DNA from: Desulfobacterales bacterium | GTDB lineage: Bacteria > Desulfobacterota > Desulfobacteria > Desulfobacterales > SpSt-501 | Assembly: GCA_030834695.1 (NCBI GenBank) | Contig: JAUQXK010000079.1 | Coordinates: 1-62,105, forward strand | Length of the DNA: 62,105 nucleotides | Direction of reading: 5' to 3' | In this document: piece after piece, positions 1 through 62,105 of the stretch | How positions within the stretch are numbered: position 1 is the first letter of the stretch | Layout of the letters: the number at the start of each line of letters is the position of its first letter | Notes under the pieces: model-generated | What the model was told of the DNA's origin: nothing | The model's input: only the letters and a program-made list of their open reading frames with translations | The model's database searches: none | Translations under genes and position numbers: made by a program

Positions 1-205
1 ATGATTCGGTCTATAAGCATACGCAAAACCGAAATAAATTGCATAATCGCACGGGCTTGCACGTGTTTTTTTACGGAAAACCCCTCCCCAAACAATTCAA
101 CGGGTTAACCGCGATTCACAATTCAAACCCAAAGGAACCCGGTGTTGCATTTCGATGTTAGTCGGAAGCCGAAAGGCGGCACTTCATACGACATTCGCGG
201 ACCGC

Positions 206-553
206 TCAAGCAGCCTGCAGCATGAATTCGACTTTAATCGCCTCGTAAGGGAATTCCACTCCGCCGCCCTCGGCCCGATCGAGCAGCCCGGCGTTGAGCA
301 GCGCCGTCACGTCTCCATGGACGGCTTTCACATCGCGACCGACGCGACGCGCGGCTTCGCGGATCGAAACCGGGCCGGCCCCGCACAATGCTTTCAGGAT
401 CTCCCAACGCTTGGCGGTCAGCACAGCCCAAAGCAACTCCGCTGTGGCGAAGCTGATTCGGGCCGCTTTGTGCCCTTTGCCTGTTTTCCAGCTCTCCACA
501 AAATCAGCCACGGAGTCAGCCGGACGGCGAACATCAAGAACCACGGTTTTCAC
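206..553 (-). CDS. Putative antitoxin, HTH DNA-binding protein (TumA / HVO_A0114-like)
   Basis: This 115-residue protein is probably the DNA-binding antitoxin of a type II toxin-antitoxin pair. Residues about 45-100 read as a winged helix-turn-helix: a helical stretch with the words KRWEILKALCGAGP and SIREAARRVGRDVKAV, then a wing ending in FPYEAIKVEF. That layout is typical of the HVO_A0114-type putative DNA-binding proteins that accompany TumE toxins. The start is a GTG preceded by a good GAGAGGTGG ribosome binding site. The gene overlaps the upstream toxin-like gene by 20 nt, so the two are probably translationally coupled, toxin first. Such antitoxins usually repress their own operon, which is inferred here and not shown. 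It could instead be an unrelated MarR-like regulator, but the partner makes the antitoxin role most likely. Confidence 0.72.
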   Translation of the reverse strand: MKTVVLDVRRPADSVADFVESWKTGKGHKAARISFATAELLWAVLTAKRWEILKALCGAGPVSIREAARRVGRDVKAVHGDVTALLNAGLLDRAEGGGVEFPYEAIKVEFMLQAA

Positions 554-830
554 GGTTCCACCTCTCTATGTCTCTCTGAAAATCGGCCACCAGCTTCTCA
601 GGATTTACAAAAGCGTATGCACTTTCTTTGTTGCCGAAATGCCGGTGGTCGCCTTTGCGGCTTTCGTTGTCGTAGCGCACGACACAGGCGCCCTTGAAGA
701 CATAAGCCAGGCGGTACTTGAATCGGTGCGTTGCGCCCTCGACTGGAATCGGCAGTTGCCACAGAACGAGTTCAGCGAAAGACGACTCGGAATAGACAAT
801 GCGTTCCCGGATCAGAAGCGCAGCTTCCAT
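534..830 (-). CDS. TumE-like toxin (DUF6516 family)
   Basis: This 98-residue protein resembles the TumE/DUF6516 family of small toxins. It has the family's beta-rich N-terminal half (LVLWQLPIPVEG, FKYRLAYV), the central YDNESRKGDHRH segment and the terminal phrase FVNPEKLVADFQRDI. The length is normal for the family. The GDHRH segment holds the conserved polar residues likely to matter for activity, but the biochemical target of the family is not known to me. It is the first gene of a two-gene unit and its 3' end overlaps the antitoxin gene by 20 nt. The 320 bp upstream is AT-rich relative to the rest of the window and should hold the promoter. The assignment rests on remembered family features and operon structure. 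Confidence 0.72.
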   Translation of the reverse strand: MEAALLIRERIVYSESSFAELVLWQLPIPVEGATHRFKYRLAYVFKGACVVRYDNESRKGDHRHFGNKESAYAFVNPEKLVADFQRDIERWNRENRGS

Positions 831-1151
831 GTTGGATATAATACCAACGCTGGTTAGCTGTTGTCAATAACTCCAACAAGGCGCAGAGGGAAACGGTTCG
901 CTCTATGTTTATGCTTATCAACTTATTTAAATTCCAACGAATTATTAATTTCGGATAATCCGTCATTTAGATAGAAATTATTTTCCTTTACTGTTCTCGA
1001 CCTGCCTCATCGAACAACGGGGCACCTGGATCAAATCTGAGCTTAATCAAAAATTATGCAGCAGCGGCACCTTGTTTCATCAGCAACGGTAGCATGTTCC
1101 ACTGAATAGGCCGATTTCTTTTCCCCATCTATCAGGATAACGTTATTCGGA
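831..1151. other. AT-rich intergenic stretch, no gene seen
   Basis: This stretch lies between the 3' end of the M28 peptidase gene and the start of the toxin-antitoxin unit, both on the minus strand. It is clearly richer in A and T than its surroundings, especially around 900-990. I see no convincing coding frame, RNA gene or terminator. It presumably contains the promoter of the toxin-antitoxin pair. Confidence 0.5.
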
Positions 1152-2039
1152 TCAACCTCCAAGCTCCACCAACGCGGCAAAAAGAGACGCCACCACATCG
1201 GCCATGACTTCCAAATTGAGAGTATCGATCGTGTCGGTTTCCTTGTGGTAGTTTTCGTTGCGGAAGAAGGCGGTGTCAGTGACCATCAGCGCTTTGAAGC
1301 CGTGCTGCCAGAAGGCGCTGTGGTCGGAGCGGTCGATGCCGCCGAATTGGCGGGGGGCGACCAGGGCCGAGGTCGGGGCGAGGCCCTGCCCGCGCATCGC
1401 GCGCGCGAGGGCGAGCACGGGGCGGTGGGAACGGAGGTCGCCGACGATCCCGATGAAGTCGCCGGTCTTCGGGTAGAAATGCCGCATCAGCCGCAGCGGG
1501 TATTTCTGGGGCTTGCGTTTGTCGAAGCACCCGATCATTTCCAGGGCGATCATGAAGGTTACGTTTTCGTTACGTTCCTTCAAGAGCCGGGCATACTGCA
1601 TGCTCCCCATGTAGTCCGAGCCGAACGAGGGCGATTCTTCGTTCACGAACGCAGCGAATTTGAAGCCGCCGGCGCAGCGGCTGTTTTTCAGCATCCGAGC
1701 CAGCTCCAGCAGCCCGGCCACGGCCGAGGCGTTGTCGTCAGCGCCGGGCGAGCCGGGAATGCTGTCGTAGTGCGCGCCGATCACAATGGATTGCGAGCGG
1801 GTCCCCTTTTTTTCGGCGATGATGTTGGAAACCGGCTTGCGGTAGGCCGTGTAGGTCTGGCGCCTCGGCGCGTAGCCGGCGGCGCCGAATTCGGACTCGA
1901 TGTACTGCGCGGCCCGCTCCAGCGAATCGCCGTTCCAAAGATGCCGCTCGCCGATGTCGACCGACAGATGGGTAACGTGGCGGCGGAGATTCTGCGTTAG
2001 AGTGCGCTTTTCCGGCGCGTTCATCGGCACCCGGTACAT
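1152..2039 (-). CDS. M28-family zinc metallopeptidase (aminopeptidase-like)
   Basis: This 295-residue protein is an M28-family aminopeptidase, a two-zinc hydrolase acting on peptides or related amides. Visible family signatures are the first zinc-ligand motif IGAHYDSIPGSPGADDN (His and Asp ligands), the acidic NEESPSFGSDYMGS segment with the catalytic Glu and a ligand Glu, EMIGCF with a further acidic ligand, and a late DRSDHSAFW with the last His. No signal peptide is visible, so it is probably cytoplasmic. The length is short for M28, consistent with a catalytic domain alone. Neither the ATG at 2039 nor the internal ATG at 2024 has a strong ribosome binding site, so the exact start is open. 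The gene stands alone: the next intact gene upstream belongs to the dsr operon, and the toxin-antitoxin pair downstream is unrelated. Confidence 0.88.
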   Translation of the reverse strand: MYRVPMNAPEKRTLTQNLRRHVTHLSVDIGERHLWNGDSLERAAQYIESEFGAAGYAPRRQTYTAYRKPVSNIIAEKKGTRSQSIVIGAHYDSIPGSPGADDNASAVAGLLELARMLKNSRCAGGFKFAAFVNEESPSFGSDYMGSMQYARLLKERNENVTFMIALEMIGCFDKRKPQKYPLRLMRHFYPKTGDFIGIVGDLRSHRPVLALARAMRGQGLAPTSALVAPRQFGGIDRSDHSAFWQHGFKALMVTDTAFFRNENYHKETDTIDTLNLEVMADVVASLFAALVELGG

Positions 2040-2110
2040 GCAAAAACGAATTCGAGTTTTACTTTATCATGTCAACACTATCGGCAAATTCATCATGATG
2101 AAATCACAAA

Positions 2111-2377
2111 TTACCCGAACGGGGCATGGCGTCGTATCGTTGTGGTTCGAACCATAGAAGAGGAGTTTTCTGGCATCAGCGAACACGCTCTTTGTGTCTT
2201 AATGAAGTCCGTTTCGAAATCCCCCTTCCCCCCTTTGCCAAAGGGGGAAAAGGAAAGAATGGCCGATCGATGCGCGTAGGAGCCGAATAAAATAACCTCC
2301 CGAATCGGAATCTCTTGTTCAAGCCGAGCAATAAAACCCCTGATGATTCCGTCTACCTGATTTTCGTGCAGAGCCAT
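2111..2377 (-). pseudogene. Truncated MNT-type nucleotidyltransferase, broken by a GGKGG-type repeat
   Basis: The first 40 or so residues read as the N-terminus of a small MNT-domain nucleotidyltransferase (IPIREVILFGSYAHRSA, the GSYA phosphate-binding turn). Such proteins are often the antitoxin half of HEPN/MNT pairs. Immediately afterwards, where the family should have the catalytic SDxD motif, the frame runs into SPFGKGGKGDF. That is the translation of a short G/C palindromic intergenic repeat at about 2218-2262, and what follows is not recognisable. The catalytic Asp pair is therefore missing and the gene is almost certainly dead. I could not find a HEPN partner in the 160 bp upstream. 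Confidence 0.6.
2218..2262. repeat. Short C-run/G-run palindrome (GGKGG-type intergenic repeat)
   Basis: A C-rich run is followed by the palindrome CCCCCTTTGCCAAAGGGGG and flanking purines. When translated in one frame it gives the SPFGKGGKGDF peptide seen in many broken small ORFs. A second, shorter example lies near 31864-31897. Here it interrupts the reading frame of the nucleotidyltransferase remnant. Confidence 0.6.
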
Positions 2378-2540
2378 TGAAATAACTTCTGTGTCTGGTC
2401 GTACAGGATTCTTGCCCTCTGGCTGTTGACTACCTCGGACAAGCTCTCCTTGATCGAAGGCGTTCCTATGAGTGTTGCGCAGTTACCCTATCATTTGCAA
2501 TTTTTATGGTCAATTCGGTTGCATCCGTCTCGCCAGCAGT

Positions 2541-2578
2541 AAAAAAAAGAGGGGTTCCTCGCTGCCGAGGAGCCCCTC
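2541..2578 (-). terminator. Rho-independent terminator of the dsr operon
   Basis: Read on the minus strand, a 13-bp stem (arms 2566-2578 and 2549-2561, about one mismatch) with a CTGC loop is followed directly by a run of T residues (complement of the A-run at 2541-2548). It lies 37 nt past the dsrP stop codon, so it closes the dsr transcript. Confidence 0.9.
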
Positions 2579-2614
2579 CTTGGTTTTCTAAAAGATAAAT
2601 GGGCGCCAGCCCTC

Positions 2615-3772
2615 TTATGCGCGCACTTCCTCCTTGACCGACACGGCGATCTTGAAGAGCAGCGTCAGGACCAGGAAGCCCAGCGCGTAGACCCCGATGG
2701 TGATCAGGCCCTCGAGCAGGGTCGGGATGTACTCGTTGATCTCGTGCAGCGGGTTGGGCACGAAACCGCCCGAGATCATGCCCATGCCCTTGTCGATCCA
2801 GCAGCCGAAGAAGACGCAGATGCAGCCCGCGATCAGCGTCAGCTCGTTTTTGCGGGTGACGGGGTTCACCAGCATGATGATCCCGATGACCATCAGCGTC
2901 ATCGAGGCCCACATCCACGGCACGTAGGCCCCGTGGCCGTGCAGGCCGACGAACAGGTACTTGAGATGGTCCATGTGCTCGGGGATCTGGCTGTAGAAGG
3001 CGACGAAAACCTCGCAGAGTAGGAAGAACACGTTGATGCAGATGGCATAGGCCACGGTGACCGCAAGCGACTGGATCTGCTTCCAACCCGGGTCGAAGTT
3101 GCTGACCCGCCGGATGATGAGGCAGAGCAGGATCAGGAGCGCCGGCCCCGAGGCGAAGGCCGAGGACAGAAAGCGCGGGGCCAGGACGGCAGTCAGCCAA
3201 AAGCCGCGGCCGGGCAGGCCGCAGTAGAGATAGGCCGTGACCGTGTGGATGCTGACAGCCCAGGGGATCGAGATGTAGATCAAGGGCTTGAGCCAGCTCT
3301 GGTAGTGAACCCCCTGCCGTTCGGCTTCGAGCACGTTCCAGCCGATGATGAGGTTCAGGAACAGGTAGCCGTTCAGCACGACCGTGTCCCAGAACAGCAC
3401 CGAGTTCGGCGTGGGATAGAGCAGGACGTTCATGACCCGCATGGGCTGGCCGAGGTCCACCAGGATGAAGGTGATGCACATGACCACCGAGGCGATGGCC
3501 AGAAATTCGCCCAGGATCGTCACCTTGCCGTAGGCCTTGTAGTCGTGCAGGTAGTAGGGCAGCACCACCATGACGCCCCCGGCGGCCACCCCGACCAGGA
3601 AGGTGAAGTTGGCGATATAAAAGCCCCAGGAGACGTCCCGGTTCATGCCCGTGATGCCCAATCCGAAGTCCAGCTGCTTCAGGTAGACTAGGAAGCCGAT
3701 CCCGACCAGCCCCAGCAGCAGGGCCAGCCATCCGTAGTATCGCTTGGTTCCTTTGATCGCTAATTCAAGCAT
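2615..3772 (-). CDS. dsrP: DsrP, NrfD-family membrane subunit of the DsrMKJOP complex
   Basis: This 385-residue polytopic membrane protein belongs to the NrfD/PsrC family and is the quinone-interacting subunit of the DsrMKJOP redox complex. About ten hydrophobic helices can be counted from WLALLLGLVGIGFL near residue 15 to YALGFLVLTLLFKI near residue 370. Its N-terminal neighbour is the ferredoxin-like DsrO, the usual partner for NrfD proteins. The start ATG follows a GAGGTGA ribosome binding site and the gene begins 9 nt after dsrO ends. It is the last gene of the operon and is followed by a strong terminator. In sulfate reducers the complex is thought to pass electrons from the menaquinone pool towards DsrC trisulfide. 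That is family knowledge; the order dsrM-K-J-O-P is seen directly. Confidence 0.95.
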   Translation of the reverse strand: MLELAIKGTKRYYGWLALLLGLVGIGFLVYLKQLDFGLGITGMNRDVSWGFYIANFTFLVGVAAGGVMVVLPYYLHDYKAYGKVTILGEFLAIASVVMCITFILVDLGQPMRVMNVLLYPTPNSVLFWDTVVLNGYLFLNLIIGWNVLEAERQGVHYQSWLKPLIYISIPWAVSIHTVTAYLYCGLPGRGFWLTAVLAPRFLSSAFASGPALLILLCLIIRRVSNFDPGWKQIQSLAVTVAYAICINVFFLLCEVFVAFYSQIPEHMDHLKYLFVGLHGHGAYVPWMWASMTLMVIGIIMLVNPVTRKNELTLIAGCICVFFGCWIDKGMGMISGGFVPNPLHEINEYIPTLLEGLITIGVYALGFLVLTLLFKIAVSVKEEVRA

Positions 3773-3781
3773 GGGTCACCT

Positions 3782-4567
3782 CTATACGATATAGTAGACC
3801 GCCGGCTCGGTTCCCAGATTCACCTTGCGCCGAATGGTAAAGTTGGTTTTGATCAGTTCCCGGACCTCGGATTTCTCGTCGAAGAGGTCCCCGAACTTCA
3901 GCTTGCCCGCCGAAGCTTCCACACAGGCCGGCAGCTTGCCCTCGGCCAGGCGCTCGTTGCAGAAGTTGCACTTCTCGACGACGCCCTTCATGCGCGTGGG
4001 GAACAGCTGATTGGTCTCCTTGACGAAGGGCCGCGGGTCCCGGTAGTTGAAGCTGCGCGCGCCGAAGGGGCAGGCCGCCATGCAGAACCGGCAGCCGATG
4101 CAGCGATGGAAGTCCATCATCACGATACCGTCGGAGGGCCGTTTGAAGGTCGCCTTGGTGGGGCAGGCGCGCACGCAGGGCGGGTTTTCGCAATGGTTGC
4201 AGAGCACCAGGAACGGCCGGTGGGCGATCTCCTCGGAGATGAACCGCGTGGAGGTGGTGCCGGTGAAGGCGTGTTCGAAGTGGGTCGACCAGATCCACTT
4301 GATCTCCCAGCGTTTGAAATCGATCTTGGGAACGTTGTGGATCTTGTGACAGGCCTCGATCAGCGGCAGGACATCGTCTTCCTTCTTGAACTGCCGGGTG
4401 TCGATCACCATGGCCCACTGCTTGGCGGTCAGGGCCTCTTTGGCGGTGCCGATCTTAGGTTCGGCCGCGGGCGGTCCGGCGGCCAGGGCGTCGAGCACCG
4501 GCGGCGCCGAAAGTGCGGCAGCCGAAAGCCCCAGTAACTGTAGCACACGACGTCTGCTGGTATCCAT
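3782..4567 (-). CDS. dsrO: DsrO, periplasmic ferredoxin-like iron-sulfur subunit
   Basis: DsrO is the periplasmic electron-transfer subunit that pairs with DsrP. The chosen ATG gives 261 residues beginning with a twin-arginine signal (SRRRVLQLLGLSAAAL), so the protein should be exported folded by Tat. Cysteine clusters for [4Fe-4S] centres are visible: CNHCENPPCVRACP, CIGCRFCMAACP and CNFCNERLAEGKLPAC. An upstream in-frame ATG would bury the Tat motif behind 24 residues, which argues for the start at 4567. That ATG overlaps the dsrJ stop codon by one base (TGATG), indicating coupled translation. The N-terminal ligand arrangement matches the DsrO/HmcB/NrfC type ferredoxins. Confidence 0.95.
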   Translation of the reverse strand: MDTSRRRVLQLLGLSAAALSAPPVLDALAAGPPAAEPKIGTAKEALTAKQWAMVIDTRQFKKEDDVLPLIEACHKIHNVPKIDFKRWEIKWIWSTHFEHAFTGTTSTRFISEEIAHRPFLVLCNHCENPPCVRACPTKATFKRPSDGIVMMDFHRCIGCRFCMAACPFGARSFNYRDPRPFVKETNQLFPTRMKGVVEKCNFCNERLAEGKLPACVEASAGKLKFGDLFDEKSEVRELIKTNFTIRRKVNLGTEPAVYYIV

Positions 4568-4962
4568 CACGATTTCTCCTTCGGGGGTTCGATATGGCAG
4601 TCCCAACAATACGGCCGGACGGATGCATAGTTGTGGCATTTATCGCAGAAATCGGCCTTGTTGGAATGGCAGTCCAGGCAGGTGTTGGAAAGGCTCATGA
4701 CGAACGACTTGCCCTTGGGGTTGGTGTAGATCCGCTGGCCTTCCCGCACCACGACCTCGCGCCACAGGTCGAGGATCTGCATGTGCTCGGCCTTCATGTA
4801 CTCCTTGGAGAGCACGCACTCCTTCGCCGCCTTGGCCTTGTCCGTGAGTTTGATTTCGGGCGGCGGCACCGCCTTGCCCCGGTTGTACCAGAAGGGGAAC
4901 AAGACGATGATCAGGAAAACGACCAGCCCCGTGATGATCCATTTCTTGTCATTCATCGGCAT
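4567..4962 (-). CDS. dsrJ: DsrJ, triheme cytochrome c subunit
   Basis: DsrJ is a 131-residue membrane-anchored triheme c-type cytochrome on the periplasmic side of the Dsr complex. Residues 8-25 form a single hydrophobic anchor (an uncleaved signal). Three heme-binding motifs are present: CLDCH at 95-99, CDKCH at 106-110 and CWDCH at 119-123. A further cysteine at residue 49 in the KECVLS context corresponds to the conserved Cys known in this family as the distal ligand of an unusual His/Cys heme. The gene overlaps the end of dsrK by 14 nt and the start of dsrO by one base. The length is typical for the family. Confidence 0.95.
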   Translation of the reverse strand: MPMNDKKWIITGLVVFLIIVLFPFWYNRGKAVPPPEIKLTDKAKAAKECVLSKEYMKAEHMQILDLWREVVVREGQRIYTNPKGKSFVMSLSNTCLDCHSNKADFCDKCHNYASVRPYCWDCHIEPPKEKS

Positions 4963-6595
4963 TGCCCTCCGATTGAGCCTTGAGGTCTTCGATCTCTTCG
5001 CCGCGCAGGTTGGTGGAACGTTCGTTCTGGCCGGACAGGTTCAGGGCGTTTGCCACCATTTCGTGCACGCCCGTGACCTGCACGCCCGGCGCCCAGTAGT
5101 CCACTAAGGTCGGCAGCACCGCCCGGTCGATGGCGCAGATGGTGGCGAGCATGTTGACGCCGTAGCTGTCCTGTACGTGCTTGACGGCGTTGCCCCTCGG
5201 CAGGCCGCCCGCCAGGCGCAGCTCCATGTTCTCGCCGGCGTTCAGGCCGGACCCGCTGCCGCAGCAGAAAGTCTGCTCGCGGATCGTGTTCGGCGGCATT
5301 TCATAGAAGTGGTTGCAGACGTTCTGAATCACGTAACGCGGCTCTTCGAACAGGCCCATGCCGCGCGCGGGATTGCAGGAGTCGTGGTAAGTGACCTTCA
5401 TATAGTCATTGCGGCTGGGGGTCAGATCGAGCTTGCCGTTGCGGATCAGATCGGCGGTAAACTCGGTGATGTGTACCATTTTGTTGGACCGGGCCTGCTC
5501 GAAGCGCGTGCCGGTGATCGGGTTGACCGGCACATCGAGGAAATCCGCCGGCCCGTTCATCGTGTCCATGTACTGGTTGATCACCCGCCACATGTGGCCG
5601 CATTCGCCGCCCAGGATCCACTTGACCTTGAGGCGCTTGGCCTCGGCGTACATCTTGCTGTTCAGCCGCTTCATGGTCTCGTGCGAGGTGAAGAAGCCGA
5701 AGTTGCCGCCCTCCGAGGCGTAGGTGCTCCAGGTGATGTCCAGTCCGTATTTTTCCTCGAGATAGTGGAACAACATCATGTAGCCCATGGCGGTATAGGT
5801 GCCCGGGTCGGCGAAGACGTCGCCGGAGGGGGTGATGAACAGGATGTCGGCCCCCTTTTTCATATACTTGGGCTTGACCCGCACGCCGGTTTTCTCCTCG
5901 ATATCGTCGACGAAGAAGTCCAGCATGTCTTTGAAGGCGTGCGGCTGGATGCCCAGGTGGTTGCCGTTCATGTAACAGTTGGACACCGGGGTGGCGATCC
6001 AGTCGATGTTGAGCCCCAGCAGATTGAGCAGCTCGCGGCCCATGATGGTGATCTCGGCGGTGTCAATCCCGTAGGGGCAGAACAGCGAGCAGCGGCGGCA
6101 CTCGGAACATTGAAACAGGTAGTACCACCATTCCTTGAGCACGTTCACGCTCATGGGCCGGGCGCCGTTGAGCTTGCCGAGGATCTTGCCCATGCGGCTG
6201 AAGTCGTTGCGGTAGACCGAGCGCAGCAGCTCGGCTCGCAGGACGGGCATGTTCTTGGGGTCGCCGGTGCCTATGAAGTAATGGCATTTGTCGGCGCAGG
6301 CGCCGCAGCGCACGCAGATGTCCATGAAGACCTTGAAGGAGCGGAAGCGCTCCAGGCGCTCCTTGAAGCCCTCGTGGATGATCTGCTGCCAGTTCTCCGG
6401 CAGCTTCCAGTCTTCATCCGTGGGGTTCCATGGCCGGGCATTGGGAAGCCCCAGAGTGGCCACGCTCTTGGGGTTGGAGGCGTAGCAGTACATCCCTTTA
6501 CGGATCTCGACCGGGGTGTCCATCCAGTCGGCCCGGGGGGGCTGGTAGTTGAGCTGGTCCAGTACGTCTTTGGGTTTCGGTTTCGCTTCAGCCAT
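4949..6595 (-). CDS. dsrK: DsrK, HdrD-like iron-sulfur catalytic subunit
   Basis: DsrK is the 548-residue cytoplasmic subunit related to heterodisulfide reductase HdrD and is thought to reduce the DsrC trisulfide. Two ferredoxin-type [4Fe-4S] motifs are visible, C94-C97-C100-C104 (CVRCGACADKC) and C163-C166-C169-C173 (CSECRRCSLFC). The C-terminal half has the CCG-type signature of the special catalytic cluster (HDSCNPARG and TFCCGSGSG). A GGGAAGGAG ribosome binding site precedes the ATG, and the dsrM stop is only 3 nt upstream. Membrane attachment is expected through DsrM. All the cysteine motifs I would expect are intact, so the enzyme should be functional. Confidence 0.96.
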   Translation of the reverse strand: MAEAKPKPKDVLDQLNYQPPRADWMDTPVEIRKGMYCYASNPKSVATLGLPNARPWNPTDEDWKLPENWQQIIHEGFKERLERFRSFKVFMDICVRCGACADKCHYFIGTGDPKNMPVLRAELLRSVYRNDFSRMGKILGKLNGARPMSVNVLKEWWYYLFQCSECRRCSLFCPYGIDTAEITIMGRELLNLLGLNIDWIATPVSNCYMNGNHLGIQPHAFKDMLDFFVDDIEEKTGVRVKPKYMKKGADILFITPSGDVFADPGTYTAMGYMMLFHYLEEKYGLDITWSTYASEGGNFGFFTSHETMKRLNSKMYAEAKRLKVKWILGGECGHMWRVINQYMDTMNGPADFLDVPVNPITGTRFEQARSNKMVHITEFTADLIRNGKLDLTPSRNDYMKVTYHDSCNPARGMGLFEEPRYVIQNVCNHFYEMPPNTIREQTFCCGSGSGLNAGENMELRLAGGLPRGNAVKHVQDSYGVNMLATICAIDRAVLPTLVDYWAPGVQVTGVHEMVANALNLSGQNERSTNLRGEEIEDLKAQSEGNADE

Positions 6596-6598
6596 GTC

Positions 6599-7654
6599 TT
6601 ACTCCTTCCCTGCCGCCGTTTCCGCAGCGGCTTCGAGCGGCTTATCTACAGGCAGCCCGGCCTCGACCATTTTTTCCCTAAATTCCTCTTCGTATTCATC
6701 GTACGAGTGAACGTGAACGGGGTAGTTCCACGGGTTGACGTGGCGATAGGCCCGCGTGTTGCCTAGCATGTTGCGGGTGGGGCTTAAAAAGATCCCACCC
6801 AGATGCATGAGCTTGCTAAAGGGGAAATAGGCAAGCAGGGTGCAGACGAAGAACAGGTGGATGTAAAAGATGGCGCCGATCCCATCCGGAACCGTTGGGT
6901 GCAGGGTCACCAGCCCCAGGGTCAGCTGCTTGGCGGCGTTGATGTCGATCTTGGCGACGTAGCGCATCATGATGCCGGTGAAGGCGATGCCGAAGATCAG
7001 GATCAGCGGGAAATAATCCGAGGCGAGCGAGATGTAGCGCACCGAAGGGATGACGATGCGCCGCACCGCCAGGTAGACCACCGCGGCGAGCAGCACAATG
7101 CCGGACAGGTAGACGGCCGGCAGGCCGAACTGGAACTGGGGGTAGATGATTTCGATCCGGAAGAAGCTGTCGACGGTCTCCAGCATCTGCAGGCACCAGG
7201 GAACCGGCTCCAGGAAGAAGCGCATGTGCCGCAGGACCACCGTCAGGAACGCATAGTGGAACGCCAGCGCCCCCACCCACAGGAAGATTTCCAGCTGGTA
7301 GAAGAGCTTACCCTCCTTGAGCTTCATGCGGGTGTTGCGGAACAGCGAGCGGAAGGCGAACACCTCGAGCACCATGCGCATGAACACCCCGAATTTGCTG
7401 GAAGGATTGTCGAGCTTCGCGTCCTGGATCCAATCGAAGGATTTCGCCTGGCCGCCGGTGGTGGGAATGGCGAACGGAACGGCCGATCGCGACCAGCCCA
7501 GCACTTTGCGCGTGAAGCCCACGACGAAAATAAGCACCGCCAGGTAGGGAACGGCCACTCCGAAGAGCCACTGCAGGCCGATGGAAGCCCCTATCCAGGC
7601 GATCAGGAAAAGAACCAGCACGGCAATGAATGCGAACATGTACTTTCTGTTCAT
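6599..7654 (-). CDS. dsrM: DsrM, cytochrome b membrane subunit
   Basis: DsrM is the 351-residue NarI-like cytochrome b subunit that carries electrons through the membrane to DsrK. Roughly six hydrophobic helices are visible, starting with MFAFIAVLVLFLIAWIGASI at the N-terminus. Histidines suited to heme b occur in the helices around FHYAFLTVVLRHMRFF and IHLFFVCTLLAYFPFSKLMH. The latter is the phrase also found in NarI-type proteins. The start is an ATG after a GAGGTG ribosome binding site. It is the first gene of dsrMKJOP, and the 85 bp separating it from the RsbRD-like gene contain a perfect inverted repeat, so dsrM may have its own regulation. Confidence 0.95.
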   Translation of the reverse strand: MNRKYMFAFIAVLVLFLIAWIGASIGLQWLFGVAVPYLAVLIFVVGFTRKVLGWSRSAVPFAIPTTGGQAKSFDWIQDAKLDNPSSKFGVFMRMVLEVFAFRSLFRNTRMKLKEGKLFYQLEIFLWVGALAFHYAFLTVVLRHMRFFLEPVPWCLQMLETVDSFFRIEIIYPQFQFGLPAVYLSGIVLLAAVVYLAVRRIVIPSVRYISLASDYFPLILIFGIAFTGIMMRYVAKIDINAAKQLTLGLVTLHPTVPDGIGAIFYIHLFFVCTLLAYFPFSKLMHLGGIFLSPTRNMLGNTRAYRHVNPWNYPVHVHSYDEYEEEFREKMVEAGLPVDKPLEAAAETAAGKE

Positions 7655-7680
7655 CGATCAACACCTCGCAAACAAGCTGC

Positions 7681-7711
7681 GTTTCAACGGCCGCGGCCGG
7701 TCCGTTGAAAC
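7681..7711. promoter_or_regulatory. Perfect inverted repeat upstream of dsrM
   Basis: The arms GTTTCAACGG (7681-7690) and CCGTTGAAAC (7702-7711) are perfectly complementary around an 11-nt GC-rich spacer. The element sits 27 nt upstream of the dsrM start, between dsrM and the RsbRD-like gene. It has no T-run on either side, so it is not a classical terminator. It could be a repressor operator or an mRNA hairpin setting the ratio between the two cistrons. Confidence 0.5.
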
Positions 7712-7739
7712 GTCGCGGAATGTGGTTGACCCCAGGTCT

Positions 7740-8273
7740 TCAGGCATCCGGAACCTTTCCCGGATCCTTTTTTATCAAACCGGCCCTTTCGAACGCCTTG
7801 AAGGTGCGGTTGCGGGTTTCGTTCGCCTTGAGTTCGTATATCTTTTCCCGGCAAGCCATGTAAACGTCGAAAGCGGCCAGACCCAGCCGGTCGATGCGCG
7901 ACTCGACCTCCAGAAACGACCGCATCCCTTCGGCGTCCTTAAGCTGTTTGTCAAACATATCCCGCAGGATTTTTTTCAGCGCGAAGATGAATGCGGTCGC
8001 CTGGGCTGGCGTCAGGTTCTGGACGGCGCGGATCCGCATCACCGGATCCAGGCACGCATGGATGGCGCCGGCGTCCATGCCCCCCACGAGCTGGTCGAAC
8101 AGGCCTTCCACGCTATTGCGGGTCTGGCTGCCCACCGGATTGGCAAACGGGTCTTTCTGGCTTTGGATGAAAGCGGCGGTATCGGCGGCGTAGGCGTGAA
8201 TAGCGGAATCAAACCATTTGGAGATGACGGTGGGTCTCTGCTTCGTGATCAGATTGACCAATCCCTCTGCCAT
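7740..8273 (-). CDS. RsbRD N-terminal domain-like protein linked to dsr genes
   Basis: This protein of about 177 residues resembles the RsbRD N-terminal domain, a non-heme globin-like helical sensor fold. Its near-complete alpha-helical composition and the motifs RPTVISKWFDSAIHAY, VMRIRAVQNLTPAQATAF and IDRLGLAAFDVYMACREKIY fit that family. Genes of this kind are frequently placed directly before dsrMKJOP in sulfate reducers, as here. I chose the ATG at 8273 because the family begins near MAEGLVNLITK and a GAGAGG sequence lies upstream; an in-frame ATG at 8348 would add 25 residues of unlikely sequence. Its role is unknown: a redox or ligand sensor for the Dsr complex is an inference from position only. 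Confidence 0.75.
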   Translation of the reverse strand: MAEGLVNLITKQRPTVISKWFDSAIHAYAADTAAFIQSQKDPFANPVGSQTRNSVEGLFDQLVGGMDAGAIHACLDPVMRIRAVQNLTPAQATAFIFALKKILRDMFDKQLKDAEGMRSFLEVESRIDRLGLAAFDVYMACREKIYELKANETRNRTFKAFERAGLIKKDPGKVPDA

Positions 8274-8563
8274 AGGTATGACGTTATTCCGCCTCTCGGG
8301 ATCGCAGGATGATCCGTTCGGTAAAACGATTTCGACACGGCAAAACAATCAGTCAATGGAAGGATTTTAATAGACGAGTTCATATTGCCTGTCAAGGACA
8401 AAACCGCCGAAAGACAACGGCCGATGCTGGCTTCGGCACCCACGGCATTCACTCCGGCTTGTGGGGGGAGGCCTAATGTAGTATGGACGGCTGAATTGAT
8501 GAAAATTTGAAGACAATCACTGAGTCAAGCCACCTTTCCGGCATCCAGATCCGGTGCATCACC

Positions 8564-8896
8564 ATGATCGAGAGCTTTTTTTTCTTTATAGGCGGCGTCC
8601 AGCCCAAGATTAAAGTCCTGGAAGAAACCCCCCGGCGCTGCCCGAGGTGCGGCCTGCATCAGGTTTATCTCAAGCGGGTGGATCACTATCTGAGCATTTT
8701 TTTCATCCCGGTGCTCAAGATCAAGACCGGCCAGCCGGTCCTCATCTGCAACCGCTGCGAACGGCACGCCCATGGCTCCGGATCGGACCGGTCCCGTTCT
8801 CAGCCAGCGTCACCCACGACCAAGAGCTGTCGCTTCTGCGACCGGAATTTCCCGGCGGATTACATCTTTTGCCCCATTTGCGGCCGGAAACTCTGA
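8564..8896 (+). CDS. Small zinc-ribbon protein
   Basis: This 110-residue protein has two zinc-binding units. The N-terminal part fits the zinc_ribbon_15 pattern: a hydrophobic start IESFFFFIGGVQPKIKVL, then CPRC at about residue 27, FFIPVLKIKTGQP, then CNRC. After a Ser/Arg/Pro linker a second ribbon follows with CRFC and CPICGRKL at the C-terminus. The first ATG in good family register is 8564; an upstream TTG would add 19 residues with no family support. The function of such proteins is unknown. It is divergent from the RsbRD/dsr unit and lies 48 nt before trmL on the same strand, so the two may be co-transcribed. Confidence 0.7.
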   Translation: MIESFFFFIGGVQPKIKVLEETPRRCPRCGLHQVYLKRVDHYLSIFFIPVLKIKTGQPVLICNRCERHAHGSGSDRSRSQPASPTTKSCRFCDRNFPADYIFCPICGRKL

Positions 8897-8944
8897 CAGA
8901 GGCTGCCGGGCGCTGCCCCGTCGTCGGCCGGATCAAGAACGGAC

Positions 8945-9463
8945 ATGAACCCACCCGCGCAGCCTCGACAACCGCTCCGACCGGAACGCCACGTGGTTTT
9001 CGTAACTCCCGAAATTCACTGGAACACGGGCAACGCCGGCCGTACCTGTCTGGCCGTGGGCGCCCGTCTGCATCTGGTCCAGCCTCTGGGGTTTTCACTG
9101 GACAGCAAAGAGGTCAGGCGGGCAGGTCTGGATTACTGGCAGGAGGTGGACCTTACGGTTTGGGACAGCTTCGATGAAATGATCGCGGCCCTGGCCCCGA
9201 AGCCCGGCGAGGTGGCGGTCTTCAGCAAAGCCGGCGCCCGGAGTTTCTGGGGCCTGCCGCAGATCCAGAGGCTATTCCTGATCTTCGGTTCGGAAACCCG
9301 CGGGCTGCCCGAGTCCATTCTCGCCCGCTACGCTGATTGCACCTATCATATCCCCATCACGGACCGGACCCGCTCCCTGAATCTGTCCACCGCCGCCGGT
9401 ATCGCCCTCTATGAGAGCCTGCGCGGTGCGCCCGCTTTCCACGCCTGGGGGGCGTCCAAATAA
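8945..9463 (+). CDS. trmL: TrmL, tRNA (cytidine/uridine-34-2'-O)-methyltransferase
   Basis: TrmL is a SPOUT-class methyltransferase that 2'-O-methylates the wobble base of certain leucine tRNAs using S-adenosylmethionine. The 172-residue length fits. Motifs seen: the N-terminal EIHWNTGNAGRTCLA, the central IFGSETRGLPESIL, and the C-terminal knot sequence RSLNLSTAAGIALYE, which forms the AdoMet-binding trefoil knot. The ATG at 8945 is preceded only by a weak purine stretch; the usual family start is close to HVVFVTPEI, so 15 or so residues of the N-terminus may be extra. The gene ends just before the first copy of the palindromic repeat. Confidence 0.92.
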   Translation: MNPPAQPRQPLRPERHVVFVTPEIHWNTGNAGRTCLAVGARLHLVQPLGFSLDSKEVRRAGLDYWQEVDLTVWDSFDEMIAALAPKPGEVAVFSKAGARSFWGLPQIQRLFLIFGSETRGLPESILARYADCTYHIPITDRTRSLNLSTAAGIALYESLRGAPAFHAWGASK

Positions 9464-9475
9464 AAGACGGGTATT

Positions 9476-9785
9476 ATTACTCCGGCAATAAGATACGGCA
9501 GGTTCGGCCATATCACTCATCGGCGGGGTGATTTTTCGGCCGCAGCGCGCCGCAACCAAATTTTCAAGTGATTCTGCCACGCCCCCAAGCCGTATAGAGG
9601 AACCGCGCACAGGCAGAGACGGCCGGCGGCTGCGTGGGCATCGGTCCTCCGGGGCTGTTCGGAACCATATGAAGCGGGCTTGCTGCCGTACGAAGGTTCG
9701 TCGAACGGATGGTTGCGGCGCGCTGCGGCCGAAAAATCACCCCCCCGGACTTCGGTTGGAGGTGCACCTGTGTTGCCGGTAGAAT
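9476..9785. repeat. Palindromic repeat family R1, copy 1 (about 310 bp)
   Basis: The element is bounded by imperfect terminal inverted repeats (ATTACTCCGGCAA at 9476-9488; TTGCCGGT-AGAAT at 9773-9785). Inside are two 37-nt complementary arms at 9521-9557 and 9711-9747 (36 of 37 pair) flanking a conserved central segment of about 150 nt. The same architecture recurs near 19553-19800 and 37048-37361. It lies between the convergent trmL and MinD-like genes. No plausible protein is encoded. It could be a MITE-like element or a structured RNA or terminator region. Confidence 0.85.
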
Positions 9786-9791
9786 AAGTTA

Positions 9792-10826
9792 TCAAAGCCT
9801 GGATTTTGGTGCGTTGCTTTCAGGAAATTGAAGAACATGTTTGATCATCAGGGTCGCGCTGTCGGGAATGGGGTTCCTCCAGAATCTGACGATGCGTTCG
9901 GCAATCTTGAGGATGTTGCGGGCGGCCATGTTTTCACGGAAGCCGGTCAGAAATGGTTTTCGGGCTGCGAGCGCACGCCGCACGCCAGAATCATGAAACA
10001 CAAACCCGAAAAAGTCGGGTTCGACTCCCAGCACCTCGGCCAGACTTTCGCGGATGCCGAGCGCCATCCGGGATTCCTCCGGCCCCGATCCCATGTTGAA
10101 CAGCACCCGCGGCCGGATGCCTTCGAAGGCCCCGGCGAAGGCCTGCCCGGCTGCCGCGTCCTGTTCCATCATCCGGGCTTTCAGGCCGTTCAGCGTGGCC
10201 GGCAGGCGCTCCATGGGCTGCTGCAGAAGCGCCTTGAACAGTGGACGCAACGGCTTGAAACCGTTGACAGAAAGCTGCCGATCGATGCGCCGCAGCAGGT
10301 GGTTCTTCAAAAACACCTGCATGCCCATGACAGACGGCAGCTCGGGAGTCGTCACCAATATGCCTGTCGGTGCGCAGGCAAAAAAATCCAGCGTGTTGAA
10401 GGCCGTCCCGGCCCCGAGATCAAGCAGGATGTACTCGGCCGGCAGCGATCGAAGATGTCGAATCAGTTTTTGTTTCTGCGCACTGCCCAGGTTGGCGAGG
10501 AAGGGCGTCCGGCCGTCCCCCGGCAGGAAACGCAGGTTGGGCACGCCGGCGTCGACCAGCAGCTCCTCCAGCGCCGGCGCCGCACCGTGGATGAAATCCC
10601 CGACTCCGGGATGGCGGTTTGCCAGCCCCAGGAAGGTATGCAGATTGGACCCGCCCAAGTCCAGATCGACCGCTATGGTTGGATGGCCCATTTCAGCCAG
10701 GGCGATAGCAAGATTCGCCGTGAGGAAGGATTTACCGACCCCGCCCTTCCCGGACGCGACGGGAATGATTACGGGATGCGGTCGCGCAACGGCCAAATGC
10801 AGGGGTTCGCCGGCGTTTCGGGCCAT
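9792..10826 (-). CDS. MinD/ParA-family ATPase (FleN-like)
   Basis: This 344-residue protein is a deviant Walker-A ATPase of the MinD/ParA/FleN group. Motifs: SGKGGVGKSFLTANLAIALA near residues 24-43, VDLDLGGSNLHTFLG as the switch-I type Asp segment, and LLDLGAGTAFNTLDFF for Walker B. The C-terminal 100 residues are helical with AARKPFLTGFRENMAARNI. Members act as ATP-dependent positioning or regulatory switches on the membrane or on flagellar and chromosome partners. No partner (minC, parB, flagellar genes) is nearby, so its target cannot be deduced. It is divergent from clpB across about 100 bp and converges with trmL across repeat R1. Confidence 0.85.
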   Translation of the reverse strand: MARNAGEPLHLAVARPHPVIIPVASGKGGVGKSFLTANLAIALAEMGHPTIAVDLDLGGSNLHTFLGLANRHPGVGDFIHGAAPALEELLVDAGVPNLRFLPGDGRTPFLANLGSAQKQKLIRHLRSLPAEYILLDLGAGTAFNTLDFFACAPTGILVTTPELPSVMGMQVFLKNHLLRRIDRQLSVNGFKPLRPLFKALLQQPMERLPATLNGLKARMMEQDAAAGQAFAGAFEGIRPRVLFNMGSGPEESRMALGIRESLAEVLGVEPDFFGFVFHDSGVRRALAARKPFLTGFRENMAARNILKIAERIVRFWRNPIPDSATLMIKHVLQFPESNAPKSRL

Positions 10827-10844
10827 TCGATCACCTTTGACGGT

Positions 10845-10872
10845 TTGACATGAGGGGGAGGGTGATTATTGT
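10845..10872 (+). promoter_or_regulatory. Candidate sigma-70-type promoter of clpB
   Basis: A perfect -35 hexamer TTGACA (10845-10850) is followed after 16 nt by TATTGT (10867-10872, four of six matches to the -10 consensus). It lies about 58 nt upstream of the clpB start. I see no CIRCE element and no clear sigma-32 pattern here, though clpB genes often have one. Confidence 0.4.
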
Positions 10873-10929
10873 TTCATGCAAATTTTAGACCAATAAAGTC
10901 GAATACGATCAGACACTTGAGGAGGCAAG

Positions 10930-13518
10930 ATGCGGTTTGACCGATTTACAATTAAATCACAGGAAGTTATCCAACAAGCCCAGTCGCTGGCGGCGCAGTA
11001 CGGCAACCAGCAGATCGAGCCAGAGCACCTGCTGGGCGCCATGATTGCCGACAGGGAGGGCACGGCCGTCGCCATCCTGCGCAAGCTCGGGGTCGAGCCG
11101 GAGGGCCTTGCAGCGGAGGCGCTGCAGGGGATCGAACGGCTCCCGAAGGTAAGCGGTGCCGGCATGGGCGAGGCCTACCTTTCCGGCCGGGCCAAGGCGG
11201 TGCTGGAGGCGGCTTTCACCGGGGCCACGCAGATGAAAGACGAGTATGTCAGCGTGGAACACATCCTTCTGGCGATCATCGGGGAAAAAGGCGGAGAGGC
11301 CGGCCGAATCCTGTCCCGGGCGGGACTTACGCGCGAAGCCGTTTTCAAAGCGCTGCAGGATATCCGCGGCAGCCAACGCATCACCGATCCCAACCCTGAA
11401 GAAAAATACCAGGCTCTCAAACGATTCAGCCGCGATCTTACGGACCTGGCCCGTCAGGGCAAACTCGACCCGGTCATCGGTCGGGACGAGGAGATCCGGC
11501 GCGTGGTTCAGGTACTCTCCCGGCGCACGAAGAACAACCCGGTGCTGATCGGCGAACCGGGCGTCGGCAAGACCGCCATCGTGGAGGGGTTGGCCCAGCG
11601 CATCGTGGCCGGCGACGTATCCGAAACGCTCAAGAACCGGCGCCTGGTGGCGCTTGACATGGGCGCGCTCGTGGCCGGCGCCAAATACCGCGGGGAGTTC
11701 GAAGACCGGCTCAAGGCGGTGCTGAAAGAGGTGGAAAGCGCCGAAGGCCAGATCATTCTCTTCATCGACGAACTGCACACGGTGGTGGGGGCCGGCGCCG
11801 CCGAGGGCGCGGTGGACGCCTCCAACATGCTCAAGCCGGCCCTGGCGCGCGGGCTTCTGCGCTGTGTCGGCGCCACCACGCTGAACGAATACCGCAAATA
11901 CATCGAAAAGGACGCGGCCCTCGAGCGGCGCTTCCAGCCGGTGATGGTGCGGGAGCCGAGCGTCGAGGACACCATTTCGATCCTGCGCGGCCTGAAGGAG
12001 AAGCACGAGGTGCACCACGGGGTGCGCATCAAGGACGCGGCCATCGTGGCTGCGGCCACCCTCTCGCACCGGTACATCTCGGACCGGTTCCTGCCGGACA
12101 AGGCCATTGACCTGATCGACGAATGCGCTTCGAAGCTGCGCATCGAGATCGACAGCATGCCGGCCGAGATCGACGAGATCCAGCGCCGGGTCACCCAGGC
12201 CGAGATAGAACGCCAGGCTTTAAAAAAAGAGACCGATCCGGCCGCGCGCGAGCGCCTGACCCGGCTGGAAGCCGAGCTGGCGGAGATGAACGCCGAACTT
12301 GCCCGGATGAAGGGGCACTGGCAGAAAGAAAAGGAGCTGATCCAGGACATCCGCGCGATCAAGGGCGAACAGGAGCAGCTCCACTCGGAAGCGCAGCTGG
12401 CCGAGCGCGAGGGCAACCTCGCGCGCGTGGCCGAAATCCGCTACGGGCGGCTGATCGAGCTTCAAAAAAACCTGCAGGCCGCCAATCAGCGCCTGTCCGA
12501 TCTGCAGGCGGGCAGCCAGATGCTCAAGGAGGAAGTCGACGACGAGGACGTAGCCGAGGTGGTGTCCCGCTGGACGGGCATCCCGGTGACCCGGATGCTG
12601 GAGGGTGAACGCGACAAACTCGTGCGCATGGAGGAGCGCCTGCAGCGGCGCGTCATCGGCCAGGCGGAGGCGGTGACCGCGGTTTCGGACGCCGTGCGCC
12701 GGGCCCGCTCGGGCCTCCAGGACCCCAACCGGCCGATCGGCTCCTTCATCTTCATGGGGCCGACCGGCGTCGGCAAGACCGAGCTCGCCAAGGCGCTCGC
12801 CGAGTTCATCTTCGACAGCGAGCAGGCCATGGTGCGGGTGGACATGTCCGAGTTCATGGAAAAGCATTCCGTCTCCCGGCTGATCGGAGCGCCTCCGGGC
12901 TACGTGGGCTACGAGGAGGGCGGCTATCTGACCGAAGCCGTGCGGCGGCGGCCCTATTCGGTGGTGCTCTTCGACGAAATCGAGAAGGCCCATCCCGAGG
13001 TGTTCAATGTTCTGCTGCAGATTTTGGACGACGGACGCATGACCGACGGCCACGGCCGCACCGTGGACTTCAAGAACACCATCATCATCATGACGTCCAA
13101 CGTGGGCAGCCAGTGGATCCAGGAACTGGGGGCGCGCGATCGGACGGAGATGGAGCAGCGGGTCATGGACGCCCTGCGGGCGACCTTCAAGCCGGAGTTT
13201 CTGAACCGCATCGACGAGATCATCATCTTCCACAACCTGACGCCGGAGCAGATCGGCGCCATCGTGGAAATTCAGATCGAGCGCCTGGCCCGGCGCCTGG
13301 CGGAGCGCAAGATTGCGCTGCGGCTGACCGATGGGGCCAAACAGCTCATCGGCCGCAAGGGCTACGACCCGGTCTACGGCGCCCGGCCGCTCAAACGCGC
13401 CATCCAGCAGTCCATCGAAAACCCCCTGGCCGTCGAGATTCTCAAAGGCCGGTTCCCGGAAGGCACCGAGATCCTGGCGGATGCCGAAGGCGGCCGGATT
13501 ACGTTCACCCGGAAATAA
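10930..13518 (+). CDS. clpB: ClpB, ATP-dependent protein disaggregase
   Basis: ClpB is the cytoplasmic AAA+ disaggregase that works with DnaK/DnaJ/GrpE to rescue aggregated proteins. At 862 residues it is full length. Domain order: Clp N-domain repeats 1-150 ([16 protein letters not shown]), first AAA+ module with Walker A GEPGVGKT near 207-214 and Walker [10 protein letters not shown], coiled-coil middle domain about 400-530, second AAA+ module with Walker A GPTGVGKT near 610-617 and [10 protein letters not shown], then the C-terminal D2-small domain. The long middle domain distinguishes it from ClpA and ClpC. The start follows a GAGGAGGC ribosome binding site. It is the first gene of its strand after a divergent promoter region. 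Confidence 0.98.
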
Positions 13519-13534
13519 GGGTTTGTGCCTGCTA

Positions 13535-13561
13535 CCCCGCCCTTCCGACGGAAGGCCGGGG
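13535..13561 (+). other. Hairpin downstream of clpB
   Basis: A 12-bp stem with one mismatch (arms 13535-13546 and 13550-13561) and a 3-nt GAC loop lies 17 nt after the clpB stop. There is no T-run, so it may stabilise the 3' end or act with Rho rather than being a classical terminator. Confidence 0.45.
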
Positions 13562-13635
13562 CATGATCAAAGATCTTGTAATCACCGCCGCGGGAAATTA
13601 TGATCCGAAGCCGACACGAAAGGCGCGTGAGCGAG

Positions 13636-14691
13636 ATGAAGGCTTCCACCAAGGAAAAACTGCGCGACTTCTACCAGCAGTTTTCAGCGAGCGACCAGGT
13701 GCTGGTGGTCATTTCCGCGGATCCCGATGCGATCGCCAGCGCCCTGGCGGTGAGCCGGCTGCTCGCGGGCCGAGCAGCCGGTGTGACGCTGTCCAACGTC
13801 AACCAGGTCAACCGGCCGGACAATCTGGCCATGATCCGCCTGCTGAAAGTGTCCCTGGTGCCCTTCAGCGATCTACAGATCGAACGTTTTTCCAAAATGG
13901 TCATCGTCGATTCGCAACCGAGCCACAGCGAAACCATGGCCGGACTGCGGCCGCACGTCGTCATCGATCATCATCCCGACAGCGGCTACCGGGCGCCGTT
14001 CACCGACATCCGCCCGAACTACGGCGCCACCGCCACCATTTTGACCGAATACCTGCGAGCGGCGCGGATCGCGCCCGCCCAAAACCTGGCTACGGCCCTC
14101 TACCACGCCATCAAAACGGACACCGACGACTTCAAGCGCCAGACCCTCGCCGAGGATCTGCAGGCGTTTCAATACCTGTTCCGCCGGGCCAACATGCAGT
14201 TGGCGCGGCGGATCGCGCAGGCCGATCTGCGGCTGGATTATCTCAAGTATTTCAAAACCGCGCTTCAATACATGCGCCTGCGCAAAGGCCGGGTGTTCGT
14301 TCACCTCGGAACGGTCGTCAACCCCGACGTGTGCGTGGTCATTGCGGACTTTTTCATGCGGATCCACACGGTGAGCTGGAGCATCGTCTCCGGGATCTGC
14401 GAGAAGAAACTGGTCATCATTCTGCGCAACGACGGCGCCCGCAAAAACGCCGGGCGGGTCGCCAAACAGGGCTTCGGCGGTTTTGGATCGGCCGGCGGGC
14501 ACAAGAGCATGGCCCGGGCCGAGATCAGCCTGACCGATGCCCGCGAGCCTGCCGTCGACTTCAAGGACCCGCAAAAATTGGTGAACTGGATCATCACCCG
14601 CACGGAAAAGCGGACGCTGCGCAAGGCGGTCGGCATGAAGCCGGAAGCAGCCGCCAAGACTGTTTCCGTCGAGAGCAAGGCCAATGGATAA
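13636..14691 (+). CDS. DHH-family phosphoesterase (NrnA-like)
   Basis: This protein of about 351 residues is a DHH/DHHA1 phosphoesterase of the NrnA type, whose members hydrolyse short oligoribonucleotides, pAp or cyclic-dinucleotide products. Motifs: the first Asp motif ISADPDAIASA, the IVDSQPS segment, the DHH motif VVIDHHPDSGYR, an ALYHAIKTDTDDF segment, and a C-terminal DHHA1 glycine-rich GGFGSAGGHKSMA. The start codon is uncertain: the ATG at 13600 would add 12 residues, and neither has a strong ribosome binding site. I prefer MKASTKEKLRDF at 13636. Its 3' end overlaps the next gene by 8 nt, indicating an operon. The first motif lacks the usual HxxxD histidine (ISADPDAI rather than a SHxxPDGD form), a notable substitution that could affect metal binding. 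Confidence 0.85.
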   Translation: MKASTKEKLRDFYQQFSASDQVLVVISADPDAIASALAVSRLLAGRAAGVTLSNVNQVNRPDNLAMIRLLKVSLVPFSDLQIERFSKMVIVDSQPSHSETMAGLRPHVVIDHHPDSGYRAPFTDIRPNYGATATILTEYLRAARIAPAQNLATALYHAIKTDTDDFKRQTLAEDLQAFQYLFRRANMQLARRIAQADLRLDYLKYFKTALQYMRLRKGRVFVHLGTVVNPDVCVVIADFFMRIHTVSWSIVSGICEKKLVIILRNDGARKNAGRVAKQGFGGFGSAGGHKSMARAEISLTDAREPAVDFKDPQKLVNWIITRTEKRTLRKAVGMKPEAAAKTVSVESKANG

Positions 14692-15472
14692 GGCATCCTC
14701 GGATATCACGGTAACGGTGCTGGGCTCCGGAACCTGCGTGCCCAGCCTGGCGCGCGGATCCTGTTCGGTGTTGGTGGAAACGGGCGGACGCAAATGGCTG
14801 ATCGACTCCGGCGCCGGGACCCTGAGACGTCTGCTGGAAGCCGGCTCGACCATCGCCGAGCTCTCCTATCTGTTTTACAGCCATCTTCACCCCGACCACA
14901 CCTCGGACTTGGTCCCCCTGCTCTTCGCCACGAAATACCCGGACGGCATCACCCGCAGCGAAGCGCTCACCATCGTGGCCGGCCAAGGGTTTGCGGACTT
15001 CTTCCAACGCTTGAAAAACGTATACGGCAACTGGATCGAGCTCGGCAGCGACATGCTCCGGATCGTCGAGATGAGCACCGGCGGCCGCGACCACGTGCGG
15101 CTGGCGGGGATCGACATCCACACCGCGCCGGTGGAGCACAGCCCGCAGAGCATCGCTTTTCGCATCACGAGCCCGGGCGGCCGGCGCCTGGTCTACTCCG
15201 GCGACACGGACATGAGCGAATCGCTGGTCGAACTTGCGCGCGCGGCCGATCTTCTGATATGTGAGTCTGCCTTTCCCGAAGGCCAGAAGGTGCGCGGGCA
15301 CCTGACCCCGGCCATGGCGGGCGACATCGCCGCCCGAGCCGGGGTGCGCCGGCTGATGCTGACGCACTTCTACCCGGCCTGCGACCAGGCCGACATCGAA
15401 GGGGAATGCCGTCGGACCTACGACGGCCCGCTGATTTTAGCACGGGATTTGATGCGCCTGACTTTGGATTGA
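14684..15472 (+). CDS. MBL-fold metallo-hydrolase (RNase Z-like)
   Basis: This 262-residue protein has a metallo-beta-lactamase fold. The metal-binding motif HLHPDHTSDL lies near residue 68, the conserved YSGDTDMSE around residue 170 supplies the bridging Asp, and LTHFYPACD near the C-terminus supplies the last His. The opening VTVLGSGTCVPSLARGSCSV is the typical beta-strand and substrate-loop start of RNase Z-like hydrolases. It lacks the long exosite insertion of tRNase Z, so a general phosphodiesterase or lactonase role is equally possible. The start overlaps the stop of the DHH phosphoesterase gene. Two linked hydrolases of RNA-like substrates would make sense in nucleotide turnover, but this is an inference. 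Confidence 0.85.
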   Translation: MDKASSDITVTVLGSGTCVPSLARGSCSVLVETGGRKWLIDSGAGTLRRLLEAGSTIAELSYLFYSHLHPDHTSDLVPLLFATKYPDGITRSEALTIVAGQGFADFFQRLKNVYGNWIELGSDMLRIVEMSTGGRDHVRLAGIDIHTAPVEHSPQSIAFRITSPGGRRLVYSGDTDMSESLVELARAADLLICESAFPEGQKVRGHLTPAMAGDIAARAGVRRLMLTHFYPACDQADIEGECRRTYDGPLILARDLMRLTLD

Positions 15473-15571
15473 ACGTTGGATACTTAAGCGCCATCCTTAC
15501 CATTTGAAACGATGCTCGATAACCCTTGTTGTCTTTTTTCCAGCATCGCGTATCGAGTATCTGAAAATAAG

Positions 15572-16237
15572 ATGAAATACTTTCCTATCCAGTTGGACAT
15601 CCGCGGGCGCCGCTGCCTGGTGGTCGGCGGAGGCGGCGTCGGCACCCGCAAGGCCAAGTCGCTGATCGCCTGCGGCGGCCGGGTCACGGTGGTCAGCCCG
15701 ACGGTTACGGGCGAACTGCGGGACTTGGCGGTCGCCGACTCCCTTACGCTGCTGCAGCGGGAGTACGACCGCGCCGATTTGCAGGGCGTGTTTCTGGTGA
15801 TGGGAGCGACCGACGACGAGATGCTCAACCGCCGCATCCGCACCGATGCCGAGCGTCTGAAGATCCTCTGCAACATTGCCGACCGGCCCGAGCAGTGCGA
15901 TTTCATCCTGCCGGCGGTGGTTCAACGGGGCGATCTGGTCGTCACGGTCTCCACCTCGGGCCGGAGTCCGGCCCTGGCCAAGAAGCTGCGCCAGGACCTG
16001 CAGGCGCAGTTCGGTGACGAGTATACGGTGTTTCTCGACCTGATGGGGGCGATCCGCAAGCGGTTGCTCGCCGAGGCGCATGCGCCCGAGGAGCACAAAC
16101 CGATCTTCGAACGGCTGGTCCGCAGCGACATCCTGGCCTGGATCCGCGATGGCCGCCGCAGTGAGATCGACCGCCTGCTGGCCGAAATCCTCGGCGACGG
16201 CTGGCGCGCGGATGACCTTCTCGCGACAAGCCGTTAA
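15572..16237 (+). CDS. Precorrin-2 dehydrogenase / sirohydrochlorin ferrochelatase (siroheme synthase N-domain)
   Basis: This 221-residue protein oxidises precorrin-2 to sirohydrochlorin with NAD and may insert iron to make siroheme, the cofactor of dissimilatory sulfite reductase. The NAD-binding motif VVGGGGVGTRKAKSL lies near residue 15; VSPTVTGEL and NIADRPEQCDFILPAVVQRGDL with VSTSGRSPALAKKLR complete the CysG_N/Met8 signature. I start at MKYFPIQLDI (15572), the usual family N-terminus. It is the first gene of a tetrapyrrole cluster with a CcsA-like protein and hemA. The link to siroheme demand from sulfite reduction is inferred from the dsr genes nearby. Confidence 0.93.
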   Translation: MKYFPIQLDIRGRRCLVVGGGGVGTRKAKSLIACGGRVTVVSPTVTGELRDLAVADSLTLLQREYDRADLQGVFLVMGATDDEMLNRRIRTDAERLKILCNIADRPEQCDFILPAVVQRGDLVVTVSTSGRSPALAKKLRQDLQAQFGDEYTVFLDLMGAIRKRLLAEAHAPEEHKPIFERLVRSDILAWIRDGRRSEIDRLLAEILGDGWRADDLLATSR

Positions 16238-16245
16238 CCCCTACG

Positions 16246-17076
16246 ATGGTTGACTCCATGGAAGCCGCGATCGTTATCAGCATTCTGTTGTACCTGCTCA
16301 GCGCGGCCGGTTACCTGGCCTATTTTCTGCTCCAAAAGAGCTATCTGCAGCGGGCCGGCATCATCGTGCTGCTGGGTGGTTTCATCTTCCACACGGCCGC
16401 GCTCGTGCTGGACGGCATTCAGCAGGGCCACCTTCCGGCCTCCAACATGCGCGAGACCCTGTCGCTGGCCGGCTGGGCTACGGCCGGCGTCTTCATCCTG
16501 CTCAACTACCGCTACCGCCTGAAGATCCTGGGCGTATATGCCGCACCGTTTGTCGCGCTGATCATGGTGGTCGTGTCCCAGCTTCCCGACGAACCCGCGC
16601 AGGCCACCCGCCTGTTCAAGAGCTTCTGGCTGGTGGCCCACGTGACCGTGATTTTCATCGGAGAGGCGGCGTTCGCCCTGGCCTGCGGGGTCGGCATCCT
16701 TTATCTGCTTCAGGAGAACTCGATCAAAACCAAGAAGCGCCGCTTCTTTTTTAAGCGTCTGCCGTCGCTGGACCTGCTGGATTCCACCGGCTACGCCTGC
16801 ATCGTGGTGGGGTTCACCATGTTGACCATCGGGCTCATCACCGGACTGATCTACGCCAAATCCGTCTGGGGACGGTTCTGGAGCTGGGATCCCAAGGAGG
16901 TCTGGTCGGGCATCGCCTGGCTGTTCTACGCCGCGCTGCTGCACGAACGCCTGACCGTCGGCTGGCGCGGCCGGCGGTCGGCCATCATGGCGATTATCGG
17001 CTTCGGGGTGCTGCTGTTTACCTTCCTGGGCGTTAACCTTTTCATGGAAGGCCATCACAAGGAGTTTACGAAATAG
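16246..17076 (+). CDS. CcsA/HemX-family cytochrome c assembly membrane protein
   Basis: This 276-residue integral membrane protein has about eight hydrophobic helices and belongs to the CcsA/CcmC/HemX superfamily of heme-handling proteins. The tryptophan-rich motif GRFWSWDPKEVWSGIAWL near residue 205 is the family's heme-binding signature, and histidines such as those in VAHVTVIFIG and MEGHHKE could be axial ligands. It starts 8 nt after the precorrin-2 dehydrogenase gene and is followed by hemA. The same gene order (CcsA-like protein before hemA) is common in this phylum, where the protein is often called HemX. Whether it delivers heme for cytochrome c assembly or influences HemA levels cannot be told from sequence. 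Confidence 0.9.
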   Translation: MVDSMEAAIVISILLYLLSAAGYLAYFLLQKSYLQRAGIIVLLGGFIFHTAALVLDGIQQGHLPASNMRETLSLAGWATAGVFILLNYRYRLKILGVYAAPFVALIMVVVSQLPDEPAQATRLFKSFWLVAHVTVIFIGEAAFALACGVGILYLLQENSIKTKKRRFFFKRLPSLDLLDSTGYACIVVGFTMLTIGLITGLIYAKSVWGRFWSWDPKEVWSGIAWLFYAALLHERLTVGWRGRRSAIMAIIGFGVLLFTFLGVNLFMEGHHKEFTK

Positions 17077-17077
17077 T

Positions 17078-17179
17078 GGGTTCCAGGATTCAAAGGGTCA
17101 GGGGGTCGAGTGAAAGTGAAATAGTTTGTTCTTGCTTTGAAGTTCACTTGAACCCTGGACCCCTCGGCCCCTGGAACCC
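17078..17179. repeat. Long imperfect inverted repeat between ccsA-like gene and hemA
   Basis: The outer ends GGGTTCCAGG (from 17078) and CCTGGAACCC (to 17179) are perfectly complementary. The inner parts (GGGGGTCGAGTGAA against TTCACTTGAACCC, and further G/C-rich runs) pair imperfectly around an AT-rich centre near 17115-17140. It fills almost the whole gap before hemA. I know similar GGGTC/GAACCC palindromes as intergenic repeats in this kind of genome, but I cannot count copies here. Confidence 0.65.
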
Positions 17180-17197
17180 TTAATCGTTTATAGCCTT

Positions 17198-18463
17198 ATG
17201 CGCGACATCCTTCTCATCGGCATCAACCACAAGACCGCTCCCATCGAGCTGCGGGAGTGCATGGCTTTTTCCAAGGATGAATCGTCGACGGCCATCGATG
17301 CGTTGCGCCGTATCGACGGCATCCACGAAGTGCTGCTTTACTCCACCTGCAACCGGGTGGAGCTGCTGATGGTCGCCGACGACCGCAGCCAGGCCGTCGA
17401 TACGGCGAAAAGATTTCTATCGGATTTCAACAATATCCCCCTCGCTGAATTTGAAGACAGCCTCTACGTCCATGCCAACGACGAAGCCGTGCGCCATTTG
17501 TTCCGGGTGGCGGCCAGCCTGGACTCGATGGTCGTCGGCGAGCCCCAGATTTTAGGCCAGATCAAAGAAGCCTACCGCGGTGCGGCCCAGGCCAAGAGCG
17601 CCGGCGTCATCCTCAACCGCCTGATGCACCGGGCCTTCTTCGTGGCCAAGCGGGTGCGCACCGAAACCGGGATCGGGGACCGCGCCGTGTCGATCAGCTA
17701 TGCCGCGGTCGAGCTGGCGCGCAAGATTTTCGGCAGCCTAGAGGGCAAACGGGTGCTGCTGGTCGGCGCCGGTGAAATGGCCGAACTGGCGGTCGAGCAC
17801 CTGATCCGCAACCAGGTGGCTGAGACGCTGGTGGCCAACCGGACGTTTGAAAACGGCCTGGAACTGGCTCGGCGGTTCAAGGGCCAGGCGATTCGCTTCG
17901 AGGAAATCGCGGAGCATCTCCGGGTCGTGGACATCATCATCAGCTCCACCGGCGCACCCGGCCTCGTCATCAGTCGTGAGACCGTCAAGCCGGTCATCCG
18001 CGCCCGCCGCAGCCGCCCGATCTTCTTTATCGACATCGCCGTGCCCCGCGACATCGACCCCGAGATCAACCGCCTCGAAAACGCTTATGTTTACGACATC
18101 GACGATTTGAAGGGCATCATCGAAGAAAATATCGAAGACCGCCAGAAGGAAGCCGTCAAGGGTGAGCGGATCATCGACGAGGCCGTCATCCGCTTCCGCG
18201 AATGGCACGAGTCGCTCGACGTGGTTCCGACCATCGTGGCCCTGCGCGCCAAGCTCGAGGCCATGGCGGATTCCGAAATCAAGCGCACGGTCCAGGCACA
18301 GGCCATGTCCGCCGAAGCGGCGCAGGCGCTGCAGCGCATGATGGGCAGCTTCATCAACAAGGTGCTGCACGACCCGACGATGCACTTGAAGCGGGACGGC
18401 ATGCTCGGCGACAAGTCGCTTTCGCTCGACACGGTTCGAAAATTGTTTAAATTGGACGAATAA
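17198..18463 (+). CDS. hemA: Glutamyl-tRNA reductase
   Basis: HemA catalyses NADPH-dependent reduction of glutamyl-tRNA to glutamate-1-semialdehyde, the first committed step of the C5 tetrapyrrole pathway. The 421-residue length is standard. Motifs: GINHKTAPIELRE at the N-terminus, the catalytic Cys in YSTCNRVELL near residue 50, the MVVGEPQILGQIKEAY block, the NADP-binding VLLVGAGEMAELA, FIDIAVPRDIDPEI, and the C-terminal dimerisation helix ending in SLDTVRKLFKLDE. The ATG at 17198 has no obvious ribosome binding site, and the inverted repeat just upstream might influence translation. It follows siroheme and CcsA-like genes and precedes fabD by 16 nt. Confidence 0.97.
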   Translation: MRDILLIGINHKTAPIELRECMAFSKDESSTAIDALRRIDGIHEVLLYSTCNRVELLMVADDRSQAVDTAKRFLSDFNNIPLAEFEDSLYVHANDEAVRHLFRVAASLDSMVVGEPQILGQIKEAYRGAAQAKSAGVILNRLMHRAFFVAKRVRTETGIGDRAVSISYAAVELARKIFGSLEGKRVLLVGAGEMAELAVEHLIRNQVAETLVANRTFENGLELARRFKGQAIRFEEIAEHLRVVDIIISSTGAPGLVISRETVKPVIRARRSRPIFFIDIAVPRDIDPEINRLENAYVYDIDDLKGIIEENIEDRQKEAVKGERIIDEAVIRFREWHESLDVVPTIVALRAKLEAMADSEIKRTVQAQAMSAEAAQALQRMMGSFINKVLHDPTMHLKRDGMLGDKSLSLDTVRKLFKLDE

Positions 18464-18479
18464 GGCCAGGGAGGTCACC

Positions 18480-19418
18480 ATGAAACAGACCGCCTGTCTG
18501 TTTCCCGGACAGGGATCGCAATCGGTGGGAATGGGCGAGGATCTCTATCGTGAATTCGACTTCGTGCGTGAGATCTTCGATATGGTCGAGGAGATCACCA
18601 AAATCAACGTATCCAGGCTGTGCTTCAATGGGCCGATGGAAGAATTGACCCAGACGGTCCACCTGCAGCCGGCGCTGACGGCCGTCAACCTCGCCTGCCT
18701 GCAGGCGTTGAAGCATGCCGGCTTCGATTACGCCATGTGCGCCGGCCACAGCCTGGGAGAATACAGCGCGCTGCATGCGGCAGGGGTCCTGCGGCGCGAC
18801 GATGCGGCGCGGCTGGTCTTCCGGCGCGGCGAGCTCATGCACCGCGAAGCGAGCCGGCACCAGGGTGCGATGCAGGCCATCGTCGGTCTGCCGCTGGAGG
18901 AGGTGGAGGCGCTGGTCGCGGAGGGGGCGCGGAAAGGGGCGGTGGCGGTCGCCAACCACAACATGGCCACCCAGATCGTGATCACCGGTGCCCCCGAACC
19001 GGTGGCCTACGTGGGCGCCCAGGCGGCGGCCAAAGGGGCCAAGGCCGTGCCGTTGAAGGTCAGCGGCGCCTGGCACAGCGAGCTGATTCGGGGCGCCGAA
19101 GCCGAGTTCAAGGAGACTCTATCCAAAACCGAGTTTCAGGCCCCGCAGAAGAAGATCATTCTGAATGTCACGGCCGCCGATGCCCAGGAGCCTGCCGAAA
19201 TCCGGGAGATCATGGCCCGGCAGCTGTGCAGCCCCGTGCGCTGGTACGACAGCATGATCCGCATGAGAGATGCCGGAACGGAGGTGTACGTCGAGGTCGG
19301 CCCCGGCAAGGTGCTGTCCGGGCTCCTGCGGAAGATCCTGCCCAAGGATTCGCCGGCCCGGATCTTCAACGTGGGCACTCTCATTCAGCTGGAGGAGTAC
19401 CTGAAAGCGGCGGCATGA
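18480..19418 (+). CDS. fabD: Malonyl-CoA:ACP transacylase
   Basis: FabD loads malonyl groups from CoA onto acyl carrier protein for fatty acid synthesis in the cytoplasm. The 312-residue protein shows the N-terminal LFPGQGSQSVGMG, the active-site serine in GHSLGEYSAL near residue 93, an arginine in the FRRGELMHR segment, the catalytic His in KVSGAWHSELI, and the C-terminal VEVGPGKVLSGLL. A GGGAGGTC ribosome binding site precedes the ATG. It is not accompanied by other fab genes; it follows hemA by 16 nt and is probably co-transcribed with it. A strong hairpin covers its stop codon. Confidence 0.96.
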   Translation: MKQTACLFPGQGSQSVGMGEDLYREFDFVREIFDMVEEITKINVSRLCFNGPMEELTQTVHLQPALTAVNLACLQALKHAGFDYAMCAGHSLGEYSALHAAGVLRRDDAARLVFRRGELMHREASRHQGAMQAIVGLPLEEVEALVAEGARKGAVAVANHNMATQIVITGAPEPVAYVGAQAAAKGAKAVPLKVSGAWHSELIRGAEAEFKETLSKTEFQAPQKKIILNVTAADAQEPAEIREIMARQLCSPVRWYDSMIRMRDAGTEVYVEVGPGKVLSGLLRKILPKDSPARIFNVGTLIQLEEYLKAAA

Positions 19419-19438
19419 GGCCCTTCGCCTCATGCCGC
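19410..19438 (+). other. Strong hairpin overlapping the fabD stop codon
   Basis: The arms CGGCATGAGGC (19411-19421) and GCCTCATGCCG (19427-19437) pair perfectly, extended by one outer G-C pair, around a CCTTC loop. The fabD TGA lies inside the first arm. No T-run follows, so termination would need Rho or the downstream repeat; it may act as a 3' stabiliser. Confidence 0.6.
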
Positions 19439-19552
19439 GTGAGATGACACGCGAAATGAGGCGATCTGAGTTTCATGGAACAAGGGCTGTTGCAACTTTT
19501 AAGCGCGCAACCAACAAAACTGGTTTGGAGTTTCGCGTTTTGATTTTTGCTC

Positions 19553-19800
19553 CGGCGGGACGGGTTTTCGGCCGCAGCGTGCCGCAACCAATTCTTCAGG
19601 CGACTCTGCCACGCCCCCAAGCCGTCTAGAGGAACCGCGCACAGGCAGAGACGACTGGCGGCTGCGTGGGCATCGGTCCTCCGGGGTTGTTCGGAACCAT
19701 ATGATGCGGGCCTGCTGCCGTACGCTGGTTCGTTGAACGGATGGTTGCGGCGCGCCGCGGCCGAAAGCTCGTCCCTCCGAGGACCTCGGCTCGGGTTGCA
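19553..19800. repeat. Palindromic repeat family R1, copy 2 (ends eroded)
   Basis: The arms are at 19553-19589 and 19743-19779 (32 of 37 complementary, three of the five differences being G-U compatible). The central segment of about 150 nt closely matches copies 1 and 3. The short outer terminal repeats present in copies 1 and 3 are not clear here. Like copy 1 it lies between convergent genes (fabD and dctM). Confidence 0.82.
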
Positions 19801-19814
19801 CCTAAAGTCAGTCG

Positions 19815-21122
19815 TCACCGGCCCATCAAGCTGGGGAGGTAAAGGGCGATCTTGGGGAAGATCGTCAGGACGACGGCGGTCACGATGATCGACACCAGGA
19901 AAGGCGTCGCGCCCTTGAAGATCTCCGCCATGGGGACATCCTTGGCGATGCCCGCCAAGGTATAAACGTTCAGGCCTACCGGGGGAGTGATCAACCCGGC
20001 CTCCATCATCAGGACCGCCACCACCCCGAACCAGATCGGATGGAAGTGCAGTGAGACGATGACCGGAAAGACCACCGGCAGGGTCAGCACCATCATGGAC
20101 ACCGAATCGAGGAAGCAACCCAGAATGAAGTAGATGACGATGATGATGGCCAGAATCACGTAGCGCGACACCTCGAGTCCCGCGATCCAGGCCGAAACCG
20201 TGGTCGGGATGGTCGACAGGGCCAGGAAGTAGCTGAACACCGTGGCCCCGGCCACCAGAAAAAGGACCATGACCGTAATCCGGGTGGCTTCGAGCAGGCA
20301 GGACACGATCGCTCGCCATGTCAGGCGCCCCTTGAGCATGACGATGATAAAGAGCGCAAAGGCCCCCACGGCGCCGGCCTCGGTGGGGTTGATGAAACCG
20401 AGGTAGATCCCGCCCATCACGATGAAGAAGACCAGGGCGGTTTCCCAGATGCCTTTGAGGGCTACGATCTTTTCCCGGAAAGTCACTTTTTCAGGCGAAG
20501 CCGGGGCCAGGGACGGATTGATCTTAACCCAGCCGATCACCACCGCCGCGTAGGCCGCGGCGAGCAACAGACCGGGCAAGATACCCGAAATCAGGAGCTT
20601 GCCGATGGACTGCTCGGTCAGCATGCCGTAAACGACAAATCCCAGGCTGGGTGGGATCAGAAAGCTGAGGGTGCCGCCGGCTGCCACCACGCCCGTCGCC
20701 AGCCGCGGGGCGTATCCGAACCGCCGCATTTCGGGCAAGGCCACATTCCCCATGGCGGCGGCAGCAGCCACCGATGATCCGCTGACGGCGGCAAACCCGG
20801 CGCAAGCGGCGATCGTCGCCACCCCCAAACCTCCCGGCAGGCGGCGGAACCACTTGTCGAACGTCACGTAAAGCTCCCGCGTGATACCGGCCGCTCCGGC
20901 GAAGCTTCCCATGATGATGAACAGCGGGATGATCGTGTAAGGGTAATGGGACGTAACGCCATAGAGCGTTTGAGCGACAATGGGCAGGGCCGCGGTCAGT
21001 GCGGAAAGCTTCCAGATCCCGAGAAAGCCCACCAGCATCATCATGAAGGCGATGGGCATGCCCATCAGCAAGAGGACCATCAACAGCACGGTTCCGAGAA
21101 CGCCGACGGTGATCGGGTCCAT
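19815..21122 (-). CDS. dctM: TRAP transporter large permease (DctM)
   Basis: DctM is the large membrane subunit of a TRAP transporter, which imports organic acids (dicarboxylates, keto acids, sialic acids and others) with a sodium gradient. The 435-residue protein has about twelve hydrophobic segments and family phrases such as SSVAAAAAMGNVALPEMRRFGY, INPTEAGAVGAFALF and the C-terminal MEAGLITPPVGLNVYTL. I start at MDPITVGVL (21122), since an upstream frame extension has no family support and lies inside dctQ. The start overlaps the dctQ stop by one base (TAATG). It is the last gene of dctPQM and runs into repeat R1. The substrate cannot be read from sequence. Confidence 0.94.
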   Translation of the reverse strand: MDPITVGVLGTVLLMVLLLMGMPIAFMMMLVGFLGIWKLSALTAALPIVAQTLYGVTSHYPYTIIPLFIIMGSFAGAAGITRELYVTFDKWFRRLPGGLGVATIAACAGFAAVSGSSVAAAAAMGNVALPEMRRFGYAPRLATGVVAAGGTLSFLIPPSLGFVVYGMLTEQSIGKLLISGILPGLLLAAAYAAVVIGWVKINPSLAPASPEKVTFREKIVALKGIWETALVFFIVMGGIYLGFINPTEAGAVGAFALFIIVMLKGRLTWRAIVSCLLEATRITVMVLFLVAGATVFSYFLALSTIPTTVSAWIAGLEVSRYVILAIIIVIYFILGCFLDSVSMMVLTLPVVFPVIVSLHFHPIWFGVVAVLMMEAGLITPPVGLNVYTLAGIAKDVPMAEIFKGATPFLVSIIVTAVVLTIFPKIALYLPSLMGR

Positions 21123-21613
21123 TAGGGCCTCCCGGCGATTTTCAGCACAGATGAGATAAAGTCCAGCAAAAGCTCCAGCCACAGCAGCAACCCGCCGACC
21201 GCCACCAGCAGCTTGAACGGCCACTGAGGCACCCGCAGCTGGTCCGACACCGCTTTTTCGTGTAGCCCTTCAAGATACCCCTGCCAGACCAGGATGGCGA
21301 TAATCACGAGGCCGGCGAGGGTCGTCACGGTCTGGAGCACCGCTTGGGTCTTGGGCGAGTATCGGCTCGTCAGAAAATCGACGCCCACATGGCCCTTGAC
21401 CTGCTGGGTGTAGGCGGCGCCCAGCAGAACAATCACGGCCAGCATGTATTCGGAAAGCTCGAACGTGCCGGGAATGGGCTTGTTGAAAAAAGACCGACCC
21501 ATCACGTCGCCCACGGTGAGCAGCATCAGCGGGATGGCCAGGAACATCCCGATAAAACAGGCCCCGTAGCTCGCCCGGTTAACCATCTTGCGGAATTTAT
21601 CCAGCGTTTCCAT
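21122..21613 (-). CDS. dctQ: TRAP transporter small permease (DctQ)
   Basis: DctQ is the 163-residue, four-helix membrane subunit of the TRAP transporter. Hydrophobic segments lie near residues 20-40, 53-70, 93-112 and 130-150, and the family motif VGDVMGRSFFNKPIPG is followed by ELSEYMLAVIVLLGAA. A GATAAGGAA ribosome binding site precedes the ATG. Its stop overlaps the dctM start, so the two membrane subunits are coupled. A double hairpin lies between it and dctP. Confidence 0.93.
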   Translation of the reverse strand: METLDKFRKMVNRASYGACFIGMFLAIPLMLLTVGDVMGRSFFNKPIPGTFELSEYMLAVIVLLGAAYTQQVKGHVGVDFLTSRYSPKTQAVLQTVTTLAGLVIIAILVWQGYLEGLHEKAVSDQLRVPQWPFKLLVAVGGLLLWLELLLDFISSVLKIAGRP

Positions 21614-21642
21614 GCGGTTCCTTATCGGCCATGAAACAAACA

Positions 21643-21675
21643 GCCCCCTGCCGCCGGTTGCCCGGCGAAGGGGGC
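21643..21675 (-). other. Intercistronic double hairpin between dctP and dctQ
   Basis: Outer arms GCCCCCT (21643-21649) and AGGGGGC (21669-21675) enclose an inner stem GCCGG/CCGGC (21653-21657, 21662-21666). It sits just after the dctP stop. Such structures typically hold binding-protein mRNA levels above permease mRNA levels; that use is inferred. Confidence 0.5.
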
Positions 21676-21686
21676 CGCATCGTCAA

Positions 21687-22769
21687 TTACGCCTTTTTGA
21701 GCTCCGGCGGGCAGGCCACGACCTGGACGTTGCGCTTTTCGCATTCCTCGTTCATGATGGCCACGGCCTTCTTGGCCGGAAGACCTTTGGCCTCGAGGTC
21801 CGCCACCCATTTCCGGGTGACCTCCTGGAACTGTCCGTACCAGCGCTGGGCTTCATCTTTTTGAAGCTCGACCATTTTCACGCCCCCCTTGGTGATCTCC
21901 TCGATCAGCTTGGGGTATTCGCTGCGGGTGAGTCCGCCGGAGGCCCGGAAGGGGTTGGTGCCCAGTTCGTTGACGATCTTCTTCTGATCTTCGGGCAGTT
22001 TGTTCCAGGTGTTCATGTTCATGACCATGCCTTCGGAGACGCAGCCGAAGGTGGTCACGACGCCGTACTTGGCCACTTCATGCAGCTTGAAGGCCAGGAT
22101 GACGGGCGGGCAGGTGACGATGCCGTCGATCGTGCCGGTTTCGATGGCCATGTAGACGTCGCCCGGCGGCATGAAGACCGGCTCCGCGCCCAGCGCCTTC
22201 ACATAGTTGGTCTGATGGCCGCCGGGGGTTCGGAGCTTCAGGCCCTTGAGGTCCTCCATCTTGGCGACGGGCTTCTTGGTCCAGATGTAGGACTGGATGC
22301 AGCCGTTGAGCTCGAGGACTTTGACGTCCTTGAACTCGTCCCTGAGAATACGGTCGTAGACGGCATTGCCGATGTCGACGGCGAGGTCCTTGCCGTCCAC
22401 CCAGGCCGCGAGGGACAGCACGTCGGTCAACGGAAAGCGGCCCGGCGTGAAGGTGGCCGTGAAATAGCCCATGTCGGAAAGCCCCTTGGACACGATGTCG
22501 TAGTGCTCGGGAGCCTTGCCGAGCGCTCCGCCGGCGTACATGTTGTAGTCGAGGTTGCCGCCGCTCCGTTTCTTCATCTCATCGAGCATGGGCGTCCAGA
22601 CGGTCTTGGTTTCACGGCTGAGCGGCGGATGCCAGGTGCTGAATTTGAGCTTGGTGGCTTCGGCCTGAACCGGACGGCTGTCGTAAAGCCCCAGTCCCAA
22701 CGCGGTACCGCCGACAACGACTCCCTTGAGAAAGTTCCTGCGGGTTAACTCAGCGCATTTTTCACACAT
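21687..22769 (-). CDS. dctP: TRAP transporter substrate-binding protein (DctP)
   Basis: DctP is the periplasmic binding protein of the TRAP system. The 360 residues begin with a twin-arginine type signal (LTRRNFLKGVVVGGTALGLGL), so export is probably by Tat. The mature part carries the DctP family words FSTWHPPLS, YMYAGGALGKAPEHYD, KTVWTPMLDEM, KLRTPGGHQTNYVKALGAEP and a YMAIETGTIDGI segment. A strong GGAGG ribosome binding site precedes the ATG. It is the first gene of dctPQM and lies downstream of an isolated dapA-like gene. The conserved carboxylate-binding arginine is most likely that in KLRTPGG. Substrate identity is unknown, but the neighbouring aldolase suggests a 2-oxo acid or related compound. 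Confidence 0.92.
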   Translation of the reverse strand: MCEKCAELTRRNFLKGVVVGGTALGLGLYDSRPVQAEATKLKFSTWHPPLSRETKTVWTPMLDEMKKRSGGNLDYNMYAGGALGKAPEHYDIVSKGLSDMGYFTATFTPGRFPLTDVLSLAAWVDGKDLAVDIGNAVYDRILRDEFKDVKVLELNGCIQSYIWTKKPVAKMEDLKGLKLRTPGGHQTNYVKALGAEPVFMPPGDVYMAIETGTIDGIVTCPPVILAFKLHEVAKYGVVTTFGCVSEGMVMNMNTWNKLPEDQKKIVNELGTNPFRASGGLTRSEYPKLIEEITKGGVKMVELQKDEAQRWYGQFQEVTRKWVADLEAKGLPAKKAVAIMNEECEKRNVQVVACPPELKKA

Positions 22770-22791
22770 GGATCGCCTCCTTGTCTATTGT

Positions 22792-22803
22792 TTATTGTAT
22801 ACA
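22792..22803. promoter_or_regulatory. Candidate GntR-type operator upstream of dctP
   Basis: The near-palindrome ATTGTATACAGT lies about 23 nt upstream of the dctP start in an AT-rich stretch. It resembles the GTATAC-centred sites used by FCD-type GntR regulators, which often control TRAP genes. No GntR gene is in the window, so the assignment is tentative. Confidence 0.35.
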
Positions 22804-22932
22804 GTTTTAATACGCACCGAAACCGGCTGTCAATACCACAGTCCGGAGCCAAATACGAATTTCAAATGGCCTTCAGGCTGCATCGAACTCCACTTATAAA
22901 CGATTAAGGGCCGTCCGCCAACGCCGAGACGC

Positions 22933-23934
22933 CTATCGGATGAAGCAGGCGCCGGCGCCCGTGGGGGGCGCCGCCGGGGTCGGCGCTTCCGGGGACTCTT
23001 CCCCGATCAGATCCTCGCGGATCTCATAACCGTACTGCTGCGCCAATCCGAGCCGCTTCACGATATCCAGGCCTGCACGCAGAGCGCCGCCGGTCATGTT
23101 CAGGTAGGGCTTGCGCAGCCGGCCGGCCGGAAGGCCCAATACCCGCGCCAACGACTTGACTGGCACGGGGTTGACCTTCGAGTAGGTGAACTGGATCAAC
23201 GGCAGGAGCCGCAGATAGGCTTCACGGAAGTTGAAGGCGTCCTCGATGCTGTTCCAGGGCTTGGAAATGATCGCCATCTCGGCCGGGGCGATGTTGCCGG
23301 TCATGTTGGCCGTGCCGTGGCCGCCCAGGGACATGACGGCCGGTACGAGCCCCAGGTTCGGCGAGTCGCAGCACATGAGCGACATCTCCTTGCGGGCTGC
23401 CAGGATCTGGGCGATCTGCCCGGGCCGGGCCATGGCCTCCTTGTCGATCACGACGTTGGGATGATCGGCCAGGCGCAGGATGGCTTCGGACGGGAGATCG
23501 GTGCCCACGCGGATCGGGTTGTTGTAAATGCCGATGGGGATGGGGCTGGCGTCGGCCACCTCCAGAAAATACTGCAGGGCCGCATCCACCGGGGCGTAGA
23601 CGTAGGAAGGCACGGTGACGACGGCGCCGTCCGCCCCGGCCCCGGCGGCATATTGAACCATAGCGATGGTTTCCCGAGTGTTGTTCGCGGTGCAGCCGTA
23701 GAACAGGGGCAGGCCGAGCTTTTTAAACTTCACGGTTTCCGTGATAATCCGGTGGCGTTCTTCTCTGGACAGCAGCGAGACCTCGCCGGTCGAACCCATG
23801 ACCAGCAGGGCGCTGGTGCCGTTCTTGGCCTGAAACTCGATCAGCTTGCCGAAGCCTTCGATGTCGGGCGACCCGTCCTCTTTGAAAGGGGTGATCAGCG
23901 CTACAAAAGACCCGGTCAGAATTCGCTTCCCCAA
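22933..23934 (-). CDS. DapA/N-acetylneuraminate-lyase superfamily aldolase
   Basis: This 333-residue TIM-barrel protein belongs to the class I aldolases that form a Schiff base with 2-oxo acids. Seen: SFVALITPFKEDGSPD at the N-terminus, GSTGEVSLLSREER (the substrate carboxylate loop), GIYNNPIRVG with the catalytic Tyr, and the Schiff-base Lys in VVIDKEAMARPG. The start is a TTG with a GGGAGGG ribosome binding site. The C-terminus has an extra Pro/Ala-rich tail of about 25 residues. True DapA would sit among lysine genes; next to a TRAP transporter it more likely handles an imported keto acid or sugar acid, as an aldolase or dehydratase. The exact reaction cannot be decided. Confidence 0.85.
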   Translation of the reverse strand: MGKRILTGSFVALITPFKEDGSPDIEGFGKLIEFQAKNGTSALLVMGSTGEVSLLSREERHRIITETVKFKKLGLPLFYGCTANNTRETIAMVQYAAGAGADGAVVTVPSYVYAPVDAALQYFLEVADASPIPIGIYNNPIRVGTDLPSEAILRLADHPNVVIDKEAMARPGQIAQILAARKEMSLMCCDSPNLGLVPAVMSLGGHGTANMTGNIAPAEMAIISKPWNSIEDAFNFREAYLRLLPLIQFTYSKVNPVPVKSLARVLGLPAGRLRKPYLNMTGGALRAGLDIVKRLGLAQQYGYEIREDLIGEESPEAPTPAAPPTGAGACFIR

Positions 23935-23952
23935 TTGAAATCCCTCCCTCTA

Positions 23953-23964
23953 TGCATATATGCA
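23953..23964. promoter_or_regulatory. Perfect palindrome upstream of the aldolase gene
   Basis: TGCATATATGCA is a perfect 12-bp palindrome placed 2 nt upstream of the ribosome binding site region of the aldolase gene. It is well placed for an operator blocking transcription. No adjacent regulator gene is seen. Confidence 0.4.
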
Positions 23965-24034
23965 GGGCAATCGTTGGCTCAAATCATTAGCCGTCCGCGT
24001 AGTATATATGTAACCCGGGATGGATTTCAATCCA

Positions 24035-24159
24035 GATGGCTGCGCCGAAAGCCCCGTCTCGGCGCTGCGCTTCACCCCGCACTCGCTGCGGCGTACCGGG
24101 TGTGCGCCTCGATCGGCGGGGTTCGCACGCTTTGATCTTGGGCTTTGGGCGCAGCCATC
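24035..24159. repeat. Palindromic repeat family R2, copy A
   Basis: The 20-nt arms at 24035-24054 (starts GATGGCTGCGCC) and 24140-24159 (ends GGCGCAGCCATC) are complementary at 19 of 20 positions. The core between them contains CTCGCTGCGGCGTACC and GCGCCTCGATC-type words. A related core with different arms occurs at 35533-35659. The second arm overlaps the stop codon of the OYE-USP gene. Confidence 0.75.
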
Positions 24160-26131
24160 AATCGATGAGGAGGAGGGTTTGGGTCGTGAGGGACTGCAGT
24201 ACGGCGGCGGAGACGCTTCCCAGAAGGAGCTGTTTGATCCGGGACAAACCGCGCTTGCCCATCACCAGAGTGCCGAAGTCGCCGTTTCTGATTTCGTTCA
24301 GGATGGTGGCAGCCACGTCCCCCGTTCGAGGCACCATGCGCAGCGGCACCGGCGCTTGCCATCCGAGGATTTTCTGGATTTCGCGCCAGCGTTTGGCCGC
24401 CCTCGCTTCCCCCCCCTGAATGACATGGAGAAAATCCAGTTTAAACTCCGTATGGGCCATGAACGATTGTTCGAGGTGACGCAGAACGAACAGGCTCGCC
24501 AGGCCGAGATCCAGAGGCACCAGGACTTTTGACCAGTGCGGGTGCGTGCCGATCAGGCTGACCGCCTTCGCCCGTTGCTGGTAAAGGAACCGCTCACGCC
24601 AGAGCTCCAAATGGTTGCGTCCCAGGATGATCGCCCCGAACCCTCCCTGCGTCATCTCGGCGCCGACGAGGCTCTCCGGCGATTCCTGAATGGCCATTAC
24701 TTTGTGGGACAGCCGCTCGTCGGCAATGCCGCGCCGCTGCCACAAGGCGCGGCTCCAGGCCGTAAACCCGGCCACGTTCTTATCAAAGTCGAGCTCCGGA
24801 TCGGCGGTTTTCAGAAAAAGAACCGTGGTGGAAGTGCCGGGCCGGGCCGGGATTCCCGCCGCCGCCACCGGGGTTCGCATGATATCCAGGTCACGCGCGC
24901 CGGCAACAATCCAGAGCGTCTTGGCGGTGTCGCGCTGGAGCAGCCGTTGTTCAAAATCGGCTTTCTCCCTGACCCCTGCCGGCCAGCAGGTGCAGGTAAA
25001 CCCATGCTCCAGCACCACTCCGCGCAGGCAAAGATTGCAGTTCCGACAGGCCGTGGCCGGTCGACCGGAACGAGCCTTGAACACCCAGCGGGGATCGGCC
25101 CTGAGCACCCGGCCCAGGCCGATCAAGTCGCCGGCACCTTCGGCAAGCAGTTCCTCCGCCAGTGTCGGCGTGAGCACCCGGCCGGAAACGATGACAGGGA
25201 CCGGCACGCGTTTCTTAAGCGCCAGGCTGTCTTCCCTGAGATAGCCGGGCCGGGCCGTGATCGCCCGCACCTCGGGTAGAAACATGGAATGATAGGTGGC
25301 TACGCTCGGTGAAAAATAACCGACTCCCTCCGCGGCCAGTTTTTCAGCGAACGATAAGGCCTCTCCCAGGTCGATGCCGTCCGGGACCCACTCGCGCAGC
25401 AGCAGGCGAAATCCGAAAAGGAACCCGTCCGGAAGCCGGCGTTTCACTTCGCGGACCACCTGCAGGGGGAACCGGATGCGCTCATCGAAACCCGCCGGCG
25501 ACCCGGAAGCGTCTTTGTGGCTGAAGCCTGAAAGGAACTGGGTCAGAAGGTAGCCGGTGGCACCATGCAGCTCGATTGCATCGAAACCGGCCGCGCAGGC
25601 CCGGCCGGCCGCCTCGCCGAATTCGGCCACGGCCGACTCTTTTTCATCCGCGCTCATGGAACGGTTCCATGCGCTCACCCGCTGCATGAAATCCCGGGTG
25701 AGCCCGAAACGATGCTCCAGGGGGAAGAATTCCATGAACTCTTTCAGACGGGCGAGGTGGAAGGGGATATGGGCCGCATCCAGTGCGGAAGGGGCCAGTG
25801 GATGAAGGGTCTTCGCGAAGCGGCCGCCGTGGTTGAGCTGCAGCACGGCCACCGCGCCCTGGCGCTTGATCGCAGACGCCAGTCGCTCCAATCCCGGCAG
25901 AAACTCGTCGGCATCCGCCCTCAGGTTGTTGACGGCCACCCGGCCGTCGGCGGCTACAGCGGCGTTGGCGACGACCACCATGGCCACTCCGCTTCGCGCC
26001 AGCGACGCATAATGCTCGATGAGCAACTCGCTGGCCCGGCCGTCCGGCCGTGCATAGCCGCTAAAGACCGGCAGGGCCACCAGCCGGTTTTCGAGGGTGC
26101 AGGGCCCGAGGCGGAAGGAGGTAAACAACAC
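24158..26131 (-). CDS. Old-yellow-enzyme oxidoreductase fused to Fe-S motif and universal-stress-protein domain(s)
   Basis: This 657-residue protein starts (GTG, with a GGGGG upstream) with a complete FMN-binding OYE barrel, about residues 1-330: LENRLVALPVFSGYA, VLQLNHGGRF, AGFDAIELHGATGYLLTQFLS, VIVSGRVLTP and LIGLGRVLRADP. It is followed by a cysteine cluster CRNCNLC plus 11 residues plus C, like the [4Fe-4S] site of 2,4-dienoyl-CoA reductase but with one spacing shortened. Where that family has an FAD/NAD domain, this protein has instead a USP-like region from about 390. The last 140 residues are a clear UspA domain ending in MGKRGLSRIKQLLLGS, the ATP-binding G-2x-G-9x-GS pattern; residues 390-520 (TTVLFLKTADPELD, GGFGAIILGRN) may be a degenerate second copy. 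Substrate and partner are unknown. It seems monocistronic. Confidence 0.85.
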   Translation of the reverse strand: MLFTSFRLGPCTLENRLVALPVFSGYARPDGRASELLIEHYASLARSGVAMVVVANAAVAADGRVAVNNLRADADEFLPGLERLASAIKRQGAVAVLQLNHGGRFAKTLHPLAPSALDAAHIPFHLARLKEFMEFFPLEHRFGLTRDFMQRVSAWNRSMSADEKESAVAEFGEAAGRACAAGFDAIELHGATGYLLTQFLSGFSHKDASGSPAGFDERIRFPLQVVREVKRRLPDGFLFGFRLLLREWVPDGIDLGEALSFAEKLAAEGVGYFSPSVATYHSMFLPEVRAITARPGYLREDSLALKKRVPVPVIVSGRVLTPTLAEELLAEGAGDLIGLGRVLRADPRWVFKARSGRPATACRNCNLCLRGVVLEHGFTCTCWPAGVREKADFEQRLLQRDTAKTLWIVAGARDLDIMRTPVAAAGIPARPGTSTTVLFLKTADPELDFDKNVAGFTAWSRALWQRRGIADERLSHKVMAIQESPESLVGAEMTQGGFGAIILGRNHLELWRERFLYQQRAKAVSLIGTHPHWSKVLVPLDLGLASLFVLRHLEQSFMAHTEFKLDFLHVIQGGEARAAKRWREIQKILGWQAPVPLRMVPRTGDVAATILNEIRNGDFGTLVMGKRGLSRIKQLLLGSVSAAVLQSLTTQTLLLID

Positions 26132-26211
26132 GTCGGCCCCCGTGATGGATGTCCGGAACGTCGGTGCAGCCGAAAAAAAGCTGAACGGCGCGGCCGATGT
26201 TCAACCGCCAT

Positions 26212-26823
26212 TCAACGCGGACTCTCGATCGTTTCATCGCTGACCGGCGCCGGCGGTCGGTCGGCCGTTTCCGTCGTCCGCCAGCCCTTGATCACCGGCC
26301 GCAGCAGGACGTAGGCGACCCCCAGGGTGAGCAGGATCCCCAGCACGAGCACGAGCACCCGTTCCAGGAATATGGCTCCCACCGCCATGACACAGAGAAG
26401 CAGTGCGATGACGATCAAACGCCAGTCGAAGGTGATGCCGGCCATGTAGATCGACAGGGCGATGATGACGGTCGCCGCCGGCCCGGCCGCTTCGGGCTTG
26501 AGGACCCCTTTCTCGATGAAGCGGAACAACAGGAATATGGCGGCGGTGGTTCCGATCCAGAGCAGCACCTGATGCTGCACCACCTTCCACCTCAGCAGCG
26601 TGAATCGCTGGCGTTCATACAGGCTGCACAGCAGCAGCGACAACAGGCCGAAGGCGGGCGTCATCCACAGCCAGTAGGTCAGGCTGTGCTGCGTCCAGAA
26701 GGGTGTGGTCGCCAGCCCGAAGCCGCAAAGGCCCAGCAGCAACGCCAGCAGAATGCCGCGGCCGACAAGTCGCCAGTTGGTTTTACGGGGTAGGGACGCC
26801 GGAACCGGCAGAGGATCCGTCAT
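26212..26823 (-). CDS. Small polytopic membrane protein of unknown function
   Basis: I do not recognise a family. The 203 residues contain about six or seven hydrophobic helices, arranged in pairs: GRGILLALLLGLCGFGL, LTYWLWMTPAFGLLSLLLCSL, HQVLLWIGTTAAIFLLF, AATVIIALSIYMAGI, LIVIALLLCVMAVGAIF and VLVLVLGILLTLGVAYVLL. The N-terminal 20 and C-terminal 25 residues are hydrophilic and Pro-rich. The GGAG ribosome binding site 7 nt before the ATG supports a real gene. It lies 80 nt upstream of the OYE-USP gene on the same strand and could be co-transcribed with it. Confidence 0.7.
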   Translation of the reverse strand: MTDPLPVPASLPRKTNWRLVGRGILLALLLGLCGFGLATTPFWTQHSLTYWLWMTPAFGLLSLLLCSLYERQRFTLLRWKVVQHQVLLWIGTTAAIFLLFRFIEKGVLKPEAAGPAATVIIALSIYMAGITFDWRLIVIALLLCVMAVGAIFLERVLVLVLGILLTLGVAYVLLRPVIKGWRTTETADRPPAPVSDETIESPR

Positions 26824-26954
26824 GGTCAGCTCCGCATGAATGGGTTGCAGGGATGAGAAGCAAAATACGGCCTGACAGCATCGAATTTGTATTGCATTCC
26901 GCTGCGGGTGTCAACCGCAGTCGCCGGCCGCGGCCGGCTGAAAACCGGCGCCCG

Positions 26955-27329
26955 TTACTCGTAGCCCAGCTCGGCCAGACGTTCCTCGCTCATGCCGAGA
27001 AAGTGAGCCACTTCATGAACCACGGTGATTTCGATCTCCTCCTCGAGCTCTTCCCGGGTGGTGCACATCTCCTCGAGCGGTTCTTTGAAGATATAGATCG
27101 TATCGGGGTAAAGCGGCGGCTCGCCTACGGAGCGTTCGCTCAACGGCACCCCCCAGTACACACCCAGCAGCGGCTCATCCGGCGGGTACCCCATCTCCTC
27201 GAGCATGTCGGGGGCGGGCCGTTTTTGCACGGTGATCAGGATGTTGTCGAGGTGCTGCCGGATCTCCTGCGGAATTTTGGCGATGGCTTCTTTCACAATG
27301 CGGTCGAACTCTCGGTTGCCGAGCTTCAT
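26955..27329 (-). CDS. Zincin-like metallopeptidase family protein
   Basis: This 124-residue protein belongs to the short zincin (DUF1025/MpnB-like) family. The zinc-binding helix VVHEVAHFLGMSEERLAELG lies near the C-terminus, with HEVAH as the HExxH motif and the following acidic residue for the third ligand. The N-terminal part has the family words FDRIVKEAIAKIP and LLGVYWGVPLSER. Proteolytic activity has rarely been shown for this family, so the function is uncertain. The gene is divergent from the large unknown gene across about 120 bp, which should contain both promoters. Confidence 0.88.
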   Translation of the reverse strand: MKLGNREFDRIVKEAIAKIPQEIRQHLDNILITVQKRPAPDMLEEMGYPPDEPLLGVYWGVPLSERSVGEPPLYPDTIYIFKEPLEEMCTTREELEEEIEITVVHEVAHFLGMSEERLAELGYE

Positions 27330-27450
27330 GCGATTCTCTTCTTTTTTTAATCAGCCGAGATGATTTCCAGCGGTATGGAAACGTGTTAAAATTAAATTAG
27401 GATTGTGTTAGGATGTTGTTAAGATCGGTTATTTTTAAAACGTCCACGCT

Positions 27451-30400
27451 ATGGCAATAGAATTCGAATCCAACATACCACGATACCTGTTCGATCGGAA
27501 GGACTACGAGCTCATCCAGATCGTCAACGACGTTCTGCGCAGCGCCAGGTTCGCCCGCAAACTGTATTTCCCTTATTTTCATCCCAACGGCATCAAGGAG
27601 ATGGCGGAGACCAAGGGCCTGCGTTCGGCCTATGCGGTCGCCCAGCTGCTGAGCTCCCTCGAAATCGGGGGGGTGGAAGACCGGCTGAATGCGCTGCGAT
27701 CACTGCGGCTGGAGGTGATCGACACCGCCGAGGGGCCGATGCCCAAAAACACCGCCCGGGTGCTCTTGGAGATCATGAAAAACCTGGTGCGGGCCTATGG
27801 CGACTCCCGGCGCCAGCTGGAGCTGGCCCACGATTTCCGGATGACCGCCTCCGGCAAGCCCCGCATCGTCCGGCGCCAGCTCATACACTACCACTTGCTG
27901 GAAATGCCCGAGGAATGGAACCAGATCGCCTTCGACGACCATGTGCACGACGTCAACACCAAGGGCCGCAAGTCTTCCACCCACCTCATCATGGATGCCT
28001 GGATCAAGGGCATTCGCCGGCTGCGGGTCATTCATTACAACTTCATCGAACCGCGCTTTGCCGCCGAGCTTTTCGAGGCCGCCAAGAGCCTCGACATCGA
28101 CGTGCGCATCGGCATCGAGTATCCCGCACGCTTCCGCGACAAGTACGTGCAGCTCATCTGGGTACCCCGCGGGTTTGCCGACGCCCAGGCCTTCCTGTGC
28201 TTTCTTGCCGAGCCACCGGTCATGAACCTCATGGAGGCCGGTCAACGGGCCTCGCGCTATCAGCAGGAGTACGTGATCGGCCTGCTCAAGAAGTTCAACA
28301 CCGTTCACCGCCTGGACCTCAACCGCTGCCTTGACATCACCATGCCACCGATCGACGAAGCGGAGTTTCTCGGTTATGTCGGCATCGGGCAGAAATCCAA
28401 ACTCCATCTTTCCAAGTTTATCCACGACCAGTTGATGAGATCTCTGCATTGGCACGTCGCCTCTCTGAAGGCCGAGCTGCGCACGGCATCGCCCGAAAGG
28501 CAGCGCGCGATCAACGCGTGGGTCGATGGCCTGAACCGCATGGACCTGGAGGCGCTCATCGACGGGTATCTGGAGCAGACCCAGAACCCGGAGATCGTCT
28601 ATCCGGATCAGCCTCTCAGCGGGCCGGGCGTGCCCGAGTTGCTGCGGCTAACGGCCCCGGAAATACTCGGCCGACTGGCCGCCCTGCATTCCGGCTACCG
28701 CGTCACCCTGAACCTGACCAACTTGAAGGTGGAGGAGGTCCTCGAGCTGCTCTACGACTGCCAGGGCATGATTACGCGGCTGGAGATATTCAACTTGAAG
28801 GATTATTCCGCGGGCAAGACCGGGCATGTTTCCGAAATCAGCCGGTTGATGCAGGCGATCAACGAAGGCAGCGTCATCCACCTCAAACAGGTCATTCGCG
28901 AAATGATCAACCGCCGGCGCGACCCGGCGGCGCCCGGAAATGCGGGGCAGATCGAAAAACTGACCGCCATCCTTTACGATATCGACACGTTCAAGTCCTA
29001 CTACGCGGGCCGGTCACTCAAGGCCCGCATCGGCAGCGACTCGACCGGCCGATCGGCCCGGTTGCACGGCATGGGGCTCGCCATCATGGAAACCCTGCCG
29101 CGCAGGGCTCAGCGGGAGATTGCCAGGAACAGCGCCGGACACGGCCGGGAGGTCATTCCGATCCAGGTGACCGCCTACAAGACGCTGAGCTTCGTTCCCG
29201 TTTCCGGCCCATCGGCCCTCGCTCGACGCCTGCGGCGCCGGTTCGGAGCCGGGCCCCTGGGGTTTCTGCTGTCCACGTTTAAGGCCAGTTGGCGCGTCGA
29301 GGCGAACGAAACCCGCATGGCCGCCACGGGCAACATCGTGACCCTGGGAGGAGCGCAGAAGGCCGTCGACAACGGCCTCTCCCTGGAAACGATTGCCGCC
29401 GTGAATACCCCACACCCCTTGCGATGGCGCTTCCTGAACTCCAGGCTCAAAAACGCCCTGAAGGTTCTCGTCGGGTTCATTCCGGCGTTCGCCACATTTG
29501 CCCTGACCAAAGACTGGTGGCTCCTGGCCTACGGCGGCGCTTTCATCTGGTTCGGCATCACGGGTCTTCGCAACATCCTGCAGTCCGTGTTGGGCGGCGG
29601 CGGGTTCCGCCGCTCGCCGCTGTTGAACTGGAACGACTATGTCAGCTGGACCCGCCTCACCGATTCGCTCATGTATACCGGCTTCTCCGTGCCGTTGCTG
29701 GATTACCTCGTCAAGACGGTGCTCCTGGACCGCGGACTCGGCATCACGACGACCACGCACCCGGTGATGCTCTATGCCGGAATGGCCCTGGCCAACGGAA
29801 TCTATCTTTGCAGCCACAACCTTCTGCGCGGTCTGCCTCAGGCGGCCGTTTACGGGAATTTTTTCCGCAGCATCGTTTCCATTCCGGTGGCGATCCTCAT
29901 CAACACCTGCGCCGGAGGCGTCTTGGCCGCCGGCGGGGCCTCCGAGGCCTCCGAGACGCTGCAGAAATGGGCGGCCATCATCTCCAAGACGGCCTCGGAC
30001 ATTGTCGCCGGCTTTATCGAGGGCCTGGCCGACCGGCACCGGAATATCAAGACCCGCCTCCGCGACTACAAGGGCAAATTCGCGCAGCTGTTCGACATCT
30101 ATGCCCAGCTGGAGCTGATCTTTCCGGATGTTCAGACCTTTGCCGTTCTGCAGCACTCCAACCGACTCAAACAAAAGGCCAGTGTGGAGGCGCGCGATCT
30201 GGAGAAGATCATCATGATCCACGCGCTCGACCTGCTCTATTTCTGGATGTACCAGCCGCGGGCACGCACCGCTCTGAGACAGTTCGTCCACACGTTGTCC
30301 GAAGACGAGCGCCACATTCTGGCGAGCTCCCAGTTCACGCTGCAGCGGCACCGTGAAATCAGCCAGATGTTCCTCGACGGCATCCTCGGCAACAATTTTC

Positions 30401-30579
30401 CACGGCCGCTGTCCTTTTATCTCTCCCGAAATGCCGAATACCTGCAGGTCATCAAGCATCTGGTGTTCGGGGAGAATTTCTCGGATCCCATGGAAGAGCC
30501 GGTGGCCGCCGAACCGCTCACAGGTTCCGTCGCACCCGCCCGGGAATGCATCGACCCCATCGCGCCGCCGCCGAATTGA
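27451..30579 (+). CDS. Large membrane protein of unknown function (1042 residues)
   Basis: I recognise no named family. Residues 1-650 look soluble: a helical N-terminus, then a block reading FDDHVHDVNTKGRKSSTH followed by FIEPRFAAELFEAAKSL and VRIGIEYPARFRDKYVQL, which has the rhythm of a PHP-like or other TIM-type barrel edge (HxH near 168), but I would not assign catalysis. Residues about 665-860 hold several hydrophobic segments, for example VLVGFIPAFATFALTKDWWL, AFIWFGITGL and SIPVAILINTCAGGVLAAGG. The last 180 residues are helical and soluble with a Pro-rich tail. The reading frame is long, GC-biased like its neighbours and clearly coding. The start has only a weak ribosome binding site. 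It is not in an operon. Confidence 0.85.
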   Translation: MAIEFESNIPRYLFDRKDYELIQIVNDVLRSARFARKLYFPYFHPNGIKEMAETKGLRSAYAVAQLLSSLEIGGVEDRLNALRSLRLEVIDTAEGPMPKNTARVLLEIMKNLVRAYGDSRRQLELAHDFRMTASGKPRIVRRQLIHYHLLEMPEEWNQIAFDDHVHDVNTKGRKSSTHLIMDAWIKGIRRLRVIHYNFIEPRFAAELFEAAKSLDIDVRIGIEYPARFRDKYVQLIWVPRGFADAQAFLCFLAEPPVMNLMEAGQRASRYQQEYVIGLLKKFNTVHRLDLNRCLDITMPPIDEAEFLGYVGIGQKSKLHLSKFIHDQLMRSLHWHVASLKAELRTASPERQRAINAWVDGLNRMDLEALIDGYLEQTQNPEIVYPDQPLSGPGVPELLRLTAPEILGRLAALHSGYRVTLNLTNLKVEEVLELLYDCQGMITRLEIFNLKDYSAGKTGHVSEISRLMQAINEGSVIHLKQVIREMINRRRDPAAPGNAGQIEKLTAILYDIDTFKSYYAGRSLKARIGSDSTGRSARLHGMGLAIMETLPRRAQREIARNSAGHGREVIPIQVTAYKTLSFVPVSGPSALARRLRRRFGAGPLGFLLSTFKASWRVEANETRMAATGNIVTLGGAQKAVDNGLSLETIAAVNTPHPLRWRFLNSRLKNALKVLVGFIPAFATFALTKDWWLLAYGGAFIWFGITGLRNILQSVLGGGGFRRSPLLNWNDYVSWTRLTDSLMYTGFSVPLLDYLVKTVLLDRGLGITTTTHPVMLYAGMALANGIYLCSHNLLRGLPQAAVYGNFFRSIVSIPVAILINTCAGGVLAAGGASEASETLQKWAAIISKTASDIVAGFIEGLADRHRNIKTRLRDYKGKFAQLFDIYAQLELIFPDVQTFAVLQHSNRLKQKASVEARDLEKIIMIHALDLLYFWMYQPRARTALRQFVHTLSEDERHILASSQFTLQRHREISQMFLDGILGNNFPRPLSFYLSRNAEYLQVIKHLVFGENFSDPMEEPVAAEPLTGSVAPARECIDPIAPPPN

Positions 30580-30586
30580 AGGCCCC

Positions 30587-31699
30587 TCAGCGACAGACGG
30601 CCTTCAAGCGATAAAAGCGGAAGAAGAAGTTGTCGAGGGGGAGGACCTCGATATCGCAGAAACCGGCCTCCGCGGCATATTGCTTCAACGTGTCGGGGCG
30701 CATCACCGTCCCGGTTTCGGCCGATGGACCATCGGCTTTGCCCACCGGCAGGCAGTGCAATACGCTCCAGCCGTACATCATCCATTCCACCTCGTTGCCC
30801 TTGGCGGTAAATCGGTCGCCCACGCGTTCATCCATGACGATGACCGATCCGCCGTTCCGAGTCAGGCCCAACATGGTTCGAAGCACGCCGACCGGATCGG
30901 CCATGTCATGCACGCACTCGAAGGCCGTCACCAGGTCGTAACGTCCCCGGAGCGACGGGTCGGCCGCGTCCCGGTGGTGAATCCGGACTCGCTCCTCCAG
31001 GCCGGCATCCAGGATATTCACTCTTGCCAGCTCCACCGACGCTTCATCGAGATCATAACCGTCCACCTGCACCCTGGGGTAGGCTCGGGCCATGCCGATG
31101 CCGGACCAGCCGCCCCCGCAGCCGATGTCGGCCACCCGCGCCGGAGGATCCGCCATGAGCCGCCGGTGGACATCCGGAATCGACGGGAGCCATTCCGTGC
31201 CTAGTTGGCGCAGGAACATCGCCCGGTTCATAGCGGCCTGACCTTCACGGAACTCCGCGCCGTAGAAAGGATAAGGCACCCCTTTTCCGCTACGGTAGGC
31301 CTTCAGCACCTGGTGCATAGGCCGGACCGCGCCCGCCACCATTTGCACCAGGGGCGCCAGGTAATTGAGGCTGTCGCGATCCACCAGAACTTCCTGGTGC
31401 CCGGCCGGCAGCCGGTAGCGGCGGGAGGGCGCCGCCGCGTTTTCGTCTTCCACCTTCAGGATGCCCGCCACCGTCTGCTGCTCCAGCCATTCGCGGACGT
31501 AACGCTCGTAAGCGCCGGTCCGAACGGCCAGTTCCGCCGAGGTTGCCGGTCCGTGCTCGCTCAGCGACCGGTAGAACCCCAGGCGGTCGCCCAGGTAAAT
31601 GGTGAATATGTCGAATGCGCCCGCCGTTGAGGTCAGCAGGCGTTCGACGAATCGATCTCTTTCATTTTCAGGACGATCAGGGGAGGTATGGTCGTTCAT
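30587..31699 (-). CDS. Class I SAM-dependent methyltransferase with winged-helix N-domain
   Basis: The 370-residue protein has an N-terminal winged-helix dimerisation domain (about 20-95: FYRSLSEHGPATSAELA, REWLEQQTVAGILK) and a C-terminal Rossmann methyltransferase domain. AdoMet motif I is VADIGCGGGWSGIGMA near residue 168; an acidic motif DGYDLDEASVELAR and DLVTAFECVHDM follow. The arrangement resembles O-methyltransferases acting on small molecules, but the substrate is unknown. The ATG at 31699 has an AAGGAGAG ribosome binding site 6 nt upstream; an upstream extension is unlikely. It converges with the large unknown gene with only 7 nt between stop codons. Confidence 0.88.
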   Translation of the reverse strand: MNDHTSPDRPENERDRFVERLLTSTAGAFDIFTIYLGDRLGFYRSLSEHGPATSAELAVRTGAYERYVREWLEQQTVAGILKVEDENAAAPSRRYRLPAGHQEVLVDRDSLNYLAPLVQMVAGAVRPMHQVLKAYRSGKGVPYPFYGAEFREGQAAMNRAMFLRQLGTEWLPSIPDVHRRLMADPPARVADIGCGGGWSGIGMARAYPRVQVDGYDLDEASVELARVNILDAGLEERVRIHHRDAADPSLRGRYDLVTAFECVHDMADPVGVLRTMLGLTRNGGSVIVMDERVGDRFTAKGNEVEWMMYGWSVLHCLPVGKADGPSAETGTVMRPDTLKQYAAEAGFCDIEVLPLDNFFFRFYRLKAVCR

Positions 31700-31863
31700 T
31701 GGACTCTCCTTTTCCAGTTCCCATGCGACCGGGTTGAAAAAGAGACTGCACGATCGGACGGCAATCCCAGCCGCAAGAGGCAAGGCGTATGAATCAGGAG
31801 CCGGAGTAGGGCGCGAAGCGCCATCCTTTCGATAATGAAATCGATCGGCTCCATTCTTTATAT

Positions 31864-31897
31864 CCGCCCCCCCTTTGGCAAAAGGGAGGCGGGGAGA
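31864..31897. repeat. Short G/C palindrome (GGKGG-type), second example
   Basis: CCGCCCCCCCCTTTGG followed by CAAAAGGGAGGCGGGG forms an imperfect palindrome similar to the element at 2218-2262. It lies in the 284-bp gap between the amidohydrolase stop and the methyltransferase start. Nothing else is recognised in that gap apart from a short GGGCGCGAAGCGCC hairpin. Confidence 0.5.
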
Positions 31898-31983
31898 CTC
31901 TGAAATCTAAAAGGTTGCCGGATGATTGGAAATGCTAATCGTTCAGCCACAGCTGTCAAGCGGCTCTGAGTTTTCTTTGAGCT

Positions 31984-33609
31984 TCAGGTGGGGCCGGATG
32001 ATGAGGGTGTCAGAAAACGACCCGAATTTCGTGGGATTACGCATCCATTGAGCACGGCAAGGCTTCCGTTCACAAGGACGGCCTTGATGCCTTCCGGAGG
32101 CCGGCGCGGATCCTCATAGGTTGCCCGGTCGGTGATTCGTTCAGGATCGAAAACAACCAGATCGGCGAACTGACCCTCCCGCACCAGCCCCCGATCCTTC
32201 AAACCGAATTTCTGCGCTGGGAGGCCGGTCATTTTGCGGACGGCCTCCCCCAGTGCCAGCGCCTGCTGGTCGCGCACATAACGCCCGAGGATGCGCGGGA
32301 AGGCACCGTACCCGCGAGGGTGCGGCCGACCCTGGCCGGGCGGGCAGGGGATGGCATCGGTGCCGACCATTCCCAGCGGGTGGGCAAGGGCCGTCAGCAT
32401 GTCCTTTTCGTCCATCATGGTAAAGACCATGATCACGTCGGCATGCTCGGCGACGAGAATGTCGAAGAGCACTTCGAGCGGGTCTTGCCGGCGCTGCTCA
32501 GCGATGGTCGCGAGGTCCATTCCGACGATGGGATCGGACCGGCCCTGGCCGAGGGCGCCGATCTTGATGGCATTGAAACCGCAGGTTTGAACCCAGTTTT
32601 CCCACGTGGCGGTGTCCGTCTCGATGTCGCGGCGGATTTTGGCCCTTGTTTGAGGGTCTTTAAAATTGGCGATCAGCCCATCCACGCCCTGCGCGTGCGC
32701 CCAGCGTGGCACGAGCGTGCTGAGAAGGGTGCTGCCTTCGGTGTAAGGGTAGCAGTCGAAGTGCACCTCGATTCCATCGCGGCGAGCCTTCTCGATCCGG
32801 CTGAGCACCTGGTCGACTTTCCCCCGGCTGCCCGGGGCGAGGCCGATGACCTTCAAATGCGAAATCTGCAGCGATACGCCGCTGGCCGAACTGGTGGCGA
32901 GAGCCTCTTCGACCGACGCGTCGATCAGGCCGGCAGTCTCCCCGCGCGTGTGGGTCGCGTAAAGCCCTTGGTAATCTGCGACCACCCGGCACAGGGCCTC
33001 GATTTCGCTTGGGTCGGCGTAGCAGGCTGGAGGGTAGATCAGCCCGGAAGACAGCCCGAAGGCTCCGGCCTGCATGGATTGCTGCACCAGCCGACGCATC
33101 CGTTCGAGCTCGGCCGCACCGGGTCGATCCGGGCGGTTCCCCATCACCGCCATTCGCACGGACCCGTGGCCGACCAGCGGCACCATGTTGTGAGTCAGTC
33201 CGGCAGCTGAGCAGGCAGCCCGATATTCCGCCAGCGTCGCCCAGTCCCAGGCCGGCCGAACGCCGGGCAGAAATCCGGCCATGCTGCCGGCGCGCAGGCT
33301 GCGGAAGCGCTCCGAAACCGGGAAGGCGGTATAGCCGCACTGGCCGATGACTTCCGTGGTTACCCCCATGCGCAGCTTCTCGTGCTCCAGACCCGGAGCC
33401 AGCAACGCCAGGTCGGCGTGCGAATGGCAGTCGATGAAGCCGGGCGAAACCGTCATCCCGGAGGCGTCGAGTTCATCGTGCGACCAGCCGCCCGGAAGCG
33501 TCCCCAGTCCCTCGATGCGTCCGTTGCGGATGCCGATATCGGCTTCGAAGACGGCGCCGCCGCATCCGTCCACCACCTGACCGCTGCGGATGATGAGGTC
33601 GAACTTCAT
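31984..33609 (-). CDS. D-aminoacylase / N-acyl-D-amino-acid deacylase family amidohydrolase
   Basis: This 541-residue metal-dependent amidohydrolase would hydrolyse N-acyl-D-amino acids or similar amides. Signatures: the N-terminal beta-sandwich FDLIIRSGQVVDGCGG, the HxH metal motif VSPGFIDCHSHADLALL, the EVIGQCGYTAFPV segment with the Cys ligand, YATHTRGE and LQISHLKVIG with metal-binding His, and the late MVGTDAIPCPP with the catalytic Asp. C-terminal RDRGLVREGQFADLVVFDPE is typical of D-aminoacylases. It lies 24 nt downstream of a LivM-type permease gene and so is probably the last gene of that transport operon, processing what the transporter imports (inference). Confidence 0.93.
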   Translation of the reverse strand: MKFDLIIRSGQVVDGCGGAVFEADIGIRNGRIEGLGTLPGGWSHDELDASGMTVSPGFIDCHSHADLALLAPGLEHEKLRMGVTTEVIGQCGYTAFPVSERFRSLRAGSMAGFLPGVRPAWDWATLAEYRAACSAAGLTHNMVPLVGHGSVRMAVMGNRPDRPGAAELERMRRLVQQSMQAGAFGLSSGLIYPPACYADPSEIEALCRVVADYQGLYATHTRGETAGLIDASVEEALATSSASGVSLQISHLKVIGLAPGSRGKVDQVLSRIEKARRDGIEVHFDCYPYTEGSTLLSTLVPRWAHAQGVDGLIANFKDPQTRAKIRRDIETDTATWENWVQTCGFNAIKIGALGQGRSDPIVGMDLATIAEQRRQDPLEVLFDILVAEHADVIMVFTMMDEKDMLTALAHPLGMVGTDAIPCPPGQGRPHPRGYGAFPRILGRYVRDQQALALGEAVRKMTGLPAQKFGLKDRGLVREGQFADLVVFDPERITDRATYEDPRRPPEGIKAVLVNGSLAVLNGCVIPRNSGRFLTPSSSGPT

Positions 33610-33633
33610 GATCGCTCGGTGCGCATCGCCTGG

Positions 33634-34626
33634 CTAAATTCCTTTTCCCCTGGCCGCCTTTGCGCGTAGCAGCTTTTCTATGAGCCCCCACAGCCCGCCG
33701 CGGGCGAACAGGACGAAAAAGACGAACATGGCCCCCATGATGAGCATCCAGCGGTCCCACAGGGCGCTGGCCAGGTCCGAGGCCAGAACGATGATGAAAG
33801 CGCCGATCACCGGGCCGAAGAGGGTCCCCATTCCACCGGTCAGGACCATCATGACGATGTTGCCCGAAATCTCGAAATGGACAAAGTGAATGTGGGCAAA
33901 GCAGATATACATGCAGTAAAGGGAACCGGCCAGCCCCATGAAAAAGCCGCCGATAACAAACACGGCCATTTTGTAACGGCGCGTGTTATAGCCGATGGCC
34001 TGGGCGCGTTGCTCATTTTCACGAACGGCCATCAGCACCTTGCCGAACGGCGAGAGCGTGATGCGGCGGATGGTGTAGAACGCCGCGATAAAAAAGACGA
34101 ACGAAAAGAAGTAATAGGCCAGCGAAGATTGGAGGCTGATCGAGAAAAGGCCGGGGATTTCCAGATTCGGCCGCTTGATGCCGGTCAGACCGTTGTCTCC
34201 CCCGGTCAGCCCGCTCCATTGAAAGGCGATGAAATAAATCATTTCAGCAAAGGCCAGCGTCAGCAGGACCGAATAGCTGCCGCTGCGCTGGGTGGCCATG
34301 AATCCCACCACCAGGGCCAGCAGGGACGCAGCCAAAACGCCAACCACCATGGCGGCAAACAGGTTCGAGGTCAGATGCAGCAGCGTGAGCGCGGTTGCGT
34401 AAACCGCCGTTCCGAAAAAGGACGCCTGGCAGAACATCATCACGCCGCTGTACCCGAGGCACAGGTCGAAGGCCACGGCAGCCAGCGCAAAGAGCATGAT
34501 TTCGTTGGCCAGGGCCGTATAGGGCAGCACAAACGGAAAAACGGCAAACAGGCCCGCCAGCAGGGCCACCGACCGATGGCTCTGCCACCAGCGGTTCAGC
34601 GGTGCGGGTTCGGTGCGGGTCGGCAT
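33634..34626 (-). CDS. livM: Branched-chain amino acid-type ABC transporter permease (LivM)
   Basis: LivM is one of the two membrane subunits of the HAAT-family ABC importers. The 330-residue protein has about nine or ten hydrophobic helices and shows the family's ELMFALAAVAFDLCLGYSG-like segment (LFALAAVAFDLCLGYSGV), TGGDNGLTGIKRP, LMAVRENEQRAQAIGYNTRRYK (the cytoplasmic EAA-like loop that contacts the ATPase) and TGGMGTLFGPVIGAF. It is downstream of livH by 18 nt and upstream of the amidohydrolase. The matching ATPases LivG and LivF are absent from the window. Confidence 0.93.
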   Translation of the reverse strand: MPTRTEPAPLNRWWQSHRSVALLAGLFAVFPFVLPYTALANEIMLFALAAVAFDLCLGYSGVMMFCQASFFGTAVYATALTLLHLTSNLFAAMVVGVLAASLLALVVGFMATQRSGSYSVLLTLAFAEMIYFIAFQWSGLTGGDNGLTGIKRPNLEIPGLFSISLQSSLAYYFFSFVFFIAAFYTIRRITLSPFGKVLMAVRENEQRAQAIGYNTRRYKMAVFVIGGFFMGLAGSLYCMYICFAHIHFVHFEISGNIVMMVLTGGMGTLFGPVIGAFIIVLASDLASALWDRWMLIMGAMFVFFVLFARGGLWGLIEKLLRAKAARGKGI

Positions 34627-34644
34627 AGCAAGCGTTCCTTAACG

Positions 34645-35508
34645 TTAGTCCCGAATTCCCATCAGGCCGCGCGGCCGGATGAGCAAAATGGCGGCCATGA
34701 CCATGAAGATGATGATGACGGAGGCGCTGGGCATGACGAGAGTGACCATGCTCTGGCTCAAACCCACGATCAGGCCGCCCACGACGGCACCGGCAAAGCT
34801 GCCCATCCCGCCGATGACCACCGTGGCAAAGCAGATCCCCAGAATCAGATCTCCCATGAACGGCTCGATCCCGCGCATGGGGGCGGCCAGCACGCCGCTC
34901 AGCCCGGCGATGGCCATGGCCACCCCGAAGGTGAGAGTGAACACCCGCGAAATGTTGATCCCGAGGCAGCTCACCATCTTGAGGTTCTCGGTTCCGGCGC
35001 GGATGATGGAGCCCCAGCGGGTCTTTTCGATCACGAACCACATGCCGAGGGTCAGCAGGGCGGTCAGGCCGAACACGAAGATGCGATAAATCGGGAAAAA
35101 GATCCCGGCGATGGGAATCACTCCGGTGAGCAGCTCGGGCTGGTCGAAACTCTTGCCCACTGGTCCGTACAGCATGATGACCAGCTCGCGGCCGGCGATG
35201 GCGATCCCGTACGTCATGAGGATCTGGTAGAGAATGTTCTGGCCATACAGGCGTCGCAGAAGCGTCACCTCGAGCAGCATGCCGATGAGCGCGGTGGCCA
35301 GGGGCACGGCCAGCAGGCAGACCAGAAAGCTTCCGCTCCAGGAGGCGACCGTGAATGCCAGGTAGGCCCCGATGGCGAAGAAAAGGCCATGAGCGAAATT
35401 GATGATGTCCATCATGCCCCAAACGATGGACAGCCCCATGGCCAGCAGCACATAGATCATTCCCAGTACCAACCCGTTGAAGGCTTGCGCGATGATCAGA
35501 TCGGTCAT
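34645..35508 (-). CDS. livH: Branched-chain amino acid-type ABC transporter permease (LivH)
   Basis: LivH is the partner permease. From the ATG at 35508 the protein has 287 residues starting MTDLIIAQAFNGLVLGMIY. About eight helices are visible, with family words SIVWGMMDIINFAHG, GTENLKMVSCLGINISRVF (EAA-like loop) and VVIGGMGSFAGAVVGG. The longer open frame upstream runs through repeat R2 and is not part of the gene. The 250-bp gap to the binding-protein gene contains that repeat, so livH and the binding protein may be transcribed at different levels. Confidence 0.93.
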   Translation of the reverse strand: MTDLIIAQAFNGLVLGMIYVLLAMGLSIVWGMMDIINFAHGLFFAIGAYLAFTVASWSGSFLVCLLAVPLATALIGMLLEVTLLRRLYGQNILYQILMTYGIAIAGRELVIMLYGPVGKSFDQPELLTGVIPIAGIFFPIYRIFVFGLTALLTLGMWFVIEKTRWGSIIRAGTENLKMVSCLGINISRVFTLTFGVAMAIAGLSGVLAAPMRGIEPFMGDLILGICFATVVIGGMGSFAGAVVGGLIVGLSQSMVTLVMPSASVIIIFMVMAAILLIRPRGLMGIRD

Positions 35509-35532
35509 GCCGTGAATCCGTTTTCCCAGGTT

Positions 35533-35659
35533 TGTTGACTTCGTAAATAGTCCAATCTCTGCGTTGCGCGTCATCTGGTTGCCGCTGCGGCGTACGGTCG
35601 ATACGCCTCGCGGCACGAGATTCGCGCGCCTGGATCTTGGCCTCTTTACGAAGTTATCA
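35533..35659. repeat. Palindromic repeat family R2, copy B
   Basis: Arms near 35533-35554 (TGTTGACTTCGTAAATAG...) and 35638-35659 (...CTCTTTACGAAGTTATCA) are imperfectly complementary. The core (CTCTGCGTTGCGCGTCATC, CGCTGCGGCGTACG, TACGCCTCGCGG, GCGCGCCTGGATCT) matches that of copy A at 24035-24159, although the arms are unrelated. It fills the gap upstream of livH. Confidence 0.72.
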
Positions 35660-35757
35660 GGTTTGTATCGTCTCCGTTCCGGCTGCGGCCGGGCCCTTTC
35701 CCTATCAGGGTTCTATGGACTGAGCCCGGCGCATCGCCCCTTCTGCGGTCGGGCGCC

Positions 35758-36978
35758 TCAACTCATCTTGCAGCCGGTTTCGGCGCACGGCGGAATGTTT
35801 GTGGAGGAGCCGATGATGTCGGCGAAATCATCCGGGGTTTTCATCGCATCCGGAGCCTTGCATTGCAGCGTGTAGTAAGGCTTCACCGCCTGGTGATCGC
35901 AGGCCCTGAATTTCTCCGCACCGGTCAGCCCTTCATAGTCGTAATCCTCCATGGCCTGCACCACCTTGACCGGGTCGTCAGTCTTGGCCCGCTCGATGCT
36001 CTGGAGCAGCACCAGGATGTTCGTAAAGGGGTTGGCGGCCAGGTAGTTCGGCGTCTCGTTGAACTTCTTCCTGAACGCCTCGACAAACTTCCGGTTTCCT
36101 GGGGAGTCGATTTTGTAGAAGTACTGCAGCCCCCAGATGACGCCGTCCAGAATCTTGGGGCCGATGGCCTTCATCTGGGTGAGGCCGGAACCCCAGACAC
36201 AGGCGATGCGGGAGGCCTTGTTCAAGCCGAAGCTGTTGGCCTGTTTGAGGGCATTGGTGGTATCGCCGCCGAAATTCAAAAACAGGACGCAGTCGGCTTT
36301 GGCGGCCATGGCCTTGGTCAAGTGCGAGCTGAAATCGGACTCGCCCATGGGGTGGTCCGAATTGCCGAGCAGGGTGAGCCCCTTGGCCTTCAGCACCTCC
36401 TGCGTGTTGCGCAGCAGGTCCTCGCCGAAGACGTATTTGGGGGTAATGGTGTAAAAGGTCTTGGCCTTGTAAACGTCGATGATGCGCGGGACCACTTCGC
36501 GGATGGCGCTCCAGGTGGCGACCGGCCAGCGGAAGGTGAACCGGTTGCAGCTCTTGCCGGTGATTTCATCCGCGCCGGCGGCCCCGATCAGCAGCACCTT
36601 CTGCTTGGCGGCATATTCCGACACCGCCAGCACCGTCGGGCTGGAAGGAGAGACGAAGAAAAATTTGACGCCGAGCTTTTCAACCGCCTCCTGGGCTTTT
36701 TTGACGCCCTCAGAGGGGTTCGGCACATCGCGCTCGACGATCTCGACCGGCCGCCCCAGCACCTGACCGCCGAACATCTCCACCGCCAACTGAGTCCCTT
36801 TGCGGACATAGTCCCCGGTTTCGGCATAGGGCCCGGAAAAAGTGGTGCCGATCATGATTTTGAGGGGTTCGGCCCCCCAGGAGCGGAGCGGCATAAACCC
36901 TCCGGCTGCCAATCCCAGGCCGGCTCCGGCCAGTGCGGATTTTTTTAAAAAGGTCCGTCGCGTCACTTTTTTCTGCAT
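35758..36978 (-). CDS. ABC transporter substrate-binding protein (LivK-like, Tat-exported)
   Basis: This 406-residue periplasmic binding protein belongs to the type I branched-chain amino acid/amide family. A clear twin-arginine signal follows the ATG at 36978 (VTRRTFLKKSALAGAGLGLAAGG), and an AAGGGGG ribosome binding site supports that start. The mature protein begins EPLKIMIGTTFSGPYAETGDYV, the family's ligand-binding start, with FFFVSPSSPTVLAVSEYA and FLNFGGDTTNALKQAN further on. It is the first gene of a cluster with livH, livM and the amidohydrolase. Ligands of this family range from amino acids to amides and aromatic acids; the nearby deacylase suggests an acylated amino acid or amide. 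Confidence 0.92.
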   Translation of the reverse strand: MQKKVTRRTFLKKSALAGAGLGLAAGGFMPLRSWGAEPLKIMIGTTFSGPYAETGDYVRKGTQLAVEMFGGQVLGRPVEIVERDVPNPSEGVKKAQEAVEKLGVKFFFVSPSSPTVLAVSEYAAKQKVLLIGAAGADEITGKSCNRFTFRWPVATWSAIREVVPRIIDVYKAKTFYTITPKYVFGEDLLRNTQEVLKAKGLTLLGNSDHPMGESDFSSHLTKAMAAKADCVLFLNFGGDTTNALKQANSFGLNKASRIACVWGSGLTQMKAIGPKILDGVIWGLQYFYKIDSPGNRKFVEAFRKKFNETPNYLAANPFTNILVLLQSIERAKTDDPVKVVQAMEDYDYEGLTGAEKFRACDHQAVKPYYTLQCKAPDAMKTPDDFADIIGSSTNIPPCAETGCKMS

Positions 36979-37047
36979 GATGCCCCCTTTTTCGTTGAAG
37001 GTATTGTTGAATTCGCGCAACTGTCATGGACAACCAAAAATCAGATT

Positions 37048-37361
37048 ACTACTCCGGCAATAAAATATATTCAATGCGGCCATATCACTCATCGGCGGGG
37101 CGGGTTTTCGGCCGCAGCGCGCCGCAACCCATTTTTCAGGCGACCCTGCCACGCCCCCAAGCCGTCTAGAGGAACTGCGGACAGGCAGAGACGGCTGGCG
37201 GCTGCGTGGGCATGGGCCCTCCGGGGGCTGTCCGGACACATATGAAGCGGGCTTGCTGCCGTACGCTGGTTCGTTGAACGGATGGTTGCGGCGCGCTGCG
37301 GCTGAAAACCCGCCCCGCCGAACCTCGGCTCAAATTGTACCAGTTTACTTGCCGGAGTAAT
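37048..37361. repeat. Palindromic repeat family R1, copy 3 (best preserved)
   Basis: The terminal inverted repeats ACTACTCCGGCAA (37048-37060) and TTGCCGGAGTAAT (37349-37361) match at 12 of 13 positions. The inner arms at 37093-37129 and 37284-37320 are complementary at 36 of 37. The 154-nt centre is highly similar to copies 1 and 2 and contains further local stems, for example CCGTCT against AGACGG. It lies between divergent genes, unlike the other two copies. Confidence 0.88.
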
Positions 37362-37684
37362 AGATTCATTGCCGCAAACCCACTAATGCGACGACCTTCA
37401 ATCTTTGCTGATTTAAAGAGAGTGTACAGTCCTAAAAAAGATATTTTTCAACTGATTCATCTGTGAGTTCTTATAAACTACGGGGTAATTTTCGAGCTTC
37501 TGGCTTTTTGTGTATTTTCCTTTAGAAGCGGCGTGAAATGGGTAGTTGCTATTCCTTCAAAAAAACGACGAGCGGTTACGCCTAAAGTACCACTTCGGTA
37601 GCCCCCCCTCCTGTACCATAAGCATTTAGGGTCCTATTTCTCCGAGCATGCGTCCATTAAGAAAGGCTTTTCTCAAAAGAGTGG
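37362..37684. other. AT-richer intergenic stretch without a convincing gene
   Basis: After repeat R1 the base composition drops and short A-runs and T-runs appear. I find no good frame, RNA gene or clear promoter here. It may be the left edge of a segment of different origin that carries the sugar transporter. Confidence 0.4.
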
Positions 37685-38236
37685 ATGAAGGGGCTTTTGC
37701 ATCGACACGAACGTGCTGTCAGCTTGGATGCGTTCTTGGACTTGCTGCATCGGCAAGTCTATTCGGACCAATTGATTGTTTTCGGCAGTGGCGGCCGGAT
37801 AATACGCCTTCCGGAATACGCAACGGCCCAAGAATACCCGGAAATGTCAATTATCCGTTTAGGCCAAAACACGTCAGTGAGGGTCAATGGCAAAGCCGCA
37901 GCCATTGATTTCCGCCTTCCGGATGATGATTCAATTGAGATAATCACGGGCGACAAATTGAGACCACAAGAGACGGCGTGCGCGCTTTTTAAAGTCCAGA
38001 CGATGCCCGCTGAAAAACCAGATCGAACATGGGATGGTCATGAATCGTCTTTAGCTGCAGTTCAAAACAGCATAACGTGCAGGGTAAATGGGCTTTCAAT
38101 ACACAGGCAAAGGGAAAACCGCTGTGGGAACGTTGATCCGTCAATCAACCGTCCTTGCCTTAGTTGTTTTTGTTTCCTTCGCCATGAATCCTCTTTCTGC
38201 AGATGCTCAACAAACCCTCAGGATGATTGGCCCTGA
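37685..38236 (+). CDS. Doubtful small ORF upstream of the sugar transporter
   Basis: An open frame of 183 codons exists, of which the middle (YSDQLIVFGSGGRIIRL and MSIIRLGQNTSVRVNGKA) reads somewhat like a beta-rich protein. The last third overlaps the start of the following transporter gene in another frame and has Cys/Ser-rich composition that looks non-coding. I recognise no family. It may be a decayed gene whose true end was lost, and should be treated as low confidence. Confidence 0.2.
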   Translation: MKGLLHRHERAVSLDAFLDLLHRQVYSDQLIVFGSGGRIIRLPEYATAQEYPEMSIIRLGQNTSVRVNGKAAAIDFRLPDDDSIEIITGDKLRPQETACALFKVQTMPAEKPDRTWDGHESSLAAVQNSITCRVNGLSIHRQRENRCGNVDPSINRPCLSCFCFLRHESSFCRCSTNPQDDWP

Positions 38237-40088
38237 GGATGTGGGGGGAGCATGGGCCGAGGTGATTCATCGCTTCCACGCGGCCCATCGGGGCATCCGC
38301 ATCGACTACATCTCGGGCCCTTGGTCCACCGACGAACGGCAAAACATGTATATCCGAGCGTTTTTGGCAGGGGACGCCTTTGAGCTGGTTTACATGGATG
38401 TGATTTGGACAGCGAAATTTGCCTCCCAAGGGTGGCTGCTGCCGCTCGACAGATGGTTCTCCCCCGAGGTGCGCGAAACGCTAATTCCTCAAGGTATTGA
38501 AGCCGGCTTCTATCAAGGCCGTTTCTATCGAGTCCCAGTCCGATCCGACGTAGGGATGCTGTATTACCGAAAAGATCTTTTGCCGGAGCCGCCCAGGACC
38601 TGGGAAGAATTCGAGATAGTCTGCAATCGCTACGGAAATCCGCCGGATCGCTACTGCATCGTTTTTCAGGGAATGCAGTACGAGGGCCTCGTGTGCAACT
38701 ACCTCGAATATCTCTGGGGAGCGGGTGGAACCCCGATCGACAAAGATCAGAATGTTCTTCTCGATCGAGATGAAAACATTTCCGTGCTGTCCTTTATGAA
38801 AGAGGTGATTAGCCAGGGCTGGGCTCCCCGGAGCGTGATCACCTTTCAGGAGCAACAGGCCCTGGAGTTTTTCGAACAGGGAAAGGCGCTGATGATGCGC
38901 AACTGGCCCTATGCCTGGACCATCCTCAGGCGTTCGCCGCTCGAGGGCAAGGTGGGGATCGTCCCTTTCATCCATCGAACCGGCCACGAGCCAGCCGGCA
39001 CGCTGGGCGGCTGGGGTCTGGGGATTGCCCGAGGCGCCAGATTCCCGGAGGCGGCAGCGAAGTTCATCGAATTTACAGTTTCACCGGAGGCTCAGAAGGT
39101 TTTGCACTTCCGCAGAGGAGCCGTCCCCGCACTGAAGTCGTTGTTTAAGGACGAGGAAATTTTACAGGAAAGCCCGCATTATACCGATCTCTACGAAGTG
39201 CTGCTAAAATCGCGGATGAGACCCATTCATCCCGATTATCCACGAATCAGCTCCATCATGCAGAAGCATGTCAGCGCCGTCCTGGTGGGAATCGAAAGCC
39301 CCAGGGAAGCGGCGCTACAAATGGACCAATCCATCGAGGGGCTCATCAAGGGCAAACGCCACAGCTGGCCCCTGCGCCTCTATTTCGATCATGATCTCAA
39401 AATGACCCTGAAGAACACCCTCGTCTTCACCGGCCTCTCCGTTCCGTTTGAATTCCTTTTAGGTCTCTTTTTCGCCCTGTTGGCCCATCAGCCTTTCCGG
39501 GGAAGGACTATGTTGCGACTCAGCGTGCTGGTGCCCTGGGCGCTGCCGACAGCCGTGATGGCCATGGCCTGGCAGTGGATGTTCAACAACCCCTTCGGCG
39601 TGATCAACGACCTGATGGTACGAGTTGGAATTCTATCCAAACCCATGGATTGGCTTTCCACGCCCGAAGGAGCCATGTTCGCCGCCGTCTTCGCCGATGT
39701 CTGGAAAACGACTCCCTTCGTCGCCATCATTCTTCTGGCCGGCCTTCAGAGCATTCCACAGCAACTCAAAGAGAGTCTTTCCATCGACGGGGGCGGGACG
39801 AGGATGATGTTTTTCCATCTGATCTTGCCTCTGCTGATGCCTTTCATTCGGGTCGCGCTTATTTTCAGAATTATCCATGCTGCTGGGATATTCGATCTGA
39901 TATGGGTCCTAACCAAGGGGGGGCCGGCGGACACGACACGGACGTTGAGCCTCTACATCTATGATCTGGCCTTCCGCTACGATGAGGTGGGCTATGCCCT
40001 CTTTCTGACCGGTCTGTTTCTCATCAGCCTCATTCTTGTCAGCCTTTTGATTGTCCGTTCCACAGCCCTCCGGTACGAGAGAATCTAA
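38088..40088 (+). CDS. Fused sugar-binding protein and MalF-type ABC permease
   Basis: One 666-residue polypeptide combines two subunits of a CUT1-type carbohydrate ABC importer. Residues 19-38 form a hydrophobic signal or anchor. Residues about 42-410 are a family 1 solute-binding protein (DAFELVYMDVIWTAKFASQGWL, GGWGLGIARGARFPEAAAKF). From about 442 a MalF-like permease follows, with five helices beginning TLVFTGLSVPFEFLLGLFFA and the EAA loop LKESLSIDGGGTRMMFFHLI near 560. If the N-terminal segment stays as the first helix, the binding domain occupies the periplasmic loop before helix 2, so topology is consistent. The ATG has AGGG 8 nt upstream. MalG-type permease and ATPase genes follow within 5 nt each. 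The sugar is unknown. Confidence 0.88.
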   Translation: MGFQYTGKGKTAVGTLIRQSTVLALVVFVSFAMNPLSADAQQTLRMIGPEDVGGAWAEVIHRFHAAHRGIRIDYISGPWSTDERQNMYIRAFLAGDAFELVYMDVIWTAKFASQGWLLPLDRWFSPEVRETLIPQGIEAGFYQGRFYRVPVRSDVGMLYYRKDLLPEPPRTWEEFEIVCNRYGNPPDRYCIVFQGMQYEGLVCNYLEYLWGAGGTPIDKDQNVLLDRDENISVLSFMKEVISQGWAPRSVITFQEQQALEFFEQGKALMMRNWPYAWTILRRSPLEGKVGIVPFIHRTGHEPAGTLGGWGLGIARGARFPEAAAKFIEFTVSPEAQKVLHFRRGAVPALKSLFKDEEILQESPHYTDLYEVLLKSRMRPIHPDYPRISSIMQKHVSAVLVGIESPREAALQMDQSIEGLIKGKRHSWPLRLYFDHDLKMTLKNTLVFTGLSVPFEFLLGLFFALLAHQPFRGRTMLRLSVLVPWALPTAVMAMAWQWMFNNPFGVINDLMVRVGILSKPMDWLSTPEGAMFAAVFADVWKTTPFVAIILLAGLQSIPQQLKESLSIDGGGTRMMFFHLILPLLMPFIRVALIFRIIHAAGIFDLIWVLTKGGPADTTRTLSLYIYDLAFRYDEVGYALFLTGLFLISLILVSLLIVRSTALRYERI

Positions 40089-40090
40089 AT

Positions 40091-40912
40091 ATGAAAAAAC
40101 TGATCTTCTCCATCGCGATCGCTTCTATCCTTCTGTATTGCCTCTTTCCTTTTTTCTGGACCATTCAGACGGCCCTGAAGCCAGCCGGTACGGTCTTTCG
40201 GCTTCCGGTGAGCTACCTCCCGGAAACGATCTCCCTGGAGAACATTATCGACGTATTCTCGAAGCGGCCCTTCGGCCGCTATGTGCTGAACAGCCTGATC
40301 GCCGGGGGAGGGGCGACGATCCTTACCTTGTGGGTGGCGGCCGTCCTCTCCTTCCGGCTGAGAGCCTTGGACCTTCGCCGCGCGCTGCGGATCCAGCGGT
40401 GGTTTCTGGTCGGAGCCATCCTGCCGCCGGCCCTTTTGGTCATCCCCGTTTTCGTCGTGATGAAACAGCTGTCGCTGGTGAACAATTACCTCGCCCTCAT
40501 CCTGGCCTATACGGCCCTGAATCTGCCTTTTGCCGTATGGATGCTGCATGCGGCGTTTCGGCAGATTCCAAAGGAGCTCGATGAGGCGGCGGTCATGGAC
40601 GGCTTCTCTCAGTCTGCCATCCTCTATCGAATCATCCTTCCGCTGAGCCGGCCGTCTCTGGCCGTGACCGCCGTGCTCGTATTCATCTTCTGCTGGAACG
40701 AGTTTATCCTGGCATTGTCCCTAATGCCAGCCCAGTCCAAATACACCGTGCCAGTGGGCATCGCCCTTCTGAGCGGCGCCTCCGGCTACGAAATCCCCTG
40801 GGGCGAAATCAATGCGGCCGTTGCATTAACGACCGTACCCATCATCCTCGTCATCGCGGCGTTTCAGCGCTGGATCATCGAAGGGCTGACCACGGGGGCC
40901 GTCAAAGGATGA
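40091..40912 (+). CDS. MalG-type sugar ABC transporter permease
   Basis: This 273-residue protein is the second membrane subunit of the CUT1 importer. Six hydrophobic segments are present, from ISIAIASILLYCLFPFFWTI-like residues near the start (FSIAIASILLYCLFPFFWTI) to VPIILVIAAFQRWIIEG at the end. The EAA loop PKELDEAAVMDGFSQSAI followed by ILPLSRPSLAVTA near residue 160-185 binds the ATPase. The C-terminal IIEGLTTGAVKG is the standard MalG-like ending. It starts 2 nt after the fused binding-protein/permease gene and ends 4 nt before the ATPase gene. Confidence 0.95.
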   Translation: MKKLIFSIAIASILLYCLFPFFWTIQTALKPAGTVFRLPVSYLPETISLENIIDVFSKRPFGRYVLNSLIAGGGATILTLWVAAVLSFRLRALDLRRALRIQRWFLVGAILPPALLVIPVFVVMKQLSLVNNYLALILAYTALNLPFAVWMLHAAFRQIPKELDEAAVMDGFSQSAILYRIILPLSRPSLAVTAVLVFIFCWNEFILALSLMPAQSKYTVPVGIALLSGASGYEIPWGEINAAVALTTVPIILVIAAFQRWIIEGLTTGAVKG

Positions 40913-40916
40913 GATC

Positions 40917-41981
40917 ATGGCAGCCGTCGAACTGAGAGGGATCAGCAAGTCGTTCATCGAGGGATCGTTTCCCGCGCTCAAAGACATCCATCTTGGGATA
41001 CCCGACGGCGCCTTCGCCGGCATCCTCGGTCCATCCGGATGCGGCAAGACGACCCTGCTCAGGATTGTGGCGGGTTTGGAACGCCCGGATGCCGGGGAAA
41101 TCCTCATCGCCGGACAGGTCGCAAACCGCATCCCACCGCGGGAGCGCAACGTGGCGATGGTTTTTCAGAATTACGCCCTCTACCCTCACAAGCGGGTTTA
41201 TGAGAACATCGCCATCGGCCTTCAACTGCGGGGCGTCTCCAAGGAACGGATCGCGGAAAAAGTGGAAGCGGTTGCAAATATGTTAAAGATTGAAACCCTG
41301 GTGGATCGCTACCCGAAACAACTCTCCGGAGGACAGCAGCAGCGGGTGGCGCTGGCCAGGGCTTTGGTGAGAGAGCCGGAGGTATTTCTCCTTGACGAAC
41401 CGCTCAGCAACCTGGACGCCCAGGTCAGAGAGGCTACGCGCTCCGAACTCAAAAAACTTTTCCGCGGGATCAAGGCTACGGTCCTCTATGTGACGCATGA
41501 CCAAACCGAAGCGATGATGATGTCGGATTATCTCATCGTCATGGACCGAGGAGTGATCCGGCAGGCCGGCGAGCCAACGCACATCTATCGAGACCCGGCG
41601 CACCGCTTCGTTGCCGAATTCATCGGCGCGCACCGCATCATCTCAGTTCCGGGTCGGCTGCAGAACGGGCGCTTCCAATCAGCGGACGAAGCATTTGGAT
41701 TCGATACACCGATGCGGGTGACGAGCGAAGTCTTGATGGCAATCCGACCCGAGAATCTCATTCCCGAGAGCCAGGAAGAAATCGGGTTGCAGGGAGAAGT
41801 GGTTCTGATCGAACCGATGGGGCCTACGAATCTCATCTCGGTCAAAGTCGGGCAAACCGAATGGAGGATGTGTTTTGCCCGCCGACCGATTGAGGGGGAA
41901 ATAATGGGATTCTCTTTTTCATCCAGTAATGCGCTTTTTTTTGATGCAAAAAGCGGCTTGCGCCTTAAGCCGGGAAACTGA
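40917..41981 (+). CDS. Sugar ABC transporter ATPase (MalK/UgpC-like)
   Basis: This 354-residue cytoplasmic ATPase drives the CUT1 importer. Walker A is GPSGCGKTTLL near residue 37, the Q-loop VFQNYALYPH, the signature LSGGQQQRVALARAL near 135, Walker B VFLLDEPLSNLD and the switch His VTHDQTEAM. A C-terminal TOBE-type regulatory domain (from about 240, AIRPENLIPESQEE) is typical of MalK/UgpC. The frame closes an operon of three genes with 2-4 nt gaps. One ATPase would serve as a homodimer for the two permeases. Confidence 0.95.
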   Translation: MAAVELRGISKSFIEGSFPALKDIHLGIPDGAFAGILGPSGCGKTTLLRIVAGLERPDAGEILIAGQVANRIPPRERNVAMVFQNYALYPHKRVYENIAIGLQLRGVSKERIAEKVEAVANMLKIETLVDRYPKQLSGGQQQRVALARALVREPEVFLLDEPLSNLDAQVREATRSELKKLFRGIKATVLYVTHDQTEAMMMSDYLIVMDRGVIRQAGEPTHIYRDPAHRFVAEFIGAHRIISVPGRLQNGRFQSADEAFGFDTPMRVTSEVLMAIRPENLIPESQEEIGLQGEVVLIEPMGPTNLISVKVGQTEWRMCFARRPIEGEIMGFSFSSSNALFFDAKSGLRLKPGN

Positions 41982-42275
41982 AAATCGTCGGCTGCGGCTG
42001 TCAGCAATAGGCAAAATAAATCAAACGAATCCTGGGGTGGTTTGAGGTAGAGGCAGCGTACCTTAATCTCATCCGGGAAGAGATGAGACAGCCATGAAGT
42101 TTAGCTGAGGAAAGCGACAAATTGGTGTTGCGGCTGCGATGCTGAACTGGGAGAAATCGGTATCTTGACGGAAACCTTCTCGGGATTCAAGAACAGCCCA
42201 TCGACCTCATTGCTGCTGCGCAGGCGAAAAAAATCAGTCGTTGTATCTAGTTTCCAGCTACACGGAACACTGGAC
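41982..42275. other. Intergenic stretch with possible decayed coding fragments
   Basis: Short fragments such as EVEAAYLNLIREEMRQP (near 42045-42095) and QPIDLIAAAQAKKISRCI (near 42195-42250) read like pieces of a protein in different frames, separated by stops. I cannot assign a family. It lies between the sugar transporter and the convergent aldehyde oxidoreductase gene. Confidence 0.3.
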
Positions 42276-44162
42276 TTATCCGAATTTTTCCACCAATTGG
42301 GATAAGCCTAGCTTCTCAAGAGTATCCTTTGTTGGGGCCCCCGTCTCCGCATCCCAGCCCATCGCCAGTCGGTACTCCCGCGCGAGGCTGTCGACGTCGA
42401 TGGTCACCCCGGCCAGAGGTCCTTCGGCTTGCGGCGGGCGGCCGAGCATGCGCTCCGGCAAACGGACGCTTTCGGCGGCAATTCCCTCGCGCAGGTTGAA
42501 ACTCTGGCGCAGGGCCTGGATGCGTGCGCCGGCGGTGAGCGCTTCGGCCACATCCACGCCCCAGCCGGTGACGGCGTTGAGCAGTTCGATCAGGGGGTAG
42601 TTGCCGAAGAACATGAAGGGCATGACGCAGACGCCGGCGCAGTTGCCCACCTGAAGGTAGCGCGAAGCGGTCGCGCTCATCGGTCCCTTGCCAGTATATG
42701 CGTAACGCTCGAACTTGTCGATGCGCAGCTCGGGGTAGGGCGCGTACGCCCCCGGCCCTCCCTCCAGGCGCGCCATGGGCGCCGCTGTGTGGCGGCCGGG
42801 GGTCGGGTCGCACACGAAGCCGGTGCCGCGGCTGGGCAGGAAGAGCGCGTTGTGCAAGCCCGGCTCCTGGCCGCCGACGTGCACGGCGCAGTCATCGGCG
42901 CCGCTGCCGATGCTTCGGGCAGCTGCTCGCACGCCGTCGGCGAGCAAGTCGCCGATGCCTTCGCGGCGGATCACCTTATCGAGCAGCGCCACCATGGCCG
43001 GGCCGTTGCCCCAGGTGATCCGGATTCCGTCGGTGTCGTTCTCGTTGAGAATGCCCTTTTCGAAACACTCCATGGCAAACGCGAGCACGTGTCCGGCGGA
43101 GATGGTGTCCAGCCCGCTGCGGTTGCACATGTCGTGCAGCTTGATGATCGTCTCCAGGTCGTCGCACAGGCACAGCGGCCCGAAGGCGCCGATGGTCTCG
43201 TATTCGGGCTTGTGCACTTCCCCCACGGGGTATTTCCCGTCGGAGACGTCGCAGATGCCGCCGCAGGCGATGGGACAGCTCGCACAGCCGTATTTGCGGG
43301 TCTGGAACCGGATGACCGCATCGCCGTCGGCGATCTGTTTGACGCCGGGAAACGCCTGCTCGCCGGCCAGCTGCCAGTTCTTGACGGGCGTCGCGCCCCC
43401 GGCGACCAGCGCGGCGGTGAACCCGCAGGTGCCGTGTTTCTGAAGTGCCTGAGCCATTCCCGGCAGGTCGCGGATTTGCCGGGCGAAGTCCTTGGCGAGA
43501 CGGCCGAGTTCGGCGGCATCGGCGACCGGAACCCTGGCGCGGCCGCGGACCGCCACCGCTTTGAGGTTTTTGGAGCCCATCACCGCGCCCACGCCCGAGC
43601 GCGCGGCGATGCGGCCGCGGTCGTTGACGATTCCGGAGATCAGGGACAGGCGCTCGGAGGCCGGGCCGATGCCGGCGACACGGATCTTGGGATCATTAAG
43701 CTCCTTTTGAATGGCCGCTTCGGCCTCGATAGTGTCCAGCCCCCACAGGTGGGCGGCATCCCGGATTTCGATGCGACCGTCCGTGATCCACACCAACCGC
43801 GGCGCCGCGGCCTTTCCGGAAACGAACACGGCGTCGAAGCCGGCGGCTTTCAGTTCGCTGCCGAAATAGCCGCCGGCGTTGGCGTCGCCCCAGCCGCCGG
43901 TGAGCGGTGATTTGCAGCAGGCCATGTAGCGGCCTCCGGTGGGCGCCTTGGTGCCGGTCAGCGGTCCGGCCGCCAGCCCCAGGATGTTCTCGGGTCCGAG
44001 CGGGTCGACTTGTTTGGCTTGACGTTCAAACAGAATCCGTACGCCGAGCCCATAGCCCCCGATAAAATCGCGGCAGGTGGATTCGGGCAGGGATTCCACC
44101 TGAACCGTGCCGGCGCTCAGATCGACAAACGCCGCTTTTCCCATATATCCGCCGGGCATCAT
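42276..44162 (-). CDS. Aldehyde:ferredoxin oxidoreductase family tungstoenzyme
   Basis: This 628-residue enzyme oxidises aldehydes to acids with ferredoxin, using a tungsten (or molybdenum) bis-pyranopterin and one [4Fe-4S] cluster. The N-terminal domain has CRDFIGGYGLGVRIL and GPLTGTKAPTGGRYMACCKS. A cofactor-binding RSGVGAVMGSKNLKAVAV follows, and the cluster motif CASCPIAC near residue 291 has the CX2CX3C spacing; the fourth Cys is likely that in GNCAGVCVMPF. The start at 44162 is supported by a near-perfect AAGGAGGT ribosome binding site. Length matches the AOR family. It is divergent from the PEP-synthase-like gene across 149 bp. Substrate may be any of several aldehydes. Confidence 0.95.
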   Translation of the reverse strand: MMPGGYMGKAAFVDLSAGTVQVESLPESTCRDFIGGYGLGVRILFERQAKQVDPLGPENILGLAAGPLTGTKAPTGGRYMACCKSPLTGGWGDANAGGYFGSELKAAGFDAVFVSGKAAAPRLVWITDGRIEIRDAAHLWGLDTIEAEAAIQKELNDPKIRVAGIGPASERLSLISGIVNDRGRIAARSGVGAVMGSKNLKAVAVRGRARVPVADAAELGRLAKDFARQIRDLPGMAQALQKHGTCGFTAALVAGGATPVKNWQLAGEQAFPGVKQIADGDAVIRFQTRKYGCASCPIACGGICDVSDGKYPVGEVHKPEYETIGAFGPLCLCDDLETIIKLHDMCNRSGLDTISAGHVLAFAMECFEKGILNENDTDGIRITWGNGPAMVALLDKVIRREGIGDLLADGVRAAARSIGSGADDCAVHVGGQEPGLHNALFLPSRGTGFVCDPTPGRHTAAPMARLEGGPGAYAPYPELRIDKFERYAYTGKGPMSATASRYLQVGNCAGVCVMPFMFFGNYPLIELLNAVTGWGVDVAEALTAGARIQALRQSFNLREGIAAESVRLPERMLGRPPQAEGPLAGVTIDVDSLAREYRLAMGWDAETGAPTKDTLEKLGLSQLVEKFG

Positions 44163-44311
44163 CCAGCACCTCCTTGGAAACATTGGCCGCACTATAGCGG
44201 GCCGCCGCCGGTTTGACAACGGTTCTTTCCCCTTTCGCGGCTGCCTCTTGTAGTCGGGGCGAAATCGATACATACTGGCGCCATCCGTCATCTCAAACCG
44301 TTGAGGCGCGT

Positions 44312-46897
44312 ATGTTCAAATTTTTCGATTTCTTCCGCAAGGGCCGAGACGCCGAATGCGGCGCTCCGGACGACTCGATTTTTCACCGCAAGTACGGGAG
44401 CTTCAAACAGCTGCTGCTTGCCAACAACCACGCCCTGGAGATCATCGCCGATCTTGAAAATACGATCTACCAGGACCAGCCGTTCACTTACATGTATGCC
44501 GTATCCCAGACGGAGGCCCTGGTGATGGAGGTCAACTCCATCGCCCGGAACTTGAACGAGCTGTCCGGGAACCGTTATGCGGAGTTGGCCGAGGCGGCCC
44601 AGCGGATCGCGGGGAAGGTTTTCACGGAGCTCCAGCACAAGCGGCACTTCGAGGACACCAGCTTCGTGCTGCCCATCGAACGGCTGAGCCTCGAAAATGC
44701 CGGCGAGGTGGGCGGCAAAGCGGCCAACCTCGGTGAGGTCTTCAACCGGGCCCACCTTCCGGTTCCGCCGGGTTTCGCCATCACCGCTTACGGGTATCAG
44801 CTTTTCCTGGATTACAACGAGCTGACCGACCTGATCCAGAGGAAGCTCAAGAACCTGGACATCAACCACACCGAGGCCCTCATGGCGGTGTGCCAGGAGA
44901 TTCAGAACCGCATCCTGGATGCCGATCTGCCGACCGATCTGGAAAGCTCCATTCTGCAGGCCGCCCGGGACCTGCGCGAAAATATCCCCTACGATTTCAA
45001 GCTGTCCGTCCGCAGCAGCGCCACCAGTGAAGATTCCGAGGCCAGTTTCGCCGGCCAGCATTCGACGGTGCTGAACGTCAGCGAAGCCAACCTGATCGAG
45101 GCTTACAAGGAGGTGGTGGCGAGCACCTTCAGCCCCCGGGCGGTATATTATCGGCGGCGGCGCGGCTACCGCGATCAGGACGTGAACATGAGCGTCGCCT
45201 GCATCGTCATGATCGACGCCAAGGTCAGCGGGGTCATGTACACGGTGAATCCCAACGACAGCCGCCACGCCGTGATCATGATCAGCGCGGTCTGGGGGCT
45301 GGCGGCCGACGCCGTGGAAGGGTCCGCGCCCACCGATTTCTTCCAGGTGAGCAAGAAGACGCTGGCCGTCGAGGCGGAGGAGGTGGCCGTCAAGGATCGC
45401 CGTCTGCGCGTCGACGCGGCCGACGGCGTGAGCGAAGAGGTGCTGCCGGAGGACCTCCGGCGTACGGCCTGTTTGCGTCCCGCGGAAATCCGGCAGCTGG
45501 CCGACTACGGTCTGAAGCTGGAGCAGCATTACGGGTACGCCCTGGACATCGAATGGGCCATCGACGCACAGGGAAGGCTTTTCATCCTGCAGGCGCGTCC
45601 GCTGAAGCGGTCCCAGCGGTTCGGGGCGGATCAGGTGGCCGTCACCGGCGGTCCGGAACCCGCGCCCATCTCCCATCCGGTTCTGCTCAAGGGGGGGCAG
45701 ACGGCCTGCGACGGAGCCGCCTCGGGCTATGCCTTCATCATCGAGTCGGACCACTTGCTGCATCACATCCCCGAGGGCGTGGTGGTGGTCGCGCGCCAGA
45801 CCTCTCCGCGCTATGTTCCGCTCATGGGGCGGATCCGGGCCTTCATCACCGATGTCGGCAGCGTCACGGGGCACATGGCCTCGGTGGCCCGCGAATTCCG
45901 CATCCCCACCCTGGTGGGCCTCGGCAACGCCACCCGCACCATCCCGCATGGCGAGGAGATCACGGTGGATGCCACCCAGCGCGTCATTTACCGCGGCCGG
46001 GTGGACCAACTGCTCGCCGAAAAAAAACCCCTGAACCCCATGAAGGACAGCCCCACCTACAACCTGATGAAGTCGGTCCTTCGGCGCATCGCGCCCCTGA
46101 ACCTCACGGACCCGCAAAGGGAGAATTTCAGCCCGGCCGGGTGCCGGACCCTGCACGATGTGATCCGTTTCGCTCACGAGATGTCGATGCAGGAGATGTT
46201 CCGCATCAGCGATGCTGCACGGCCGGAGGACTGCCTGGCGGTTCCGCTGAGGGCCTACCTGCCCATGAAGATCCTGGTGGTGGATCTGGGGGACGGATTG
46301 CGTCCCGAACGCCGCGGCGCGCACGCCGAGGTGAACGACGTAATTTCGATTCCCTTTCGCGCGCTGCTGCAGGGGATGAAGCACGAACAGGTGGACTGGT
46401 CCCGGGATGTGGGGATCAGCTGGGGGGGATTTGCTTCGATCGTGGCGCAGACCGCGATCCGCGACCCCATGACCGAGGGGCGCATGGGCGCTCCGAGCTA
46501 CGCTATCATTGCGGGCCACTACCTCAATTTCAACTCCCGCCTGGGTTACCACTTCACGACCGTCGACACGTTCTGCGGGCCGGCGGTGAACGACAACTAC
46601 ATCACTTTTTACTTCAAAGGCGGGGCGGCCGATATCGGCCGCCGGTCGCGGCGCGCGCTGATGATCGCCCAGATTCTCAAGCAGATGGGCTTCAAGGTCG
46701 AGCAGAAGGGCGACATGGTCCGAGGTGAGATCAAGAAGTATGAGGAGAGCTTCCTCGTCGAGAAGATCGACCTGCTGGGCCGGCTGCTGGGGAGTGTCCG
46801 GCTGCTGGACATGCACCTGGCCGACGACCGGCAGGTGGAATGGTACGTGGAGCAGTTCATGCAGGGGAACTATCGCTTCGAGGCGAAGACCGCATGA
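44312..46897 (+). CDS. PEP-synthase-like protein (PEP/pyruvate-binding ATP-grasp plus phosphohistidine domain)
   Basis: This 861-residue protein shares two of the three domains of phosphoenolpyruvate synthase. Residues 1-150 are a family-specific N-terminal region; 150-465 are the ATP-binding domain (NAGEVGGKAANLGEVF, FKLSVRSSATSEDSEASFAG, IEWAIDAQGRLFILQARPL). The mobile phosphohistidine domain follows, with the His at about 521 in VTGHMASVAREFRIPTLVG. The last 260 residues (MKILVVDLGDGL, FASIVAQTAIRDP) do not show the PEP-binding barrel that PEP synthase and PPDK have. It therefore probably phosphorylates a His but transfers the phosphate elsewhere. The start has a GAGG ribosome binding site. 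The stop overlaps the next start (ATGA), so the two are coupled. Confidence 0.85.
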   Translation: MFKFFDFFRKGRDAECGAPDDSIFHRKYGSFKQLLLANNHALEIIADLENTIYQDQPFTYMYAVSQTEALVMEVNSIARNLNELSGNRYAELAEAAQRIAGKVFTELQHKRHFEDTSFVLPIERLSLENAGEVGGKAANLGEVFNRAHLPVPPGFAITAYGYQLFLDYNELTDLIQRKLKNLDINHTEALMAVCQEIQNRILDADLPTDLESSILQAARDLRENIPYDFKLSVRSSATSEDSEASFAGQHSTVLNVSEANLIEAYKEVVASTFSPRAVYYRRRRGYRDQDVNMSVACIVMIDAKVSGVMYTVNPNDSRHAVIMISAVWGLAADAVEGSAPTDFFQVSKKTLAVEAEEVAVKDRRLRVDAADGVSEEVLPEDLRRTACLRPAEIRQLADYGLKLEQHYGYALDIEWAIDAQGRLFILQARPLKRSQRFGADQVAVTGGPEPAPISHPVLLKGGQTACDGAASGYAFIIESDHLLHHIPEGVVVVARQTSPRYVPLMGRIRAFITDVGSVTGHMASVAREFRIPTLVGLGNATRTIPHGEEITVDATQRVIYRGRVDQLLAEKKPLNPMKDSPTYNLMKSVLRRIAPLNLTDPQRENFSPAGCRTLHDVIRFAHEMSMQEMFRISDAARPEDCLAVPLRAYLPMKILVVDLGDGLRPERRGAHAEVNDVISIPFRALLQGMKHEQVDWSRDVGISWGGFASIVAQTAIRDPMTEGRMGAPSYAIIAGHYLNFNSRLGYHFTTVDTFCGPAVNDNYITFYFKGGAADIGRRSRRALMIAQILKQMGFKVEQKGDMVRGEIKKYEESFLVEKIDLLGRLLGSVRLLDMHLADDRQVEWYVEQFMQGNYRFEAKTA

Positions 46898-47799
46898 CGC
46901 GCCAGCTCGCTGCGGTCGCGTTCCTGCTGGTTCTCGCCATCGGGCCGAACGCCGCTGATGCCGGGAAGGCCACCGCGTCGCCGTCCGTGGTCCCTTGGAC
47001 CGCGTTGCGATTCCAGGCGGAGAAGCTGACCGGTCGCATCACGGCCGAGGTTTGGCTGGAGCCCGAACCGGCTGCGTCCCTTCCTTCGGGTCGGTGGCCG
47101 ACCGTGAAGGGCGAGCCGATCCGGCCGGAAGGCGCGATCATCCTGAAGCTCTCGATCCGCTTGACGATCGAGCCGCCCGGGATGGCCCCCCTGCGGATGG
47201 AGAACCGGCTGTGGTTCGATCCGGTGTCCCTTGCGCCGCTGCGTCTGATCCGCACGCGAGCGGGGTACGACGATTACCTCCAGTGGTTCGTCTTCGGACG
47301 GGAGCAGGTGTTCCGGCGTCAGCATGAACCGGAGAACCTGCGCCAGGCGAACGGACCGCCGGAAAATTGGACGCGGGTGAGCGAGAAGGGATTCGTCTTT
47401 CGAGCCGAAAACTGCCCGTCTCCCGCCGAGACCTCGATGCTGGTCTACCTCCTATGCGATGCGGTCGCTCGGGGCGTCCCTGACCTCGCCCCCCGGTGCG
47501 TCTTCCACAAGCGGCAGCTTCATCGCCTGAGCTTCCGAACGGAACGACAGCCGGGCTTGCCCTACGATTATCTGGAACGAAGCGGGGGTGAATCCCAGCG
47601 GCGTACGGGCGCCGGGGATGCCGTGACCATCCGGATCGAATCCACGCCGGTCGGCTCCTACGATGGAAGCGTTGAGCCCTGGTTCAAGGAAGGCTTTCTC
47701 ACCCTCAGCACGGACGGCCGCCTGCCGCTGGTGGTCGCCTGCGATCTGCCCGTCGTCGGGCATGTCGAGCTGCGCCTCGACGAGATCCGCTTCGACTAA
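46894..47799 (+). CDS. Secreted protein of unknown function downstream of PEP-synthase-like gene
   Basis: The 301 residues begin with a signal peptide (LAAVAFLLVLAIGPNAADAG, likely cleaved after ADA) and are otherwise beta-rich and hydrophilic. I recognise no catalytic motif. The ATG at 46894 overlaps the preceding stop codon, indicating strong translational coupling. A periplasmic protein coupled to a cytoplasmic phosphotransfer enzyme is unexpected. The internal words LTGRITAEVWLEP and LRMENRLWFDP and the terminal HVELRLDEIRFD suggest a repetitive beta fold such as that of DUF3108-type proteins, a weak impression only. Confidence 0.7.
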   Translation: MTRQLAAVAFLLVLAIGPNAADAGKATASPSVVPWTALRFQAEKLTGRITAEVWLEPEPAASLPSGRWPTVKGEPIRPEGAIILKLSIRLTIEPPGMAPLRMENRLWFDPVSLAPLRLIRTRAGYDDYLQWFVFGREQVFRRQHEPENLRQANGPPENWTRVSEKGFVFRAENCPSPAETSMLVYLLCDAVARGVPDLAPRCVFHKRQLHRLSFRTERQPGLPYDYLERSGGESQRRTGAGDAVTIRIESTPVGSYDGSVEPWFKEGFLTLSTDGRLPLVVACDLPVVGHVELRLDEIRFD

Positions 47800-47831
47800 T
47801 CCGGGACCTCTATCCGACTTGAAATGGGTTC

Positions 47832-47863
47832 AAAAAAAAGGCCACCGGTTTTCACCGGTGGCC
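47832..47863 (-). terminator. Rho-independent terminator of the sulfotransferase gene
   Basis: Arms GGCCACCGGT (47840-47849) and ACCGGTGGCC (47854-47863) form a perfect 10-bp stem with a 4-nt loop. On the minus strand a run of eight T residues follows (complement of 47832-47839). It lies just beyond the sulfotransferase stop codon. Confidence 0.88.
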
Positions 47864-47893
47864 GCGGGAGGTCCCGTCGGGGAGAAGAAGTGG

Positions 47894-48760
47894 TCAGCTC
47901 CGGGCGTAGTAGCGCTGCATGAGATTGTCGTAGAAGCGCTTCAGGATGTTGGAGTGGCCCTTGCTGGCCAGGTTTTTGACGTACCCCGATGAGAACTGGG
48001 GTTCGATGACGGGTTCGGGCGCGAGCGCCCAGTCCGCGCCGTCGTAGCCGATGGCCTCCATATAAGGCAGGTAGGCCGGCTTGAAGAGCGCGACGTCCTC
48101 CGGCGTGAACCAGTGGCGCCAGTCGCCGAACGCTTTCTTGCGAACGACCTTGTCTTTCCCCGTTCCCTTGGGAACCTCCGCTTCGGATTTCAGGCTGAAG
48201 CCCAGGTACCGATTGACTTCGTCGAACTGGCCCGTCACCATGTCCTCGTATTTGAAGAGAAACCAGTCGCTGCCGAGGTTTTTCACAAAATCGCGCATCC
48301 GTGCGTAGCGGTTGCGTTCCTCTTCGACCACTTTCTCCCGGCTGACCGGCCAGTCGAGATGGCTGGCATACCGGCAGATTTCGATAAACGGGATGGCGGC
48401 GGGGTTTTGTTCCTTTTTCAGAATGAGGTCGAAGTAGGCTTGATATTGCTTCTTGTTGAAGAGAATCCCTTTGTGGAAACGATACAGAATGCGGCTGACG
48501 GCGGCATCCCGCGGGTCCCTGGCCATCCACACCTTGCGGTCGTATTGGAAATTAGCGAAGTGCTTCTGGTAGACGTCGAAGTTCTTGCCCTTTCGCTCTT
48601 CGTAGGTGTGCTTATATACGGCATTTTCATAATTGCCGGTGTATTTGCCGGGTTTGCCGCCTGAAAAGGCGTGACAGTTGGGAAGCCCTCCCGCGACCTT
48701 GTACACCATGCCGGTGGTGCCGGATTTGCCTAACCCGAGTATCAGTACTTTCATGGTCAT
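47894..48760 (-). CDS. Sulfotransferase family protein
   Basis: The 288-residue protein has the PAPS-binding P-loop at its N-terminus (VLILGLGKSGTTGMVYKV, the 5'-phosphosulfate loop) and a downstream VWMARDPRDAAVSRILYRF, the classic RDPRD 3'-phosphate-binding segment. It should transfer sulfate from PAPS to a hydroxyl or amino group of a carbohydrate. The gene starts the glycan locus, so the acceptor is probably a surface polysaccharide sugar. Two ATGs are 6 nt apart (48760 and 48754); the second has better spacing from an AGGGG sequence. It is the most downstream minus-strand gene of the locus and ends at a strong terminator. Confidence 0.88.
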   Translation of the reverse strand: MTMKVLILGLGKSGTTGMVYKVAGGLPNCHAFSGGKPGKYTGNYENAVYKHTYEERKGKNFDVYQKHFANFQYDRKVWMARDPRDAAVSRILYRFHKGILFNKKQYQAYFDLILKKEQNPAAIPFIEICRYASHLDWPVSREKVVEEERNRYARMRDFVKNLGSDWFLFKYEDMVTGQFDEVNRYLGFSLKSEAEVPKGTGKDKVVRKKAFGDWRHWFTPEDVALFKPAYLPYMEAIGYDGADWALAPEPVIEPQFSSGYVKNLASKGHSNILKRFYDNLMQRYYARS

Positions 48761-48895
48761 TTGCCCCTAAAATAAAAAATCGGACGATCACGCGTCCGCC
48801 GTTCTTTGCCATATCGGCCCGATTGCCCGAGTTTATACCTGAATCGCCCGCTGGCTGTCAAGACGCATCCCCCCGTCCGCCGCCCGGCATCCGTT

Positions 48896-50302
48896 TCATC
48901 CGTTGGGGCGGATGCGGAAGATTTGCGGCGTGATCGCCTCGGCTGAAATGGGCGTTTGATCCCTGAGGATCTCCTGAAAGCGCCGAATTCGATGGCGCAG
49001 TTCGTCCAGAGTGATTCCCGGGTAGCGGTGGCGGTGGAATTCCGGTGGGGCGTGGCTGCCCGGAAAATAGGACTTGGCGCGTTTGATCAGGAAACGGCTT
49101 TGCGCCATGACGACGCCCAAAAGCCGATCGGAAAGCGCCGGCATCGGCAGGACCGGGCCCTTTTCGGCAATCGCCTGCACCACGTCCATCATCCGCTCGC
49201 AGGCGAGGGCACCCTCCTGGCCGGTCAAATGGCGCTGCACCAGGGCGGATCGTGCTTCGCCGCTGGCCGCTCCGAGCGTGCCATCCAGCACCTGTTGAAT
49301 CCCATCGATCAATTCGGGGGCCGCAAAACACTGGTGGCTCAGGCCGTGGGACAAGACGTAGAAGGTGTGGTCGATGGCCTCGTTGACGGCCGGGCGAAAG
49401 CTGAAGGCCGGCGTCCGCATCACAAAGGCCTCGACGCCGGTGGTGCAGCCGTTGTGGACGAGCGCTTTCGCTCCCCGCAGCCAGGGCACCACGTTGCCTT
49501 CGTTGGTGACATGGATCCGGCTGTTGCCGGATGCCAGCTGCCGGTAGACATCTTGGCCCTCGGTCGGGTGCGGTCGGACGATGATGGAAAGTTGCGGGAA
49601 GGCGTGAGACAGCTCCGGGATCAGGGATTGAAAGGCTTTGAAGACGGCCAGTTTCTGATCGTGCAATGCCTGCGCGAACTCCCGGGTCATGCCGACGCCG
49701 GCCTTGCCGAATTGAGGGGATTCGCCGGGGTGCTTCACCGGTTTGAACAGGTTTTGAGCCGGAAAAAACGCATTGACGTGGTTGAAATTGGTGTTGACGA
49801 GCAGGTAATCCCCGTAGCGTTCATGAATGGCTCGAACTTCGCTCTCGTAGAAGGCATGCAATTCGGGCCGAAGCATGTCGTTGCGGGGGTTGCCGGTGAC
49901 ATGAATGGGCAGGTTCTCCGGAAATTCAGGGTAGCTGCGCCATAGGTCTGCGTTTTCTTCGCCCCAGGCGAACAGATGCGAAATGCAGCGAATGGCGACC
50001 GGAGACAACCGCCGGGAGTAGTAAATGGCGGGCGGCAAGTGGATCAGCGCTTCTTCATCCCAGGTCAGAATCGCGTGCCCGATCCGGCGCATGATCTGAA
50101 ACATCTTGAGGTTGCGCTCGGTCATGCTCTTGTTCAGGTACAACCCGCGCGGGAAGGCAGCGATGCGGAAGTCGATTTCGCGGTGGGAACCGATGATCGA
50201 GACGAATCCGTGGCGCGCGGCGATGCAGGCCAGCAGCAGTTTGGGGTCCAGCTCGCGAACCTGGTTTTCGACCGGGATGATCAGCGGCGGTTTCGAATGC
50301 AT
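48896..50302 (-). CDS. Surface carbohydrate biosynthesis protein, paralogue 1
   Basis: This 468-residue protein resembles the TIGR04396 surface carbohydrate biosynthesis family, with a two-domain GT-B-like fold. The block IIVRPHPTEGQDVYRQL is followed by VTNEGNVVPWLRGAKALVHN and CTTGVEAFVMRTPAFSFRP, the kind of C-terminal donor-site sequence found in KpsC/KpsS-type Kdo transferases. Only the frame from the ATG at 50302 is meaningful; the longer open frame upstream lies over the neighbouring gene in another frame. It is about 50 percent identical by eye to the next gene, so the two arose by tandem duplication. A nonulosonate- or Kdo-transferase role is an inference. Confidence 0.82.
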   Translation of the reverse strand: MHSKPPLIIPVENQVRELDPKLLLACIAARHGFVSIIGSHREIDFRIAAFPRGLYLNKSMTERNLKMFQIMRRIGHAILTWDEEALIHLPPAIYYSRRLSPVAIRCISHLFAWGEENADLWRSYPEFPENLPIHVTGNPRNDMLRPELHAFYESEVRAIHERYGDYLLVNTNFNHVNAFFPAQNLFKPVKHPGESPQFGKAGVGMTREFAQALHDQKLAVFKAFQSLIPELSHAFPQLSIIVRPHPTEGQDVYRQLASGNSRIHVTNEGNVVPWLRGAKALVHNGCTTGVEAFVMRTPAFSFRPAVNEAIDHTFYVLSHGLSHQCFAAPELIDGIQQVLDGTLGAASGEARSALVQRHLTGQEGALACERMMDVVQAIAEKGPVLPMPALSDRLLGVVMAQSRFLIKRAKSYFPGSHAPPEFHRHRYPGITLDELRHRIRRFQEILRDQTPISAEAITPQIFRIRPNG

Positions 50303-50321
50303 GCGTGCTCTCTTGCGCCGG

Positions 50322-51731
50322 TCATGCGACGCGGAGGCGGTAGATGGTGGCGGTAACCGGTTCGACGACGATCCGGGTGTCGTCCCCCAACAGCCGCTGG
50401 AAGCGAGCGATGCGGGAACGAACCTCGTCGAGCGGGAGGCCGGGGTAGCGGTGCCGCTGAAACTCGGGCCGGTTGTGGGATCCGGGCAGCCGGGACTTGA
50501 TCTGACGCAGGAGATGCAGGCCTTTGCGCGCCAGCCAGCGATCGGCGCGGTGGGCCCAGGCCCGGGACAGCGGTTTGGCCTGATCCGCCGCGATGCGGTC
50601 GAGGACGTCCACCATGCGCTCACAGGCCATCCGGCCGCCATCGATTCCAGCCAGGTGATGGCGAACGAGATTGAGGCGATCCTGGCCATCGAGCGGGCCG
50701 AGCCGATCCTCCAGAATGCTGCGGAGGGCCCGGCAAAGCTCTTCAAACGAAAAACACTGGTGGCTGAGCGCATTCGGCAGCCGGAAAAACCCATTGTCGT
50801 AAACGTCGTTGACGGTGGCGCGGTAGCTCACGGCCGGAACCCCCACGACGAAAGCTTCCACTCCGGTGGTGCAGCCGTTGTGGATCAGGGCGTTGGCACA
50901 TAATAGCCAGGGTACGACGTTGCCCTGGTTGGTCACCCGCACCCGCGTGCAGCCTGCGGCGATCTGCTGATAGGCGGCATGGCTCTCGGTCGGGTGCGGC
51001 CGGATGACGATCAGGTGATCCGGGAACTGTTTTTCCAGTTCCGGGATCAGACGCTTAAAATCTTCGAAAACGGCCTGCTTATGGTCGCGCAAGCCTTCGG
51101 CGTATTCCCGGCTCATGCCGCGGGCGGCCCGGCCGAATTTGGGTATCTGGCCGGGGCCCTTGGTCGGCTTGAAAAGATTCATATCCGGGCCGAAGGCGTT
51201 CACGTGGTTGAAATTGGTGTTGACCAGAATGAAATTGCCGAATTCCCGGCGGATGCCGTCGATTTCATCGGCATAGTACGCATGCAGTTCGGGGCGCAAC
51301 ATGTCGCTGCGCGGGTTTCCCGTCACGTGAATGGGGATCGCCGCCGGCAGGTGGGGATATTGACGCCAGAGTTCGGCGTTTTCCTCGCCCCAGGCGAAAA
51401 GATGGGTGACGTAGCGAATGGCGGCGGGGTGCAGGCGCCGGGAAAAGTAGATGTCCGGCGGCAGGTGCACCAGGGCCTCTTCGTCCCAGGTGATGATGTC
51501 GTGGCCGAATTTCGCCGCCACCCAGAAGAACAGAAGGCTTCTCACCGTCATGCTTTTGGAGAGATAAATGCTGCGCGGAAAATGGTCGATGCGCATCTCC
51601 ATCTCCCGCCGCGAGCCAATCACCGAAGAAAACCCGCGCCGGCCCGCCACGCATGCCAGCAGGAGTTTAGGATCCAGCTCGCGCACCTGGTTTTCCACCG
51701 GGATCAGCAGGAGTGGTTTGGGCGTTGTCAT
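50322..51731 (-). CDS. Surface carbohydrate biosynthesis protein, paralogue 2
   Basis: This 469-residue protein is the tandem paralogue of the preceding gene, sharing the start LLLIPVENQVRELDPKLLLA, the middle AWGEENAELWRQYP, GNPRSDMLRPELHAYY and the donor-site block VIRPHPTESHAAYQ and NGCTTGVEAFVVGVPAVSYR. Both end in the same RFQRLL-type helix and IYRL tail. The two genes are separated by 19 nt. Keeping both copies suggests two related linkages in the same glycan. The start is an ATG at 51731. Confidence 0.82.
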   Translation of the reverse strand: MTTPKPLLLIPVENQVRELDPKLLLACVAGRRGFSSVIGSRREMEMRIDHFPRSIYLSKSMTVRSLLFFWVAAKFGHDIITWDEEALVHLPPDIYFSRRLHPAAIRYVTHLFAWGEENAELWRQYPHLPAAIPIHVTGNPRSDMLRPELHAYYADEIDGIRREFGNFILVNTNFNHVNAFGPDMNLFKPTKGPGQIPKFGRAARGMSREYAEGLRDHKQAVFEDFKRLIPELEKQFPDHLIVIRPHPTESHAAYQQIAAGCTRVRVTNQGNVVPWLLCANALIHNGCTTGVEAFVVGVPAVSYRATVNDVYDNGFFRLPNALSHQCFSFEELCRALRSILEDRLGPLDGQDRLNLVRHHLAGIDGGRMACERMVDVLDRIAADQAKPLSRAWAHRADRWLARKGLHLLRQIKSRLPGSHNRPEFQRHRYPGLPLDEVRSRIARFQRLLGDDTRIVVEPVTATIYRLRVA

Positions 51732-52000
51732 GGGCGATTCGTTAATACCAGAATAATAAAATCCCTCTTATAGGCCGCAACAAAATTCATTGTCAATATA
51801 TTTCAATCGGTTGGAACTTGTGCGGGGCGTATTAGCAGAGATGCTGGCTGAAAGCATCCGGCCGCTCCATTCGATGATGCGCCGGCAGTTGGCGCTGGAG
51901 CGAAATTCCAGCGGCCGCTGGCGTCGATGGAAAAAAGGGAGCCAGCCAGAGAATTCATCGAACATCGTTCCGAGCCCGGCACGGCGGAGCTTGTTCGGGG

Positions 52001-53245
52001 CTATCGCCGGGCCAACTCGCGATACAGAGCTGCATAGCGGTCCAAGATGTGATCCAAATCCATGGTCTGTTCAACCCACCGGCGGCCCTTCTGGCCTAAA
52101 TCGTATCGATAGTCGGCATTCCGAATGAGGCGTTCGACTTCGGTCGCCAAGGCTTCCGGTCGGCGTTCAATCAACAGGAATTCGCGCCCGGGCTGGCCGA
52201 GGTCTTCGGACAGAGTCGGGAAAGGGGTCAGAATCACCGGGACGGCCGAAGCCATCGCCTCGAGCACGGCGTTCGGCATGCCCTCCTTTTGGGTGGGAAA
52301 CACAAAAATGTCACAGGACTGGTAATAACATTCGATATCCTGCACGTGCCCGGTAAAGTGAATGCGGTCCGCTGCTCCGGAAGCGGCAATCAATGCTGCG
52401 ATTTTGCTTTCGAATTCCCCCTTCTGGTAATGGTCCGGATCGAAGCGCGCTCCGATGATGACCAGGTGGGCCCGGGGAAAGCGTTGCGCCAGAGGCGCCC
52501 AGGCCTCCAGCAGCAGATCGCAGCCCTTGCCGGGGATCACGGATCCCACCGTGGCGATCATGATGGATTGGTCGTCCATTCCCAGGGATGCCCTCAGGCG
52601 CCGGCACGGGTCGCTGCCTCGATGGGGGCAAAACCGCTTCAGGTCGACTCCGTTGGGGATCACCTCGATCCGGCTTCGGAATCCCAGCTCGCGCGCATGG
52701 CGGCCCATGGCGGCGCTGCCGGCGATGATGCAATCCAAGTGGCGGCTGAGCTCCCGCAGCGCCCAGCGGCGAATCATTCGCTTCAGCGCAGCGGCCGGCA
52801 GTTTCGCGGGCGCCGTGTAGGCATAGGCGATGGAGATTCCGCGCCGTCGCAGCTGACGCAGCCAGGGGATGGAGCGATGCGGAATGGCCTGGAACAGCTG
52901 TACGACATGCGGGGCATATCCGGGCTGCCGGCAAAATTTCACGATCTCACGGTTGAAGAGGATCAGGCGGCGCCATCCTTTTTCCTCGGGCAGACGGATC
53001 CGGTGAACCGGGGTGCCGTCCACCGGCTCGGTCGGGATGACGTCGCCGATGGCATAGCGGTTCCATTCACGGGTGAAGTCCGTGTCGATCCACTTGGAGG
53101 ACTTGGGAGTGCCCGTGATGACGCGCGCGCTAATTCCGCGTTGACGCAGCCCAGGAAAGTACCGCAGAAACCGCAGCGTACCGCCGCCGTGCAGGGGGAA
53201 AAAGTGCTGAGACGCAAAACAAAGCTCTACGCAACCGTTTGGCAT
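52001..53245 (-). CDS. Glycosyltransferase family 4 protein
   Basis: The 414-residue protein is a GT-B retaining glycosyltransferase of family GT4. The N-terminal domain has the glycine-rich FPLHGGGTLRFLRYFPGL; the linker IEVIPNGVDLKRFCP opens the C-terminal domain, then GSVIPGKGCDLLLEAW, HFTGHVQDIECYYQSCDIFVFP and the donor-binding EGMPNAVLEAMASAVPVI with the EX7E glutamates. It most likely uses a nucleotide sugar to extend a surface polysaccharide. The ATG at 53245 lacks a strong ribosome binding site. Gaps of about 270 and 130 bp separate it from its neighbours; no clear feature is seen in the former. Confidence 0.93.
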   Translation of the reverse strand: MPNGCVELCFASQHFFPLHGGGTLRFLRYFPGLRQRGISARVITGTPKSSKWIDTDFTREWNRYAIGDVIPTEPVDGTPVHRIRLPEEKGWRRLILFNREIVKFCRQPGYAPHVVQLFQAIPHRSIPWLRQLRRRGISIAYAYTAPAKLPAAALKRMIRRWALRELSRHLDCIIAGSAAMGRHARELGFRSRIEVIPNGVDLKRFCPHRGSDPCRRLRASLGMDDQSIMIATVGSVIPGKGCDLLLEAWAPLAQRFPRAHLVIIGARFDPDHYQKGEFESKIAALIAASGAADRIHFTGHVQDIECYYQSCDIFVFPTQKEGMPNAVLEAMASAVPVILTPFPTLSEDLGQPGREFLLIERRPEALATEVERLIRNADYRYDLGQKGRRWVEQTMDLDHILDRYAALYRELARR

Positions 53246-53375
53246 GAATGATTCGCTCCGTTATGGAAGGCAGAGAATAAGATGGCTTCGGATATGTGAA
53301 AACCATCACGTCCCCCCCAAAAAAAATTACCACCATCGGATAGGGGGGCAAGATTTCGGCAACGTTCAAACAAGG

Positions 53376-54860
53376 CTACTCGCCGGGCTTGGGCGGATGT
53401 CCCTTCGTGAATCTGGACGTGTACGCCATCCCCCCGAGAAAGCCGACCAGATAAACCCCCTTGTAGTCGCGCATCGCCTGTCCGGTCAGGCAGCTAGTCA
53501 AAACCAAGGCCAACGCGCTGAGCGCGAAGAGAAAATAGTCGAAGGGGATGCTTCCGTCGCGGTGACCCTGCCAGAGCGCTTTGATGATCAAACAACCAAG
53601 GGCCCCATAAAACAGCAGACCCACTGCACCGAACTGGATGAGGATGTCAAAGCCGAGATTGTGAAAATGGTTGTACCTGGCAATGCGCGCGTATTCACTT
53701 GATGAGGTTGCGATCAGGATTTCGGATGTCCCGGGGCCGTATCCGGTCCACGGCCGCGCCCGCCATTTTTCCCAGAACAGTTTATAGATCAATAGACGCT
53801 CGTAAAGACTGTCGATATTGTCGTCTCCGGCCTTGGTATGGATGTCGATATCGCCGGATAGAATTTGGATGTAAGCCTCGCCGCCGGTAAGCAGCCGGCG
53901 TTCGATAATGTTTGAAAAAAGCGTGAGACCCGCGGCGGCTGCCAATAAAACGATGATCAGGGTGCGGGGTTTGATACGGAGTTTGTTGGACCGGTGCCAT
54001 TTCCACATCAGCGCGGGCGTTAGGATCAGGATCGTCGCGGCCCATGCGGATCGGGATTGCGAAAAAACGAGACCCGCCGCACTCGCAGCGGTCATTATCA
54101 TCCAAAAGATTTTTCGGATGCGATGAACGGTCTTGCGTTCGACATCGCCCCCTATCTGCCGATACAACAGCAGACAGCCGGCCAGGACCACGGCATTCCA
54201 CACCCCGAAGCGATTGGCCGTTGATCCGAAGGCCGCGCGCTGGACACCGGACCATAGAAGCTGCGCAGTCTCCGGAAAATCCAGCCAGTCCAGCTTTCGC
54301 AGCACTCGCACGATAAACCCAGTCATCAGGGCCAACACGAGCCAATCCCATCGGCGGCGGGCGTGATGCATCCAGAACGCGACGATGAAGACCGTGAAAA
54401 ACGCGATTTGAATGGATTGGACGGCCCCTTCAACGATGAGGGATCGATACGCGTGAAACTCGGTGACGGCCAAGAGGGTTCGGATCAGCAGAAACAAGAG
54501 AAATGCGAGGCTCAGCACAATCAGTGGATCTTTTGTGACGGTTGTTCCGGTCGAGCGCCATCGAAAAACCAGGGCGAGGCTCATCAGCAAGAACCCTTCG
54601 TGCACCAAAAGGGTTCGATAAAGAACTCCGAACGAGAAAAGCAGCAGGCCCACCCGGCCCGCCGCATCGATCCAATCGGAGCGATTCATCGCCGCAACAT
54701 GCGCCCGCACCGATGCGCTCCACGAATCGATGGATTTCACGTCGATATCTCCGGGCCCGCCGGGACCAGATGCTTCATCTAAAAAGAAAATCTCCGTTAT
54801 TCGAGCCTCGGTTGCTGGCCGGCTCGCTGGCTCTTGTTGAGTAACGATGATATGGGTCAT
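53376..54860 (-). CDS. O-antigen ligase / polymerase family membrane protein (Wzy_C domain)
   Basis: This protein of about 494 residues has around ten to twelve hydrophobic helices and the Wzy_C-type motifs SQSRSAWAATILI and the large periplasmic loop with RPWTGYGPGTSEI and YNHFHNLGFDILIQFG, where the H-x-H region carries the catalytic residues in ligases. It would either polymerise or ligate glycan chains in the periplasm. The N-terminus is unusual: some 70 hydrophilic residues precede the first helix (VGLLLFSFGVLYRTLL). Possible starts are 54893, 54860 and an internal ATG at 54689; none has a strong ribosome binding site. It is divergent from the FkbM-type methyltransferase gene. Confidence 0.85.
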   Translation of the reverse strand: MTHIIVTQQEPASRPATEARITEIFFLDEASGPGGPGDIDVKSIDSWSASVRAHVAAMNRSDWIDAAGRVGLLLFSFGVLYRTLLVHEGFLLMSLALVFRWRSTGTTVTKDPLIVLSLAFLLFLLIRTLLAVTEFHAYRSLIVEGAVQSIQIAFFTVFIVAFWMHHARRRWDWLVLALMTGFIVRVLRKLDWLDFPETAQLLWSGVQRAAFGSTANRFGVWNAVVLAGCLLLYRQIGGDVERKTVHRIRKIFWMIMTAASAAGLVFSQSRSAWAATILILTPALMWKWHRSNKLRIKPRTLIIVLLAAAAGLTLFSNIIERRLLTGGEAYIQILSGDIDIHTKAGDDNIDSLYERLLIYKLFWEKWRARPWTGYGPGTSEILIATSSSEYARIARYNHFHNLGFDILIQFGAVGLLFYGALGCLIIKALWQGHRDGSIPFDYFLFALSALALVLTSCLTGQAMRDYKGVYLVGFLGGMAYTSRFTKGHPPKPGE

Positions 54861-55062
54861 CTCCGCCGTATGGCGATTTTGACCACATGGCATCCTTCAA
54901 GTCAAGTGAACACGGCGCGCCGACGGGTCCTTCCCGTTCCCGATTTCATCCTTGCATGGTTAAGCGAACTTCTATATAAACGCATTCGATTCATTCTATT
55001 CGACTCGAGCGGTTCCATGAACGCTGCAATCGCCATTAACGTTGACGGGTTGAGGCTTCAGG

Positions 55063-55878
55063 ATGTTTTATAAATACTGGATTGGCCTTTTGGAGTTTCT
55101 GCTTTTAAGGGTTTATCGTATCAACGCTCCGGACCGAAAGAAGGCGAAGGTCTACGATGCGTTTTATCCGGTTTACGACGCACGCATCCTTGGAGAGAGC
55201 ATTCGATTATACTGCCCCAACCTCAAGGTGTTCAAACGCTGCGAATCTTTTCTGCGCAAGGAGCCTGAAACCATCGAGTGGATTGAGTCCTTTTCTGCCG
55301 GGGCGACGCTGTTCGATATCGGAGCCAATATCGGATTGTACTCGTTGCTGGCGGCCAAGAAAGGACTGGCGGTGGTGGCATTTGAACCGGAGTCACAAAA
55401 TTTTGCCGTCATGAACGCCAATGTTTTTCTCAATTCCCAGGCCCACCGGGTGACGGCGCTCAATCTGGCGCTATCGGATCGCAATGCCCTGGATTATCTT
55501 TACATGCCCGTTTTCTCCGTCGGTACCGCATTCAACCAGTTCGGAGTTGCTCCCGCAGCCGCTGCGGCTGCGGACCGGTTCCGAAACAGCTTTCGGCAGG
55601 CGGTTTTTTCCTACACCCTGGACGCCTTTACCGAGCAGTTTTCCAAATCGGTGCCAACGCATATCAAAATTGACGTCGACGGAATTGAAGACAAGATCCT
55701 CGCCGGGGCCTCCCGAACGCTGGCGAGTCCGGACGTCCAGTCCCTGCTCGTGGAGCTGGACAGCAACCGAGCGGAGGACCAGGAAGCGCTGAAGGGTATA
55801 CTATCGAAGGGATTCAAGATCGCCTCCCAGACTCCCAAGGGCGACACGGGCGTTTACAACTTTATTTTTCGTCGATGA
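55063..55878 (+). CDS. FkbM-family methyltransferase, copy 1
   Basis: This 271-residue protein is a class I AdoMet-dependent methyltransferase of the FkbM type, often modifying hydroxyls of sugars in surface glycans. Motif I is TLFDIGANIGLYSLLA near residue 85, followed by VVAFEPESQNFAVM, and the late HIKIDVDGIEDKILAGA is the FkbM hallmark. The N-terminal 70 residues are a family-variable region starting with a hydrophobic stretch. It is transcribed opposite to its glycan-locus neighbours. It shares about a third of its residues with the second FkbM gene downstream. Confidence 0.92.
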   Translation: MFYKYWIGLLEFLLLRVYRINAPDRKKAKVYDAFYPVYDARILGESIRLYCPNLKVFKRCESFLRKEPETIEWIESFSAGATLFDIGANIGLYSLLAAKKGLAVVAFEPESQNFAVMNANVFLNSQAHRVTALNLALSDRNALDYLYMPVFSVGTAFNQFGVAPAAAAAADRFRNSFRQAVFSYTLDAFTEQFSKSVPTHIKIDVDGIEDKILAGASRTLASPDVQSLLVELDSNRAEDQEALKGILSKGFKIASQTPKGDTGVYNFIFRR

Positions 55879-56016
55879 CGTGATCCGGCCTTTCCGTGCC
55901 AGCGTTTCCCATTTGGCGGAGGTCTGCGGAGTTTTTCGATCTCCACCGGCGATAAACATGGCGTCGCTGGCCCCGCCTCCGCCCGCCGCCGCTTATTAAT
56001 CGTCCCGAAATAGCAC

Positions 56017-56120
56017 CGTCATGCCGGACGTGATCAGCCTGCCCCGTACCACGATACGGGGGCATCCAAAACGGGTCGAATTCACTGGATCCCGGCTAAC
56101 AGCGCGCCGGAACGGCGACG
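56017..56120. repeat. Degenerate palindromic intergenic element
   Basis: The ends CCGTCATGCCGG and CCGGAACGGCGACG are imperfectly inverted, and an internal hairpin CCCCGTACC/ACGATACGGGG lies at about 56042-56061. The words TTCACTGGATCCCGGC are familiar from intergenic palindromes in related genomes. It fills part of the 285-bp gap between the two FkbM genes. Confidence 0.45.
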
Positions 56121-56163
56121 TAAAGACAATTATGAGAACGTTAATAAACCCATCGAGGTTTCT

Positions 56164-57057
56164 ATGATGTTTGCACCGTTGTGGCCTCTGTTGCGAAACC
56201 AAGCCCTGCGCAGCGATGGTCGAACCTGGCCGTGGCCGGAGCAGCACTACCTGCGGAAGCTCATCAAATGGTCGTTTCAGCAACGGGCGCGGCTGGTGCG
56301 GCAGGTCGAGATCATCGCCGGCGCATCGTCGTTTCGGTTCCGCTGCGAAAATTATACCGAATTCGCGCGCTGCTTGAAAATGTTCGTCAAGGAACCCGGC
56401 ACCTGTGAGTGGATCGCGTCCCGGGTGGAGCCGGGCGATGTGTTCTACGACATCGGCGCCAATATCGGGGTCTACACGGTGTTAGCCGCTCAGCGCGTGG
56501 GTGCTTCGGGCAAAGTCTTTGCCTTTGAACCTCACAGTGCCACGTTTGCCCGATTGCTGGAAACCATATCCATCAACGGCCTTTCCGAAATCGTCACGGC
56601 GTGCAGCTGCGCGCTTCACGAGCAGCAGGGCTTTTTTCCGTTCAGCTATTTTTCGCCCGAAGCGGGTTCTTCGCAGAGCCAGCTCAACTCTCAAGCGTCC
56701 GGCCCGCGGGACCGGGATCCCTCCGCGGTGGTCGAACTTAAATTTTCGGCGTCCCTCGACAGCCTGATCTCGACGGGAGGCTTTGCTCCAGCCGACCACG
56801 TCAAAATCGACGTGGACGGGAACGAATTGATGATTCTGAAGGGCATGCGCGGCCTTCTGTCCGGGCACCGGCCGCCGAAGTCGATCCAAGTCGAAATCAA
56901 CCCGGGCCAGCGGGCAGACATCATAGGCTTCATGCAGTCCCATGGCTACGTGCCGGCCCAGGCGCATCACACGCGCAAGGGAGCCGAACTCGCTGGAGAA
57001 GGCGCCGACCCGAAGGACCATGCCTACAACGTGATTTTTCAGCCGCGAGCGAAGTAG
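56164..57057 (+). CDS. FkbM-family methyltransferase, copy 2
   Basis: This 297-residue protein is a second FkbM-type methyltransferase. Motif I reads VFYDIGANIGVYTVLAAQRVG, followed by VFAFEPHSATFARLLE; HVKIDVDGNELMILKGMRG is the FkbM hallmark. A GAGGT ribosome binding site precedes the ATG at 56164. An internal segment SYFSPEAGSSQSQLNSQ, present in several sugar-modifying FkbM enzymes, lies near residue 160. It is a paralogue of the gene 285 bp upstream, so the glycan may carry two methylations. It converges with the following minus-strand gene with about 90 bp between stops. Confidence 0.92.
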   Translation: MMFAPLWPLLRNQALRSDGRTWPWPEQHYLRKLIKWSFQQRARLVRQVEIIAGASSFRFRCENYTEFARCLKMFVKEPGTCEWIASRVEPGDVFYDIGANIGVYTVLAAQRVGASGKVFAFEPHSATFARLLETISINGLSEIVTACSCALHEQQGFFPFSYFSPEAGSSQSQLNSQASGPRDRDPSAVVELKFSASLDSLISTGGFAPADHVKIDVDGNELMILKGMRGLLSGHRPPKSIQVEINPGQRADIIGFMQSHGYVPAQAHHTRKGAELAGEGADPKDHAYNVIFQPRAK

Positions 57058-57144
57058 GCCGCCACGTCCATCGACGCCGATCGGGCGCTCCCGAGGCGGC
57101 CCGCGATGAAGTCACCGAAGACCCGCCCCCCTCCGCCGAGGATT

Positions 57145-58737
57145 TCAATCAACCTTGGGAGTATCGGTTTTGTCAGCCCGGATGTAGGTGAGGGGATCCG
57201 CTCCGTGGGCGGCGGCGGCCTGAAGCCGCATTTTGCGCTCATGCTTTTCGCGCTTTTTCTTCAAACGGCCCAGGAGCCGGCCCACCTTGAACGCGAGCGC
57301 GACGGGATACAGCGCGCATCGCAGCAGCCGCGTCTGCATGGACGTCGCAGGTTTCGCAGGGGCTGTCTGCCGCAGTTCCGTGATCGCGCGCGCGATGAGG
57401 GGGACGCAGGGTTGCTGGACGCCGTGCGGCCGAGCGAAATGCGCGACGAATCGAGCGATCTGTCGGCTCATCCGGTCGCTATCCCGCAGAATGGTCTGAA
57501 GATGCGCGATATGCTCATCCAGGTCTTTGGCGAGATAAAGGAATCCGCCGTTTTCCTGTTTCAAATAGCTGAAGTGAATCGTGTTGGACTGGCTTTCGTT
57601 AAACTCGCTCGCCAGCACGCTGAGAACGCACCTCCCGATGATGGCACTCTCGATCATGGCCGTGGTGTTCACGCCGACGACGGCGATGCTGTGGTGCACC
57701 GAATCATAGAAATTGCGCTTGGCGGATTCGGTGATGGCGTATTCGCCGTCGGCCGGCCAGACGACGACGTTGCCGTAGGCGCTGAAATCGACGGCCCGCC
57801 ACTGCTCAGCATATTCCGGGTAGGGGCGAATCAGAAAGCCGGCCTCGGAAAGCCCGGGGACTCCGGAACTTCGGATGGCTGCGATCCATTTCAAAACAAA
57901 GGCGCGTTCGTTGGGGGCCATAAAATTGGACGAGCACATGTACATGAGGATGGGGCGGTCCGGCGGCAGCCCGACCGTCCGGCAGAAGTCCTCCCGGGTG
58001 CGGGAAGGTCTGCGGACAAACCACTCGTCGAAATACTGAGCGCCCGTCACCACAATGCGTTCGGCACCCGCTCCGTGGAGTTCGACGGCTTCCTTTTTTT
58101 GAATGTCGTTCCACAGAAGGATGGTGTCCGGGTTGCCCCGCATGGCTCCCTTGGTGGTCAGGTTGTCCCAACTCGCCACACAATAGGCCGTGGGGACGCC
58201 GAGAGACCGGGCCGCCCGCAGGTATTCGGACTGGAGTCCGGAGTGAGACAGCAGCGGTGAGACCAGGACCGCATCCGGCCCAATTTTGCGGATAAAGCGT
58301 TTATAATGGCGGGAGGCGGGGACGGCGCGGTCGACGGCCCGCAGCATCGCGGTCAGGGCGTCTCGCCCGGCCGGGGTCTTGAACCCGAAGCAGCGGTTCG
58401 TCAACCAGACAAAGGCCGGCGAGATCCGGACTTCCACTCTTTCCCGCAGCCGGGCCGCGCTGCTGAAAAACGGCTTGAGGAAAAACAGGTAGTCTTCGGC
58501 CCAGGACATCGCAATCAGGAGATCGCGCCATACGCCCGGCCGTTTTCCGGACACCACCTCGTAGCGGAACCGCTCCGGGAACTCATCGGCCAGCGTTTCA
58601 TGCAACGTCCCCCCGCGGTATTTTTCCAAACTGAAATAGGCGACGTGGACGTTGTGGCCCTCTTTCAGCATGAACCGAAGCGTATCGTGATAATACTTCA
58701 TCACGCGCGGTTCGGTCATCATGAACAGAATCTTCAT
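57145..58737 (-). CDS. Glycosyltransferase-like / CDP-glycerol glycerophosphotransferase-like protein
   Basis: The 530-residue protein has a GT-B-like layout. The N-terminus MKILFMMTEPRVMKYY looks like a nucleotide-sugar transferase start. The C-terminal half has RPILMYMCSSNF, GFLIRPYPEYAEQW and the block VVGVNTTAMIESAIIGRCV, comparable to the donor-site region of the two tandem paralogues in this locus. After about residue 460 there is a basic, Lys-rich tail (LLGRLKKKREKHERKMRL). No family is certain; an anomeric or phospho-sugar transferase is most likely. It is probably co-transcribed with neuA, whose stop lies about 70 nt upstream. Confidence 0.75.
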   Translation of the reverse strand: MKILFMMTEPRVMKYYHDTLRFMLKEGHNVHVAYFSLEKYRGGTLHETLADEFPERFRYEVVSGKRPGVWRDLLIAMSWAEDYLFFLKPFFSSAARLRERVEVRISPAFVWLTNRCFGFKTPAGRDALTAMLRAVDRAVPASRHYKRFIRKIGPDAVLVSPLLSHSGLQSEYLRAARSLGVPTAYCVASWDNLTTKGAMRGNPDTILLWNDIQKKEAVELHGAGAERIVVTGAQYFDEWFVRRPSRTREDFCRTVGLPPDRPILMYMCSSNFMAPNERAFVLKWIAAIRSSGVPGLSEAGFLIRPYPEYAEQWRAVDFSAYGNVVVWPADGEYAITESAKRNFYDSVHHSIAVVGVNTTAMIESAIIGRCVLSVLASEFNESQSNTIHFSYLKQENGGFLYLAKDLDEHIAHLQTILRDSDRMSRQIARFVAHFARPHGVQQPCVPLIARAITELRQTAPAKPATSMQTRLLRCALYPVALAFKVGRLLGRLKKKREKHERKMRLQAAAAHGADPLTYIRADKTDTPKVD

Positions 58738-58805
58738 GCGAGCATTCCCAGATTCGGATTCGCAGCACGCGGCGGAGCCTGCGCCGGCCGGCCGCGGAAG
58801 GCGGA

Positions 58806-59585
58806 TTATAAACGATACGGCCGCTGACGCACCGGGGGGAGCCGGGCGGTCCGGTTCTGCACCATGTGCTCCGCCAGGTCCCAGTCGTAAGGCTGGTTCA
58901 CGTCAAAGCCCTCGGCGTCGCGGGTGAGGAAGGGCATGACCACGTGGCCGGCGATGGTGCGGCCCTCCAGAACCACGCGCGACCAGGCGATCTCAAGGCT
59001 TGCGTTTTGCACATAGACTTCAGGCAGCGACGGGTACTGGCTGCTGTGCCAGGGCTGGTCGGCCGGCCCGATCGGCAGGAGCGGCAGCATGCGCCGGCCG
59101 CGGATGACCCACATTTTTCCGGGGTGCTGGCCGCATTTTTCAACGGCCCGCAGGGAGTCGACGCCGACTTCGGCGCGGAACTCATTCCATGCGCGTTGGA
59201 TCGTCTCCGGCAGGCGGAACGGACTGGTGGGCCGCAGAATGCTGAAACAATCGCAGGGGCGTCCGTCGGCGGCGAGCCGTTGGAGCGTATACTCGATCCA
59301 TTCGATGTCGGGCGAGCTGTCTCCGGAAAATTCGGCCGGACGCATGAAAGGGACCTCCGCACCATAATAACGGGAGATTTCCGCATAGCGCTCGGAATCC
59401 GTCGAAACGATCACGGCCGCGAAGATCCCGCTCTGGATCGCAGCCGCAATGGAATAGGCGATCAGCGGGTGTCCGGCCAGTGGCCGGATATTTTTGTCTG
59501 GAACGCGCTTGGAGCCCGAGCGAGCGGGGATGAGGGCCACGACGGAAGGGTTCGATAACGGCGGGTTCGGGTCGGCAAGGGTCAT
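58806..59585 (-). CDS. CMP-nonulosonate (acylneuraminate) cytidylyltransferase
   Basis: This 259-residue enzyme activates a sialic-acid-like nine-carbon sugar with CTP. The N-terminal signature LIPARSGSKRVPDKNIRPL is the CTP-binding loop of CMP-sialate synthetases; VIVSTDSERYAEIS and CDCFSILRPTSPFRLPETI follow, and the late GFDVNQPYDWDLAEHMV completes the fold. It could act on neuraminic, legionaminic, pseudaminic or Kdo8N-type acids; these cannot be told apart by eye. Its neighbour is an aldehyde dehydrogenase, and a SDR and NeuB-like gene lie further upstream on the same strand, so the gene belongs to a nonulosonate pathway. Confidence 0.9.
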   Translation of the reverse strand: MTLADPNPPLSNPSVVALIPARSGSKRVPDKNIRPLAGHPLIAYSIAAAIQSGIFAAVIVSTDSERYAEISRYYGAEVPFMRPAEFSGDSSPDIEWIEYTLQRLAADGRPCDCFSILRPTSPFRLPETIQRAWNEFRAEVGVDSLRAVEKCGQHPGKMWVIRGRRMLPLLPIGPADQPWHSSQYPSLPEVYVQNASLEIAWSRVVLEGRTIAGHVVMPFLTRDAEGFDVNQPYDWDLAEHMVQNRTARLPPVRQRPYRL

Positions 59586-59664
59586 TTTCTTTTAGCCCTC
59601 TGGAGCAGATTTGGAATTGGGAAGGCGGAAAGAGAAAAAGGTTTTTGCTTTCCGACCTCCGCAT

Positions 59665-61137
59665 TCATGCCAGGCTCGGATCAAACGTCATGATGATGTT
59701 TTTTAAGTTCGAGTAGACGTCCAATGCTTCGGTGCCGGGTTCGCGTGTTCCGTTGCCGGACTGTTTGACGCCGCCGAAGGGCATGTGAGGCTCGCTGCCG
59801 AAGGTGCCGGCGTTGACGACGACCACGCCCGCCTGAACGCGACGGGCGAATTCGAGCGCCCGATGGATGCTGCGCGTGTGAATGCAGGCCGTGAGTCCGT
59901 ATGGCGAGCGGTTGGCGAGATCCAGCGCTTCGGCGAAATTCCGGGCTCGGTACAGGCAGGCGACGGGGCCAAAGAGCTCGTGGGTCGAAATTTCGGCATC
60001 GGGCGAGGCGTTTTCGATCAGGGTGGGCGCCATGTAGAAGCCGTCGGCATGGGCGGCGTCGTTCAGACGGCCCCCGCCGGTCAGAACCGCCGCCCCCTCC
60101 GACCGGGCCCGCTGCACAACCGCCAGCATGGCTTCCAACTGTCCCGGGTTGATGACCGGTCCGAAATCGTCCGTATCCTCCGGCCCGACCTTCAATTGTC
60201 GGGACCGCTGCACCAGCAGATCCCGGAATGTCGGGTAGACGGATTCCAGCACGATGATCCGGCTGCCGGCGGCACAGCGCTGGCCGGCGTTGCTGAACGC
60301 CGAGCGCACGGCCCATTCGGCGGCTTTTTCGAGGTCCGCATCATCGCAGACGACCAGCGGATTTTTGCCTCCCAGTTCCAGAGAGCACCGGGCCAGCCGC
60401 GCCCCGGCGACCCGGGCGATCTCGCGGCCCACCGCCGTCGAACCCGTGAAGCTCACCACGGCCACGCGTGGGTCCGCCACGATCGGCGCTCCGGCTTCTT
60501 CGCCAAAGCCCTGGACGATGTTCAGAACCCCCGACGGCAGCCCGGCCTCATGGGCGAGCTTGCCGAAAAACCACGCGGTGGCCGGCGCGTCTTCCGCGGC
60601 CTTGAGAACTGCGGTGTTGCCGCAGACCAGCGCCGGGAAGACTTTCCAGGCGACATTGGCGATCGGCGTGTTGGCGGCGATGATGAGGCCGGCCACGCCC
60701 AGCGGTTCGCGCACGGTCATGGCCTGTTTGTTCGGAGCGGCGCTCGTGGTGGTGCGGCCGAAGAAGCGCCGGCCTTCCCCGGCCATGAATTCCCCCTGGG
60801 CAACGGCGCCGCCGGTTTCCGCCAACGCCGCTTTAAGCGACATGCCGGTTTCAGCGGCGACCACGGCGGCCAAACGCTCCTGGTGGTGGCGCATGGTTCG
60901 GGCAACGGCCATCAGCACGTCGCCGCGAGCAACCGGCGTCTGCGCCGACCAGTCTGGAAATGCGTCCGCGGCCGAGCCGATGGCCCGGGCGATGTCGGCC
61001 GCGCGCGAGCGCGCCGCCCGGCCCATCTCCCGCCCGGTGACCGGCGAGCGCTTCGCAAACGTTTCACCTGCGGCGGTTCCCCGCTCGCAGCCGTCGATCC
61101 AGTTCGGTATCGTCTGTGGGATATCGGGCGGATGCAT
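59665..61137 (-). CDS. Aldehyde dehydrogenase family protein
   Basis: The 490-residue protein has all hallmarks of the NAD(P)-dependent aldehyde dehydrogenase superfamily: FTGSTAVGREIARVAG (cofactor binding), LELGGKNPLVVCDDADL with the general-base Glu, and the catalytic Cys in FSNAGQRCAAGSRI. HELFGPVACLYR and MPFGGVKQSGNG near the C-terminus are standard. It lies between the cytidylyltransferase and SDR genes, so it may oxidise an aldehyde intermediate or side product of the nonulosonate pathway, or a hexose derivative; this is uncommon in known sialic-acid clusters. The gap to the SDR gene is 20 bp, so they form one operon. Confidence 0.95.
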   Translation of the reverse strand: MHPPDIPQTIPNWIDGCERGTAAGETFAKRSPVTGREMGRAARSRAADIARAIGSAADAFPDWSAQTPVARGDVLMAVARTMRHHQERLAAVVAAETGMSLKAALAETGGAVAQGEFMAGEGRRFFGRTTTSAAPNKQAMTVREPLGVAGLIIAANTPIANVAWKVFPALVCGNTAVLKAAEDAPATAWFFGKLAHEAGLPSGVLNIVQGFGEEAGAPIVADPRVAVVSFTGSTAVGREIARVAGARLARCSLELGGKNPLVVCDDADLEKAAEWAVRSAFSNAGQRCAAGSRIIVLESVYPTFRDLLVQRSRQLKVGPEDTDDFGPVINPGQLEAMLAVVQRARSEGAAVLTGGGRLNDAAHADGFYMAPTLIENASPDAEISTHELFGPVACLYRARNFAEALDLANRSPYGLTACIHTRSIHRALEFARRVQAGVVVVNAGTFGSEPHMPFGGVKQSGNGTREPGTEALDVYSNLKNIIMTFDPSLA

Positions 61138-61157
61138 GCAACGAAGTTTATTATTTT

Positions 61158-61967
61158 CTACCAGACCGTGAACCCGCCGTCGACCATGAGGTTGATGCCG
61201 GTGACGTAGGCCGATGCGCGGGACGCGAGAAACAGCAACGGACCGCGCAGGTCCTCGGCCGTCGCCATGCGCCCCAGCGGAACGCGCTCGCAGAATTTCC
61301 GCTTGAATTCCGGGTCCTGGCCTCCCAGGACACCTCCCGGCGAAAGGGTGTTGACCCTCACGCCGTAAGGTGCCAGGTGCGCGGATAGATACTTGGTCAG
61401 ATTGACGACGGCCGCCTTGGATGCGCCATAGGCGGGTGGTTTGAGAAAGGGAGGGTCGCTCGGGATGTGATCATAGAGGCGGGCGTCCGGCGACACGCTG
61501 GCGTAAAGGGAGCCGATGTTGATGACCGTGCCGCGACCGGCGCGAGCCATTGCTCCGGCGAACACCTGAGTGACCAGGAAAAGGCCGGCCGCGTTCACTT
61601 CCAGGATCCGGAGGTTCGTCTCGAACGGGATTTCCTCCAGGCGATATCCTTTGCCGTCGGCCGCCGGCGGCGCATCGATTCCCGCGTTGTTGACCAGGAT
61701 CGTGGGCGGCCCGATGGTCTGCCGGCATTGCTCCAGGGCCGTTTCGAGTTCGGCCCGGCGGCAGGCATCGGCCGATGCCGAGGTCAGGCGCTGAGGGCCG
61801 AATCGGGCCGCCAGCCGTTTGAATTCCGCGCCGACGGCGATCCCGGGTCGATCAAGGGCGAGGACGGATGCGCCGGCGTCCAGAAGGGCTTCCACCCATA
61901 TCGGCCCGAGTTTCCCCTGTGCTCCGGTAACGACCGCCACGTCTCCCGTTAGGTCGAACAAGTCCAT
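61158..61967 (-). CDS. Short-chain dehydrogenase/reductase
   Basis: This 269-residue SDR has a slightly altered cofactor motif VVTGAQGKLGPIW, NNAGID, the catalytic Ser in VINIGSLYA, and the Tyr-Lys pair in PPAYGASKAAVVNL. The C-terminal AYVTGINLMVDGGFT is standard. PtmA-type SDRs with similar features belong to legionaminic-acid clusters. The ATG at 61967 overlaps the preceding NeuB-like stop (TGATG), showing coupled translation, so this is the second gene of the module. A TTG one codon upstream is possible but unneeded. NAD versus NADP preference is unclear. Confidence 0.93.
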   Translation of the reverse strand: MDLFDLTGDVAVVTGAQGKLGPIWVEALLDAGASVLALDRPGIAVGAEFKRLAARFGPQRLTSASADACRRAELETALEQCRQTIGPPTILVNNAGIDAPPAADGKGYRLEEIPFETNLRILEVNAAGLFLVTQVFAGAMARAGRGTVINIGSLYASVSPDARLYDHIPSDPPFLKPPAYGASKAAVVNLTKYLSAHLAPYGVRVNTLSPGGVLGGQDPEFKRKFCERVPLGRMATAEDLRGPLLFLASRASAYVTGINLMVDGGFTVW

Positions 61968-62105
61968 CAAGCGACCTGCTTCCAGGTTTCGGCTCCGTTC
62001 AGGGCCTCGAAGGTGATCGCGTCGTCGGCCTTGAGGGCCGCGCGCGTCGTGCGGCCGATGACCTTGTCGATCTCATACGGCTGCAGCCCCCCGCCCGGAC
62101 TCTTG
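61967..62105 (-). CDS. NeuB-like nonulosonate synthase, C-terminal fragment (window edge)
   Basis: Only the last 45 codons are in the window; the gene continues beyond the right edge. They read KSPGGGLQPYEIDKVIGRTT and then a KADDAITFEAL-type end, the SAF (antifreeze-like) C-terminal domain of sialic, legionaminic or pseudaminic acid synthases. Such enzymes condense a six-carbon N-acyl sugar with PEP. Its stop codon overlaps the SDR start. It fixes the pathway as nonulosonate biosynthesis. Which acid is made cannot be told from the fragment. Confidence 0.85.
   Translation of the reverse strand, partial: KSPGGGLQPYEIDKVIGRTTRAALKADDAITFEALNGAETWKQVA

Follow-up and report, generated by a model that had tools for sequence, protein, structure and literature searches.

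Organization of the fused gene and its operon

The importer operon lies on the forward strand of the window, i.e. the whole stretch of 62,105 nucleotides that was analysed. Its first gene (38088-40088) is a single uninterrupted ATG frame of 666 residues, whose start is not certain, as no strong ribosome-binding site is seen and an in-frame GTG lies 12 codons downstream (by eye). A Pfam search assigns residues 51-337 to SBP_bac_1 (E 2.7e-34, 120 bits for a cut-off of 26) and residues 457-657 to BPD_transp_1 (E 3.5e-18), both above their curated cut-offs. The preliminary description of this DNA had read a binding protein and a permease in one frame, and this reading holds: neither domain is absent, and homologous single frames occur elsewhere (see below).

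The protein can be divided into four parts. A signal segment (residues 1-40, 38088-38207) ends at a probable signal peptidase I site, at which cleavage is predicted. It is followed by a complete binding-protein domain of the trehalose/maltose-binding-protein kind (residues 41-422, 38208-39353), assigned by Pfam and by sequence and structure matches, then by a short linker (residues 423-434, 39354-39389), delimited by alignment and by an AlphaFold2 model. The remainder (residues 435-666, 39390-40085) is, on the basis of Pfam, sequence matches, hydropathy and the model, a five-helix permease part of the MalF/SugA type. It contains what we take to be an EAA-like loop near residues 562-585, a motif recognised by eye. 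The AlphaFold2 model used was built from 19 alignment rows and has a pLDDT of 83.5, an earlier one from 11 close sequences being poor (65.4). Its long helices in the permease part span residues 435-467, 473-500, 526-554, 571-609 and 634-659, the second with a pLDDT of about 50 only. Hydropathy likewise gives five hydrophobic segments in this part, although such counts are rough, since the same threshold yields 3-4 permease-part segments in three other fused proteins and 4-7 segments in all in four unfused permeases.

Two genes follow on the same strand. The first (40091-40912), 2 nt after the fused gene, encodes a second permease of the MalG/UgpE/GlcU type, with a BPD_transp_1 domain, matching profiles and six hydrophobic segments. 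The second (40917-41981), after a further 4 nt, encodes a MalK/UgpC-type ATPase with a TOBE_2 domain (24.1 bits for a cut-off of 21; UgpC profile 369.5 bits for a cut-off of 432). The transporter thus looks complete, as had been proposed from these short gaps. The best named permease profiles, UgpA/MalF and UgpE/GlcU/MalG, all stay under their equivalog cut-offs. The features of CUT1 importers are present, namely a family-1 binding protein, two different MalF/MalG-type permeases and a MalK/UgpC-type ATPase with a C-terminal TOBE domain, and the best matches of the binding-protein and permease parts are CUT1 proteins. The one feature that is absent is a binding protein made as a separate polypeptide. 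As it shares one frame with a permease, the system is a variant of CUT1 rather than a standard member: judged by its sequence, it is a CUT1-type importer in which the binding protein is fused to a MalF-type permease devoid of helix 1.

Other genes of the window were also inspected. On the reverse strand, 24158-26131 encodes a flavin oxidoreductase (Oxidored_FMN) with a C-terminal universal-stress-protein stretch, a pairing that looks unusual. Also on the reverse strand, 31984-37020 carries hydrophobic frames resembling branched-chain-type permeases (by eye), a Peripla_BP_6 binding protein and an amidohydrolase, possibly forming one unit of uptake and degradation. Downstream of the importer, an aldehyde:ferredoxin oxidoreductase gene (42276-44291, reverse strand) adjoins a forward-strand gene (44213-46897) whose product has PPDK_N and PEP-utilizers domains only.

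The fusion in other bacteria

A search of genome contigs retrieved 14 loci encoding a relative, and in 10 of them both domains lie in one open frame. These ten (L026-L034 and L039) are 57-80% identical to the window protein, L028 and L032 being cut by a contig end; the other four (L035-L038, from Synechococcus and Gemmatimonas/Gemmatimonadaceae) have stops between the domains. With three more genomes that carry a fused frame, 14 fused proteins were examined, including that of the window, 12 of them full length. Their sources include genomes with the titles Deltaproteobacteria, Syntrophaceae, Desulfobacterales, Nitrospirae and Hydrogenothermaceae, and their identity to the window protein falls as low as 54% in the binding protein and 60% in the permease part.

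The same single frame is therefore found in 13 further proteins, as the preliminary description had suggested looking for, and this led us to reject a frameshift or assembly artefact. Separate production of the permease from an internal start was rejected as well, as the candidate methionine of the window protein, before the first permease helix, is missing in the other 13 rows. Taken together, an artefact or an internal start is hardly credible. The fusion is genuine, and is a modest variation on a well-known importer.

A different possibility is that the fusion is a mere precursor, a periplasmic protease cutting the linker to free the binding protein. We consider this very improbable: the linker is free of indels, and hence of constant length, in all 12 full-length fused proteins, and the region around it (residues 421-440) is well ordered in the model, with block means of 92 and 91. 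More generally, not a single indel is found over residues 283-666 (window numbering) across the 12 full-length rows.

When 14 fused and 9 unfused rows are placed in one tree, all the fused proteins fall on one branch with a support of 100/100, present in all 200 bootstrap trees, several unfused rows being long-branched and of unsure order. The fused design, common to distant bacteria, thus probably has a single origin. Within the order, 3 of 389 genomes carry it, with at most three candidates scored per genome; all three belong to the window's genus, of which 7 genomes were sampled. It was found in 2 of 136 genomes of the phylum of the Hydrogenothermaceae genome G396, in 1 of 198 of the phylum of G394 (two other matches, G570 and G672, being unfused) and in 7 of 297 of the phylum of G392 (two other matches, G764 and G839, being unfused), the samples of 389, 198 and 297 having been drawn from larger groups. 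Among plasmid records, 702 of the 2582 that match cover at least 80% of the query; of the 40 records listed, 15 have two separate features and 25 none, and the one examined (L091) is unfused. In two Hydrogenothermaceae genomes (L033, 7935-8756; L039, 4936-5757), the fused operon has no adjoining ATPase gene, so that these operons may rely on an ATPase encoded elsewhere.

Unfused relatives and the loss of the first permease helix

In the unfused relatives (L035-L038, L083-L086 and L091), the binding protein and the permease are encoded by two genes. A possible permease start overlaps the stop of the binding-protein gene by a few bases in eight of these nine (L083-L086 and L035-L038), a gap separating the two in L091. 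Before the stretch that matches the fused proteins, the unfused permeases have 48-65 additional residues (five relatives measured), and this N-terminal stretch holds a hydrophobic segment in all four permeases for which hydropathy was computed. The fused proteins do not have it. The MalF-like part had been described as lacking its first helix, and the comparison with these relatives bears this out.

A binding protein ends outside the membrane and a permease starts inside, so that joining them requires a helix to be lost or gained; once helix 1 is lost, the periplasmic C-terminus of the binding protein can be joined to the permease with the topology undisturbed. One in-frame deletion, removing the stop codon of the binding-protein gene together with permease helix 1, could accordingly be enough to fuse the two genes and keep the topology.

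The tether of the binding protein may have changed at the same time. One search pattern detects a lipoprotein-type cysteine motif in L083, L084, L085, L037 and L038, hence in 5 of the 9 unfused relatives, and in none of the 14 fused proteins; a looser pattern adds L086 to the former (6 of 9) and finds one fused protein, L088 (1 of 14). As the motif occurs in unfused relatives and in nearly no fused protein, a lipid tether may have been swapped for a covalent one. A parallel for such an exchange exists in another family, the Bacillus OpuAC being lipid-tethered and the Lactococcus OpuA fused, according to excerpts of PMC2861598.

A cleaved signal or a membrane anchor at the N-terminus

The preliminary description had further proposed that the N-terminal segment replaces the missing helix. 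Whereas the absence of helix 1 stands, the role of this segment as an anchor appears less likely. Signal peptidase I sites follow a (-3,-1) rule, and a site fitting this rule can be placed just before the binding protein in all 14 fused N-termini, although this placement, made by eye and with assumed start codons, is lenient. The distance from the N-terminus to the putative site varies from 20 to 58 residues, when residues 283-666 do not vary in length, and the apolar run is only 9-14 residues long in 4 of the 14. In addition, the alignment of mature solved binding proteins with the model begins at about residue 41, right after the putative site of the window protein.

If the segment were instead an uncut signal anchor standing in for helix 1, the transporter would have 6+6 helices and the binding protein would sit in the first periplasmic loop. 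The best 19-residue hydropathy of the fused N-termini, which ranges from 1.36 to 2.70, permits a membrane helix in some proteins (window 1.73, L031 2.44, L029 2.70) and is weak in others (L033 1.36, L039 1.52). The helix modelled by AlphaFold2 at residues 13-33, which would suit an anchor, is of low confidence and does not decide between the two; OpuA, for its part, has a signal anchor (excerpts of PMC2861598). We consider an anchor unlikely, though far from negligible. A cleaved signal, followed by a five-helix permease that starts outside, is favoured by these sequence features at about 70 to 30.

Substrate and physiological role

The closest solved binding proteins are MalE3 (6dtq), a trehalose/maltose-binding protein (1eu8) and an alpha-glycoside-binding protein (6j9w and its mutants), which we take to be from Thermus thermophilus, with E values of 1e-64 to 3e-47 and Z scores of about 49 over about 380 residues. 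The residues mutated in 6j9w according to entry titles, R49, D118, W287 and R356, align with R84, D154, W309 and R378 of the fused protein. All four are invariant in 11 fused rows, in which 156 of 382 binding-protein positions are invariant. The structure comparison matches listed are of the binding-protein type, hardly cover the permease half, whose assignment is based on sequence, and include no OpuA or GlnP chain. Together, the sequence and structure matches suggest that the substrate is likely a small alpha-glucoside.

What the cell does with this substrate was approached through gene neighbourhood. In one fused locus (L027), genes of an osmolyte type are convergent with the importer operon: a full-length GpgS match (376 bits for a cut-off of 700), a phosphatase above the mannosyl-3-phosphoglycerate phosphatase (MPGP) cut-off, a glycosyltransferase whose assignment is doubtful (46 bits to GpgS for a cut-off of 262) and, in the same group, a mechanosensitive-channel protein. 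Given the MPGP-type phosphatase, mannosylglycerate is as possible as glucosylglycerate. L027 was the only fused locus seen to have such genes adjacent. Among unfused relatives, L086 is preceded by a TreT-like gene and by a bifunctional trehalose-phosphate synthase/phosphatase gene (OtsAB), the latter above cut-off, and L035 by GgpS, above cut-off; GpgS matches, both under cut-off, lie within about 1.5 kb of L083 and 5.5 kb of L085, the latter match being cut by the end of the examined stretch.

Two side observations can be made on such loci. In Hydrogenothermaceae, a compact glycosylglycerate-type unit (L060, 7878-13500, reverse strand) encodes a GpgS-like protein, a related glycosyltransferase, a glycerate 2-kinase-like protein, an MPGP-family phosphatase and a 2-hydroxyacid dehydrogenase; the fused gene of that contig lies about 140 kb away. 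Short proteins that look similar by eye and have no NCBIfam match are encoded upstream of two unfused relatives (L085, 2822-3562; L086, 2696-3361).

The idea that glycosylglycerate synthesis accompanies the fusion across genomes was also considered, and was dropped. The L027-type glycosyltransferase is found in all 13 genome entries with the fusion, which represent 11 distinct genomes (G002/G389 and G001/G391 are duplicates with the same contig and coordinates). It is, however, present throughout the window's genus irrespective of the fusion (7 of 7 sampled genomes, 3 of which have the fusion), and in 3 of 51 relatives outside this genus. In the phylum sample of G392 it occurs in 122 of 297 genomes, compared to 5 of the 7 fused ones, two of which are without it at E 1e-50; this co-occurrence is not significant (Fisher p 0.10). 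GpgS is present in 13 of 15 genomes, namely 9 of 11 fused ones and all 4 unfused ones of the window's genus. Only the gene neighbourhood was therefore kept, as weak support.

The importer could alternatively be nutritional, taking up maltose, trehalose or another disaccharide as a carbon source. Maltose and trehalose are indeed bound by the best solved relatives, no recognised osmolyte gene lies beside the window operon, and L027 has a PfkB-type kinase gene a few kb upstream of its fused gene; a minority of the neighbour genes was profiled, so that a glycosidase may have escaped notice. Against it stand the osmolyte-synthesis genes in the vicinity of five relatives, one fused and four unfused. 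We regard a nutritional role as a serious alternative whose chances fall somewhat short of even, and put the odds of an osmolyte role at roughly even or a little above.

Comparison with known systems and proposed mechanism

CUT1 importers are made of four gene products, with a separate binding protein, as stated in excerpts of the review PMC11212667. The mycobacterial trehalose importer LpqY-SugABC, a CUT1 system, has the same kinds of binding protein and permease (LpqY, 7ape_A, E 1e-36; SugA-type chain, 7cad_A, E 5e-29 against the fused protein). LpqY is, however, a separate chain and a named lipoprotein, and the match to the SugA-type chain begins only at its residue 86, after residues that the fusion lacks. 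Similarly, 1eu8 (Thermococcus litoralis) and 6dtq (Thermotoga maritima), with 33% identity to the fused binding protein, were solved as separate proteins with no permease attached. The cyanobacterial GgtABCD system, which imports glucosylglycerol, trehalose and sucrose, is described in excerpts of PMC2874817. From gene order, we infer that Synechococcus L035, which has an adjacent GgpS gene, is Ggt. The Synechococcus binding protein and permease (L035/L036) are homologous to the fusion (34-46% identity) but encoded by separate genes, and the L035 permease keeps hydrophobic segment 1.

Fusions of a binding protein with a permease have precedents in other importer families. The NCBIfam family NF043073 is a permease/substrate-binding protein for polyamines, and in OpuA (glycine betaine) and GlnPQ (glutamine) the binding protein is covalently joined to the permease as here (excerpts of PMC2861598 and PMC8025302). 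OpuA and GlnPQ differ from the fused importer in substrate. OpuA is dimeric, each half carrying a binding protein, and has a signal anchor, by which it appears to have taken another route to fusion, as far as PMC2861598 describes it in excerpt; GlnPQ has tandem binding proteins. In the sugar importer, by contrast, a helix was lost and one binding protein per transporter is expected. A tethered binding protein had been called unusual for this family, and in the open-access literature searched we found no such fusion described for CUT1 sugar importers, which is not proof of novelty; a search on five-helix permeases returned nothing relevant. Within that literature, the CUT1 version is new, with an ordinary function.

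Our preferred reading, to which we give a probability of about two-thirds, is thus a CUT1-type alpha-glucoside importer with the binding protein and the MalF-type permease in one polypeptide, a cleaved signal, and a likely role in the uptake or recapture of compatible solutes. The signal peptide would be cut after about residue 40. The binding protein would fold outside the membrane, joined by a short turn and a helix to the five-helix permease, with its N-terminus outside. This permease would pair with its six-helix MalG-type partner and two copies of the ATPase; as the partner has no binding protein, each transporter is expected to hold exactly one, captive. After closing on its sugar, the binding protein would dock on its own permease, and ATP would drive the usual type I alternating-access import. 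A glycosyl compatible solute of the trehalose, glucosyl- or mannosylglycerate, or glucosylglycerol type would be the likely cargo.

How this design arose can be proposed more tentatively. The ancestor would have been a four-gene system, in which an in-frame deletion ran across the stop codon of the binding-protein gene and helix 1. We hold it possible, at clearly less than even odds, that this single event turned an importer with a lipid-anchored binding protein into one with a captive binding protein and a 5+6-helix pair, which then spread among distant phyla as an osmolyte importer. If so, helix 1 would be dispensable in the MalF-type half and a lipid tether replaceable by a covalent one.

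The fused importer could also be of use for the study of the family. In OpuA and GlnPQ, where tethered binding proteins are studied, each channel is served by two or more of them. With a single binding protein per channel, a heterodimeric sugar importer would lend itself more cleanly to the question of whether a pool of free binding protein is needed, and could also probe the orientation of the binding protein on the permease and the role of MalF-type helix 1. The homologous unfused four-gene systems would provide a natural before-and-after pair.
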